NCBI RefSeq assembly: GCF_026210795.1
Contig: NC_089443.1
Coordinates: forward strand, 3,410,001 to 3,474,000
Direction of reading: 5' to 3'
Origin: Rhizophagus irregularis
Taxonomy: Eukaryota > Glomeromycota > Glomeromycetes > Glomerales > Glomeraceae
DNA: 64,000 bases
A program made the translations under genes and the position numbers. The notes under the pieces are model-generated. The model did no database searches. It saw nothing but the letters and a program-made list of their open reading frames with translations, and was not told the origin of the DNA. Below, in pieces: positions 1 to 64,000 of the stretch; position 1 is the first letter of the stretch, and every line of letters begins with the position of its first letter.

Positions 1-863
1 ACAAACTTTATAACCTAGTTGTTACACTGATTACAACGTACACCGTAATAAATAATTACTCAATTTACCCTATAGAGTAACGATTTTACATAAATCATAT
101 TCATAAGTGATACTGCAGAAAAACTATAACACCTGAAAGGAAACACAAATTGTTAATCATCTATAATCCTTATAAAATATCAACCTTGTGTTTGAACTTT
201 AATTAAAAAAAAATGCTTTTGACCTTTTGGCTTCAAAGTTTGAATTTTCAAATTTACTTCACTTCCCAGATGGTGTCATTATGACGATCCTTAGCTAAGC
301 CCACTTTCCAAAATGACGTGATTATACCATTTTTCGCTGATTGAACCTTTTTTTTTTAAACAAAGGAATTTTTTGAAAGTTCGAATTTTAAAAAAAAAAA
401 AAAAATCGAGAAAAAAAAAATGAAAAAAATCATATTTTCATATTTCATCCTTATAAAATTACAATTAATAATATAATTGTCTCTTTTCCGAGATTCTGAA
501 CTAATTGAACTATGTACGTAATATATATTCTCTAACTTAATTTGTTTAGTTTTTTTTCAAAATTCATTCAACGTACTAAAATCAGTTAATTCAACTAAAC
601 GCAATTTTGATTCCACATATTATTTTCTTTTCAGTATAACGTTAGAACATTGTGAACATTCTATTATTAATCGGATATCGGAATTATTCCAATAATCGGT
701 AAAATACTTTTTTCAAATTCCAATAATCAGTAAAAAAAAGATATTTATTTTAAAAATCATATGTAATGTAATTATACAAACAGAATTAATTTATATTACA
801 AAAAAGGTAATCTATTAGTCGAATAAAATCCTAATAGAGATATATAACTGAAATAAAAAATAA
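1..863. other. Gene-free AT-rich stretch downstream of the first HMG-box gene
   Basis: I see no coding region here. It holds homopolymer A and T runs (around 350-420) and lies 3' of the minus-strand HMG gene, so its right part probably contains that gene's 3' untranslated region. Confidence 0.5.
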
Positions 864-1577
864 TTAAAGAGAATCATCAAAAAAATAATTGTTGCAATCT
901 TCTAGAGCTTGTTCTATTGAAGAAGGTAAAGTTTGAAACATATAGGAAGCCACAGAAGGAATTTCATTATAAGGTAAATTTTCGGCATTTTGTTGAATGT
1001 TATGGAAATGATTGAAATGATTGTCGGACTGAAGATCATTTGGAGTACAAAATTGTTGATTGTCTAAATATAAGTCGGAATAAGGAAAAGATTGATTTAA
1101 ATAATAATATTGTGGCGAAATAGAAGAAATTGAATCGGAAATTAAAGGAGTCAATGGAGGGGAAATGAATTGTTGAGATCTAGGCGGGATGTAAATGTAA
1201 GGAGTAACGGACAATTTAATATTATTAATGCGATTATCCAAATTCTCTAATTCAGCCTTATGATTTTCTGAATGAATTTTTGCAATTTTAGATGCAAATT
1301 GTCGATAAGCATCTTTAAGTTTTTCGTTTTCTTCCAACCATAAAGCCGAAGCCCAACGAGAAATTATAGTCATCTTAAATCTGTAAGAATTCGCATTCAA
1401 TTGTTTTTGATAAACTTTACGATAAATCATGAACCCATTACAAGGTTTACGACTATTTTGTTTTGGAAGAAATTCTTTCGGATCTAAAGTTTGTGGGTAA
1501 GGAATAAAAATTTTTGGAGCTGGTAATTCCATTAAAATAGTAGTATCATTTGCAATATTTTTTTGTAAATCCATCAT
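864..1577 (-). CDS. HMG-box protein, MATA_HMG type (237 aa)
   Basis: Single-exon gene for a probable sequence-specific DNA-binding nuclear protein. The HMG box spans about residues 42-103, with the motif CNGFMIYRKVYQ opening helix 1, the SRWASALW segment of helix 2 and an AYRQFASKI third helix. Just before the box is a proline-containing segment (residues 20-40, PYPQTLDPKEFLPKQ) that the other two HMG proteins of this window share in form. The rest is Asn/Gln/Ser-rich and probably disordered. The first of two adjacent Met codons is used. HMG boxes of this kind are strongly expanded in Rhizophagus and resemble fungal mating-type HMG proteins; nothing here shows that this copy acts in mating. 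It is divergent from the HMG gene at 6413. Confidence 0.85.
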   Translation of the reverse strand: MMDLQKNIANDTTILMELPAPKIFIPYPQTLDPKEFLPKQNSRKPCNGFMIYRKVYQKQLNANSYRFKMTIISRWASALWLEENEKLKDAYRQFASKIAKIHSENHKAELENLDNRINNIKLSVTPYIYIPPRSQQFISPPLTPLISDSISSISPQYYYLNQSFPYSDLYLDNQQFCTPNDLQSDNHFNHFHNIQQNAENLPYNEIPSVASYMFQTLPSSIEQALEDCNNYFFDDSL

Positions 1578-4500
1578 AAGAAAAAAAAAGACAAAAGTAA
1601 AAATTTAATGTAAAAGAGTCTTGATCAAATCTTTTTCTTATCTTTTTTTTTTGATTTTATGATCTGGAAAAACGATTCTCATTCGGCCGAATACTTCATT
1701 CAATCGATTCTTATATGTTGAAAAATCAAAATCGAGTAACACAACAAAACGATTACCGAATACCTGTTTGAAATCTACTGATTATAAATTATAAATATAT
1801 ATAAATATAATATATGTGATAAAATCGTAAAGAAATTTCGGACGAAGAAAAAAACAAAGAAAATCCTTTTTTACCATTTAAAGAATTTCCTCCTTATATT
1901 ATTAAAATTATTAAAAATGCTTAATAATTTTCAACACGATGATATGATGCGCAGCCACAACCATATTCTCGCCGAATGCGGATCTTGTTAGAATCATCCT
2001 GTCATACAAACAAATATGTATAAGATTCAAAAATTCCAAAATAAAACTTATTTCGATTAAAGTTACACGTAAAAAAAAAGTTCGCATAACTTTAGTAAAC
2101 AAAATGATCGACTATAATATAACAAAAAAAAGAAAAAATTAATATAAAATTTTTTCTTTCAAAGATCATGCATAAAATAAAAATCAGAAATAATAATTTT
2201 TTCCTTATTTAACAAGTAATTTCGGAAAAAAGCTTTTCAAAGATTGATTTCATAAAAAAAGCGAACCTATCCTATTTCTTTTATTTCGTGCCGGTTTCAT
2301 AAAAAAATAGTGTTCCATAATTTATTGGTCGCATTTATTCATTAACGGGTAAATAATTTCCATGAATGTTCGGAACTTAAAATCCGTATAATTATTCCGT
2401 TATATTGAGAATAATTAAACATAACAATGATACAACAATGATAGGATTGTATTCTTTATAGGGACGAAGCCGTGAAGCGGATTAACGTTTTGTAGCAATA
2501 TAAAAAAGATTTCATCTATAATATAAATATATTTATTATATATTATATGATATTTATATGATATTTTTAAAGAAAACAGATGATTCTAAAACACATAAAT
2601 GGTAAACAAGAATGAATTCAATGAACTATTTAAAGAAAATTTAACCAATACTTTAATAATATTTCGATATTAACAATATTAACAATATATGTTGTGAAAT
2701 TAACCTTAACTTTTTTTCATTAAACAATAAATATTTCATCTTAGAATCTGTTTTTCGAACTTATTAATATTATCTTCGTAGATAATTATTTCCCGATTTT
2801 TAAGAGACTTAATAAGTAGCATAAAAGGTCAATTAATAAGTAAAGTTACATGCATCTATGATCATAGAATAATGATAACCCATAGTTAATATTACAATAA
2901 AATAAAATGCATTATATTTATTATAAAAATATACGTTCATTCTGATTAATTATAAATAATCAATAAATATTCGGATCTATTTGTACAATGATTTCATACT
3001 TTCATATTTTTGAACGAATAGTTTTTCAATTCGGTTTTTATTCGCCGCATGAATGAAATTCACGTGAAAAAGGAATAAACAAATATAATATAGTAATTCC
3101 AATATAAGAAGACAAGTAAATTAATGAAATAATAATAATTAAGCTGAATGTAGAAATAAAAGTCTACGCGCCACTCAGAAATAATAACAAAAAGGTGATA
3201 GAATAATTTTATTCCCCCTTTCAATTTATCATTTCGCTGAGTTATTTATTAAAAATATCACATATTATGTTTACATATTCGGAAATTAATTCGAATGAAT
3301 GGTACAAAAAAACGTCAGCCAAGTAAGTGGTTTCTCATTTTGTAAGAATGTTTTATATGAATATTTGTTAATTAATGAGTGAAAGCCCCTCTATTACAAG
3401 TTGTTAAACCCGAAATTTTCTTTTAAAATATTACCATTTCGTCGTGCTTTATTTATTATAGACCGCGGCTAATGATCGGAGTCACTGCGCGTATTACATA
3501 TATATATGTGTTACATTAAATTACCATAAATCGTAATGATTTCATTATTATTAGAAATGTTAATACCGAATCTTACGAAATTAAAAGATTTTTATTCATT
3601 ATTCTATATTTGTAATTGTGAAAGTATAATTAATTAAGAGAAAATTAATTAGTATTATTATAGATGGGATCCTTGTAACAATAGTAATTTTCTTTATTTT
3701 TGCATTGACAAATTATTTTTTTTTTTAAAAAAAAATTAAGTTACAATAAATAAGTTATACAAAAAAAATTTTAAAATTTAAAACTTTAAAAACCAATTGC
3801 ATTCTAAAAATATAAGTCATGATTTTTTTTTTTTTATTTTGTTATAATAAATACGTTTTTTTAATATATTATTAAAATTATTGAAACAATTATAGAAATG
3901 TTTGTTATTAAATTTAATATAAATTTGTAAATAATGTAAAAAAAAAAAAAAAAAATTATAAACCACACTAATCGTTATTACTATGAGAATAATAATATGA
4001 GCATATATATATATGCACTATACGGGATAATCTTTATATTCAAAAAAAAAGAAACTATAAAAATTGTTAATAATAATATAAATAAAAGGAAAGTTCGATA
4101 ATGCATAATTGACATTATAATTATTTAAGAATTAATTAAAAAAAGTAAGTTTTTCGGAATTCAAAGAATTTTTTTTTTACCCTTTTTTTCCTTTAAGATA
4201 GATAAAAAAGTAAATAGATTATCAATTAAATTGTTATGAATATTTCATATTTTAAACAAATTCATACAATTTCATTTTTTTTAACAATGCAATAAATGAA
4301 ACGATTCTTATAGTTAGTTAAAATGAATGAATATTATATATATGTATATGCTATGTATATGGTAAAAACTGGACTATATACAGGATCATTTTTTAAACAT
4401 GAAACTTCATGCAAAGTAACATTTAAGTATTTTTTTTCAAATCGTTTTTTAATAAAGGAAATAAAATGAAATTAAGGAGATATTAGAATATTATCACTTT

Positions 4501-6412
4501 TTTTTTTGAACGCGTAAACCGACTAACTCCGAATCTTTGTAAGATTACAAAAAGTTTTGACGGGCGCAAAATTCCTTATTATTTTGTCACATCACATGAA
4601 AAAAAATAAAGTCATTATTTTATCGTAGATATCAAAGGCGGAAATTTATTTTAAATGAAAACTATTATAATTTTCAATAAATATAACGTACAAAATAAAC
4701 AAAGTAACACAAAATTAGAATTGTTCTTATATGGTTTATCGCGTATGATCAAATTCACAGATGTAACTATGAACAATATTTATTTTACAATTATTTAAAT
4801 CCCATGGTCATAAGATTTTCAAAATTAAAAAAAGAAAGGAGAACAAAAGATTTTCTTCCTTATTCTTATAATTCATTATGAATTAAACCTTATTAAAGAA
4901 AAAAGTACACAAGCACAGACGCGAAACAGGAATCTGCAATGAATCCAATGAACCTATGTAAATATATAAGTGTTGCACATTATATATCAATACTTTATAA
5001 TAATTCAACGGGATGTTCTAGACATCATGCATTATCAGTCTGGTGTACTTTTGATATGTATTCATTGATTTCAAATAAAAAAGTAATTTTATATCTGTGA
5101 TATGTGTGTTATATTTATTACATTGTGTGACACTATTATTATTTATCTATTTTGGTTTTATAGTGACACTATCATTTATTACTTCTTTAAGATGCCAAAC
5201 TTAAAATTTTTTATCAATTATATTATACAAATCTCATAGAACGAATTAGAGAAATCATAGTACGTGCGTGCCATATATGACGTAGTAAACTTAGTAAACT
5301 TGTGATCACTAATCAATGTCTATGAACAGAATAGTTTCCAAATAAGGAAATTTTCATAAAATTAACTTCCATTAATAGATAAAATATTTCAAGTTTTAAA
5401 AAAAAGTAGTAAAGTGGTTAACAAAAAATTGTTCTATATTAATATATATTAACAAACAAAGAATGATAATCTAAAAGAAATATAAAGTTTTTGCTAAAAG
5501 AAGAATTGATTATATTAATACAAAAATATATTACCAAATAATAATACTTATACTTTTTTACGATAGGAAAATTAATTTTAAAAATTAATTTTAAATTTTT
5601 TATATTAAAAAAAATCATATGAAGTGATATGACGAAATATTTGCAAATTACATCAATTATAAAATACCCAAAACTTTTTGAATTCCGAATCTGCCCAAAC
5701 ATGAAATGGGCTGGTAAAATAGATTCCTATATGTTAACTTGTTTTCGATTAGGTAGAATTTTTATTAAAATTTAATATATTTTACCAAATTTGGATATTA
5801 CTGTATCCCGGGGTTAATCATCTTTTAATCATCTGTATTCTAATTTTAGTAAAATTTATCTACTTATAAGAAATCGTTATTAACGTAACACAAACTTTTT
5901 TTTTTTTGATTTCTTTATATCGGAGCATTTCCAGTAATTATATAAACTTATATAGACAAGTACGTCCAAATTAGTGAAAAAATTACTATTTAGGTTAGTC
6001 ATAAGGGGAAACCAATATTAAAAAATTTTTTTATTTATGCATGGCTTTGCACTTGTGATAATTTAAAAAAAATATCACATATCATAAATTTTTATAATAG
6101 TACTACTGATCGGTAACGAAATAGAAATTACTAATAGTAAGTAAATTCAATAAAATAAACTCGGACTTAATTACCGTAATACTTTTTTATATTATATCAA
6201 TAGATAAAAATAGACTCTGACTCCATAAATTATTTATAATATAACCTAATAAAATAAACAAATAAAAAAAAAAACTTAGTTTCTATTAAATTTGATCATA
6301 GTCGCTTCCGAATATAAATAAAGTAGAAATTTGACGAACTTCCAGAATCTCTGTGCGATATCCTAAAATAATATTATTAATAATAATAAAAGAGATTATT
6401 ATCGTAATAAAA
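1578..6412. other. Long gene-free region between two divergent HMG-box genes
   Basis: About 4.8 kb with no supportable gene; the small open frames are AT-rich and lack domains. It includes short less AT-rich patches (for example near 3460-3500) and many homopolymer runs. By position it must contain the 5' regions of both flanking HMG genes, but I cannot point to a specific promoter element. Confidence 0.5.
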
Positions 6413-7243
6413 ATGTTTACATTCTCGAGCAATGGAAATGATAGCGAACCGAATAGCATGAATACCATGACTATTATTGATGAAACTGAAACGATTACTA
6501 CGCAAAAAAATAAGCAAGTATTCTCACCAAAACAATCCTTCCCTCCCAAACCTTACGTTGAAGTACCCTTGCCAAATCATCTCAACATTGAAGAATATAT
6601 GCCAAAGAAATCCGGTGGCAAAAAAACTTCAAATGCATTTATTATATATCGGACGGTTTTTGCAAAAGTTCTCATGAACCTAGATTATCAAAATAAAATG
6701 ACCGATGTATCTAAATGGGCTGCTGAATCATGGAAAAGCGAGAAAGCTGAACTCATAACCGCATACAAAAATTTTGCAAACGAAATTCAATCAACTCACA
6801 GAAAACGTTCCCAAGATGCAATGATAAATCGTAATCGCCGGTTGATCGCTGCAACTACCCCGAGAGAAAATCCGGCACCAATTTCCGTTCCTGTGAATCC
6901 TCCAAGACATGAAATACAAGAAATTCAACAATTTCAACCTAATTTGATTACTGAACATCCTATTAATTTTCCTTACGATTTTCCGTTTCCACAAGTTTTC
7001 AATCCTGGTTCATCAGATAAAGGATTTCAAGCGAATAATTCGTTAATTTCGATTCCTGATTATAATGAATTCAGCCAATCTCCTATGTCTTCTTTATTTT
7101 CTTATGGAGATACGTTATTAAATGAAGATTTGGAAGCTTTATATCTAATGGATTCAATTTTACAACAGCAGCCTCAGGAATTTCACCCCGAATTTCAATA
7201 TGGAAATAACGATCCAACCTGGGTTTATCCTACTAGACCCTGA
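6413..7243 (+). CDS. HMG-box protein, MATA_HMG type (276 aa)
   Basis: Single-exon HMG-box protein, probably a nuclear transcription factor. The open frame reaches back to 6353, but those 20 codons are hydrophobic (Ile-rich) and AT-rich, so I start at the second Met (6413, MFTFSSNGND). The HMG box is at about residues 70-130: TSNAFIIYRTVF, then KMTDVSKWAAESWKSEK, then ITAYKNFANEI. A proline-rich lead-in (PLPNHLNIEEYMPKK) matches the lead-in of the other two HMG genes. The C-terminal half is Pro/Asn/Gln/Phe-rich without a recognised domain. It is head-to-head with the HMG gene at 864-1577, and its 3' side carries a tandem 94-bp duplication. Confidence 0.85.
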   Translation: MFTFSSNGNDSEPNSMNTMTIIDETETITTQKNKQVFSPKQSFPPKPYVEVPLPNHLNIEEYMPKKSGGKKTSNAFIIYRTVFAKVLMNLDYQNKMTDVSKWAAESWKSEKAELITAYKNFANEIQSTHRKRSQDAMINRNRRLIAATTPRENPAPISVPVNPPRHEIQEIQQFQPNLITEHPINFPYDFPFPQVFNPGSSDKGFQANNSLISIPDYNEFSQSPMSSLFSYGDTLLNEDLEALYLMDSILQQQPQEFHPEFQYGNNDPTWVYPTRP

Positions 7244-7280
7244 ATAATAATAATATTATTAAAAAACAAAAAAAAAAAAA

Positions 7281-7468
7281 TACTTAAATAATATTAAATC
7301 TTTGCAAATATTAATTATCGAAGGTTTGGTTGGTCACGATTAAAGATTTGCTTATGATTACTTTTGATTTTAAATACTTAAATAATATTAAATCTTTATA
7401 ATTATTACAATTATTGAAGGTTTGATTGGTCACGATTAAAGATTTGCTTATAATTACTTTTGATTTTC
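7281..7468 (+). repeat. Two-copy tandem repeat, 94-bp period
   Basis: The segment starting TACTTAAATAATATTAAATC at 7281 recurs at 7375 and both copies end in ACTTTTGATTTT. They differ by a few substitutions and a small indel. The array begins 38 bases after the HMG stop codon, so it probably lies in the 3' untranslated region. Confidence 0.75.
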
Positions 7469-10400
7469 GTGTTAAATTTCGTTTTCGATTTCAATTATTT
7501 CAATTATTTCGTATTTTTTTCCTAAATATCTTAGTTTTTTTTAAAATTTTTTTTTTTCTCATACGTTTAATTCTTATATACTTATATGATCAAATCTATC
7601 AAATCTTAAGAACTTAACAAAACAACATTAAGCTTAAATAATTATATGCAACATATGAATATGAAAGAAACATAAATTTTCATCGCGAGCTCAAGAAAAG
7701 TTTTCTTTATTTTTTTTCAAATTTATGTAACTATTAACATAAGTTATTATTCAGAAATTACTTTCTAAAATAATAAAAGATTCCTTCATTCTACCTATAA
7801 TTGTATAAGATCTGGTTACATTATTAATATAAAATGTGTGAGAACAATAAAGATTTTCGTAAATTGTATGCAAAATGAAGTAAAAAAATGTGTAAAATGA
7901 TCAAAAATGTAAGTTAATTGCTTATCTAAGTAAAAATATTTTTGAATAACACGTACCAAGATCTATTTATTATCTTTTTAGGCTCTTTCTTTAATAATTA
8001 ATATCATAAGAAATTCTAAAAAAAGAATTCTTTGAAAAATTATCATTACTTAAGATTAGTTTTTATAATTTTGCCTGAAATTTTTTTTACCGGTAAATTA
8101 GCTGCGCCGAAATTCCAATGCCGTTAGTTACACAAACACGTTACAATCGCGTAAAAAAAATTCCTGCATTTTGATGTATGCGAACACAAAAGTCTATAAT
8201 TGTAAACCATGTAAACCAACCCCCCCCCTTTTAATTGTTCTATTTTAGATTAATTATATCAAGTACTAATAAATATAAATTATATAACTTATACAGTATA
8301 TATTAAAATTTTTTCAATACATACGTATATTTTGCGTCATCTCCTTTGATGTTTGAAGTATTTAAAATAAAAGTCAAAGACAAAGAAAAAAAAAAAAAAA
8401 GGAGTATTAAATAGTTAGATAAAGTTCATTGGTTATAATAATATTTATTGATGACAATTCAAAAAAAGTAGAGGGAGATATTTTATTTAAAAAAGATAAG
8501 TATGTGTGTATATATACGTAATTAATAAAAACAAATAACAGATAATGGGTACATTTTGACGCTCATCTCGCGTGTTCATTTCCAAATCGATTACTTCTTT
8601 ATTATGAAGTCAGATTGTTTTTTTATGCAAGTTATATAAATGCAGGATATGAGGCTGTACCGTAAGAAAAAGATGATGATATGGGGGCAAAACTTACACC
8701 TCATTGGTTCATCTATAAAACATTAAAGCTTGGTGCTAATCTTTATATAAAGTCATTTGATATTGTTATTATTATGTATATATATATATACAAGATGTTA
8801 AATTACATATCACATAAACATCACATTTATAATAATTAAGTCTTTTAATGGAATTTAGAATATTCTATTTGATAATAATCTGAAAAGAGACAGACAAAGA
8901 ACGAATGAATATAGTAGATAGATAAATAAATAGAATACATCAGAGTGTGAGAACTAATGTTGTAAGATTCAAATACGTACAATTTCATTGAACAAATTCT
9001 CAAATTTGCTAAATTTGATAATTTTCATATGAAAATTATTTATCTATCTATACATTTTTTATCAAAAATCGAATCAGATGATTAAAGTAAAGTTTTTTAC
9101 GTGGAATTCGATCGAATGATATAATATCCTGTTCTACATTTGAGTATAAAGTTTTAAATTTTTATTGGATAGCGTTTTATTTACATTATTTTATAATAAA
9201 TGTTTTCTGTTGTGTAAAAAAAGAGAGGAATAAAAACTATTAAATATAATTACACAGTTTATTCAACATTATTAATACAAAGATAAACAAAGCAAAAAAA
9301 AAAGAAGAAAAAAAAGAGTTCGTGATACTCAATTTTAATTTTTTTTTTGATTCATTACATTATACATAAATTTTATAACAATAATACATGCATTGTCATT
9401 ATAATAATTTTTTTTAAAAAAAAATTCAAATTTTACAAAGATCATTTTTCGATCAGTAGAAATGCAGGATGAAAATCAAATCCAAAAATACTCTATACTG
9501 TGCCATACAACAATGAGTCAAAAAAGGAAAGATATGCATGTATTATCTGTATTATTCTTATCTGTTATACAATTCCACAATTCCGAAACCCGATGATAAT
9601 TATATTTATCATTGTTCACCTTTTTTGTGAATAGACTTATCAATCTTTTTTGTTTATTAAAATAAAAATCGTTCAAAAAATTTGAAATTTTTTCTTTGAT
9701 TATAAGCACCTCTATAAAGTCGTGGTTAATTGCTTCTCAAACATTAATAATATTAATACTTTCGCGGGAAATATACCGATTGGATAAAAAAAAAATAAGA
9801 TATGTATGCAACTTAGTTTGTTGATTACCAAATATATAAATTGTTTACCAAATGAAGCAAATGAGGAAATTTTTTATAAGTCTAAAATTTTTTTTAGGTA
9901 ATATTTTCCATTCTTCAAACGTAAGAAAATGACCGAGTTTTTTCTGATCTATTGCGTTGTAATAGATCAACTTTGCATTATTATATTAACTGCATTTAAT
10001 TTAAAAAAAAAAAAACCATTCAAACGAATATACATCATAAAATTTATATTTAGTATTACGAACGAGCGTAAATTTATGGTTACACGCCACGCCTAAACGC
10101 CTAAAATATATACAAAATAAGAAAATAAGTTTAGGAAAGAATTCAATTTGCTTGATTTGTCGAAAGAATTAGGAACTAAAAAGGATTATTTAATACATTT
10201 TGCAAGTATAAAACTTTTTATTACATCATTAATCAACTAATGTTTACAGTTTATTAATTTAAAATAAATTGTTTATACTTAATATATTTAGAATATCGCA
10301 TTAAATTATTCATTATTAGAATGTTTATTCGGTATATCCGATATTACGTACGTGTTCTTTAAATTTTAGCAGAATGTGACAAAATATATAATTTTATTTT

Positions 10401-11168
10401 CACATTGTGACATCTATTTTTATTTATTTTTCAAAGCCCGATTTTACCGTAATTATGTTTTACATATTCCAAGGTAATAATATCGTTATTTATGTAATTA
10501 TTGATTTTATAAGTAAATAATGATACTAATCTTGATAATTCATCGCGTAAAAGATTGAAAAAATATAGATCTAGAATTTATTTGCTTGTTTTTGATGCTT
10601 ATTACGTTAAAAGTTGCTGAATAAGGTATTTGATTTATTTTAGTTTTGATGTGTACAGCATTAGATCGATTGCTTGATTGTTAATTTGATCATTAATCTT
10701 CCAATCATTTTTATACTTAATTAATCTTAAAAAATATATTTCATTTTACTTCCTGCACAAAAATATGATTGTTATTTGTCCAAATTCATGTAAATTATGT
10801 AAATTGCATTGTTATCTGGATCAAATGTCCGTAATCATATCAAAAGTACCGATCTTCCAAATGAAACATTCTACTACTTTCATTTATTTTAAGAACATGT
10901 GAAATTTCGATTAAATGTAATTAAAAAATTTTCTTAAAGTTAATCATTTTACTCTTCTTTTTTACTCATGAACGATTCTAATTAGGTAAAAAATTGAATT
11001 CCATATGAAGGACTTGCAAATATTTTATAAATTAGGTTAGTTTTTTTTTTAAGCTATATATTAAAATTAGTGTGACAATCATTTAAGATGACTAATCTAG
11101 ATTTCGTTAATCTATAAGTATAAAATCTACTAAAATATTTCCCTTTTCTTTTTTTTTAAAAAAAAACC
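7469..11168. other. Gene-free AT-rich intergenic region
   Basis: No gene recognised. It contains homopolymer tracts, a run of nine C near 8221, and scattered short open frames without domain similarity. The last part precedes the hydrolase start and presumably holds its promoter. Confidence 0.45.
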
Positions 11169-12785
11169 ATGAAAGTAACTAATTACATTATTCCCGCTTC
11201 AAAAATTCGTAATGTTCCCGGGAAAAATAATACTCAATTAAGATTATCAGTTAACTGTTATGAACCTTATGAAAAAAAAAATGATTCCGGTGACGGAATA
11301 AACATGGTTTTTGCTCATGCAACTGGTTTTCATAAAGAAATCTGGGAACCTGTTATAAAATTGTTATTAGATCAAAAACAGTTAAATATTGATAAAATTT
11401 TAGCTTTGGACTATTATAATCATGGGGATAGTGCCATATTAAATGAGAAAATTTTACCTGACTCTTGTAAGTAGTTTTTTTTTTAAATTTTAAATGGTTC
11501 AATTTAAAATTATTATCATTTTTACTAATTAATATTTTTAAAAGTGAGATGGTGGGATCATGGATATGATATTTCTCAAGTTATAGATTATTTCAAAATA
11601 AAGAAGCCTGTCGTTGGTGTAGGCCATTCAATTGGCGGTGCATCAATGTAAGTCTTTTCTCATTTCAAAATTTTTTTACTTTTTATTTTGAATTCACTTT
11701 TCGCTTTTCTTTCTTTTTTTTTTATGAAGGGTTATGACAGAATTAATTAAACCTGGTACTTTTTCATGTATTGTTTGCGTAGATCCAGTGTTATCTCCAC
11801 GATTCACAATATACCCCGCATTTAATCTTGATTCAATATTAAAAAGAAGAGATATTTGGCCAGACAGGTATAATTTAAATCGCTTTTTTTCTTTAAAAAA
11901 AATTTGTTTATAAATATTCTAATCAAAAAAAAAAATAAAATAAAATATGGTTAAATGTATATATAGAAAAGTTGCAAAGACTTCGTTTCTTAAACATCAA
12001 ATGTTCCAAAGTTGGGATCCTGAAGTATTAGATATCCACATAGTAAATTTATATTTATTTATTTTCATTTTATTTATTATGTACTTAATTGACTTAATTA
12101 TCTTTATAAGAAATATGGATTACGTGAAACATCTGATGGTCAAATTACATTAAAATGTCCTAAATTACAAGAATATGTAAGTTTTACATTATTTCATTTT
12201 TATTCATATAAATTTCTTTGCTCTTGATCTTAGCTTACATCAAATCAACTTCGATTTTAGTATACGTTTGCAGATAATATTTTAGTTAATCCTTCCCATA
12301 GTGCAATTGAAGCATTTTATCGTTTACATGAAATTAAATGTCCAATTTTATTTTTAACTGGTGAATCATCTAATATGGAGTAAGGTTCACAATTTTTTTG
12401 GGGGGAGAGTTTATATTGTTTTAATGATATAAGACATTTTCTTTTATAGGTTGGAATGGGGTTCACTTATAAAAACACGTACTCAACGAGGTGAATGGTG
12501 TGAAATTTTTGGTTGCGGTCATTTGGTAATAAATTTTATTTATACTGTATATTCAAATTAATTTTTCTAACAATTGATAATTGATATTTCTTCTCATCTT
12601 AGGTAACAATGGAAAACCCAAAACAAGTTGCTTATGCAATTGAGATTTTTATTTTTAAACATCTTGTTGTGTTAAAAGATCATCCAATAATCCCTAATAA
12701 TCCATCTAGAATTGATAATTATACAGATTTTGTTCTTCCTATCCCAGATGAATCATCTAAATCATCTAAATCATCTAAATTGTAA
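11169..12785 (+). CDS. Peroxisomal-type alpha/beta hydrolase (Lpx1-like lipase), 8 exons, 352 aa
   Basis: Exons 11169-11466, 11545-11647, 11730-11867, 11967-12042, 12111-12176, 12261-12379, 12450-12525 and 12603-12785 join in phase with GT..AG introns. The fold signature is clear: HATGFH oxyanion region near residue 50, nucleophile elbow GHSIGG with Ser128, and a C-terminal GCGHLV with His291 as the catalytic base; Glu262 in LTGESS may be the acid. The protein ends in SKL, the canonical PTS1 peroxisomal import signal, as yeast Lpx1 also carries a PTS1. A lipase/esterase role in the peroxisome is inferred from these features; the true substrate is unknown. The gene is convergent with the reductase at 13069-14492. 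Its C-terminal SSK repeat is encoded by a tandem 9-base repeat. Confidence 0.85.
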
Positions 12786-12971
12786 TGGTGTTCAATTTGT
12801 TAAACTTTTAGCATGTCAGGGTTAGATAATGACTTGCACATCTAAATAGTTTAAGATCTAGATCAATGCTTATTTGATAATGGTAATGATAAAGTTTTTT
12901 CTTTTAATTTATTAATTTAATAAACATAATATATATTAAAAAAAAAAACAAATAAAAATATAAGACAAATA

Positions 12972-13115
12972 ACAAATGATCAAAAGCTGAATTTTTTTTT
13001 ATTAAGCTTTTGCTGCTCTTTCAAGTTTTTTCAATGCTGATTTACAAATGATCAAAAGCTGATTTTTTTTATTGAGCTTTTGCCGCTGCTGCTTCTCTTT
13101 CACGTTTTTTTAATG
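12972..13115 (-). repeat. Partial tandem duplication of the reductase gene 3' end
   Basis: ACAAATGATCAAAAGCTGA at 12972 recurs at 13044, offset 72 bases, and the similarity continues through the T run, the stop-codon region and the start of the Ala/Lys-rich C-terminal codons (GCTTTTGC...). The outer copy has diverged and lies downstream of the functional stop at 13069-13071. Confidence 0.75.
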
Positions 13116-14492
13116 CTCTTTTTCTAATATCTTCTTGTTGAGCTAACCCTTGTTTTACCCAAAAACTTAAATTAAAGGTACTTGTGATTATCCAGTTAGC
13201 TATAGCATGTGATGGATAAGCATTAGAACTATATGGAATATGAGTTGCTCCTCCTGGTACTCCAATTTTAGATAATACCGATTTAACATATGGTTTTGGA
13301 AGTGGAATTAACCATGAAGACCTTCTAATCTTTGACATAGCAGATACCTACATTAAATAAATAAAATTAAAATATATATATATATATATATTTTGGCCTA
13401 TTTCAAAGTTCTTCTCGCTTACCACAAAGTAAGTATTAACATTCTCAACAACAATTCCTTTAGATTTTAATTCTGCACCTAAAGCTGCTGACCAAGTACT
13501 CATAAATGCTTTAGAAGCAGAATAAACCGATAAATAGGGAGTAGGAATCATTCCGGAAAATGATCCAACATTAATTATAAGTCCTCTATTACTTGATATC
13601 ATTTTAGGTAAAATAATTTTGGTCGTTCTTAATAATCCTGAAATATTAACTTCAACAATATTATTAACAATTTCATCAGTTTCTAATATAAATGGTGTTG
13701 GAATCTCGTGATTTGTTGCCACATTATTAATTAATACTCCAACATCTACGAGTTCTTCAATTATTTCTTTAAGATTCTCATAATCTCTTTTATCCCCTTT
13801 TGTAAAATCCATTGCATATATTCTACTTTTAACTTGGTATTTACTTTCTATATATACAAAAAGAAAAGATTAGATTAAATAATTTTTTTTAAAAAAAAAA
13901 AAATTCGACACGTACCAATATCATTGCTTATTTCTTGTAATTTCGATTCAGTACGAGAAATTAAAAATACATTAAATTTGGCTGCTGCCAACTGATAAGC
14001 AAATTCTTTACCAATACCATCTGATGCTCCAGTTATAACTAAATTTAATCGGGGAAATTTTTGTTAAAGACTTCGTCATTCTCTTGAAATCGATTCAAAA
14101 ATCATTTTTCTTACCTGCCCAAGCACCAGTGCCAGCACCAAACTTCTTCAGCTAAAAAAAAAGATACATCAAAAATAAATTATATAAACCGACTAAATTG
14201 AATTTCAACATAAACCACGGATACAACGGTGTGAATTTATATAATTATTATGAATATACTTACACTTTTGCCAGGTCGAATATATAGATCAAATATTAAT
14301 CTCCAGAAACTAAGTGCTTTAATGGTAATAGTTAAAGCTCCAACAGCAGCTAATAAAACAACTCCCGCTGCATTCAAAAAAATATGTACAAAACACAAAA
14401 AAGTAACGAATTGAAAAATTACTCAGAAATTCTTTCAGAACCATTTTACGTTACGATTACATACCTTTGGTTATTTCAGAAATGGAAGACAT
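13069..14492 (-). CDS. Very-long-chain 3-oxoacyl-CoA reductase (SDR family), 6 exons, 331 aa
   Basis: Exons, in coding order, 14492-14465, 14367-14264, 14151-14115, 14038-13916, 13847-13423 and 13347-13069, join in phase across GT..AG introns. An N-terminal membrane segment (about residues 11-30) is followed by [12 protein letters not shown], the NADPH-binding TGxxxGxG motif at 59-66, then LINNVA, Asn165, Ser193 and the YSASK motif with Tyr206 and Lys210. The later [12 protein letters not shown] segment and overall length match the fungal KAR (yeast Ifa38) and 17-beta-HSD12 group. This enzyme performs the second step of each fatty-acid elongation cycle at the endoplasmic reticulum. The C-terminus is basic ([13 protein letters not shown]) but has no KKxx signal. 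Intron 5 contains an AT dinucleotide run. Confidence 0.9.
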
Positions 14493-14760
14493 TTTATTAA
14501 TATTTCTCAAAAAAAAAAAAAAATCGTCGAAAATTTCTTATTTATTAACAAGATCTTCAACAGATTTTGGGGATACGATTTGCAAATCATATTTGATTTT
14601 ATTTGATTGTAAATCTTAAACAATAAACATATGAAATCATGTTACTTATTTATTATATATTTTATTTACTCGTGACTTCGAATATAAAAGATTCTTTCAA
14701 AATGTCGGATAATAAAGTCTTTATAATTTCAGTTAAACAACCGAGTTTCACTTTTGTCTC

Positions 14761-15408
14761 TTATTGTTGTATACAAAATTTTAAATTTTCATCATAATCA
14801 GACGGTGAAGGTGTCGATTCTGGAGCACGTAGATATGCAAATTTTAATTTACTTGCATTCTTTCCATTTATACAGCTTGTATACCTATTTTCCGGATTTA
14901 AGTGAGTCGTACGAAGGGAATTCGTTATTTTAGACTTTCGTATATAATCACTGATTCTTTTCCTGCGACATTCTTCTTCGGCTCCTCTTATTATTGTTTT
15001 TCTTTGAAATGTTAAATAGGAATTTATTAAAAATTTAATTATGAAACGCACTGATTTAGGAAAAAGCTCAAAGATACTTAAGCTCAAAGATACTTACCTG
15101 ACATTTTTCCAACAATTAACAATTTTCTCGGTAGTTGCACTTGTGAATAATTGATGATCTGATAACTTTTTTTTACAAACCGGACAATTTCGTTCGATAG
15201 CTAAAGTTCTCAACATACAAAAAGAGCAATAAATGTGACCACATTCTCCTACTGTTGGCGTGTTAAGAAAATCTTTACATATTGGACATCGAGAAATCGT
15301 GTCTATTGATTGTAAAGATTTATGTGAAAAATCTGTTGGATCTGTTATGGACGATAAACAATTATCGGAAATATAACTCGTTGATGCAGTCGAAGGCGGC
15401 GTCAACAT
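14761..15408 (-). CDS. Small RING-finger protein, RAD18-like, 2 exons, 183 aa
   Basis: Exon 1 is 15408-15098 and exon 2 is 15001-14761, joined in phase (AG|A) across a 96-base intron with a GTAAGT donor. The C3HC4 RING uses Cys41, Cys44, Cys56, His58, Cys61, Cys64, Cys75 and Cys78. The spacing and the following segment (TEKIVNCWKNVRK) resemble the RAD18 N-terminal RING, an E3 ubiquitin ligase for PCNA in post-replication repair. Unlike full RAD18 (about 500 residues) there is no UBZ finger or SAP domain; the tail is a basic segment (ECRRKRISDYIRKSK) and ends within 85 residues. It may be a distinct short E3 ligase. It is divergent from the gene at 16095. Confidence 0.75.
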
Positions 15409-16094
15409 ATTGATTATATGATTTAGACGGGATTATATATATAAAGGAACTTCAAAGAAAAAACTAAAAAGTAGTGGTTGTTTTTTAAGACGAGAGGCGA
15501 AAGACGCGTAAATTTATAATCCCGATAATCACACGTGACAACCGCGCCACGCGATAGATCACATGAAATGTAACGGCAATCGCTTTAACTGGAATTTGAC
15601 AAGAGATTGTAATTATTGCTTAGCTGATAAAGAAGAAGGCTGATAGAAAGAAAGTTTGTATATAAATAATCGGAATTATTATTAGTGTTCCATTCTTTAG
15701 TCAATTTAGTTTGAAATTGAATGTGAGTGAAAGAGAAACCGCTGGCAAAATCCATTTATGTTTGATAATATATTAAACGAATTGACGAACAAATTCATGC
15801 AACAAAACTTCTTGCGGATTGTGACTTTCACGTGTGTGTTTACCAAACGTGAAATGATTTATTGATTACTAATTATAACTCAAATTTTTCGACATATTAT
15901 TCACTCAATTGATTTTTTTTCAAGTTTGATGATAAAACTTGAAATCTTCTATTTAAGTCTTTACTTTCCTTCTGAACAAAAAAGTAAGTTCGTACAACTT
16001 TTTTACCTGTTTATTTGCATATTTTTGTTCTTTTTAGGTATTCATTATTATAACAAATCTGCACGATATTTTTCCGCCCCCTGAAAGCAAAACA
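15409..16094. promoter_or_regulatory. Divergent promoter region with a 5'-UTR intron
   Basis: This segment lies between the divergent RING gene and the gag-like gene and is less AT-rich than most intergenic DNA here. A CACGTG E-box-type hexamer is present near 15532 and a related CACGTGTG near 15828. Before the plus-strand gene, 15984-16037 has the form of a 54-base 5'-UTR intron (GTAAGTT donor, TTTTTAG acceptor). Regulatory function is inferred only from position and motifs. Confidence 0.4.
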
Positions 16095-18065
16095 ATGACC
16101 AACCCCCAACTTAATTCCAATCAAGCTTTATTATCAGCTGCTGGGATCGATATTTCACATATAAACCAAGGAATTATTGGTTCGCGTCTTCTTCCAGCTT
16201 CACAAACTGTTAATACAACGTTTCCAATTGCAACAAATATGCCTTTAAACCAAAATGCATTACCTCAACAAGTTAATTCACAATTGTCTTTACCGCCACC
16301 AAACATTAACCAAGAAATATTTGTAACTCCTAATCAACCTACTATTGGTACAGTAGTTTTACCAAATGGTAACATTATGAACCAAAACATGGCGACAGCA
16401 GCAGCAGCGGCGGCAGCTGCTAACTATGTTCAATTTCAAGCAGCGGCTTATTGGCAGTCAATGAATACAATAGATTCCATAAACAATGTTGCAACCACTC
16501 AAATTCGACAAGATATTCGACAGGATATTAGATCATTTCATCCAAATGAATTCATTGAAGAAAATAATCAAAAAGAGAAAGAATGGCATCAAGAATATTA
16601 TCGTGATCGAAATTGGAGCGAAGAAAGTTATCCTCCAAGTAATAAAGAAGAGTGTCGTAGAAATCAAAATTGGCGTCAGGATAATCTCGATGATCAAAAT
16701 TGGCGTCCCGATTTTCGCAAGGAACCTAACTGGGGAGACAACTATTATAAAGATCGTGATAACCATAAGGATCAAGGCTGGAGGGAAGAATGTGATTTTG
16801 ATCGCGATTATATTAATCCTAAGTTGAATCGACAATATATCAAAGAGAGGAATAACCGTCCTCCTCCACGTCCCGCTATTGAATATCCACTATCTCGCTG
16901 TCTTCCATCATGTGAAGAAATACCTGATGCTACAGCGCGTCTTACTGAAACAATTCGCCTTTGGTGGATTGATAACGAAGGAACTGCACTCAAAGAATTA
17001 GATAAATTAGATCTTCAGCCACAGCTCGACTTGCAACAATGGAGAACAATAGCTTTAAATCAATACGTAGATTTGGAGCAGTTTGTCAATATTCGAAACA
17101 TATTGCAATGGTTAAAAGCTTACACTATCTATACCGAAGCGGTGTTAACGTTATATCCACATCGTCGTGAAGAACTTGATACTTATGAACGTCATATTGT
17201 TGAAAAGAGTGATAAATATCCTTTTGATATTGTTTTTGAATATGATCAAAAAAGAAGAATACGATTGTGTGATAATCGACAATTGACGTTATTAATGTCC
17301 GCCCCAGATGTAGAGAATCGATATTTTTATCCTATAGTTGAACATCGAACAGGTTTTATTAGTCTTAAGAAAGATAGATGGGATCAAATAGCTTATGATG
17401 AAAGAGGTAAAGAAATATGTAATAAGTATAATTTCGAAAGATGTCATTATCCTTATTGCAAACGATCTCATGTTTGTATTGTCGAAAAATGCGGTGGCTT
17501 GCATCCTGCAAGATTGTGTCCCACGAAAAAATCAGTTTCGAACACAAAATTTGGCAGAAGACAGAATATTATGAGTAGATTAGGTTCTCAAACTAGCCCT
17601 GATCATAGTTATTTTAAGGGTAGCAAAAACGTTGGTAAAAACCGTCGTAACAGTTCCAACCAAGAACAAAATAGAAATTCTAATTTCAGAGGTAATGGTA
17701 GGGCCATTGTCGATTGCAATGGCATGAATAATAGCGTTGATGATGAAAAAAGTGATAATCACGCTGAAGATGTAGATGTTAATAAATTCCTTGAGCAAGA
17801 AATAGAAAGGATCAAAAAAAATGATAAGAATTTAAGAGACACCGATAAGATTAAGGAAACTGAGACTGAAATTAATGAGATAAAGATCGAGAAAGAAGAA
17901 AAGAAAGATATTGAACAAGACAAGGAAGAAAAAGAAATGACAAAGTCCAACGATATCAAAGAAAAAGCCACGATAAAAGCCAGAGATAATGAAGTTGAAA
18001 AGGTTGCAAAAAATGATGAGATTGAAAAAAAAACCGATAAAGATTCTATCTCATCGATGAATTGA
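16095..18065 (+). CDS. Retrotransposon gag-like protein with CCCH and CCHC-type fingers (656 aa)
   Basis: Uninterrupted 656-codon gene. Residues 1-100 are Asn/Gln/Pro-rich, followed by a poly-Ala run near 101-110. Residues about 150-240 carry irregular repeats centred on Asn-Trp with Arg/Asp/Glu. Residues about 280-440 form a helical region (LWWIDNEG..., QWRTIALNQYVDLEQF, ILQWLKAYTIY). Then come a CCCH finger (C-x7-C-x4-C-x3-H, from about residue 441) and a CCHC-like C-x4-C-x3-H-x4-C ending in HPARLC. This order resembles gag-type proteins of DIRS-like elements, where a CCCH/HPAxxC module follows a helical domain. The C-terminus (about 558-650) is a Lys/Glu-rich charged helix. The intact frame, spliced 5' leader and lack of adjacent reverse transcriptase suggest a domesticated gene, but this is inference; nucleic-acid binding is likely. 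Confidence 0.65.
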   Translation: MTNPQLNSNQALLSAAGIDISHINQGIIGSRLLPASQTVNTTFPIATNMPLNQNALPQQVNSQLSLPPPNINQEIFVTPNQPTIGTVVLPNGNIMNQNMATAAAAAAAANYVQFQAAAYWQSMNTIDSINNVATTQIRQDIRQDIRSFHPNEFIEENNQKEKEWHQEYYRDRNWSEESYPPSNKEECRRNQNWRQDNLDDQNWRPDFRKEPNWGDNYYKDRDNHKDQGWREECDFDRDYINPKLNRQYIKERNNRPPPRPAIEYPLSRCLPSCEEIPDATARLTETIRLWWIDNEGTALKELDKLDLQPQLDLQQWRTIALNQYVDLEQFVNIRNILQWLKAYTIYTEAVLTLYPHRREELDTYERHIVEKSDKYPFDIVFEYDQKRRIRLCDNRQLTLLMSAPDVENRYFYPIVEHRTGFISLKKDRWDQIAYDERGKEICNKYNFERCHYPYCKRSHVCIVEKCGGLHPARLCPTKKSVSNTKFGRRQNIMSRLGSQTSPDHSYFKGSKNVGKNRRNSSNQEQNRNSNFRGNGRAIVDCNGMNNSVDDEKSDNHAEDVDVNKFLEQEIERIKKNDKNLRDTDKIKETETEINEIKIEKEEKKDIEQDKEEKEMTKSNDIKEKATIKARDNEVEKVAKNDEIEKKTDKDSISSMN

Positions 18066-19100
18066 TGAACTCCTTAATAAAAACGATTTATCCTTATATC
18101 TTCGTTTTTGTTAAAATAATTCACAGTGCAAAGCGTAAAACGTGGACATTACATATATTAAAATAGAATTCCATAAAATTCGAGCTTCATATATATAATA
18201 AGAAATTTGTAAATTTAATTATAAATAAATTTAATTATCTAAATAATAAAAATTTACTTTTATCAAATATTAGAGTTATATTATTGAATATTTTCTATAT
18301 AACTGATAATGCTAATTATTTATGAACTATCTGTTTAATTTATTAAGTATTAACTACGATATCTTTTATTAGAAGGTAATCTTTTTTAATTCACTCCACA
18401 TATATTTAATAATTCAAGAGGATCACTAATAATTTTATATTTCAAAAAAAGAAACACTTTTCAAATGATTTCGATCTGAAATTCATAATACCGTCTTATT
18501 TAGAGATTTTAACAAAAGAAAACTAGAATGATCAAAGTTATGCTAATTATAAATCCAATTTGAAATGAAAGCTTCATTAAAAATATATATATACTTTTTA
18601 TTGTCCGGTTAGCATAAAACATATTGCGGGGAGCGATCTGGGAAGTGCTAGTATAAATGTGTTAATATTTTATTAAATTTATTTACTAATATATAGTAAA
18701 TACCTATTAGGTGTGAGATCTCACCGCAAATCACGTAAATCACGTTTTCAATTATTGCTTGGGACATTTCGATTATGAATCACATATTCGTTTACTGAAA
18801 TATCCTCCTGAATGTGATCTATATTTTGTGATTTAGTAAAGTGTAAGAATTTAGGACGTTTTTAGGAGTTATCAATTGCGTTAAAAAAAAAAAATTTTCG
18901 CAAATGGTAATTTCGAAAAGAGTTTTTATGGTAGACTTTAATGTTTAAACAATAGTTTCATGAGTTGACATTTCTCTTTTTTACAGTATATATAAATCCC
19001 TGGAAACTTAGAATTAATAGTATTTCTTGTAACTGAAAATGGAAACTTTCAACTGTATTTTTTTTATTTAAGACGTTATTTACTTTTTTTTCTTAATTTC
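18066..19100. other. Gene-free intergenic region
   Basis: 3' flank of the gag-like gene followed by AT-rich sequence. I see no gene, tRNA or inverted-repeat element. Confidence 0.45.
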
Positions 19101-19103
19101 TTC

Positions 19104-19345
19104 TTTACAGGAATCGGGGATGGACTCCTGGGATAGTTAGTATTATTCGGGAGAGTTTTTTTGCTATTTTTTTCTTCTAGGAACGTAATTAACATTCTTT
19201 TTATTTATTTATTTAGTTATTTTTAGGAACCAACATTTGATTCCTTGGGTAAGTTGGTAACTGGGCATTAGCCAAGAATGTGGAATTTTTACTCTTTTTC
19301 ATTTAAGAACGTAATTAACGTTCTTTTTTTTGTAGGAATCTATTT
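19104..19345 (+). repeat. Degenerate tandem repeats with intron/exon-like borders
   Basis: The motif AG|GAATC or AG|GAACC after a T-rich tract occurs near 19110, 19227 and 19336, each followed by a G/T-rich block (ATGGACTCCTGGGATAG, TGATTCCTTGGGTAAG, and so on). A linker with AACGTAATTAACGTT or a near copy occurs twice. The copies are weakly conserved; whether they are transcribed or spliced is unknown. Confidence 0.35.
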
Positions 19346-19559
19346 TTTGAAACACTCGGACTGATGGGACAATGTCCCGGAATGTCCTACTGCCTAGAAT
19401 GGTTTACGGAAAGCATATACAGAGGAGACACTAATTTACAATAAGCCAACTGAGTTTAAGAGTTTCCCTTTGGTGATTGATTATGGGACTGTAAAACCAT
19501 CATCAACTATTAGTCATTTAAGCTAGTTTTGCGGAGAGTATAATAAATGCTGGTAATGG

Positions 19560-19676
19560 GTTTATATGGGTACAGTGTTAGCGTAGTAGTTTCAGGGCTC
19601 GGCTCACAAACTTGTATCAGTATGGCTCCCGTCATTGTCTTTATTTTAAAAATAAAAATAAAAATAAAAATTTTTG
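19560..19676 (+). mobile_element. Candidate tRNA-derived SINE-like element
   Basis: TAGCGTAGTAG at 19579-19589 fits the RNA polymerase III A-box consensus (TRGYNNANNNG) and is followed by GGGCTCGGCTCACAAAC and GGCTCCCGTC, reminiscent of a tRNA-type head, then a tail of four TAAAAA units ending at about 19670. A clean B box at the right distance is missing, so this could be a decayed SINE or chance. Confidence 0.3.
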
Positions 19677-19779
19677 ATTTATATTTTTAATTGTTATTGC
19701 CCCAGTCTTATAAAATAAAATAAAAATATATATATTTTTGTAAATTTCCACGGTTGTTGCGCTCTTGCCCTTAGTGATC

Positions 19780-20500
19780 GCGTCGTGTATGTCGTGTCAT
19801 ATTCGACAATCGACAAGGAGCTTGCGTTTCTTATCTTTCAGATAACGCGATCAATATCTTCTGGAGACTCTCTTATATCTTGGTGTCTTTGATTGGCATT
19901 ATGACGCAGAGGTGAGTATTTGAGTTCCTTTCAACAATTTCTCCCACGCGATCACCTTTTTCACAACGCGGCTTCCAGACATATTTCCTAAATGAAATAT
20001 GAAAATGTTTGATTATTTTCTTTAGGAGACCTTTTCACGCTTTTCCTATTTTCTTATCATATTTTAAACATTTCTATCTCCACATTTAAAGTTACCTCGA
20101 GATAATTTTCTTTAATTGAGTCCCCGCGTAAGTTCAAGACGGTTTCGTTGTTTCGGTTCCGGAAAGGCTGCGTCTTTGTATTCGAAGATGCTTTTCTCCA
20201 ATGAAGAAATGGATATAGGGTGCTTGTGTTTGGTTTTCTTCAAGTGTTTCCAAAATTTGATATCTTCTTTTTCTAGAAAAGAAATAGCCTCTCGAATATC
20301 CAATTCTCGTTTAGGATTACCAATAAGATGTGCATCAATAACTTCCGTTTCCACTTGTTGAAAACCTTGTTCCGCTTCCGGATAACAGACTAAATGCTCC
20401 AAATTCTCTTCGCAGCTTTGACAGAGTGGGCAAAGTACGTTGTCATAGAGATCGCAACGTTGATAACAACAATTTTCTTACTTGTCTTTTCTACCGAAAC
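19780..20500 (-). mobile_element. 3' end of a LINE-like (non-LTR) retroelement, truncated
   Basis: On the minus strand, after a stop at about 20490, an open frame runs to the stop at 20112. It contains the cysteine/histidine cluster LCPLCQSCEENLEHLVCYP, which looks like the C-x2-C...H-x4-C cluster found C-terminal of the RNase H-like part of fungal LINE-type elements. Further downstream, fragments such as VWKPRCEK in another frame suggest the decayed remainder of the element's C-terminus. There is no reverse transcriptase in the window, so this is a 5'-truncated copy. It joins directly to an Aurora-kinase-like exon near 20500. Confidence 0.5.
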
Positions 20501-20504
20501 GCCA

Positions 20505-20865
20505 AGAGGGCTCCCCATTTCAAAATCATCTAAACTCCACACTCTAGGCTCTATTCTTTTTAAAGCGTTACTAGGAATTTGTGATTTCGTTGATTTTCCA
20601 GCGGCTTCATCATAAATTGATAATTCTGATTTTTGACCACGTTTAATAGAAATTTCGACTTTTCCAGCTTTAACAACAGACTCAGAAGTCTATTGGGAAA
20701 ATTAAATTTCAAAATAAATCAGATAATCAACTAAACGGCGTTTAATGTTAAAGAGGTTTTCCTGTAAATTTGATAAGTCCATTGGCCCAAATCAAAATGT
20801 AGAACTGATAAACACACCCTAGGCAATTCTGTGTTCTCCTTTTGTTTCTTTACTCTTGATAACAT
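20505..20865 (-). pseudogene. Aurora-type protein kinase gene, 5' fragment only
   Basis: Three exons (20865-20816, 20761-20737, 20689-about 20505) join in phase from the Met at 20865. The product has a Lys-rich N-terminus and then RVWSLDDFEMGSPLG, which is the Aurora/Ipl1 signature that immediately precedes and enters the glycine-rich ATP loop. Right after PLG the frame is lost: RFGR-like codons remain in another frame, and retroelement sequence follows. The catalytic domain is absent from the window. Aurora kinases act in chromosome segregation; this copy cannot be an active kinase. A full copy elsewhere in the genome is expected. Confidence 0.6.
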
Positions 20866-22461
20866 TTATAAAAAGAATAAAAGTGAACTTTTTTTATTAT
20901 TTAGCACTTGAATTAAGTATCAGAAATTAAGAATTGATGAATTTGACTTTGCTTTTTGTAGGATTTCTAATATTTAAATTATCAGCTCATTTTTTTAATA
21001 AATAAGTCTGAATTACAGAAACTAAAACTGTACAAAATCCAAAATCCAAAAGATTGGTAGAATAACAGGATATACTGTAATTATTGTACAATTTATTAAA
21101 TTCCTTTTCAGTAACCTTTTTTTTTAATAATTTTTATATATAAATGATTTTGAAAAATCAGATTATTTTTTTTTTATAGAGATTTATATAATTATTTTAA
21201 CCTAAAGAAATATTCTTAGAAATTCACACTTTTTTTCTTGCTTAATCTTTCAGCTTTATATTTAATGAAATAAAAAAACATTATTGAAAATTCAAATAAT
21301 ACATAAAAAAATTACTTTTACATAATACAAATATAGATAAAATTCTAATTACTCGTTAGGAAAAATTCAGATGTAAATACATAATCTTTATTATTGGATG
21401 TCTTATTAAAATAAGAATAAATACTTTATAAAAATACTAATATGAGTTTATATTTTAATCTTGAAAAAAAAACATATGATTTTAATACAAAAGATATTAA
21501 AAACTTTCTGATGGAGAAGCTGGCAATCATATATATAATAGACTGTATAGTGTATACCTAGTGTTATATACTTATATATAATAAACAATTAGCGGTAAAT
21601 GTAAATATTATAGCTCAAATTTTACTATATTTTCAAATCAAAATTGAGATAATACTTCATTCATAACTTTACCATTTGATAGACTGAAATATAAAGAATA
21701 AAATCAATATTATATATAGATAATTAAATAAAAGAAAGAAAACATATCTAAAAATTTGCACAATACATTAAACCAATAAAAATCATAAGTTTTTTTAAAT
21801 AAAATATATAAGACTGTAATCTTTTTTAAAATCACAATTTTTAAGAAAAGATTAATTAATATATATTATAAATTTTTAATTTTATATTTTTAGAAATATT
21901 TAAAATAAATGTTTAATAATTAATATATTTATTTATAATTTATTAATATAATAAAATATTCATATTATATATTAAAAAATCATAAAAAATATATACCAAA
22001 AAAAGATCTCCTAAAAGTAAAACTAAAGTGCAAATTCAAATATTATACAAAAAAAAAAACAAACAAGTTAAGCAAAAATTAGAAAGTAGTCAAGTAAATT
22101 AAGAAAATAAATAAAAGCTTAGACAGTATTAACAAATTAATGGTTTTAACTAAAATTTGTTTAATGCTAAAAAACTAACAATAACCTAATAAGATTTAAA
22201 GTAAAGAATCTTCAGGTTCTTTTTAGTTTTAAAAAATAGAGGAATTGTAAAGTGTATACTTTTAATTTTTTTTTTCATTTTATGTTTTTATTTTTATTTT
22301 ATTTTTATTCAAATTGGTTTTAGCAAACTCATGAATATATTTAATCATTGCATATTAATAGGTAAAATGTTATTTAGTTCTTTATATAAAGGTTATTAGG
22401 TTAATAATTCATGTAATTGCTCTTTTAAGTTATTTATATTATTTTTTTTTAAGTCTAATAA
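20866..22461. other. Gene-free, very AT-rich region
   Basis: No coding region, tRNA or clear inverted-repeat element seen. Dominated by A/T homopolymers and TA-rich words. Confidence 0.45.
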
Positions 22462-22470
22462 AAAAAAATT

Positions 22471-22901
22471 GGGTATTGCTAAATATCGCAGTGGTGATCG
22501 TCGCACCTGACTTTAATTCTGGCCAAAAATTATAATTTTGGCCAGAGTTAAAAAACACATCGTAAATTTTTTTTCAAAAATTTCAATTTAAATAATAAAT
22601 GTGTAAAACAAACCTGAGTAGATACTAATCACACTAAAATATTGAAAATTTGACTAAAAAAAATCTTTTTTAAAACAAAAAATTGTATTTTGCTTATAAA
22701 ATCAAACTTTCCTATTTTTCTCAAAAACTATCTAAACAACAGTCTTTATAATCTAAGGCAAACTTGTTCTACTCATAAATTTACATATAATAATGATATT
22801 TATATTATAATTAGAATAATATCTCAGTCAAAAATTTTTGAAAATTCAAAAAATATTTTACATGTGGTGACGATCACCACTGGTGATATTTAGCAATACC
22901 C
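22471..22901. mobile_element. MITE with long TIRs and 9-bp target duplication (MULE-like)
   Basis: The left end GGGTATTGCTAAATATC is matched in inverted orientation by GATATTTAGCAATACCC at the right end, and similarity continues inward through AGTGGTGATCGTC for about 35 bases with a few mismatches. The 431-bp element is flanked on both sides by AAAAAAATT (22462-22470 and 22902-22910), a 9-bp duplication as typical of Mutator-like elements, although low complexity weakens this. An internal palindrome (CTGGCCAAAAATTATAATTT and onward) lies at 22519-22545. It codes for nothing recognisable. Confidence 0.75.
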
Positions 22902-22910
22902 AAAAAAATT

Positions 22911-25573
22911 AACTAATTTCTAGTTATATAATTAAATTAATTTAGAAAATTTAAAATATGGGATTTGATCTAAAAAGATTAAGATTAGAAATTTTTTTTT
23001 AAAATTAAGATTTTTATTGCATTATATTTTTTGATAATTAGATTAAAATACAATAACTTTTAAATTTTAGCTAAAAAATTCTTTTACTTTAACTTTTCTA
23101 AATCAAATCCTATATTAATAAATATAAGATTATATATATATTTATCAGATCTGAAAATTATAGATCTTCTTTCAAAATCAGATCTATCAGATCTGAACAC
23201 AATACTTTCATCTGCATTAAAAGATTAGATGATGTTGAAACCTTCAACAGAAAAATATCTGAAGTCTCTTACAAAAAACTATTTAAGCGTTTCAAATTCT
23301 TTTAGATTAATACTTCTTTTAGTTTTCAGCTTAATAGTTATCAGCTTCATATAATTGGAAAAAACTATAAGACTAAAAGGAATATACAGTGCAATTCTTA
23401 AACTTCAAAAAATGATAAGTACTAAGAATCCAATTATCTTAGAAACTGTCAATTTATTTTATAATAGATATAATATCAACAAAGATATTAAAATTTTTTC
23501 TGAAAAGATTTCACTATTATTGTCCTCAAATATTTTTATTATTTATAATTATGATTAAATAATTTTCTCAAATAAGCAGAAAAGTGATATCAAAAGTTTT
23601 ACGAAATCATTAAGCAAATGTGGTAGATGCTTTGAGTAATGCAAAAAGATACCACCTTAATTAGATATTTACAATATGATAAATTTTTAAAGAATTTATT
23701 ATTATTATCAGAGCATTTACTAACTTAAATCTATAGTGATATGATTTAGGAAAAGACTTAAGTTGAGATCGTAAATTTTCAGTTTGCAAATATGCCAGTT
23801 CTAAAGTTAAAAATAAATGCAAGGTTATTTTGAATAATTTAAAAAGACAAGATTTTAAAAGACATACACCAATCCTTAACTGATGTAATATCTGCAAAAA
23901 GTGATGGAATACTTTCAAAGCCAGTTTTGCAATATTACTAGTGTCCCATATATACGATTCAAAATGACTTGTATAGACTTGCATTATATAAATAATATAA
24001 TTAAAGTATTATAAAAATTAGCGTAAGACAAATTTTATTATATAAAAAATTGATTCAAAACTTGACTTGATTTGACTCGTAAAGAACACTATCTATTACA
24101 AAGTTTTTTATGCCTGGTTTTTTGTCCTTTTACTTTATTATACATGCTATTCTAGTTATATATGTAAAAAGAAGCTATTACATATCAATTAATTTAGCCG
24201 ATTTTTTGGGCTTTTTCTTGTTAATGTTGTTGTTTGAGTGGCAGGTGGTAGACTTGGAGGTTTCGACGTTTATTACCCTTTTTACTCAGTTTTTCCCTTA
24301 AGGGTTTTCTGAGGTTATGACTTTCCTTTTTGTTTTTTAGTTTTTTCATTTTCCTGAAATTTCAGCGTTTTCGCTCTTAGTTTTCTTTTGGAAGAGCTGG
24401 AGGTATTGAAATGTTGATCATCTAAGCTGAAGGTTTGGTGTTACTTAACTTTTTTGGATTTATGTAAATCAGTCTATTTAGAAGGGCTGATGGGATTGGT
24501 GGATTTTAGTTTTTAATTTTTACTAATCAAGTTGATCAGCAGTTGATCCATCAAAAGTACTAACATTAGATTGCTTACAATGTTATTGGCTGGATCTGGT
24601 ATATCTGCTTGGATTTAGTGAAATACTGTAACATTAGGAAGTGCATTTCCTACCACTGTGGGCTTTCATTCCATTTCGTGCCTCCTCTATATAAGGACTT
24701 CGTAGGGATTATAAAGGGGTTTGGCTTTTGTTTTTGTTTGTTTTTAATGTTAATACAATGGTAATATGGATTCTTGGAGAAATTTGATGGTTGCATCCTT
24801 ATGGGTGGGTATAGCTAATTTAGAAAATAGTTTTCATTGTTGTTAACCAATTTTAATATAAGCATATATAAACCATCAAATTAAAATAAAAAAAAAAAAT
24901 TAATTTAGCCAATTTTAACATATCAACAAAATATGAGGAGCTAAAAGTCAGTTATTGAAATATTCTATAAATACTTCAAGTCAAAATTAATAACATCTTC
25001 AGAGTTCTCTTAAAGTATGACTTACATTTACATGTATTATTTTTTTTGCAGAAATTACTATTCACTATTATTACTCAATTTAAACTTATTAAAAAAAAAG
25101 CTAAGAAGAAAAAACTTGCTTTCAGAAGAATGATAGTATCTATTAGAGAGAAAGAGTACAGATCTCCCAAAAACTAAAGGTAGATAATAAGTTAAGGTTC
25201 ATACTGTAGAAGCCGTATGTATTAAGCATTACTGATACAAATGTTATTTTTATTTCTTGATTTCAGAAAAAATAGTTATTATAGTTGTACTTCCATAAAT
25301 ACATCTTCTATAAATGCATTCCCTTCATATATGCATGCCATAGCTTGATCTTAAGCTAGGAACTTAAAGCTAAGTGTATATCCTTTATGTTCTACATATA
25401 CATGTAATTCTGAATTTTGGGTATATTAGAATACTCTTCATAAATGCATTTATGTGACAATTATGTAATATTGACAAATCATCAATAGTTGTTTGGTTCT
25501 TTAAAATAGATAAATTTGACAATTTACATTTTTTTTGAATAAAAAATATTTTTCAATCTTTTTAATTTTATCA
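22911..25573. other. Gene-free repeat-rich region with one less AT-rich block
   Basis: Mostly AT-rich with no supportable gene. The block from about 24100 to 24860 is noticeably richer in G and T on the plus strand (for example CTTCGTAGGGATTATAAAGG near 24686) and is probably a repeat-derived segment, but I could not find its ends or family. Confidence 0.35.
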
Positions 25574-26531
25574 CAGTCAACTTCCTTTATAGTTATTTCC
25601 GTTATAGTCACATTTTACTATATAGTCACATCAGTTAAATGTTCAAAATACTTTATTATCCTATATAGTTATAATCTATTTATAGTCACTATCACATCTA
25701 TCCTCAAAAATCTTATATTAAAAAGAACCATTTATAATCACAGTTATATAAAGAATATATTAAATAACTTTGCATTTAATAATTATACAAAAATGTATTA
25801 TAGCTTGTTAGAAATTAGAATTGTTTCACTGAGACAAATTGAATGGTAGTGGTTTTATCCTTTTATGATTATTGGCTGATAAGTTATTCAATAAATGTTA
25901 AACATCAGCATTATAATATTTCTTGATTTATATTTACTACGCCATTTAACATTTTGCTAAATTTCTTTGTATCTAGTAATTATAAAAAGATGATTAATAG
26001 CTCATTAGAATCACATCATCAAGATAAATTAAATAGTGATAAATCTCATCTTTCTGTGATTAATATTAACAGAGTTACTACTTAAAAACTATTTAATATT
26101 TTTTAATTTTAGAAATTGATCTAGTAATTGGATTTCGATATATCTTATACCATTAGATTCATTTCATCAAAACAAATCTAATGGTAGTAAAATTGTTTCT
26201 CTAGGGTCAATATTGGCAGAATTATTACACAAAAACCATTAATATTTTTTTAATTTCAGAAATTAATCAAGTGAATGGATTTTGATGTATTTTATACCAT
26301 TAGAATCATCTCATCAAGATGAATCAAATGGTGGTAAGATCATCTCTTTACAATTAATATTGGCAAAATTATGATACAATAAAGTTTTAAATATAATTCT
26401 GGTTAAAATTATGTTAATTTTTGGCCAGAATTATGATATACAAATATAAGAAATTTTTTATATAGTCACATCTCTTTATAATTATCAAATATGAACTGTC
26501 CCAAATGTGTGATTATAAAGAGAATTGACTG
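25574..26531. mobile_element. Pogo/mariner-like non-autonomous element with internal tandem repeats
   Basis: The ends are CAGTCAACTTCCTTTATA on the left and, inverted, CAGTCAATTCTCTTTATA on the right, matching the CAGTCAA-type termini of two shorter elements at 51711 and 54579. Inside, a unit of about 147 bp (AGAAATTGATC at 26111, AGAAATTAATC at 26258, plus an older copy before 26100) contains the recurring words ACCATTAGA and TCATCAAGAT. The right flank is TA but the left flank is CA, so the TA duplication is imperfect. No transposase is present. Confidence 0.55.
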
Positions 26532-26585
26532 TATATCACAATATATAGTGCAAATTCTATATTGAAATTATCTGATAGTTAAAAT

Positions 26586-26943
26586 TCAAATTATTGTTGA
26601 TTATTTTTTCAAGAATCCCAACATTGAATTACCTGATGATCATTAAGAAAGCTCTATTATTGATTCTGAAGAGAAGATTTTGGATGACCAGAATAATGCA
26701 TTGGAAGTCTTGTTTTCAAAGAAATCAGCTACTATTCCATTAATCCATGTTTCTGCTGAAGGCACTAAAGGCAATTCTTTTGATAATTTCAAGAAAGAGG
26801 CATAGTTTGGTAAAGATATGTTTTTCAATGAGAAGAATCCCAGTAAAGTGAATACTGTTACTTTAGACAATAATGTATATTTTGGTGAAGCGAATGAAGT
26901 TAATAAGCATGATAGTGATTCTAATTCAATCAATAATGATTAA
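26586..26943 (+). pseudogene. Coding relic, acidic protein of unknown family
   Basis: The plus strand reads as a coherent acidic Ser/Asn/Asp-rich polypeptide (for example SSIIDSEEKILDDQNNALEV and GKDMFFNEKNPSKVNTVTLD) broken by in-frame stops at about 26617 and 26803, ending at 26941-26943. The opposite-strand open frame over the same interval is probably the shadow. I do not recognise the family. Confidence 0.35.
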
Positions 26944-28560
26944 TGAATAGTAATTCTGAAGATGAAATTCCAGATGAATTGAATGATAATAGATATAATA
27001 GATACAGTAGATACAGTAAATATAATGAATATTGACGATGCAGGTTATTACTATCGCGATGTAAGATATGAAAAGAAATTTTCAATGCATTTAATCCTAT
27101 TATATTTCTGATAACTGCCTAGAAGAATTTCATATATTTGATACTCGATTGTCCTATAAGTTTATTACTACATTTCTTTTTTTCAAATTATATGAATGGC
27201 TTAGATATCATATGCTAACAGGTTTTCTAAAATATATTATGCACAGTAAGTAAATCATCTTTACTTTTCTGCAATATATGTTATATGCAGTAAGACATTA
27301 TTGAATTATTAGCCAGTAGATCCTGCTGAAAGTATAAAGAGTCTTTACAATTATCATATGATATAGCATATATTGATAAACTTTAAAAAAAAACTAGAAT
27401 AAATGAATATCATTCAAAAAAATAATCATGTATAATAAATAGTCTAAAGTTATAGAATGGCATCATATATTCAGGATTAGTCTTGCATCATGTAATTTTT
27501 TTTAACTTAATGTATTGCAAATAAAAGACGTTTAGACCACTAAATGACTTAAGGAATATAGTCAAATATTTTTCTCATGGCAATTAGTAATAATTTTTAA
27601 ACTGTACATACTAATTTTTTATGCTTGAGCATATATGTATATTAATACAGGATAATTTAGGAAATCTGGATTGGCAAATTAAAATTGTCAATAAGGATTC
27701 AGGAACTTTTATTCTCAAACTTTCTTGTATATTCTCAAAATTATTATGTATATTATTGTAAAAGAACCCTTTGATGATCTTTATATATAATAGCATTAAA
27801 TTCTTTTATTATTAAATTAAGAAAAGTCTGTTGATCAGATTTTTGTGATGTGATCATATTAATGTAATTTCCTCAAAAGTATATAATAAAATTGATTCTG
27901 TGAATTATATAAAAAGGTGATAACATGAATCCTTTTATCCATCTTTTGCAAGTAAAATGAAAAAATTAAAACCAATCTAATATACTATTATTTATATCAT
28001 TAATATCTTTAATTAAATAAACTCCTATATTTCGCAAAACAAGAATAAAATATATTGATTTATTGTTCAACTAGCTTCTTGAAACATGTTATCACTATGT
28101 TAATCAATTTTTTCATCTTTATAAATGTTCCAAAATAAAACAGACATATTAGTTTTCTTGATATATATCAGCATTTTAATATTCACTGAAAAAATTATGA
28201 TTGCCAGCACATGTCAAATCAGTACAGTAAAATTGTGACTTTACTTGATGTTCGTCATATACTTTATATCAAACATCTGGTGCAATAAATCAAACAACTC
28301 CCTACATAATGGTTTGCATAATATCATACTTTCAATATAAAAATCATTAAGCAACAATTTTTTCAAATATTTGATGGACTGGAATATTACAAAAATGAAA
28401 TATAATGGTAAGGGTGAAATGAAATGGATTATTAGTACTTTTTATCAAAAATTACAAATATAGTACTTTATACTTATTTATTCTCTGGTACTATAAATTC
28501 AAGTTTAATTCATCATGGAATAGTTCTCTTGCAAAACTTAACTTTTTACATGATCTATGT
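26944..28560. other. Gene-free AT-rich region
   Basis: No gene, RNA gene or terminal inverted repeat identified. Confidence 0.4.
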
Positions 28561-28770
28561 GGGTGGGAGTAAAAAGAATGATATGGATATGCAAAAACAT
28601 TATATGTATAGTTGTGATAGGTTAGAGTGTAAGAAACTTATAGATAGCGATATTAGCGATAAAAACAAATTAGTTATAGAGAGAGCAAAGCAATAACTTG
28701 ATGCTGGGACTCACATTAAATGGCCTAGGATCCATGTACTCCCTCTCTCTTTGATAGCATCATTTATTTC
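28561..28770 (+). pseudogene. Short coding-like relic of unknown family
   Basis: One plus-strand frame reads VGGSKKNDMDMQKHYMYSCD and continues with Cys, Lys and Asp residues to a stop (TAA at about 28695), after which the same frame stays open for another 25 codons (LDAGTHIKWPRIHVLPLSLI). Codon composition looks coding-like, but there is no family assignment and no start signal. Confidence 0.25.
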
Positions 28771-28985
28771 ATAGCATTTCAGCATTTCTCTAAAAAAAAT
28801 TAATAAAGTTGTCAATGTGTGTCAGCTGATTAATGTCATGTGAAAATGTGGTCTATTTTAAGGACACTCGTGACAATCACCCCCTGATTGGCTGATTCCT
28901 GATTCCGGGCGCCCAAAAGTATATTTTGACGCGTTTAACTTTTAAAAAATTTATATCCACGGAATTGGTTTAAAAAATTATTGTA

Positions 28986-31369
28986 GTGAAATGTCTAGTA
29001 TTATTGACGGAGCTATGCGATTGGGATCCATTGGGTTATCATGTCTTCTGGAAAAATGATGGATTAGCATTAGATAAATCAATTTTAACAAGATTTAATG
29101 AACAAGTCACATGGTTCATAAAAAACGGTGCAGAAGACGAACAAGAGAAAGCGAAGTACCTAAATATACGATTTAAAGTAAGAATATATTGACTGTAGGG
29201 GCTCGTGGGACTTCGTCTCCTGCACGGTAACCCTGCTACAGATCAATCGTGTTCGTTTAGAACATTGTAGGGGCCCGTGGGACTTCGTCTCCTGCACGGT
29301 GACCCTGCTACAATCCGATACGCAGAATACTTTTTCTGCATGACTGTTTATATATTTATTAAAGTTTTTTTCTATAGAGCGATTCACAGAAAGATGGTCG
29401 AGTATATCTTTTTTGGGAAAGAATTGCACATCAAAAGACTCTAAGATGTTGAGAAAGATGCTTCTTTGAAAATTCGAAGCTTTCAAGTAATACAGAATAA
29501 AATATTATAGGGATTTGTGATGTATAATCGTTTATTTCTTGGTTTTTTCATTTTCAATAGGCACAGCATCATTTTTCTGTGGCAAACCGTATACTTACGG
29601 GAGAAAATAATACATCGGAATCGAATCCTTTTCATAATGTGAGCTACAAAATATGAACGAATTTTTTCTTGATTACACTTCTAAAATCAGTAGTCAATTA
29701 ATTTCAAATTTTTAGGATGAGTCCGCCACATCAAAACAAAGTCATTATTATGCTTTAAGAAAGAAGCAAAAAGTAGACTATAATATAAACCAGATGTCGG
29801 AAAGAACATATTCGGAAGAATTCCAAATGGATGTTCAAGAAACTTTTACCTCAAAAGAATTCCAAGTGGATAATCAAGAAACGTTTACTTCAGAAGTGGA
29901 TATCTTTAAAACTCCGAAGATAGAGGTAATTCTAATTTCCACCGCACTACGAATGCGTTTCTATCACTTACTGGAAACTAAGTGTGAATTTGGTTAGATG
30001 CTGGCGAGTTTAAACACGAAGTCGCACCTGGAAAGTTATAATATCGTTTGTCTTTTTGATATTGAATTCCCCTACACAAAACAACTCTTTATGAAATTAT
30101 CAACAAATCAGGTGCGCACGATGAAGAGTAAATGGACAGAGGTAAGCTATTTTATACTTAGATGAGAGTTATGGACATCGAACTTATAAATATATTCTTT
30201 TAATAACAATGAGGCCGAAACATATATTAGCAAAGAAGAGATTGAAAAGCACTGGAACGAATGCCCATTAAAAAAACTGGTGGATGATAATCAAATGAGG
30301 ATACGCTTTATGTTGATCTCAACGGTCTTATGACCTCTTTTACAAAACAGAAGTTCGACGAATATGATCACCGAAAAAATTATGAGATGTTTTGACTTCA
30401 AAATATTTATGCGCAGATGTAAGTTTTGTAGCAGGTTGCATTGTTGTGACTGGCAAATGAAATAACCAATTTTCTTATACCAGGACTCCAATTATTGCAT
30501 AAGCACAGCGCATTGCTTGATAATGAATCTAGTGAATTTAAGTACCGAGATGACATCGTAAACCCTCTTCTTGCGTCAATTTTTTATGATGTTGAAGATG
30601 CGTTGTGGATGAAAACGTAAGTGTTCATACTGAAAGCTGTCATTCCTAACTGTGTGAGTCTAAATTCCTACTGATGATAAACTAGTGGAGAAATCGAAAA
30701 CGAATCACGAAAACGACAACGAAATTTTTCAAAGCAGGAAGATGAACGTGGAAAACTCGGTGACAAGCACGACGGTATATTATACATGAATATCAATGGT
30801 ATAAAAATTGGTGTTGGTTTTGTTGAAGTTGTCGGTAATGCATTCACTTCAAATATTTCCGACAAAAACGACGACCTTGAGAAACTATTGAAAGGTATCG
30901 TATATCTGTAATTCTGGCAATAAAACATGATACCTAGCTAATTCTATTTCTCTATTAATCATAGCAATGATGGTATCATTATACTATCAACGAGTACATC
31001 AATCTGATGATGAGAATACCTCACAATTGCAATCATTTGCTATTTTGGTATTTGGTAAGTGCTTATAGTTCCGATATTTTTTTTTAAATCGCTGATTGAC
31101 TTGATCATTTTGAACAGGGCGTGAGTATCATTTTCTAGGGCTTGTTGCAAATCGGAAATGTCATCGAAATAGTGAAAAATTTTAAGGTAAGCTCTTTTGT
31201 TGTTTAAATCCTTAGATGTTTTCCTCATTCCCATAATACTTTTGTATAGGTACGAATGATTAAGTATTACCGTCAACTTATTAAAAAGCCACGTAAAGTG
31301 ACTCGACTTCCAAGTTCGGGACTACCAATTGCTTCACCATCCAAGAAAACTAAAAAAAAATCAAAATAA
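28986..31369 (+). pseudogene. Multi-exon orphan-family gene, probably decayed in the middle
   Basis: Plus-strand exons 28986-29177, 29561-29638, 29716-29925 and 29998-30141 join in phase through GT..AG introns and encode WDPLGYHVFWKNDGLALDK, then AQHHFSVANRILTG, then an ESATSKQSHYYALRKKQK segment with two related EFQ-(M/V)-D-x-QETFTS repeats. Later exons (about 30481-30618, 30687-30898, 30963-31055 and the terminal piece 31251-31369) encode YRDDIVNPLLASIFYDVEDA, LGDKHDGILYMNINGIKIG and a basic tail ending KKTKKKSK. Between 30180 and 30480 the frame breaks: NEDTLYVDLNGLMTSFTK is read in a shifted frame and an in-frame TGA follows NYEMF. No ATG opens the first exon, so an upstream exon is missing or lost. 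The architecture looks like a Glomeromycotina-specific family; its function is unknown. Confidence 0.5.
29194..29312 (+). repeat. Two copies of a GC-rich 47-bp unit inside intron 1 of the orphan gene
   Basis: The unit at 29194-29240 recurs at 29266-29312 with two substitutions (spacing 72 bases). It starts TGTAGGGG and ends CCCTGCTACA, so its ends are complementary, and it contains GGGACTTCGTCTCC, which can fold into a short hairpin with a UUC(G) loop. It is far more GC-rich than its surroundings. Confidence 0.8.
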
Positions 31370-31692
31370 TTGTTTCGTAAATTACTAGCTGGATGCAATC
31401 TAATTTTTAACTATCACGGAATAAATTTATAACAAAATAAAATATTTTCAGTGATTAGGATGGTTGTACGTTTTTATTTAGGAAATAGCTTGATAGATGA
31501 GTGAATAATAAAAATTTTATTTAACAATGTGCATTATTTATATATCGAGTTTTTTTTTCTCCACTCTAGAACAAAAAAATGAATCTGATATTTCTAATAG
31601 TATAGGTTGATAAAGAATCGATATAACACGCTGAAATTGCTATAATTCGCTAAAACGCTATAAATTACTAAGATCAGTTGTAAACTATAAAA

Positions 31693-32464
31693 ATGGTTAA
31701 ATCTAACTATTCCGGTTTAAATCCTGTAGTAGTGCAGGTGTTAAACAATCTACAATATAGGTATAGTGGTGAAACACCAGAAATGTGGTGTTCTCGTGTT
31801 CATTATCCATTTAAGAAACTTCTTGAATATAATCCAAAATACTTCTCCAAAAATGGATTTATTCAAATGATTGAAAGATCATATAAAGATGGGAATTTAA
31901 AGCTGAGAGATGCTCATTTCATATTTATTGCACTGTATGTGACTCCTTAGTAATTATCTGTGAAAATACCATCAAATGTGCAAATATTAATCTAAATGAA
32001 TGCATTGCAAAAGGCATATTGCATATTCTAATAATCCTATATAGAAAAATGTGAAAAAAAGAGTATCATCAGAACTAAGTGATAACAAAATTGAAAAGAT
32101 TTATCAAACATGTGGTTTTATATTCAGTAAATGCTGAGCTAATTTTAGTTATGCATATGAATATGAAAATAGGAAAAGGTATATCAATTGTTTAATTGAT
32201 AGTGCAAAAGTTATCCAATGGACTTGGAGAGCTTTTAAGTTAAGACCTGAAACATGAGCGAAATGAGTTTGAAATATGGTGAGAAATGATGGTACTCCTG
32301 ATAGGAAGAAATATTTAGGTATACTTTTATTAATTAAAAGGAAAATAAATTCCTTGACTCAAAAAGAATATGATTTGCATACCAATAAATATGCCAACTG
32401 CATTAAAAAAGCATATAATGAAAATATTGCTCAAAAATATATTAAAGAATATCTTAAAGTATAA
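31693..32464 (+). pseudogene. Orphan-family gene relic with a WRAFKLRPETW motif
   Basis: The first part (31693-31950, 85 codons from MVKSNYSGLNPVVVQ) is open and moderately basic and aromatic. After a gap with stops, 32160-32464 encodes ENRKRYINCLIDSAKVIQWT followed by WRAFKLRPETWAK-like codons with a TGA in place of Trp, and then MVRNDGTPDRKKYLGI to the stop at 32464. The IQ-like AKVIQWTWRAFKLRPETW module is one I associate with repeated uncharacterised Rhizophagus proteins. Frame breaks and stops indicate a decayed copy. Confidence 0.4.
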
Positions 32465-32804
32465 GAAATATGATTATTATCATTCTAGAATTTGGATAGA
32501 AAAAAAGAAATACCAGTCATATAATCACCTAACTACTGTAGTATATATAGTTGTTTTTATAAAATCGTATCAGCAAGGTTATAGTATAGTAATTGGTCTA
32601 TTATGCTAAAATATCTAATAAATCCTGAATATTACTATACTCTAAAGATAATATCAACACTTATGTAAACTTTGTTAAAATTTCAGAATATGCACGATAT
32701 AAATGTAAAAAGGAAGGCAACTATATCCATGTAATTTGCTAGAAATTAATATGTTCAAATTTTCCTATATTAGTACTATTAACAGAAACTTAACTATTAT
32801 ATAT

Positions 32805-32905
32805 TCTACTATATAGTTATACCAGTTAGATGTTCAAAATATTTTATTATTAAAATCTATTCTATATAGTCACAATCTATCTATAGTCACTATCACACTT
32901 ATTTT
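32805..32905 (+). repeat. Fragment similar to the left part of the element at 25574
   Basis: TATATAGTTATACCAGTTAG onward parallels the sequence at about 25618-25700: both share GTTCAAAATA, TTTATTAT, TATAGTCACTATCACA and similar words in the same order. It is a partial copy; no termini are visible. Confidence 0.5.
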
Positions 32906-33061
32906 GAAAATCTGATTTCTTAGATATTAACAATAATGTTGAATATGTGCAATAAGTTTTCTAAGCCCACTTCCAACCCTTTAAGAATACTCATTAGTCT
33001 CCATTTTCAAGTCCTAAGCTGAAATTTACAAAAAAAAGTAGAACACTTTAAGAAGTATTCC

Positions 33062-33310
33062 CTACAATAAAAAAATAAAAAAAGAAACATTAGTAAATAA
33101 TGTTATACAAAATTAATAAAAAAAATGGGTTTTCCACTTACTTTTCATTTCAGACATCCATTTCAAAATCCAGGAAGTTCACTACAATAAAAAAAAATAA
33201 AAAAAAACATTAGTAAATGTTCTTAAATAAAATTAAAAAAAAAAAACAAGTTATTTCCATTTACTTCTCATTTTAGGTGACCATTTTGAAGTCTGAGAAG
33301 GTTGCTACAA
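33062..33310 (-). repeat. Tandem ~120-bp repeat carrying 40-nt exon-like modules
   Basis: CTACAATAAAAAA recurs at 33062, 33182 and 33305 (periods 120 and 123). Read on the minus strand, each unit looks like T-rich tract, TTGTAG acceptor, a 40-nt block (33304-33265 and 33181-33142), then a GTAAAT or GTAAGT donor. The blocks share a TTCAAAATGG/TTTGAAATGG core. Equal block lengths and preserved splice-like borders suggest exon duplication, but no open gene around them was found. Confidence 0.5.
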
Positions 33311-34386
33311 TAAAAAAAATAAAAAAAAATAAATTATCGGTAATCAGATTAACAAGTCATATGATTTATATGACTGATATACTTATACTAAAGAATTCAT
33401 TATACTATATTGAATAATTCATTATAGTGTTAATAAAGTTACTTATAACGAAGCTCTGATCAACTAGAAGTCTAGAATACAGGGTTTGTTATATCGAGAG
33501 GTACTGTAATATTTGAAGAATTCAATTATATTATGAATTTATTAAATTCAAAGATTAGTGCGTTATATAAATTATGTAAATACATTAGCAATCAGTAACA
33601 GGAGAATTCAAAATTGCTAGAAAAACTTGTTGTTCTTGATAATCTTTTTAATAATTTTTGGAATATAAGTTATTTAAATATATTTAGAAGTTTAACACTT
33701 TAATTTTCAATAATTAAACTTATTTTGTTTATAGTAAACCTATAGAGATGTCGCAAAGTAACTTCTACTAAATATATTATTTCTTTTGACCAGTAAGTAT
33801 TAAGTTACACTAAAAAAGTATCTTGAGAAATATACTGTCGCTACATATCAGCAGATAAGACCAACACTTAGTTTAATATTATGCTTAGTTTAAATTTGAC
33901 ATTTCTTTCTTTTATTTATAACTTTGAATTTAACTTTCAAATTTCAATAATTTCCCTTACATTAAATAAACTTTACATTAAATAATTAAACTGTAATAAT
34001 TCCCTAAACTTCAATTTACTGGACTTATAATTTAATATTAATTAATTCTCAGGCATACTATGAGTATATTCAAAATAACTTTTAATAATTATATTTTATT
34101 ATTATTTTATTTATTAAACCAAAAACTGACTGAACTTTAAACAAAAGTCAAATCCCAGCTTTTTTATACATTTTAATATTTCACTAAATTATATTTCACT
34201 AAACTACTTGTAATACTATAAATTATTTCATAATATTCTACAATATTCTACAATATTTTACAATGTTCTATATATAATATTTGTATTAAATTATATGTTA
34301 AGTCATGTGCTAATCACATGTTAATAAACTAATATTAATTTTTATACTAAATATTTGATAATCGCATCCTATTAGATGGATATAAC

Positions 34387-34597
34387 AGGATCCCGTTTAC
34401 TTATAAGATAGATCACCTCAGGTCTATATATAAAATTCTTTGCAGATCTTACTATAAAAGGAAATTTTATGTTATATTGTTATGATTTTTTTCCTTTTTA
34501 GCTAATTAACCAATAGAATTTAAGAAAAAAGTAAGGTAAAACTATTAGTAAAGGGCTAATTTTTTACGGAGACCTTTATTATAAGTAAGCGGGTCCT
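34387..34597. mobile_element. 211-bp MITE, GGACCC-type ends (copy A)
   Basis: The left end AGGATCCCGTTTACTTATAA matches, inverted, the right end (TTATAAGTAAGCGGGTCCT). The inside includes CTAATTAACCAATAGAATTT, present in inverted orientation in the copy at 53391-53605. Non-coding. Confidence 0.65.
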
Positions 34598-37500
34598 GAT
34601 ATAGCTCATGATAATTTATTTATATGGTATATGAACTTAATATTAATAAAGTATATATAGATCATTAAAAAAAAAAAATTCTATACTAAATAAATAAATA
34701 TCTTTATTAACTAACATTAATTTCTGTGTAATTTAATTACAATACTAAATACTTCCTATTTTATAGACAACATCAGGAAAAATAACTGGATTTTTTTATT
34801 TGAAGATAAATTGCTATTAGAAATAAATAAAGATTTAGAATAATTTTTAACAATTATCGAAAAGTTTTTATTTTTGTGTTTTTATAGATTAAGAAAAAAT
34901 ATAGGAGTAAATGAAATGATATTGTCTTGACTATCTGACATCAGATGTTTGCTGCTTTTGGTGAAGAAAAATTAAATCATATTGATAGTAATAATATCAC
35001 TATTAAAAATTGCTAAGTAAAAAGCAAGCGAGAAAATTAGAATAGCTTATAATGTTCTTTTTTCAATCACAAATTGCTCTTAAAAATCAGTTATGCTGTT
35101 TTCAAATAGTATATATAAAGAAAAAGAATTACCAACCATATATTATTGTGTATACATATTAGTAATATACAATATATTATTAAATCCAAAAATTCAGATA
35201 TAAAATGTAATGATAAATCAATAGTAAGTCATATGCATACTTTTCTGATAAATATTATCACAACACTTTAAAGTTAAAATTATTTTTAAATTTTTTTGCA
35301 AATATTAATAAATTATTAATTAATTATTAGAGAATTTTTGAAAATAAAAAACTTGTTATGCAAGAAATTATGAATGAAATCGTTGTAACTGAAGTAAAGA
35401 AAACTGAAAGAGAAAAAAAAGAATAAGTAAGAGAGTCAAGAAAGTCAAAAAGAAAAATTTTCAGAAGCAAGTAGAAGTAATAATTACAACAAATTTATAA
35501 GTAAATTATTTAGTTATTTATTATCAAAGTATTTTTGTTTTGAGTTATTCTGCTTATTAGAACAAATATTTTCTTAAATGAATGACTTGGATTCTCAATT
35601 CTCTTAATATTTTTTATTTTAATGATAAAATTTTGTTGATTAGTAGTAGCAACATTTACTTTAATGAATTTTTCAATGTTTTGTTTATGATATATTATTA
35701 TTAAATTTTATATTTTCTGATTATTTGAATAAATTTGTATATCGAATTAATTGAAATACTGAAATTAATAAAAAGCTTTTAATTGCACTATATAATTAAA
35801 AAGTGATTAATATAAATTACGATAATTAATTTAAAGAATTTTGCAGATTTACTTAAAAATTTCTGTGCAGATTTTTTAATATTTGCAGATCTGTGCAGAT
35901 TTATTAAAAATTTTTTATAATATGCGTTGATAGAATAGCAGATCTGCACAGAAATTTATCTTCACAGATTTTTACTTTAAAAAATTTACTGATATGATTT
36001 ACACTTTTTTTTTTATTTTTATTCATTTGTAATGCACTTTCACATTAGACCAAATTTTAAGCAAAACTCATGATTACTTGATATAGCTTTCCTTTTATGA
36101 TGCAAATAAGTTCCTTAAGTGCTTTGATTATATAATTAACTCATTCAATATTTTTTTTACAATTTCAAGCTGAAGAGCATAAGTAAGCTTTTTACTGGTT
36201 ATTTTTTAATAATATAAAGCGAAGTATAGAAAATGGCCAAAATATATTTACAATATATAACTTCATTACTATCAGCAAATAAAGTTTTCATATTTTCTAA
36301 CCTGCACTTTATTTCCTTTATATATTATTATTTATAGTAGAAGTAGAAGCTGAAGTATAAGGTGTATAGTTTCAGATATAAGGATAATAGATTTAAATAA
36401 AAAAATAGTGTTACATTTTGAGGTGAAATAAAAATTTATTTCTGAAAAAGAACTGAGCGTTAATATAAATTTTTATGTTACATAAGCATTGTATCATTAC
36501 ACATGATTTGTTTCTCTTAAATGTTTAATAAATAATAATTATTTATAAAATAAATTATTACCAAAAACTAACTTACAATATATAAATATTTTATGTTATA
36601 TAATGTAAATAAAAATTTTTAACTATTTATTAATAAAATAATTGGAAATTACTAAACAATAAGATATAGATATTATTATTAAATGTATATATAGTTCTTT
36701 ATTATACTTTAGTAAATATACGTTATATTAGAAAATATCAGTATTCTTCCTTATATTATTATATAAATTATAACTAATCCTGTAATATTATAAATTATTG
36801 TACAATATAATAAATTATTTAAGGTTAGGTCTTATTTGCTAACTTTTAATTTTTTTTAATTTTTTTTAAATAATTGAAAAACAGATTAATAATATTGATC
36901 TTAAAGATCCATTGGATAATAAGAATAATTTATCTAAAGATATTAATTTTAAAGAAGAAGTAAAAGATAGTTTTTTAAATGAATTATATAGTAGATAAAC
37001 TTTTACTTCATTTGAAAATCATTCTAAAAAATATGTTTATTTAAGTAATCAAAATGAAAATGTGAAGAGGATAAAAAAGAAGAACAAATATTAATATAGT
37101 ATATGCAAATCTTATATTGCAACTCCTGAAATTATTTAAAAAATAATAAAAAAAATGCTTATTTTGACCAAAAAATTTAATTACTAATGCAAACTAAAGA
37201 TTTATATTTAGTTTATTTTTTACTTATTGCTTTATCAATTTACTTCTATTTGCTTTTAATTAATATTTATTTAAGATGTTTGTAATAATAATGTTTGTAA
37301 ATAAATTTTAAAATTGAAGTATGAATATTATTTTAAAATTGAGATTTAAATTTGAAAGAGGATGCTGGTATCCTGTATCTTCTGATATGGAATAAAAATT
37401 TTTATTAATTAATACTAGTTTAATTTAAACTATTTAATTCTTTTAATCCTTTTATAAATTCATTGTTAAATTCAATTACAGGTACATTTGTAAAAATATC

Positions 37501-38078
37501 AACCCCTAATATTTGAAACTAACCTGTAATACATGTTTTTGAAAATTTTACTAATTAGGTTAAGCAAACTTGGAATATTACCTATTATATGAAATTAATT
37601 ATAATTATCTAAATATGTAAATATAAAAGAATTAATTATATTAGATATTTTAAAAAAAAAAATATTATACCTGCAGATCTGCATAATGCGTGTAGTACAG
37701 ATCGTCGAATAACGCTACAGCCTACATCCTACAGCCTACAGGAAACTTTTTGATATTTAAAATAACGATAGTCAAAATAGTCAAAGATAATCTTTTTATA
37801 AGTTAATTTCATACGTATAATTGGTGTTATTTAATATAATAGATAATTTTTTCTTGTTCATTATAAAATGGCGACATAAAGATATTCTAAACAGTGTGAA
37901 CACGTGATTCAGTTGTTTACCAAAATTATCAAACAAATTAAAATTTTCGCTAGAAAACCTTTTATAGATATAACATGTAAACAATAATATTTTTATTCTT
38001 TAATAAAAGAAATAAATAAAATTTTTCTACGCTCAATTTCGTTATTTACAAATTTCTCTAAACAGGAATAATATAATA
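34598..38078. other. Gene-free AT-rich region before the secreted-protein gene
   Basis: No supportable gene. A small inverted repeat based on AAATTTCTGTGCAGAT and its complement lies at about 35848-35957. Short direct repeats of CCTACA/CTACAGCCTACA occur at 37720-37742. The rest is AT-rich without structure I could define. Confidence 0.4.
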
Positions 38079-39163
38079 ATGGCAAATTTAATAGTGAAAT
38101 TAATTATTTTTTTAATATATTTCACTAATATAATTTTCGCTCAATCAACGCCAGTGGAATTAACGGGTTTAAACCATTTTAATTTAACAACAACATGTAA
38201 AACGTCCATAGCATCTCTAGTTGAAGACAGGAGTATAAAAGAATGTTTACCAATGTTCACAATAATAACAAGCATTCCACAACTTTTACCTACAACTCAA
38301 AAAGATCCAGAATCTAAAATCGGTTTCTTAGCACAATTAATTCGACAAACATGCTCATTACCAAAGTGTTCTTCTTCATTAGTTCAAAGTGTTGCATTAA
38401 CATTACAAGAAAATTGCTCTCAAGATTTACTGCAGAATAATGTAATGGCCACATTGAATATATTATTATTTTCACATTATAAACCCATACAAGAATTAGC
38501 TTGTAAAAGAGATAGTTCAAAACAATATAATCCTTATTGTATCTTGGAAACTATAATAAACATGGCGAATTCGACTGCTTTGAATAAAAGACATGTACAC
38601 CATAATATAACTCTGACCTCACTTGATCCAACTATTACGTCAGCTTCCGTGGATCAACCAACTTTGCCAAGTTCAGAAACTGCTGTGGCTCCGCCAATTT
38701 CGTCAACTGCGGTAAATGATGGGAACAATAAGAATAATAGCAGTACACTTCCGATTTCACAGGAAAACTTCCCTTCACAGGCTTCGCAGGACAGCCTTTC
38801 ATTATTAAAAACATTGGAATTATTACCTAATTCACTTGTTTGTACAGATTGTAATAAGGTATGAAATTAGAAATTAAATCTATCGTTATCAATTTTAATA
38901 TTTAATATATATATATCTATATTTTCTAGGCTATGGTATCAGTTGTATTAAAATACCTTAATGAAAACCCAACAGCATTAAATGGAACTCAAATACAACC
39001 AACAATGATACAACAAGGTTCTCAAGCTCTTGGATTAAAATGTGGTAGTTCATTTTTGGATGGTTCAACACCTAATACAATTTCTAGTTCTCCTAAATTA
39101 TTATATTCTTATATCTATAATTACGTTGGAATTTTCATTATAGAGATATTATTACTTTTATAA
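38079..39163 (+). CDS. Secreted, probably GPI-anchored Cys-containing surface protein, 2 exons, 337 aa
   Basis: Exon 1 is 38079-38858 and exon 2 is 38930-39163, joined between codons across a 71-base intron (GTATGA donor, TTTTCTAG acceptor). The N-terminus (residues 1-21, LIVKLIIFLIYFTNIIFA) is a signal peptide. The body has regularly spaced cysteines, several N-x-S/T sites and a Ser/Thr/Pro-rich linker (about 180-240). A conserved-looking Cys pair (LVCTDCNKAMVSVVLKYL) spans the intron. The C-terminus is Ser-rich and ends in a hydrophobic stretch (YVGIFIIEILLLL), consistent with a GPI-anchor signal. This layout fits fungal DUF7729-type cell-surface proteins. Function is unknown; a cell wall or membrane location is inferred. 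Confidence 0.75.
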
Positions 39164-40412
39164 TATCCTCTATTCTTTATACAATATATTTATGTCGACC
39201 ATAATTCTAATTTCCAATAGTTTATATATCATTTATATGTATTTATAATAGAATACGATTTTATTCGTATATAATTTGTAAAAAAAGAAATCATAGTAAG
39301 TTTTATTTGAACCATCTTTTTTACATGTGGAGAAGATTGTGATCTCTTCATCGGTTCGTTCAAAAAAGAATCATGTCTCTTTTTCTTTAGACAATTATCT
39401 GATTGGTCGAAAATACCGTTCATGATATATCGATATATCTTAGAAAGGCAACTGAAACCGGTTTAATTTTCTTCCACATGGATTCCACGCCCAACTTAAG
39501 AAAAGAATTATTATTATTTAAAATTGATAAATTTAATTATCCAATAAAATATTTAAAATTACTTACGTAAACCTATGTTTATCAAATATTTGTGATCTTT
39601 AAACCAGAAATGAACGTTGAATTTAGTCAACATTTTCCTATTTTTAATTTACTTTTTTAAAATTAAGGTTCGAGTCATCTTTCATAGGCCTTTTTAGGCC
39701 TTTTGATGTCACATTTTACTGCATATAAAAATTTAAAATGAATTTGATATTTAAAATTTGAAAATTTCGAAAATTTCGTAAAAAAATTTATTCGAATTGT
39801 TCAGATTAAATATTTGTGTCCATATAATATCATATATTTCATTTTATTTCGTGTGAAAAGAAATGATTTTTTTTGCGAATGATGGGATTATCCGTTAAAA
39901 TATATTGAGTAAGTATATGGTAATAATTAGTATTTTCCACAGCTTATCAATAAACTTTATCGCAACTGAATAAATGTTTTTTTTGATTCTACGCAAGTTG
40001 ATATGCAAATAAATGTGCGCGCTTTTTTACTCAGAAACACAGGCACAACATAATCTATATATATAAATTGAAAATAATCTCTAACATCTAAGGAGAAATA
40101 ATGTCAATTAATGTACGCCTTTCACTACACATAAATTTACAATGAAAAATGACGACAGATGAATAATGGAAATGAAATTCTTTTCTTTTTGTTATTTTAT
40201 ATTAGTCCATATAATAGTGGTTAAAAAATTTTATTGCATGATTATTTGCATATCGACTAATTTATTATGATAAAGTTATTATTAGGCACCTAGATGATCT
40301 ATAATTATCCTCGGAATAAAATTTTTTACTATGTCTGATATATATAAATGTAATATTTTAGGACCATTTTTTTTTAAAAAAAAAAAAAAAAATCGGTTTT
40401 TTTTAAGAAAAA
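39164..40412. other. Intergenic region between the surface-protein and pseudokinase genes
   Basis: No gene or structured RNA seen. It holds the 3' flank of the surface-protein gene and, just before 40413, an A-rich tract. Confidence 0.4.
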
Positions 40413-42531
40413 ATGTCTACTTTATTAAAAAATGTAACTATTAAAAGTCATGAAATGACAAGGCCAAAACCTCCAGTTATCGTCGGGACAGGGTCCCTAG
40501 GAAAGATATATAAAGTACAATATAAAGGAGCCGATGCTATTATTAAGTCAGCTAAGGTAAAAAAAAAAGTTTTGAAAAAAAAATATTTATTTATTTAAAA
40601 AATTGACGATTAACGTTTATTAAAATAAATTAAAGGAAGATTTAGACGCAATTTTAGAAGAATTTCACATTCATTATAAACTTCGAGAACATGAAAATGT
40701 ATTAAAATTTTACGGTATAATAAAAAAAGATGATAGAATAGCATTAATTTATGAGTATGCAACTCATGGAAAATTAACAACATTTCTAAAGAACAATTCT
40801 CTGGGTTGGGATATTAAATCAAAATTATGTCATGATATAACATTAGCATTATTTCATTGTCACGAATTAGATATATCAGATTATACTATAAAGTTAGATG
40901 ATATTTATCTAACTGATGATCGGACTGTTAAAATTGCTGGTTTCAATAAAAATAATAATAAAAGGAAAAAAGAAGATAGTCTTAACGACTTTAATACTTT
41001 TCAATCTATTGGTACCATACATTGGGATGCTCCTGAAGCTATCTCTTCTGATCAAGAAATGAAATTGTCTCTTATTAAGTAAGATTACTTTTAAAGAAAA
41101 AAAAAAATGATTATTTGAATTATCACGTGTTAATCGAATCTTTCATCTTTATTTTCTAGTCATCCAAAATTAGCAAACATTTATTCTTTGGGTCTAATAT
41201 TTTGGGCAAGTGCGTAATAATGCGTTATCTTTTTTAACATGACTTTTATCATGTTATCACTAACTCGCATTTACTTTTAGTTGTAATGAATGGAAAAATA
41301 CCATATGAAGGCATGACACGTGATAAGATAATAGAAGAGAAACGTCAGCATAACGCAAATGAACTTTTGCAAAATCTTTTACCTCAATCAATACCATCAA
41401 AATTCTCAAATATAATTTTTAAAATGACAAAATATGCTCCAAGACAAAGACCTTGTTTACTCGAAGTACTTTGTGTATTGGAAGAATTATATGATTTTAG
41501 TAATCAAAAAGAATCATTGTTAAAAGAAAATTCGAAACAAGTTCATACAGAAATTAATCTTTTCGAGAATTTATCTTCTGATTCTCGAAGCATTAGTCAA
41601 GCTAGTCAATTTTATGCTAGTGTTCCTGTACATAAAAAATTTCAAAGTACGGATTCCATGGATTCTTTAATGAATAGTTATGACAATAATAAAAATATAA
41701 ATAGTAAAAATTCTAACCATGAATATCGGCTTTCAAAAATTGATGTGGATTTATTAGGACAAATTACTATGCTGTATCTAGATTCAGAAAAATTTGGTTT
41801 TGATTGGTTCACAAAAAGTTTAAAACATTTAACTGAAACAGAAAAAAGAGATTCAAAAAAATGCTTTGAATTAATTAATTTGGACTTAAGTCGACCGCAT
41901 AGGCAATGTATTTTAGGTTTCTTTTACGAAGAGGGTTTTGGTACGACTCGTGATACTAAACAAGCTTATAAATGTTATAAGAAACTGGCGGAAGATGGTA
42001 ATTATTATGCTCAAAACCATTTAGCTTTATGTTATCAAGATGGTATCGGTATAGAAAGAGATGATTTAAAAGCTTTTGATTGGTTTAAAGAATCAGCTTC
42101 AGGTGGCAATGTTTCTGCTCAAAATAATCTTGCTATGTGTTATGATTATGGTAAAGGAACCAGTCCAAATCATGCAAAGGCCTTTACTTTATATAAATCT
42201 GCTGCTGAAGGTGGTAATGTTATGGCACAATATTCTCTTTCATTATGTTACGAAGGTGGTTATGGTACTGATGAAGATAAAAAAGAAGCTCGAAAATGGC
42301 TGAAAATTGCTGCTAATAATGGCAATTTAGCTGCAATTGAAACTTTAAAGGCAAGAAAAAGAAATATTGGTTTATTTTTTAAAAAAGTTTTATTTTCTAA
42401 AAAATTTGTAAGTATTTCTTATCACAAAAAAAAAAAAAAAAAATTATAACTTAATTGTTTAATTTTTAATTTAGTCGAATAATAAAATCTCTCGACCGCT
42501 TAGCCAAAACGTAGATGATGACGTATATTAA
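40413..42531 (+). CDS. Pseudokinase with C-terminal Sel1-like repeats, 5 exons, 606 aa
   Basis: Exons 40413-40556, 40636-41078, 41160-41209, 41281-42407 and 42475-42531 join in phase. The N-terminal domain (about residues 20-275) has the protein-kinase fold signature: GTGSLG loop at 25-30, Lys45 in AIIKSAK, HENVLKFYGI, IALIYEYATHGKL, and WDAPE at 178-182 with a later YSLGLIFWAIVMNGKIPYEG. The catalytic loop reads ISDYTIKLDDIYL, so HRD is replaced by DYT (130-132) and the Asn by Asp137; DFG is replaced by GFN (150-152). Catalysis is therefore unlikely. A Ser/Asn-rich linker leads to four Sel1-like repeats (about 417-565; for example YAQNHLALCYQDGIG), which form a protein-binding solenoid. Such kinase-Sel1 fusions are abundant in Rhizophagus. 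A scaffold role is inferred. Confidence 0.85.
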
Positions 42532-44500
42532 AATCTCACATTTTACATATACGAATATATTAATATATAGATTAAATCTTTTTTTATACGGGGTAATTAA
42601 ATTATCTTCCAGATTATAATTTATTTATTGTGAGACCATTTTGCGTTTTAATCGAATGAGAAATAGAATCATTTGCTTCTAAATTTTAAATAAAATGCAT
42701 TATGATGGTTATTTAAAAAACAAAAAATTATACATAACCTACAGTAAGGTTTTAACTCTTAGAAATGGTTGCCTGAACATATTTCCCCGAAAGTTGTGTG
42801 GTCTTTTACAGACAATTGATATTAATATATGCGATAAAAATATTCTATCTAAAATAAGTGATTCCTTGAAAATACTGTAACTTACCTTGCGAAATTTTAT
42901 GGTTAAAGGTTTGTTTTTTTCTCAAGCCCAGAGAGATGACTTATTCACACCATTTATTACTTCTTCAACATAGAGTAAATTCAAATTTTAAAAGAGTTTA
43001 AATTAGAACAAATTGTGGGTTTCGTCTTCATGGTTGAAATTGTTTATGAATCGCATAGAATTTAGGTAGAAATTCATCAGGATTTAAAAAATACATTTCA
43101 GTGTCCAAACAATATATCCCTGCATGAGTATAGGTTATCACCTGATATTGTAAATGACGTGATTGTAATACGTATATTCTGCCCTATAAAAAAATTTTCT
43201 AGAAAAAACTCGGATATATGATCTAATTTGTTTAACGTAACTTATCAGCCAACCCCGTTAAATCTCCGATCATTGCCTCAATATGAAAAAGTTTTTATCG
43301 TCATAAAAAATGCTGTGGCACTCTTTAGTTGTAAAATGTGGCTAATTACATGGCATTATGTTTGTAAAACAAACGGAAATATAATTCCTGATCTGCAATG
43401 TAAATCCTACAACAAAAAACTAAAAATTATCATCAATTATTCAATTATGGTATTAAATATCAGATTGTTTGTTATTTTATGTGCATGCGGAATTCTTTCC
43501 GAGTTATATGATTTGTTTATTTTTAGATCATTTTATGAATGGATTCACCGTTTTATAATAATGCTTATTTTTTAATAAGGAAAAATTTTGAATGATTAAT
43601 AAAAAAATAGTGGTCATTTACCCACTTTGCCAAACAAGTTAATTAATTTTAATATATGACTTTCTTTTTTTAAAAAAACGTTAATTTTAAAAATTTTCTA
43701 AAGAAGCTTATTGGGTAAATAACAAGATAACTAATAATATTCCAGTTGTATCAAAATCGGATGGATTCCGGTGATTTCGTAATATATTGTCATAATTGAA
43801 AGTATTAATTTTTAATATTATATATATAAAAAAAAAATCGTTTCTTGTATGCCATATTCATTAGATATATTATAACATATAATAATATACATATCGGTAA
43901 AATGAGTTGGCGGTTACACAAATTTTTCAATACGTAGAATAAAGGTGCAAAGGAATAACAACAATGACAAGGTGATGAATGAATTAAGTTGTAAGTATTA
44001 TCCCAATTTAGATAATAAAATTTTTTATTTAAATAATGGAAATATATAAAATAACATTCGATATGAAAACCTATCAAATTTTGCACAACCACGCGTTATT
44101 CCCAATTGGTTTATGTTTTACGTCAAAGGAATCTTTTTTTTTTTTTCATAAATCATAAAAAAAATTTTCTAGAATTCGATTACGACATATTTTGATCAAA
44201 ATGTACTTTCTCATAATAATAATATTTTGCTACAAAAAAAAAACTATAGTCTTAAATAATAATGATAAAATAATGATGATAGAATAATAATAATGATAAA
44301 ATAATAATAATGTGTGCATAATCATTGAATAAAAATAAATCTTATAGGTCCAAAAAAAAGCTTATTATTATAATAATTACTTAAATCATAATAAATGTAT
44401 GTATAAATCGTGTGCTTATTAAATGTTTAAAATGTGTATGTAATCTTATTTAGATACAAATATAATCGTTAAAATATACAAAAAGTAACTTGAAGTCTTT
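42532..44500. other. Gene-free intergenic region
   Basis: Contains a 115-codon open frame at 43228 and other small frames with no domain, signal or homology I recognise; I do not call them genes. Simple ATA/ATAATG-type repeats occur near 44260-44310. Confidence 0.45.
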
Positions 44501-45358
44501 CTAATTTAAATGATTATTATTTATATCGAAAATAAACAATTCGTTGGGAGCCCAATAATTATTAGTCATGGGATAACTTGGTTGGTTAAATATGTCATAA
44601 TCAGCGTTAGTGAAAGGTAAATATTCGCTATCGGGATAAACGGGAAAGTCAGAAACTGAACTTTGAGACAAAATAATATCGTCAAATAAATTGCTAACTT
44701 CTTCCATAGTATCTGCAAAGGAGGGTGAATGATCCTCGACATTATCGAAAATGGGTTGAGAAATATTTAAAGGTTGAAATTGATGTCTAGGTTGTTGTTT
44801 AGGTTCTTGTGTAGAAGACTGGGATGTTTGTTGTTTCTTGCGTGGCGATTGCGGAGTGGGAGAAGTTTTAGCTTTTTGAGTTCGTGTATTACTATTTTTG
44901 TTGGAGTGGTCACGCCACTTGCGTTGTGAAAAAGACAAAGTTTTATGACGAGTAGTAGTTAACATGGTCTTAGCTTCTCCAGCAATGACCAAGTATTCTC
45001 GCTTGACGTGTTCAGGTTCATCTTTCCAACGTGCGGATGCCATGGAGGATACATCCGTCATTTTAAATGCGTAATTATGCGCTTTTAATAATTGAACAAA
45101 AACTCTACGATAGATTAAGAACGCGTTAGGAGATCGAGATGGTATAGCCCCATTTTTTTTTCGAGCTATTAAATCTTTTGCTTTAATCGGAGGGGGAAAT
45201 GGTAATTCGAAGGAAGGAGCTGGAATTACTGCATTTGCGATGCGGTTGATTGTATTTGCTTGTTCATACACAATTTGAAAGTTGTTATTCTCAATGAATG
45301 AAGACATCCTTTCTTTAATCGTTGGGGGTAAAATCATTAGGAGGAATGAATTGAACAA
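44501..45358 (-). CDS. HMG-box protein, MATA_HMG type (285 aa)
   Basis: Single-exon HMG-box gene. The box is at about residues 74-133, with SRSPNAFLIYRRVFVQLL, KMTDVSSMASARWKDEPE and REYLVIAGEA. The lead-in FELPFPPPIKAKDLIARKK corresponds to the conserved proline segment of the other two HMG proteins. After the box comes a basic, Lys/Ser/Gln-rich region (RHKTLSFSQRKWRDHSNK, then poly-Gln/Pro), followed by an acidic aromatic C-terminus (SDFPVYPDSEYLPFTNADYD), which could be an activation region. Possible starts are 45358, 45337 and 45307; I keep the longest. It is convergent with the pseudokinase gene. A nuclear DNA-binding role is inferred from the domain. Confidence 0.85.
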   Translation of the reverse strand: MFNSFLLMILPPTIKERMSSFIENNNFQIVYEQANTINRIANAVIPAPSFELPFPPPIKAKDLIARKKNGAIPSRSPNAFLIYRRVFVQLLKAHNYAFKMTDVSSMASARWKDEPEHVKREYLVIAGEAKTMLTTTRHKTLSFSQRKWRDHSNKNSNTRTQKAKTSPTPQSPRKKQQTSQSSTQEPKQQPRHQFQPLNISQPIFDNVEDHSPSFADTMEEVSNLFDDIILSQSSVSDFPVYPDSEYLPFTNADYDIFNQPSYPMTNNYWAPNELFIFDINNNHLN

Positions 45359-45886
45359 TCCTATGAAGAAAGTGAATGATTAAAGATCAAATATGTCAGT
45401 TTATATACCGCACAGTAACGAGTAAAAAGGAATTCACTCGATATTTTATAAGTTTTTTAAAAGTCAGACGAATTGTGTATATGCTATTTATTATTTAGGA
45501 AATATTTTTTTTTTTTTTTTTAAGAAGATTTTTGCTCTCTATTTATGCACTGCAAATGGTGCCATTTACTAATACAAAAAAATTATTGTTATAAAAAATT
45601 AAAATTATTCCAAAAAAAGATCACAAGCCGTAAATTTATCTTTTTATCTTTCAATGCATGGATGATTAGATATGATGTTTCAGCAAGCAAACAAAAAGAA
45701 TTCATCGCAAAACAAGAAAAGGAAAATTATTTCGATAATAATTCACTTTATGTATGCCTATAATACATTTTATTTTACATGCACAAGACTTGCAATTCGC
45801 ATAAAAGTTATATATTATGATGCATACCGTATTACTTTGTCCTGAAATGTTGTAGTAGAATAAAATATGCTACAAAGACTGAGAAG

Positions 45887-46331
45887 TTAAATTAAAATCT
45901 GTTGTGGTTTCTTTCGAAATAATTGATATTTGCTTGGTTCTTTTTGATTCACGCGAATTACACGATCTCCTACAAGGAAATAAAATTTTATATTAATACA
46001 ATATTTTTTTAAGTCAGACCAATAAATGTTTGCTTTCTCCCAAGTTTAGTATACAAAAAAAATAAATAAATAAATAAATAAAAATAAATAAATAAAAAAA
46101 AATGGATAATAAAATAAAATAAAATAAACAAATAAAAAAAATTTTTTATCATTTTACGTAGAAGATGTATATGATTGTCGACCTTATTAGGATATATTAA
46201 CTTTTCGTTAAATTTCTTTTTTTAAAAAAAAATCAATTTTTACCTATTGATTTAACATCTGCTGTTTGAATTGAGATTTGGATCTTGAGAAGATTGAAAG
46301 AAATTTCTTGAATTACACTTCTATTATTTAT
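45887..46331 (-). CDS. Possible last two exons of an unidentified gene
   Basis: On the minus strand, 46331-46244 (after TTTTAG, ending G|GTAAAA) and 45969-45887 (after TTGTAG) join in phase to give SVIQEISFNLLKIQISIQTA and then GDRVIRVNQKEPSKYQLFRK, ending at a stop. The sense of the peptide and matching phases support a real gene, but I find no start codon or upstream exon, and no family is recognised. Confidence 0.3.
46057..46130 (+). repeat. AAAT-type microsatellite
   Basis: Runs of AAATAAAT and AAAAT units, interrupted once, lie in the putative intron of the candidate gene at 45887-46331. Confidence 0.8.
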
Positions 46332-48314
46332 CTAAAATTTCTTCAAATGTAAAATCTATTTTTAACATTAACATATAAAATAATTCAATAGGAACCCTTG
46401 TCCTATTTTAATTTCCAAGAAACCCACAGAAACCGCAGAAAAACAAGTCACAAGACGCGCACATTCTAAATCTGGTTGGCTAGTTTTAGACCGAATACGC
46501 CCATCGGAAATACAGAAAAGGAAATTAGTTTAAATAGTTAATTTGGTTAGATCGCCGGTTAAATTTTTACTCGGATCATCCAATCATTTTTATCACATAT
46601 TACCGGCCGTTATAAAACCGCCACCGCCACTTTCTTCATTTTCAAATGTCCCATTAATCACGGAAAAAAATAATGGTAAACGTGTGTATAACGGTAGCTA
46701 CGTGTAACAATATCACTTACAATTCGGTTTTAGAAGATGGTTAGCCGGAATACGGAGAACCCGGAACAACATAATGCCCAGAATTAAATATTATAAAATA
46801 TATTTTATATGTGGTTAATCTTAGAAAATCTCCATTCCCACGAATTCCTAAAGCGAAAAAAAAGAAATTTTATAAATAGATCACTACATAATGTAAAATG
46901 CGCATAAGTGTTAATTTTATTCTTTCAAGAAAACAATTAGTTAAATAAAAGTACAAATTTAATTACATGAGTACCATATGGATACCAAAAATGTCATTTT
47001 AACTTTTTTTTTTTCTAAATTATTTTTATCTTTGAGTATCTCTCAAAAGTTAATAATAATTTTAGCTCCGAATTTGTAATATTAATGTACTACAGAATTA
47101 ATACATTTTGCGGAAAAATCTTTGTAGTACATTTGTTCTTTGGTGAAGTTATTTGCATATTTCCAAGAACTTGATTTATGCTGTAATTCAAAAAAAGAAT
47201 TTAATATCATTTATTACATTTCATTTGTCTGTGTTTGCATGGTTTAATTAATAAATTAAATATTGAAAGAGAATTTTGGATTTTCAATGCATCTTTGAAA
47301 ATTTTTCACCGGATTCTCCGTTATAATTTTAAGTTCAATGCATATAGAAACTTGTTATTTTAAATGAGTACTAAAAGAGTATTTAAAATGTTATCATTTT
47401 GTAAGAAGAATTAATAATATCGAGATTTAAAGCGAAAAGGAAAGATCAATAAAAAATAAAATTATTATTTAAGAAGATAAGCAATTGTTTTATTGATAAT
47501 CTAAAATATTCAATATTGATGTAAGTTAATGTTTGTTAGCAAAATGTTGCATGACAAACAAATAGTCGGTTTAAGAAAATAATAAACCCAATTACAGTGT
47601 CACTTTGACTTTAGAAGAACCAATCTTGTATATTCAACGATTCTTTTTTGAGTGTATTATTTATCCTTTTTGTAGATGCAATAGACGGCGCGTTTCACAA
47701 GATATCATCGGTAATTAGATCTATTCGAAAAAAAAATTCATGGAATATCCTATGAATATATTATATAGTCGTACATGTGTACATACATATGTAATCTTTT
47801 GTTATTTTTAAAAAAAGTATAATCACACATCATATTATATCAATTATCAGTTATGTAACACTTTTGGATTTCTTTTCGGTCATTATATTATTAAATTATT
47901 CGATCCCAATGATTAAAGAATTATGTAAAACTAAATTCATTGGCATAAATTATTAATTTCTTTAGTTCTAGATTATCATAAAGGGTAATAATTTATTGTA
48001 CTTTGAATATTCTAATTTGACTTCTAATTTCACAAATAAAAAAAAGATTATATGAATTTTTCAAAAATAGCATTTAAAATTTACAAATAAGCGTCCAGCT
48101 ATCTAGCAAACGTGTGTAAATGTCACGAATATTATCCAATCAACAATCAAATAAGTACTTTTAATCATACGACCAATCATTTATCTTTATAAAATGTGTA
48201 ACAAAATATGTCACTGCAGCCTAACCAGAATTTTTTTTTTGCAAAAATTAAACGCGTTAATTTTTTTTAAAGATATATAAATTTTTATAGCAAATTAAAA
48301 AAAAAAACTTTATA
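46332..48314. other. Intergenic region with a less AT-rich block
   Basis: 46420-46760 is richer in G+C than its surroundings (CCGGTT, CCGGCC, CCGCCACCGCCAC) and could be a promoter region for the candidate exons at 45887-46331. From there to 48314 I see no gene. Confidence 0.35.
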
Positions 48315-48448
48315 CATATCGGCTGATTGGAAAAATCAAAGCCAATTAATATTTAAGCTCAGTTGATGGGTTCATTATATAACTGATGGGTTACTTATTG
48401 TCATTTAGCATATAAAATTATGGGAGGCTTTTCTGATCAGCCGATATG
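48315..48448. mobile_element. 134-bp MITE or foldback element
   Basis: The left end CATATCGGCTGATTGGAAAA is matched, inverted, by the right end (TTTTCTGATCAGCCGATATG) with two mismatches. The interior carries repeated GATGGGTT words and no coding potential. Confidence 0.6.
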
Positions 48449-49869
48449 AGATTATTAAATATTTTTATTTTATAAAAAACATATTTAGTAAAATTGAGAT
48501 TTGCAATTTTCATCAAAATTAAAATACTAAAATTTTCAAATAAAGAAAAAAAAATTAGATTTTTTTTCTTAATACTGAAATATTGATATTTACAATAAAT
48601 AATACCTTTTTTTTTATATTATTTCTTAGTTTGTAGGACTTCACAGGTATATTTGCTTGCTAAAATCATTTATGTAATGAAAAACATAATGAATTACATA
48701 TTTTAGATAGCTTTAGTTTCAAACTTTATGTCCATAATATTTATTTTTTAATTAAATAACTAAATAATTATTAATAAAGTTTGCCATAGATTAAATAATT
48801 TCATTATTTACAAATTTTATAAACATATATATTTTTTTCAAATGAGATTTAGATATTAATTTGTTAAGAAAAGTTTATAAAGCCATCAATTTTATGTAAT
48901 TTTTGTGATTTCACTAGTAAATATTTAATTTTAATATATAGCAAAAAATTAAATTAAAATTAGAAATTGCATTTAATAATTACAATAAGATGAAATTTAA
49001 CTTATTGGATTTATCTTAATGAAATAAATCCAATGGTACCAACCACATATTCTGGACTTAATAGTTCAGTTACAAATTAGTTTTATATACTTTTTACCAA
49101 AAGATCCAATTTGCAACTATTTTATTGCACTTAAAGATATATAGTTATCATTATTGGATTCATCTTAGTAAAACAATTCTAATGAGTTGTATTTCATTCT
49201 TTTATAATTACTGGATATCCAAAAATTTTACTTAAAAAATTAGCAGGCAAATCTGTCTGTTATAATATTTGTAATACAAATAATTTGCTTATTATATAAA
49301 AATTTAACTTTACTGTTAAATTTGATAAATTAATAAATAAAGGTTTACAAGATAATTTTTATTATATTTAATAAATTTTACTATATATAGTAAAAAAAAA
49401 AAAATATTACAGTTATTATGATTTTTTTTCTTTTTAAATTAATAACCAATAGGATTACTGGTATAATCCTATAAAAAGTATTATACTTAAAATATATTTA
49501 AATTATATTTAAAATATGGATCATTTTAACGCTCACCGGAGGTTAAATTCACCGGAGGACTCCGGGAGGTGAATTTCACCATATCACGTGATATTTATTA
49601 TTATATTAAAATTTTGCTAAGATCAGTAATTACGTAACTTCAAATTTTTATGTTTGAATAAAAACGTGTAAAAAGTTTTTCTATTGATCATTTAGCATGA
49701 ACTTATAAAGTTTTATTAACGAAAAGTTTCTTTTTAAATTACAAGAATATACATAACTTTAATTAAACTATTACACCCATCCACTAACCATTTAATCTAA
49801 GTTTTTTATTAATTTAAACCCTATAGTAATGCATAAGATATATAATCCTTTATAATTCAGTTAACAATT

Positions 49870-51050
49870 AATAATTTTATGACGGAAAAGAAATGAATAT
49901 GTAAAAAAGGGATGAAGTGGATGATGAAATTAAAAAGACAATGTGAAAAATGAAATTGGAGTAAAGGGATGATGAAAAACAAAATGGGAGTGAAATGGGA
50001 TGATGTAAATGAAATGAAATGATAAAAATGAAATGGGATGTTGCAAAACGAAATGGAGTGATGAAAAACGATATGGAGATGATGGAAAATGATATAGAGC
50101 GATATGAAATGATGAAAACCGATATGGAGCGATATGAAATGATGAAAGATGACATGGAGCGATATGGAGTGATGAAAAACGATATGGAATGATATGGAGT
50201 GATATGGAGTGATATGGAGTGATATAGAACGATATGGAACGATATGGAGTGATGAAAAATGATATGGAACGATATGGAGCGATATGGAGTGATGAAAAAT
50301 GATATGGAGCAATATGGAGTGATGAAAAATGATATGGAGTATATAGAATGATATGGAGCGATATGGCGTGATGAAAAATGATATGAAACGATATGGAGCG
50401 ATATGGAGTGATGAAAGATGATATAGAGCGATATGGAGTGATGAAAAACAATATGGAACGATATGGGAAGATATGGCGTGATGAAAAACGATATGGAGCA
50501 ATATGGAGTGATGAAAAAAATGATATGGAGCGATATGGAATGATGAAAAATGATATGGGTGATGAAAAACGATATGGAACAATATGGAGTAATGAAAAAT
50601 GATATGGAGCAATATGGAGCAATGAAAAATGATATGGGCAATATGGAGTGATGAAAAATGATATGGAGTATATAGAATGATATAAAGCGATATGGCGTGA
50701 TGAAAAACGATATGGAATGATATGGAGTGATGAAAAACGATATGGAGCGATCGGCATATGGAGTGATGAAAAATGATATGGAGCGATATGGAGTGATGAA
50801 AAATGATATGGGAGCGAAAGGGACGATGATAAATGAAAAGGATAATTAAAAACAAAATGGGAGCAAAGGGAATGATAGAAAAATAAAATGGAGGCGAAGG
50901 GAATAATGAAATAATAAAAAACAAAAGGAGCGAAAAAAATAATAGCAAATAAATGAAAAGGGAGTGAAATGGATATAGAAAATGAAAAGGGAATAAAGTG
51001 ATGATAGAAAATAAAAGAAACTGTTAGTATTATTTTCAATAAAGAAAACA
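49870..51050 (+). repeat. Minisatellite, about 30-bp unit GATATGGAGCGATATGGAGT+GATGAAAAAC
   Basis: From about 50035 to 50810 a 30-base consensus built of GATATGGAG-type and GATGAAAAA-type words repeats imperfectly. The flanks (49870-50030 and 50810-51050) are degenerate purine-rich versions. The repeat period is mostly a multiple of three with few stops, so two minus-strand frames stay open for more than 360 codons (rich in HISFH and PYRFSS-like words) and one plus frame encodes MERYGVMKN-type repeats. I regard the open frames as a by-product of the repeat. Confidence 0.85.
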
Positions 51051-51089
51051 ATAAAATAGCAAAATACTAGCAATAAAAGTGAGTCTTAC

Positions 51090-51237
51090 CTTAAACCTCT
51101 TGAAGTTATTTGAAATTGTTTTCTGAAAAACAAGTTAACAAGTTAGCGTAAGAGAAAAAGAACATTAAACTAGCGAAGTAATAAGAAAATAAAAAAAATC
51201 TTACCTTAAAGAAGTTCCAGCCATTTTGGAAATAATA
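51090..51237 (-). repeat. Pair of 33-nt exon-like modules
   Basis: On the minus strand, 51237-51205 is preceded by CTTGTAG and followed by GTAAG, and 51122-51090 is preceded by TTTTTCAG and followed by GTAAG. Both blocks are 33 nt and end in TTTAAG. They lie directly beside the minisatellite. Confidence 0.45.
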
Positions 51238-51497
51238 CTACAAGAAAGCAAAAAACAAAATATGCGCTACGCGTTTGTGTAATATGAAATCACCTGGTGA
51301 ATTTCACCGGGGTAAATTTAAAATTTTAATGCATTGCAGATCAAGGTGAAATTCACCGGAGGTGAATGTAAAATTAATCCTTAAAATATACTTAATTTAA
51401 AAATTACAAAATACTTATAATATATTTTTAATATATCTAAAATATACTTAAAATTATTTTAAACTATATGTCTAATATATTTAATTTTTGCACATAT

Positions 51498-51652
51498 GGG
51501 GTCTTTGCAATAGAAAGGTACGAAGCTCAAAAAAATTAAAAATTGAATTAATATTAAATTTGCATTTATTTCAGTAAAAAAAAACATAATTAGCATATAA
51601 AGTAAAATTAAAATTTTTTTTGAGTTTCGTACCTTTCTATTGTAAAGATCCC
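51498..51652. mobile_element. 155-bp foldback MITE, GGGTCTTTGCAATAGAAAG type
   Basis: The left TIR (GGGGTCTTTGCAATAGAAAG and on to CTCAAAAAAA) is repeated inverted at the right end (CTTTCTATTGTAAAGATCCC) with few mismatches over nearly 38 bases, leaving a short AT-rich centre. It is non-coding. Confidence 0.7.
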
Positions 51653-51710
51653 ATATATTTAAATTATATTTAAATTAAAATTTAAGTATATTATAAAACT
51701 ATTATAAGTA

Positions 51711-51874
51711 CAGTTAACTCTTGTTATAATGAACCCTAGGTTTCAACTTCGCTATAAGGCTATAGTGAAGTTTTTAAGAGATTTGATTGGTTAATTTATT
51801 ATAGCAAGGGAAATTTATTATAGTTGTCTGAAAAATTCACTATATCAAGGGTTCGCTATATCAAGATTTGACTG
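51711..51874. mobile_element. 164-bp pogo/mariner-like MITE, TA duplication
   Basis: The left end CAGTTAACTCTTGTTATAA and the right end (inverted CAGTCAAATCTTGATATAG) are imperfect inverted repeats, and both flanks are TA. The interior repeats CACTATA/CGCTATA words. No transposase. Confidence 0.65.
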
Positions 51875-52575
51875 TATATTTTTTATGTATTTAAAATATA
51901 CTTAAAATATATTATGAAATATATTATAACTTATAAGTATATTTTAAGTATATAAAAAATATATCTATAATATACTTAAATTTTAATTTAAGTATAATTT
52001 AAGTATATTTTAAATATTTGGGCAAAAATTAAATATATTAGAAATATATTTTAAGATAATTTTAAATACATTTTAAGTATATTATAAGTATTTCACAATT
52101 TTTAGATTAAATATATTTTAAATTATATTTTAAATATAAATACTTTTTATAGGGTAATTACTAGTAAAATTTAAATTTTTCTCAAAGACCTTTATTAAAA
52201 ATAAGTAGAATCCATAATAATAATATTATAAATCTAAATAAATACAGTAAAAAGACTTAAAAAAATATTAAAAGATTTTTAATATATTAAATTATAGTAA
52301 ATATTAATGAACTAATAGAAACTTATTATATAATATTTAAAATTAAAAATAAAAAAATTTATAATATTAAAAAGATAATTATTATTTTTCATAAGTATGA
52401 TTTTTCATTACTATTTTATTTTAATAATATCATATAATTTATATGTAATTTAAATTGTTTTTGTATTATATCAATTACATTATTTACATCAGTTATAGCG
52501 AATTATCTACTATTTTTTTTTTTTTTTGTTCTCTTTTATTATATTTTAAGAATTTTATATATAACATATATATAG

Positions 52576-52736
52576 GCACTTTGCAGTAGAAAGAGATGAA
52601 ACTACTAAAAAAATTCAAATTTTCTTTTATATGCCAAAAATATTCTAAATGCTATAATTTGTTCAGATTTTATATGAACTCATTTTTTATTTTTTTAGTA
52701 GTTTCATCTCTTTCTACTGCAAAGCAATCATATTTG
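52576..52736. mobile_element. Foldback MITE, CTTTGCAGTAGAAAG type
   Basis: The left arm CTTTGCAGTAGAAAGAGATG and on to ACTACTAAAAAAA is mirrored by TTTTTTTAGTAGTTTCATCT...CTACTGCAAAG on the right, about 35 bases with almost no mismatch. It is related in layout and end sequence to the element at 51498. Confidence 0.7.
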
Positions 52737-53390
52737 TATTATACATATTGCCAAAAATTTTTTTTCAATTTCAGCTGCATTTCAACTTTAAAATATAATT
52801 ACTTGTAAATATATCAATAAATTTTTTTAACTTCAGATAATTTAGATCAATTTTGTAACAACTTTCAGCAAATTTTAAAAAATTTAGCATAATCTGCAAT
52901 AATTTTGAATTAAACTTTAAAGTTTTAGCTATATATTAAATATAGGTTATTTAAAATTCCAGAACCCTGCTATATTATATAAGTTGATCAAAATTTCTCA
53001 AAGTTCTTTCATAAGTTTTTCAAATTCGACAACTTAAGTAACCGGAAATATATATATAGGGGTCGATGATGAAAAAATTTTTTTACTATGAGTTATACGT
53101 ATTTTTTTAGGGTCAGAATTATGCTAATATTAGCCAGTTACTATAATAAAAAATAAAATTCTGACCGGCATTATCAAAAATTATCTAAAAAAAGAATGAT
53201 TTTCATGATTTTTTTAGTTTAAAATACACAAACTCAAACCTGACCTTTTTATATATATTTCTGGATTCTGATTAACCTATTTAAATTCCAATTTCAGCCA
53301 AATCTATGAAATCAAATGATTTTACTTTAAAGAGTTTGTTATGTGAATAAAATAGCCAAAATATTTTGCAACATATATATAGGACCCCGC
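52737..53390. other. Gene-free AT-rich region
   Basis: No gene found. Near 53105-53165 the words AGGGTCAGAATTATGC and CTGACCGGCATTAT suggest another decayed inverted repeat of the kind seen at 22519, but the copies are too diverged to delimit. Confidence 0.35.
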
Positions 53391-53605
53391 CTACTACTAA
53401 GATATGTTACTAGTAGAAATTTCATTTTCATATGAAATCTTACCTTAGAATTTGCTTAAATTCTATTGGTTAATTGACTAAAAAGAAAAAAAATCATAAC
53501 AATGTAACATAAAATTTCCTTTTATAGTAGGATCTTCAAAGAGTTTTATATGTAAATCTTACCTTAGACCATAGGGTGACCTATCTTAATAGTAGGTAGG
53601 GTCCT
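53391..53605. mobile_element. 215-bp MITE, GGACCC-type ends (copy B)
   Basis: The left end AGGACCCCGCCTACTACTAA and the right end, inverted AGGACCCTACCTACTATTAA, are near-perfect inverted repeats. Both flanks read ATATAT. The interior matches the copy at 34387 in reverse orientation (TTAAATTCTATTGGTTAATT and onward). Each half also contains ATCTTACCTTAGA. Confidence 0.75.
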
Positions 53606-54578
53606 ATATATATACTGTATTTCATTATTGCAAAAATTTTTTTGTTACTTTATTACTAATATATTTTTAACTTATTTTAAAAAAATATGTGTTTTTATAA
53701 CTCTGAAAAAATACTGCATAAATCTGTAATATATATACTAATAATACTATAAATAATAAGAAAAGCATAATTTGTCTATTGTTAATTCTATAGAAATAAG
53801 TGAAAATATACAAGAAACAGCATTTTTATTTTTTAAAAAACAATATTTTTTATTTATAAATGGACTAAAAGATAAGATTTTCATATAATTAAGAATCGTA
53901 TTGTTTAAGAAAATAGAATATTACATCAATATACTTTTATTTGCAATTGTAGCAGCCAGAACTGAATATATAATTTACATCAAATAAGCATACTAGTATA
54001 AAAAAAAATGCAATATTTCTTTTTAATTAATATATCTTATTTAAAGGTTAATAATCCTGATTCTTTTATAACTATTAATAAAATTTTGAATAAGCATAAT
54101 TACACTCTAAATCATGATATGATTGAATTTGAAAATACAAAAAATTTACCTATCCAATGATAAAAAATATAAGATTTATAATTATGAACTGTAAATTTGA
54201 AGTAATAATATAAAAAAAATTTTTTGAAAAAAATAATTTAAAAAATCACTATATTGCAATACAAAAATTTTGTTCTACTAATAAATTTTTATTAAATAAA
54301 AAAGTAAAATTTTTTAATTGACTTAATCAACAAAAGAAAATAAATTTACATTAGATTATTGCATAAGGATGAAATGATAATAATGCTCTTACATATTTAT
54401 TCTAGATGTCACTTAGCTAGAAAATTGGATTAAATATTCTAACTGTATTGTTAATAATATCACCTATAAAACTAATTGATATGGAATAGCATTATTATTA
54501 TTTGTTAGATACTTAAATTTAATAATTATTACTATAATATTTTACTTGTACAAGAGGACCCCAAAAAATACTTATATA
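53606..54578. other. Gene-free AT-rich region
   Basis: No gene, RNA or delimited element recognised. Confidence 0.4.
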
Positions 54579-54773
54579 CAGTCAAAGCTCGTTATAGTGA
54601 ACTTTCTGTTCCACTATGTAATTTTTTCCCTTTTTTTCATTATAACAAGATTTATTAAGAAAATTCACTATATCAAGAGAAATTAATTATAAGGAAAAAA
54701 ATCAATAGGTCACTATAACGCAATTTTACTTAATATTCACTATAGCGAGATTCACTATAACAAGCTTTGACTG
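54579..54773. mobile_element. 195-bp pogo/mariner-like MITE, TA duplication
   Basis: The left end CAGTCAAAGCTCGTTATAGT and the right end (inverted CAGTCAAAGCTTGTTATAGT) match at 19 of 20 bases and both flanks are TA. This is the best preserved of the CAGTCAA family in the window. Confidence 0.8.
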
Positions 54774-56040
54774 TAGGTAAGGTCCCAAAATATTTTTTAT
54801 TAGTAGTTCTAAGCATAGGTTTTTACTATAATTGTTAAGCATTATTGATATCTAACCTTAAAAATTATATAAAAATAAGCAAATCAATCTTCTAACCTAA
54901 TTAAATTTTTATTATAACACATATAATTTATAAAATATACTTATTAATTAGAATATAACTAATTTGCACCTTAGGCGATTTCGACAATTTTTCATTTTTG
55001 CAGTGAATTTAACCCGATAATTTTTATATAATTTTAATATAATTCATAACTAACTGGTTGGTTTCACCTAGGTGATTTCACCCACATGATTTATTGAATT
55101 TTATTGGCTAATTAATGTGTAGATCATTTCTTAATGTTATTTATTTTTTTCTTTAAATAACTTAAAAATGAAGTTCTCTTTATTATTTTCTTGCTTTTCA
55201 CTGCTTTTTTTACTTTTGCTAATGTTACTTTTAGAAGGTTAGATAACTTCAATTAAAATAATTCTATTAAACTTAAAACAGCAGATTTGTTCTTATTTTA
55301 TTATTTTTGCTATATTTTATGCTTTTTTATTTATATCGGTAATAACATTAGATTTCTTTTTTTTTTAATTTTCACACCATTCTTCATCGTATCATTTTTG
55401 TATATATTGGTGGTGTATTTTTCCTATTATTTCCGCAGTGCCTTACTTATCATTTTTATAGTATTATTTATATTTTAATGGTGTTTTTACTATCATTTTT
55501 GTGGTATCTTTCCTATTATTTTTGTATATTTTGATGGTATGTTTTTTCTATCATTTTTGTGGTATTTTCTTACCATTTTTGTGGTATTATATATATTTAA
55601 TGGTGTTTTCACTATCATTTTCGTGGTGTCTTTTCCATTATTTTGTATATTTTAGTGGTATATTTTTCCTATCATTTTTGCGGTATTTTTCTTATCATTT
55701 TTATGGTATTATTTAAGGTTGCTTGCCGAAACTAGAGGGTTTCGGCAGAATGGCGTACGCGAAACTGCCGAAACTAGTTTCGCGAAATCATCAAGAAATG
55801 CCGAAACTGCAAAACCTATCAAAATCGCGAAACTGCCGTAACTTGCCGAAACTGTTTCGGCGTTTCGGCAATACTTTCTATATGATTTAATTAGAGTTTC
55901 AGCATTTAAACAATTTATAAGAATAAAGATTAAAGACAATATGATTTTTTGTATGTAAATATTTATTTTATAATATTTAATATTAAACTAATAAAATACA
56001 CGATTAAAAATATAATAAAAATTAAAATTTAATAATATCT

Positions 56041-56170
56041 TTATCTTCTATGTGGGGACCTGCTTCTACCTCTTCTTCTATCTCTACTTCTGTCCCGTCT
56101 TCTATCTCTACTTCTATCTCGTCTTCTATCTCTACTTCTATCTCGTCTTCTATCTCTACTTCTTGATCTA
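56041..56170 (-). repeat. 24-bp tandem repeat coding for Arg/Ser/Asp
   Basis: CTTCTATCTCTACTTCTATC-type units of 24 bases repeat about five times. The minus-strand frame gives SRDRRRDR-type octapeptides, so the repeat length keeps the frame. Confidence 0.75.
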
Positions 56171-56715
56171 CTTCTTGATCGGAGACCTAGATCGCGACCT
56201 TCTTCTTTCCCTTCGCAATCTATATTCATATCGACGTCGATCATGCGCAGCATGCTGCCGTCGATACTCTCGTCTAAACAGATCTAAAATCCAATAAAAA
56301 TATTAATGAATTGAATGAATTGCCTAAATAAAATTAATTTAAAATAATAATTAATAATAATTACCGGTTTGTAACCAGAATTCATCGTTCATATCAGCAA
56401 AACACGCTCTATCGAAACTATTTGGGCTTATAATAGTAATGTCGTCATCATTATTATTTATTATCCTACTGAGGTTTTACATAACCTCGTTTGAGGGCAT
56501 TCCATTTTGTTTGGCATTGCCTGGGTGTCGCTGCAAATCCCGTTGCAACGAACACCCTATTTGCTATTATTGTCCGTGCATTTACATGATGACGGTTTGC
56601 AATTCTTTCGAATTGCTGATGTAAGTTTCTCCGCTCCGCGATTAATTGCCTAGCTGCGTTAATCGTCCATTGGAATACTGGTGGTGGCGGTGGAATAAGG
56701 TACTAATGCTGCCAT
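56168..56715 (-). pseudogene. Second hAT gene: Myb/SANT-like protein with RS-rich tail
   Basis: From the Met at 56715 (MAALVP) a one-base shift leads into a Pro-run and then VFQWTINAARQLIAERRNLH, with QQFERIANRH and GFAATPRQCQTKWNALKRGY: the W...W spacing and the final QC..KWN.LK.GY are typical of trihelix/Myb-SANT-like DNA-binding domains. A second frame break follows (TAG at about 56475), then DDDITIISPNSFDRACFADM in phase with a donor at about 56362 and an acceptor near 56285, and a basic Arg-rich exon ending RRRSRSRSPIKK at 56168. A longer Arg/Ser repeat reads on in another frame to 56041. It is downstream of the transposase on the same strand, inside the TIRs. Confidence 0.55.
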
Positions 56716-57054
56716 TTTTTATTTTTATGATTTTTTCGTAACTTGAAATTTGAAAATTAAATACAATTTGAAAATTAAAATACAATTTGGTTTTGAATTG
56801 CGAAAAAAAAATTCAAATTTCATAATATTTATAATAATTTTAAAATTCGTTATAATGTTTAAAACATGAACTGATGAACATAATAACATTCTACATAATT
56901 AAAGTATTTGTAACAAAATAAACACAGTTTTGATTCTAATGTAATAAATTTAATTAACGCAGTTCTAAATTTTTTTTTGTAACGCAGTTCTTAAAATTTA
57001 TTGATCTAATGTAATAAATTTAATTAACGAAGTCCTTAAAACTTATTGATTCTA

Positions 57055-57201
57055 ATATAATATGCTTATCCTTATTCCTTAATTAAATTGCACTATTTTT
57101 AAAATATAATATGCTTATCCTTATTCCTTAATTAAATTGCACTATTTTTAAAATATAATATGCTTATCCTTATTCCTTAATTAAATTGCAATGTTTTAAA
57201 A
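57055..57201. repeat. Three-copy tandem repeat, 49-bp period, inside the hAT element
   Basis: ATATAATATGCTTATCCTTA starts at 57055, 57104 and 57153 with nearly identical units. It lies between the two hAT genes. A less regular duplication (GTAATAAATTTAATTAACG) precedes it near 56940 and 57010. Confidence 0.85.
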
Positions 57202-57384
57202 TATAATATAAAATTACAATTGCCTGCATTGCCTGCATAATTATATGTTAACTGGACTTTGATCGCGAATATTTTGCTCTGCATAATTACATCATTTATT
57301 TCCTAAATAGTATCATTATTTAAATCACATGATATTAGAATTAATTCTCATTGGATTAACTATTGTAATTATTTCTCATTATTA

Positions 57385-59689
57385 TTATTCCTCATTATCA
57401 TCATAATTATCGTCATTATTATCACCGTCATCCATACCTAATACATCATCTATATCATAATCATAGTCACCTTCTCCGGGTCTCTTGTTATTACCACTAT
57501 CATCAACTTCATCATCTTCCGCATTATTTTCATCTGAATCATCCAATATATCTCTTGGAATATCGCCGATTTCACTAGTAATTGAATCATGCGATAAATT
57601 AACAAATTGATCAATCCATAGACTTTCGATTACTACACGGCAATTGTCTTCGGGTATTGTTTCGCCGCTTGTAGTTAATCTCCGAGTAAGGCTTGCTCCT
57701 CATTATATTCCTCATCGTCATCTTCTGCAAAAGCTTCTGCAATACGTATATTGATCTCATCATCACTAAGACGAGTATTCTTTTTTGATCAATTCCATAA
57801 AATCCAAGTTCAGTTTTTGAATTGGATTTCCAATACAAAATTAATTTGCACATGGATTCTAGTTTATCCACATTAAGATTTAAGCGACGTTTATGAAATA
57901 GCCATCCTAAAGTCAAAAATCCACGTTCGCAAGTTGCTGAGTTAGGACATATTGCAAATAGATAACTTGCAATTCTTGGCAGGGACATCTGGTTCTGGTT
58001 CGGTATTAATATATTTCCACCAATTCACGGGATTATCTTTAGCAAAACCGATATCTAGGTCAAATGGCTCTTGCTCATTAATATATTTCTGTATTTGATC
58101 ACATAAAGTTTCAGCTTCGTAACGGTCGAAACCTAAATTTTTCCCGATTGAAGCTGCACATTTGATAATTCTCATGAGGGCGCATTTTTTAAGTGGCGCG
58201 TTTCTAAATCTGGGATCCATAAAAAAACAAGTAATATACTTATCATTATCGAATTCATCAAATCTTTCATTTATTACTTTGATACAATGACTTCGGAATG
58301 CAGGATTTAATGATTTGGGTAACTTTTTTAATGTAGCTGCAAGTCTTGCCAAGCTCAGGAAACAATCTGCAAGTGTAGCTCTTCTCGATTCTAATGAAAG
58401 TACCGCTTTTCTTAGAGGATCCAGAACAAATCCAAGAACTCGTAAATTTGAAAAAAAAATTTCTCGATTGAATAATCGGTTTTATTTTATCATTTGTTAG
58501 CACTTTATCGTGATCGCTGGCCATTTCTTCTAGTGCTGATTCCAAATTTATTACTGAATTTACGGATTCACTAGCAGTAGTCCAGCGTGTCTTGCAATAT
58601 AATTTTAATCCTCCTCCACTAATTCCTTTTTCTTTAATTATTTGAGCAAGTTTTGCATTAGCCTGATGAGAACTTCTAAAAAAGGTTGTCAAAATATTAA
58701 CACGTTTTAATAAACATTTCCCAAACTTCTCCTTGACGATGTCGCATGCAATTAAATTGATAGAATGTGCAACGCATCGCACATTCTCAATCTTTGGATG
58801 ATTCTCATGTATAATTTTTCGTGCATTACGAACATTGGCCGCATTATCGGAAACTACAGCACATATTCGATCTTCTCCAATACCTTCTATAACCTTTTCA
58901 ATTACCGTAACTAGATATTCTGCAGTGTGCGAATTTTCAGACAAATCAGAAAGTTGATAAAGATATTCTTTACGCGACGGAGTCATTACAATGAAGTTCC
59001 AAATTGAACGATGTGTACCAGACGTCCAACCATCAAAGGCTAAATTATAAATTAATATTATATAGTAAGTAAGATTAAATAAAAATGACGTATGATAGCC
59101 TATTTAATTTAACAAACCTAACGTTAAATTCGTTTCCTTTTCAAGCTCAGAATTAACTTTCGAAGTTCACTTGAGCTAATTCACGTTCAAGTAGTTGATT
59201 TACTAATACTTCCCTTGTTGGTGTATTGTACCCGGCATTAAGCTCTTTTATAAAATTGATGAAAAAGGGATGTTCCACTACTCTAAACGCAATTCCGCAC
59301 GCAATAAAAAATTTAACTAATGCACGATTAATTTGTGTACATCTTTGTTCGTTAAGCTCTGTTGAATCATGGTAATCATCCATGTTATCATTTCGACCTT
59401 CAGAGTATTTTCTTTTTGATGACTTGGACTTATCTTGCCGTTCCATTACTTTAGTCATATACCTTCTAACAACTGCTGCTGGCGCATCTGGACAATGGTT
59501 TGAAAGATGCTCTTCGAGCTTTGAAACTTCACCGCATGACCATGTATTCTTACAGTACTTGCAGGAGGCGGCAAATTTGCCAGAACCAACAGCTTCTCCT
59601 TTATTAATATCTTCCCAAATGCTATTAAAGCGGTCCGAACCTCCTCTATTTTTCATTTTAATGGGTGAATCTTCTATGTGATCAGTCAT
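57385..59689 (-). pseudogene. hAT transposase with BED zinc finger, several frameshifts
   Basis: Reading from the Met at 59689: BED finger (Cys43, Cys46, His61, Cys66), a linker, then after a short intron (about 59119-59043) DGWTSGTHRSIWNFIVMTPS and the conserved VVSDNAANVRNARKIIHENH core with RCVAHSINLIACDIV, a central helical region, and the C-terminal dimerisation motif NSATCERGFLTLGWLFHKRR followed by an acidic tail to the stop at 57385. The frame breaks at about 59157, 58450 (A run), 57985, 57790 (A run) and 57680; each needs only one base. Either the gene is recently decayed or homopolymer errors are present. hAT transposases cut and paste the element by binding its ends. Confidence 0.85.
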
Positions 59690-60740
59690 TTGAAACAGTT
59701 TATTATTAATATTATTATTAAGAAAACGGAAGAAAGTAAAAGAAACTTTAGTTCAGTGTTAAAGGAGATGACGGAATTGGGTTTATTAAATGCATGTTAC
59801 GCATTTTCCTTTAATGAATATAAGCCCCTTAAAAAAAAACTGTAAAAACGTGTAATATCATAATATTAATATGGGAGTTAGAAATGAAAATTCTAACACT
59901 AGATAAATAAAACTAAAAGAACTAAGACGACGGTAAAATATTGAAGTTTAATCTTTTATCTGTAGATTATTTGATCATCTAAATTATATTATTAATTGGT
60001 GTAACTTGGCGTAACTATATGCAAATCTTATGATCAACTATGCCGAAACTACAGAGAAACCTATTATAGAGGTTTCGGCATGTTTCGGCAGTTTCGCAAT
60101 TTTGACAGGTTTCGCAGTTTCGGCGTTTCGGCGTTTCGGCACTATATAAGAGGTTTCACCTTTCGGCATTAGGCCAAACAGGTTTCGGCAAGCAACCTTA
60201 GTATTATTTATATTTTAATGGTATTTTCCTACCATTTTTGTGATGTCTTTCTTATTACTTTGTATATTTTAGTGGTATGTTTTCCTATTATTTTCGCAAT
60301 GTTTTTCTTATCATTTTCGTAATATTATTTATATTTTAATGGTGTTTTAACTATTATTTACGTGGTGTCTTTTCTATTTTTTGTGGCATTTTTTTGTTCC
60401 TTTTCATTTCACTTTTGATACAATTATTTCAAATTGTACAATTAAAAAAATTAGCTAATCATTGATTGAATAAACTTTATATATAAATAAATTATTTAAG
60501 TATGCAATATTAAAATTTACAGTAAATATTTAATCAATCAAATTTAATAAATTAATTAAAAGTAAAATCACCTGAGTGAAATTACTTTTAGGTGATTTCA
60601 TCTTTGAGTGCAAGTTAGCAACACTCTATTAATTAAATATATTTTATTAAATCCAATTTTAAATATGATCAATACATATTAATATACAAGTAGATTAACA
60701 ATATTTAATTAATAAAGTTAATAAACAGTAAAAGAAATTA

Positions 60741-61430
60741 ATACTATTACAAAAATGTAAATTTCTCCATAAGTATTATACTTACACCCATAAAAATTAA
60801 TATGTAGATAGTTTCGATCTTGCTGAACAATTTTCAATTAATTTAGAAAGTTGATTTCATTTGACTAAAGGGGTGTAATTATACTCTGAAGTTGTAAATG
60901 GAAAAATGAAAAATTTGGAAGTTAGTACCGTTATGAAAAATGCACTTTTCTCCATAAGTATTATACCCACACTCATGAAAATTAATATATAAGTAATTCG
61001 ACCTTACTGAACAACTTTCAATTAATTTAGAAAGTTGATTTCATTTGACCAAAGTGGTGTAATTATGCTCTGAAGTTGTAACAAAAAAGTGAAAATTTTA
61101 AAAGTTATTACCATTAGGGAGCTTACAGATATTACGTAATTATTAAAGGAAGGGAGAGTAATCAAAATCTTACATTACACTTAATAAAATATATAATTTA
61201 TAAATATTATAATTAAATCTGACAAGGGGGGGGAGTAAGCTTATATTAAACTGAATATTACGTAATATATGTAACTCCCCTTATAAAAAATATGTTTTTC
61301 TATATAAATATTATAATTAGCCTTATGAAAATTAAAATACAAGTAGATTTAATTTGCTGAATAACCTTACTTAAGCATAAAAGATAATTTGATATAACCA
61401 AAGTGGTGAGAGTAAAATTATATTTTAAAG
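60741..61430 (+). repeat. Three-unit tandem repeat, 185-bp period, third unit interrupted
   Basis: CTCCATAAGTATTATA occurs at 60765 and 60950; each unit continues through GAACAA(T/C)TTTCAATTAATT and TTGATTTCATTTGAC. The third unit starts near 61104, is split by the insertion at 61117-61280, and resumes at 61281 with more divergence. Confidence 0.8.
61117..61280. mobile_element. 164-bp MITE with TTA duplication (PIF/Harbinger-like)
   Basis: The left end GGGAGCTTACAGATATTACG and the right end (inverted GGGGAGTTACATATATTACG) are inverted repeats. TTA is duplicated at 61114-61116 and 61281-61283. The paralogous repeat unit at 60921 shows the uninterrupted site. Confidence 0.8.
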
Positions 61431-61878
61431 TAAAACATATTTACAGTAATTTTATTTAACAAAATAAACATGTATAATATAGTAATTTTATATTAAAAAT
61501 AATACACTGATTTTAATAAAAATTAAAAAAGATACTATTGAAAGATAATTAATAAAATATTGAAAAAAAAACTGAAATTTCATTAAAAAAAAATTTTTGT
61601 TTATGTATTTATATAAAATTGTGAAATGTAATACAAAATTAACACCCACTATTAGTGAAAATAAAATAAAAATTAATTATAAATTTAATATATAATATTT
61701 TAAAAAGTTCTATAAATATGAAAAATAAGCAACTTAAAACTCTTAGTATTTTAAAATAATGCAATTTAATTATCTTACATAGTATAAAATTTTCTCAAAA
61801 TTAAGTATTATAAAATTTTTACATTATTAAATTTTTCTATATTGGCTAAGCACCTTGGTACCTTACATATATAATATA

Positions 61879-62047
61879 CATGCTGCCCAAATTATTTTGG
61901 GATGCCATAATTATAATTTGGAATGTCATAATTCATTCAATTTATATATAATTTACTATGTAAAGTGCCAAAATAATTTGGGATGTCATAATTGAATTTG
62001 GGATTTTACTTATAATTATGGCAGTCCAAAATAATTTGGGTGGTATG
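61879..62047. mobile_element. 169-bp MITE with TA duplication (Tc1/mariner-like)
   Basis: The left end CATGCTGCCCAAATTATTTT and the right end (inverted CATACCACCCAAATTATTTT) are inverted repeats continuing through CTGCCATAATTATAA. Both flanks are TA. The subterminal motif AAAATAATTTGGGAT recurs internally. Confidence 0.75.
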
Positions 62048-62362
62048 TATAATATATAAGCATTTTCTGGGATCCTTGTACAAGCCTTTCTAGTTATATG
62101 TATAGATGTTTAGTTAAATAATAGAATTAATTGGTATTTATTTTACTGTGATACTCATAGATGATCCAGCTATATATTAATGCAGCTATTTAGTAAATTT
62201 TTTTATCAACATATTCCATTATTATATTTATTATATAACATAAAATTTATATAAAAATTTTAGTAGGTAATAATTATCAAAAATTTTTTGAAAGATTTTA
62301 TAAATGTCATAATAGTTTTACTAAAAATGATTTTTAATAATTATTTAATAAGATTATATATA

Positions 62363-63250
62363 GGAATGGTAATAATTAGTCATAGTTAATCATCAGTTAG
62401 TCATAACTGATCAAGAACTTTTGACCGACTGGTTATTCTAATTAATTGCTATAATTGATTATTTGACTGACAATTTGATTGCTTAACCAATTATTATCAA
62501 TCTAGTTTTTAACATTTTTTATTAAAAAAAATATAAAAACCCTTTTTTTTTTACAATTTTTTTTATTAAAATAATTAAAAAATATTATAAAAACATTTTT
62601 TTTTTAATTAATTATTAATAAAAATATTTTTACAATGTTTTTTATTAAAATAATTAAAAATGTTTGTAAAAAATGTTTTTTTCATTAAATTATTAATAAA
62701 AAATATTTTTACAACAGTTTCTATTAAAATTATTAAAAAATGTTGTAAAAACGTTTCTTATTAAATTTTTTATAATTTTTTTTAATTGAAATATTGTGAA
62801 AATATTTTTTATTAATAATTTTATAACAAAGAACATTTTCACATTTTTTTTAATAAAAAATATTGCAGAAACATTAAAAATTAGACTAATAATAATCAGT
62901 CAAATGGTTAATTAAACAGTCAGTCAGAAATCTTAACTGACCAATATCAGTCATGATCATGACCAATCATTAAAATTGCTTGTCTAAACCTCTTCAAAAT
63001 TCTACGATTAGTTTCATCAAAATTTTACTATAGATTTATTATAGTTTCGGCAGAGTTTCAGCAGTTTCGGTATTTATAATAAGTTTTGGCAGTTTCACCT
63101 TTCTCCAAAGTTTTGCCAGTTTTTTAATATAACTTTAATATAGTTTCAGCAGAATTTCGCTTTTCAGCGAAACGCCATCTTACCTAAATCCCTAAGTTTC
63201 AGCAAGCAACCTTACCAATCATAATCAGTTAATAATTGTAACCGTTACTA
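62363..63250. mobile_element. Decayed element containing a hAT end remnant
   Basis: The outer ends (GGAATGGTAATAATTAGTCA near 62363 and its degenerate complement near 63220-63250) and internal (A/G)TCAGTCAA words form imperfect inverted repeats. Within it, 63043-63214 is a diverged copy of the hAT right end: several GTTTCGGCAG-like words and a terminal GTTTCAGCAAGCAACCTTA matching the hAT terminus at 60182-60200 with one mismatch. Confidence 0.5.
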
Positions 63251-63770
63251 TTTTAGATTATCCTAATTCATGAATATATATGGAATTTCTTTATAATTAA
63301 AAATATATTGTACATATTGTTTTACTAACTTTAAATTTATAGAAAGTATAAGAATCTGTAAATATATATTTAAAATATTTATTATATAATTTAAATGTTT
63401 CATTATGTAATTTTACAAAGGAAATTTATAGACTATTACTTATTAATATTCAAAATAAGAAAAATAAATATAGATTCTGGCAATTATTAGCAATCCTAAG
63501 TAACAAAAATTAAATTAAAATGAACTTTTTATTTATAAAAATAAACTAATGTCTTTAAAATTTTCTTCTATTTACTGTTGAAAATGCATCAATTTTTCAA
63601 TACATTTTAAAATTTGCTAATTATATTACAATAAACAAAGGATATGAAAGATCACTTTCATTTATGAATAATAATAGAATAAAATAACCTAATTGGATTT
63701 TTACTGAATCATATAACTCAATATATAAGTTTAAGTTTAATCAAGATTATAAAAATAGATTAATTTTATA

Positions 63771-63813
63771 TTCACCAGAGGTGAATTTACTTCTGGTGAA
63801 ATTCACCAGAGTT
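63771..63813. repeat. Isolated CACCAGAGGTGAA / CTGGTGAAATTCACC end motif
   Basis: TTCACCAGAGGTGAATTTAC followed by TTCTGGTGAAATTCACCAG resembles the ends of the elements at 49540 and 55061. It may be the start of a third element running out of the window. Confidence 0.4.
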
Positions 63814-64000
63814 TTATATTAATTTTGTTTATATTACATTTTACAATTTTATATATATAAATAAAAATTTTTTTATGAATTTTTTTAAACTGCATACAAC
63901 TCAATTTTATAAATTAGAAATGAAATTTATAGAGAAATTTGTGTTTTTTATAACACTACTAACTGTTTAACTTTTAAAGTTTTATATTTTTTATTTAATA

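Follow-up and report, generated by a model that had tools for sequence, protein, structure and literature searches.

A second open reading frame encoding a protein with a Myb/SANT-like DNA-binding domain is typical of PIF/Harbinger transposons, and its treatment as a hallmark of that superfamily in the initial annotation of the locus described here accords with the accessible parts of two studies (PMC4482050, PMC9710019). The target-site duplications of these elements are short, namely the 3-bp TWA (PMC4482050, accessible part). According to the available sections of PMC9710019, the Myb-like protein of Harbinger3_DR recognises and binds a subterminal motif of 9 bp, and the transposase of the element is its interaction partner. 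For Hermes, the available text of PMC10368747 reports that it is the transposase itself, through its BED domains, that binds the subterminal repeats of the left end. In rust fungi, TET/JBP accessory genes are common to hAT and Harbinger elements, are found in other lineages too and have been passed between them (PMC12730594, in the portion available).

One insertion unit enclosing two genes

Within the window (the whole 64,000-nucleotide stretch of Rhizophagus irregularis DNA that was analysed), positions 55714-60200 are one hAT insertion unit with both genes inside. Its boundaries and end regions are:

55714-60200: hAT element with 19-bp perfect inverted ends and an 8-bp duplication
55706..55713, no strand: target-site duplication GTATTATT, left copy
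55714..55732, plus strand: left terminal inverted repeat TAAGGTTGCTTGCCGAAAC, 19 bp, 100% complementary to the right end
55725..55869, no strand: left end region with 7 exact GTTTCGGC/GCCGAAAC sites, the first inside the terminal repeat
60042..60189, no strand: right end region with 7 exact GTTTCGGC/GCCGAAAC sites, the last inside the terminal repeat
60182..60200, minus strand: right terminal inverted repeat, 19 bp, exact reverse complement of TAAGGTTGCTTGCCGAAAC
60201..60208, no strand: target-site duplication GTATTATT, right copy

The perfect hAT termini with an 8-bp duplication, reported previously, were recovered: the ends agree at 19 of 19 bp, GTATTATT stands on both sides and the surrounding tandem array is continuous across the empty site. 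The duplication alone is weak evidence, since GTATTATT occurs 10 times in the window, including one extra copy in the 122-bp array (at 55461). The empty site is visible because this array reads through once the element is removed: the flanks joined with one copy of GTATTATT form a single 122-bp tandem array of 4.0 units (score 622), compared with 2.7 units (score 405) for its left part alone, and a junction-spanning stretch is identical to a neighbouring unit in 53 of 58 columns.

The window holds a second insertion of the same family:

62971..63214, no strand: miniature relative, 244 bp, with ends resembling those of the element (4 and 1 mismatches)
62963-62970 and 63215-63222: duplication CCAATCAT of the miniature relative, perfect, 8 bp

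An end pair like that of the miniature relative was found in none of 60 random resamples, and an 8-bp target-site duplication is present at both insertions (GTATTATT and CCAATCAT). A chance duplication inside the tandem array was ruled out by array continuity together with this second family insertion.

The coding relics and their decay

The interior of the element comprises the following features:

57385..59689, minus strand: hAT transposase relic in several frames, interrupted by about 5 frame changes and by a putative intron (59117-59040)
56716..57384, no strand: AT-rich intergenic stretch between both genes, in which a 49-bp tandem repeat occurs three times
56365..56715, minus strand: exon 1 of the Myb/SANT-like gene, with PF13837 and two frame changes (one near the start of the exon, one near the end of the domain)
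56284..56364, minus strand: 81-nt GT...AG stretch, a putative intron of the Myb-like gene predicted from the sequence
56041..56283, minus strand: exon 2 of the Myb-like gene, basic and Arg/Ser-rich

Both minus-strand relics lie, as the initial annotation had stated, inside one pair of hAT ends, with DUF659 and PF13837 matches within the element. The transposase read-through matched DUF659 in Pfam (E 2.3e-24), a domain that we take to be a marker of hAT transposases, and Dimer_Tnp_hAT at E 5.3e-4 (20.2 bits, just below the cut-off of 21.4). Matches to hAT-like_RNase-H (E 0.014) and zf-BED (E 0.029 in a single ORF, 0.12 on the read-through) were below cut-off. The layout comprises a BED-like zinc finger pattern, a DUF659 core, a putative hAT dimerisation region and an acidic C-terminal tail; a C-x2-C...H..C pattern is discernible by eye. 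The search of a transposase piece against PDB sequences gave 5 rows, designed proteins throughout (E 0.15 or worse).

The description of the second protein as Myb/SANT-like was borne out by the profile search, in which the open frame 56702-56466 matched PF13837 at E 1.4e-6 (29 bits, above the cut-off of 27); the longer read-through, with X at the frame changes, reached E 1.8e-5 (25.5 bits, below cut-off). The protein contains QCQTKWNALKRGY, and the ATG at 56715 and the domain piece lie in different frames. Three rows with E up to 10 were returned from PDB sequences, and both of those with a matched stretch were the trihelix protein GT-1, matched weakly (E 0.46 and 0.64). The structure predicted for the 78-residue ORF has three helices at low confidence (mean pLDDT 67.1, pTM 0.34), and a Foldseek search with this prediction gave 3 rows, none of them significant (E 7.9 to 9.8). 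A start codon, a putative intron and a stop give the locus a gene-like layout, and it is oriented in tandem with the transposase.

In a codon model derived from 8 open host ORFs, the proposed frame ranked first of six for the two long pieces of the Myb gene and for the six long ones of the transposase, and the intergenic stretch showed no sign of coding. The pieces used contained no in-frame stops, which is partly so by construction because they were cut at frame changes. For the first exon-2 piece the proposed frame was barely ahead (0.154 vs 0.124). In the frame continuing exon 1, exon 2 reaches a stop at 56170-56168, and the further and longer Arg/Ser stretch lies over a 24-bp tandem repeat, in a frame differing from that of the preceding exon, with a stop at 56043-56041. 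The Arg/Ser-rich tail attributed to this protein in the initial annotation is present as a stretch but weaker than stated, its longer part lying in a tandem repeat in another frame and being disfavoured by the codon model (0.33 for the other frame vs 0.09), and it is regarded as uncertain.

Both genes are frameshifted, with about 5 breaks in the transposase and 2-3 in the Myb gene. The frameshift densities (3 in 582 coding bases for Myb vs 5 in 2211 for the transposase) did not differ in what is a weak test (binomial p 0.38), as expected with joint arrival of both genes. A general sequencing problem was rejected as the source of the frameshifts, since uninterrupted host ORFs, the longest of 675 codons, occur in the same window; this comparison is biased, because the ORF listing covered long open ORFs only, and assembly errors inside the element may remain.

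Origin and possible role of the Myb/SANT-like gene

Most likely the Myb gene arrived with the element and would have been aboard at insertion. We give an even chance to the locus representing a two-gene fungal hAT (a BED/DUF659 transposase plus a Myb/SANT-like protein) that inserted as a unit in the 122-bp array, with later decay of both genes. The broader proposal, that this hAT lineage permanently adopted a Harbinger-style Myb/SANT partner which reads the GTTTCGGC repeats in the subterminal regions and so brings the transposase to the ends, is offered tentatively. Exact 8-bp GTTTCGGC/GCCGAAAC sites number 16 in the window, with 14 in the element ends, one in the miniature relative and one elsewhere. 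By analogy with Harbinger, the Myb-like protein of active relatives may have bound these repeated sites in both ends and may thereby have helped the transposase to reach or recognise them; its basic tail could contact the acidic tail of the transposase. Such repeats can be explained without a Myb protein, because in Hermes the BED domains bind those of the left end. The interpretation put forward in the initial annotation, an accessory factor acquired by this hAT lineage, is as a whole partly supported.

Were the adopted partner real, the same helper solution would have arisen in, or been transferred to, an unrelated transposase superfamily. If the gene pair is conserved, DNA-binding helper genes would be modules that DNA transposon superfamilies can exchange, and what a Myb helper adds in end recognition or nuclear entry, for a transposase that already has a BED-like finger, would become testable.

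It is also possible, though less likely than the two-gene reading, that a Myb/SANT gene of the host or of another transposon was acquired once, by repair or mis-excision, and carried without use. A single coding copy of the element is available: blastn of the whole element against the window gave only two overlapping 73% matches, from the 49-bp spacer repeat to 61682-61772, tblastn of one Myb piece and one transposase piece against the window revealed no other copy, and neither protein relatives in viral and prokaryote contig collections nor relatives with the exact 18-base element end in viral contigs were found. The miniature relative, which matched neither the transposase nor the Myb gene, moved without the latter, so the ends alone can be mobilised. 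TET/JBP accessory genes pass passively between fungal transposons, and the borders compared carry no signature (PMC12730594, available portion). Against an unused passenger speak the start-to-stop layout, the tandem arrangement with the transposase and a frameshift density no different from that of its neighbour.

Later entry of the Myb gene into the hAT copy within another element, e.g. a Harbinger remnant, is improbable, although Myb/SANT is the typical second ORF in PIF/Harbinger and relatives (PMC4482050, accessible part). As the description of a single element had implied, the Myb segment lacks independent ends above chance, and a nested insertion with ends of its own was rejected: flanking inverted-repeat pairs were at chance level (83 vs a mean of 74.6, sd 27.6, in 40 random resamples), as were those with a duplication of at least 3 bp (5 vs 5.0 expected) or at least 8 bp (0 vs 0.025). 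Of the 37 ORFs around the element, 16 element ORFs were scanned against Pfam, and none matched a PIF/Harbinger-type DDE transposase at E up to 10; ten of these 16, which widened the scan, gave nothing above cut-off. A nested fragment devoid of recognisable ends could conceivably account for the gene. A spurious Myb match, or ends derived from different elements, is suggested by the AT-rich, repeat-rich surroundings and the recurrence of GTATTATT, but is highly implausible and largely refuted by the PF13837 score above its curated cut-off, the array continuity and the resampled end pairs.

Comparison with known systems

The two-gene hAT favoured here resembles Ac/Hermes-like members of the superfamily in its 8-bp duplication, short perfect inverted ends and subterminal repeats, as well as in the DUF659 core of its transposase and, from matches below cut-off, a putative BED-like finger and a putative hAT dimerisation region, and differs from them in the second, Myb/SANT-like gene within its ends. 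No hAT with a Myb/SANT gene was among the matches listed in the open-access literature, which is weak evidence of absence, as most subscription papers and Repbase lie outside it. As in PIF/Harbinger, Pangu and Nuwa (PHIS; PMC4482050, PMC9710019, accessible parts), the product of the second ORF has a DNA-binding domain of the Myb/SANT-like type, whereas the transposase, ends and duplication of the element (8 bp, vs the 3-bp TWA of PIF/Harbinger) are all those of hAT. Like hAT7 of rust fungi, which carries TET/JBP dioxygenase genes, it is a fungal hAT with an accessory gene, but hAT7 has a 7-bp duplication and a TET/JBP gene in place of the Myb/SANT gene (PMC12730594, available portion). Since accessory genes shared by hAT and Harbinger are, from that portion, already known in rust fungi, the present element varies a known theme.

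The hAT element and its insertion site

Both genes of the element, a hAT transposase relic and a Myb/SANT-like second gene, lie within exact terminal inverted repeats of 19 bp (100% complementary), with a GTATTATT duplication on either side, which confirms the two-gene hAT observed in the initial annotation. The features of the window (G+C content 25.6%) are:

864-1604, 6335-7243 and 44501-45379: HMG-box similarity in three open ORFs (E 4.9e-5, 1.5e-4 and 1.9e-8), of which the first two miss the Pfam cut-off
40624-42449: protein kinase domain, then Sel1 repeats (two ORFs)
49857-51066: low-complexity stretch in a region of strong G skew (0.477 over 50001-52000)
55390-55715 and 60209-60384: 122-bp tandem array, split by the element
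55714-60200: hAT element
56041-56715, minus strand: Myb/SANT-like gene
57054-57209: spacer separating the two element genes, with three almost identical copies of a 49-bp tandem repeat
57385-59689, minus strand: hAT transposase relic
62971-63214: miniature hAT-type element (244 bp) whose ends resemble those of the large one, flanked by a perfect CCAATCAT duplication

The low-complexity stretch, in which three overlapping minus-strand ORFs (322-388 codons) occur, is more likely repeat DNA than a gene. The 49-bp spacer copies, which match 61682-61772 weakly (73%), are possible regulatory repeats. The low G+C content, the HMG-box ORFs and the kinase/Sel1 locus suggest a glomeromycete origin of the window.

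Since the GTATTATT motif is present also within the surrounding tandem array, the empty site was examined by removing the element and one duplication copy and joining the flanks. These formed a single 122-bp array (4.0 units, score 622, versus 2.7 units and score 405 for the left flank by itself), and 53 of 58 columns were identical between the stretch spanning the rejoined junction and a neighbouring array unit. From this continuity it follows that the element is a single insertion unit, and the hAT termini with an 8-bp duplication, as originally described, are upheld. The array units serve as internal controls for the empty site.

Coding content and decay of the two genes

The transposase can be read from 59689 to 57385 as six long frame pieces and a short one that precedes a putative intron, with about five frame changes. 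In Pfam searches the read-through matched DUF659 (E 2.3e-24); Dimer_Tnp_hAT (E 5.3e-4, 20.2 bits versus a cut-off of 21.4) and zf-BED (E 0.12; 0.029 in the single ORF) were below their cut-offs. The C-terminus is strongly acidic (Asp/Glu-rich tail at 57388-57690), whereas the Myb-like protein has an end of the opposite, basic charge.

The Myb-like gene can be read from a start codon (56715) through a second frame, which holds the domain, into a third that runs to 56366; exon 1 is broken by these two frame changes. Next come a putative GT-AG intron of 81 nt and a second exon of basic character, in which the frame in use stops at 56170-56168, after the Arg/Ser-rich RRERRRSRSRSP. The profile search suggested earlier for this segment placed PF13837 (Myb/SANT-like) above its curated cut-off in the open frame 56702-56466 (E 1.4e-6, 29 bits versus 27; profile positions 3-67 of 89), and the longer read-through scored 25.5 bits, below cut-off. 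A PDB sequence search (E up to 10) gave three rows: GT-1, a trihelix protein of plants, twice (E 0.46 and 0.64), and an adenylate cyclase (E 1.2) without a matched stretch.

A codon model was trained on 8 open host ORFs of the window, the two shortest pieces being left unscored. The proposed frame was the best of six in 6/6 long transposase pieces and both long Myb pieces (m2, m3), barely the best in the first exon-2 piece (m4; 0.154 versus 0.124) and not the best in the tandem-repeat piece (m5); the model detected no coding signal in the intergenic stretch between the genes. Reading the Arg/Ser run further, to 56041, requires a third frame change within a 24-bp tandem repeat, over which another, acidic reading is favoured (0.33 versus 0.09). 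Of the Myb/SANT-like protein with an RS tail initially proposed, the predicted domain is thus well supported, whereas the putative long tail is not. Frameshift density did not differ between the Myb-like gene and the transposase (3 in 582 versus 5 in 2211 coding bases, p 0.38), which, as a weak test, agrees with joint arrival of both genes.

The miniature relative and the entry of the second gene

An end-pair scan of the window (at most 6 mismatches per end, 60-8000 bp spacing, at most 1 mismatch in the duplication) returned, from 6 left-end and 5 right-end candidates, two pairs, i.e. the element and the miniature element only 2.8 kb away; 60 random resamples (first-order Markov; mean 3.9 and 3.5 end candidates) gave none. 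The miniature element confirms the end sequence of the family and its 8-bp duplication; it is also proof that mobilisation of the ends alone is possible. The coding parts of the element have no match in it; it lacks the Myb segment but also the transposase, and is therefore not decisive on full copies lacking the Myb-like gene.

Independent insertion of the Myb segment with its own ends, the outcome named at the outset as contradicting an accessory gene, was not found. Counts of 10-bp inverted pairs with up to 1 mismatch and one arm each side of the gene were at chance level: 83 versus 74.6 (sd 27.6) in 40 random resamples, 5 versus 5.0 with a duplication of at least 3 bp, and 0 versus 0.025 with at least 8 bp. 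A nested element with ends of its own was therefore rejected. No Harbinger-type transposase was revealed by Pfam in the 16 ORFs scanned, out of 37 listed in and near the element. It is conceivable that the gene entered as a fragment without ends. Scans of the viral and prokaryote sequence collections (viral_contigs and genome_contigs) gave no relatives, as expected for a eukaryotic element.

Proposed role and comparison with known elements

Within the window, 14 of 16 exact GTTTCGGC/GCCGAAAC sites are located in the two ends of the element. At up to 1 mismatch there are 16 sites in the ends (348 bp), 6 GTTTCGGC-like repeats inside the miniature element and 21 sites elsewhere, 4 of these within the inner element. 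hAT transposases cut at element ends and insert with an 8-bp stagger, and the transposase encoded here would have done the same, while the Myb-like protein may have shared or taken over recognition of the GTTTCGGC/GCCGAAAC sites. The main rival to such an end-recognition role, that the Myb-like gene is a passenger, is not far behind. An accessory factor acquired by this hAT lineage, as initially interpreted, is partly supported, on a single decayed copy.

In Hermes, BED domains bind left-end subterminal repeats (PMC10368747). In the curated study of transposable elements in Rhizophagus irregularis, hAT families are named, and words beginning with Myb are absent from the main text (PMC11075540). 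In another study, hAT7 elements of rust fungi carry TET/JBP genes, present also in Harbinger, IS3EU, EnSpm and others, and its authors inferred that these genes pass passively from one lineage to another (PMC12730594); accessory genes shared by hAT and Harbinger are thus already documented there, although the gene in the element described here is a different one, Myb/SANT-like. Second ORFs of the Myb/SANT type are documented for PIF/Harbinger, Pangu and Nuwa (PMC4482050), and the hAT element described here likewise carries one.
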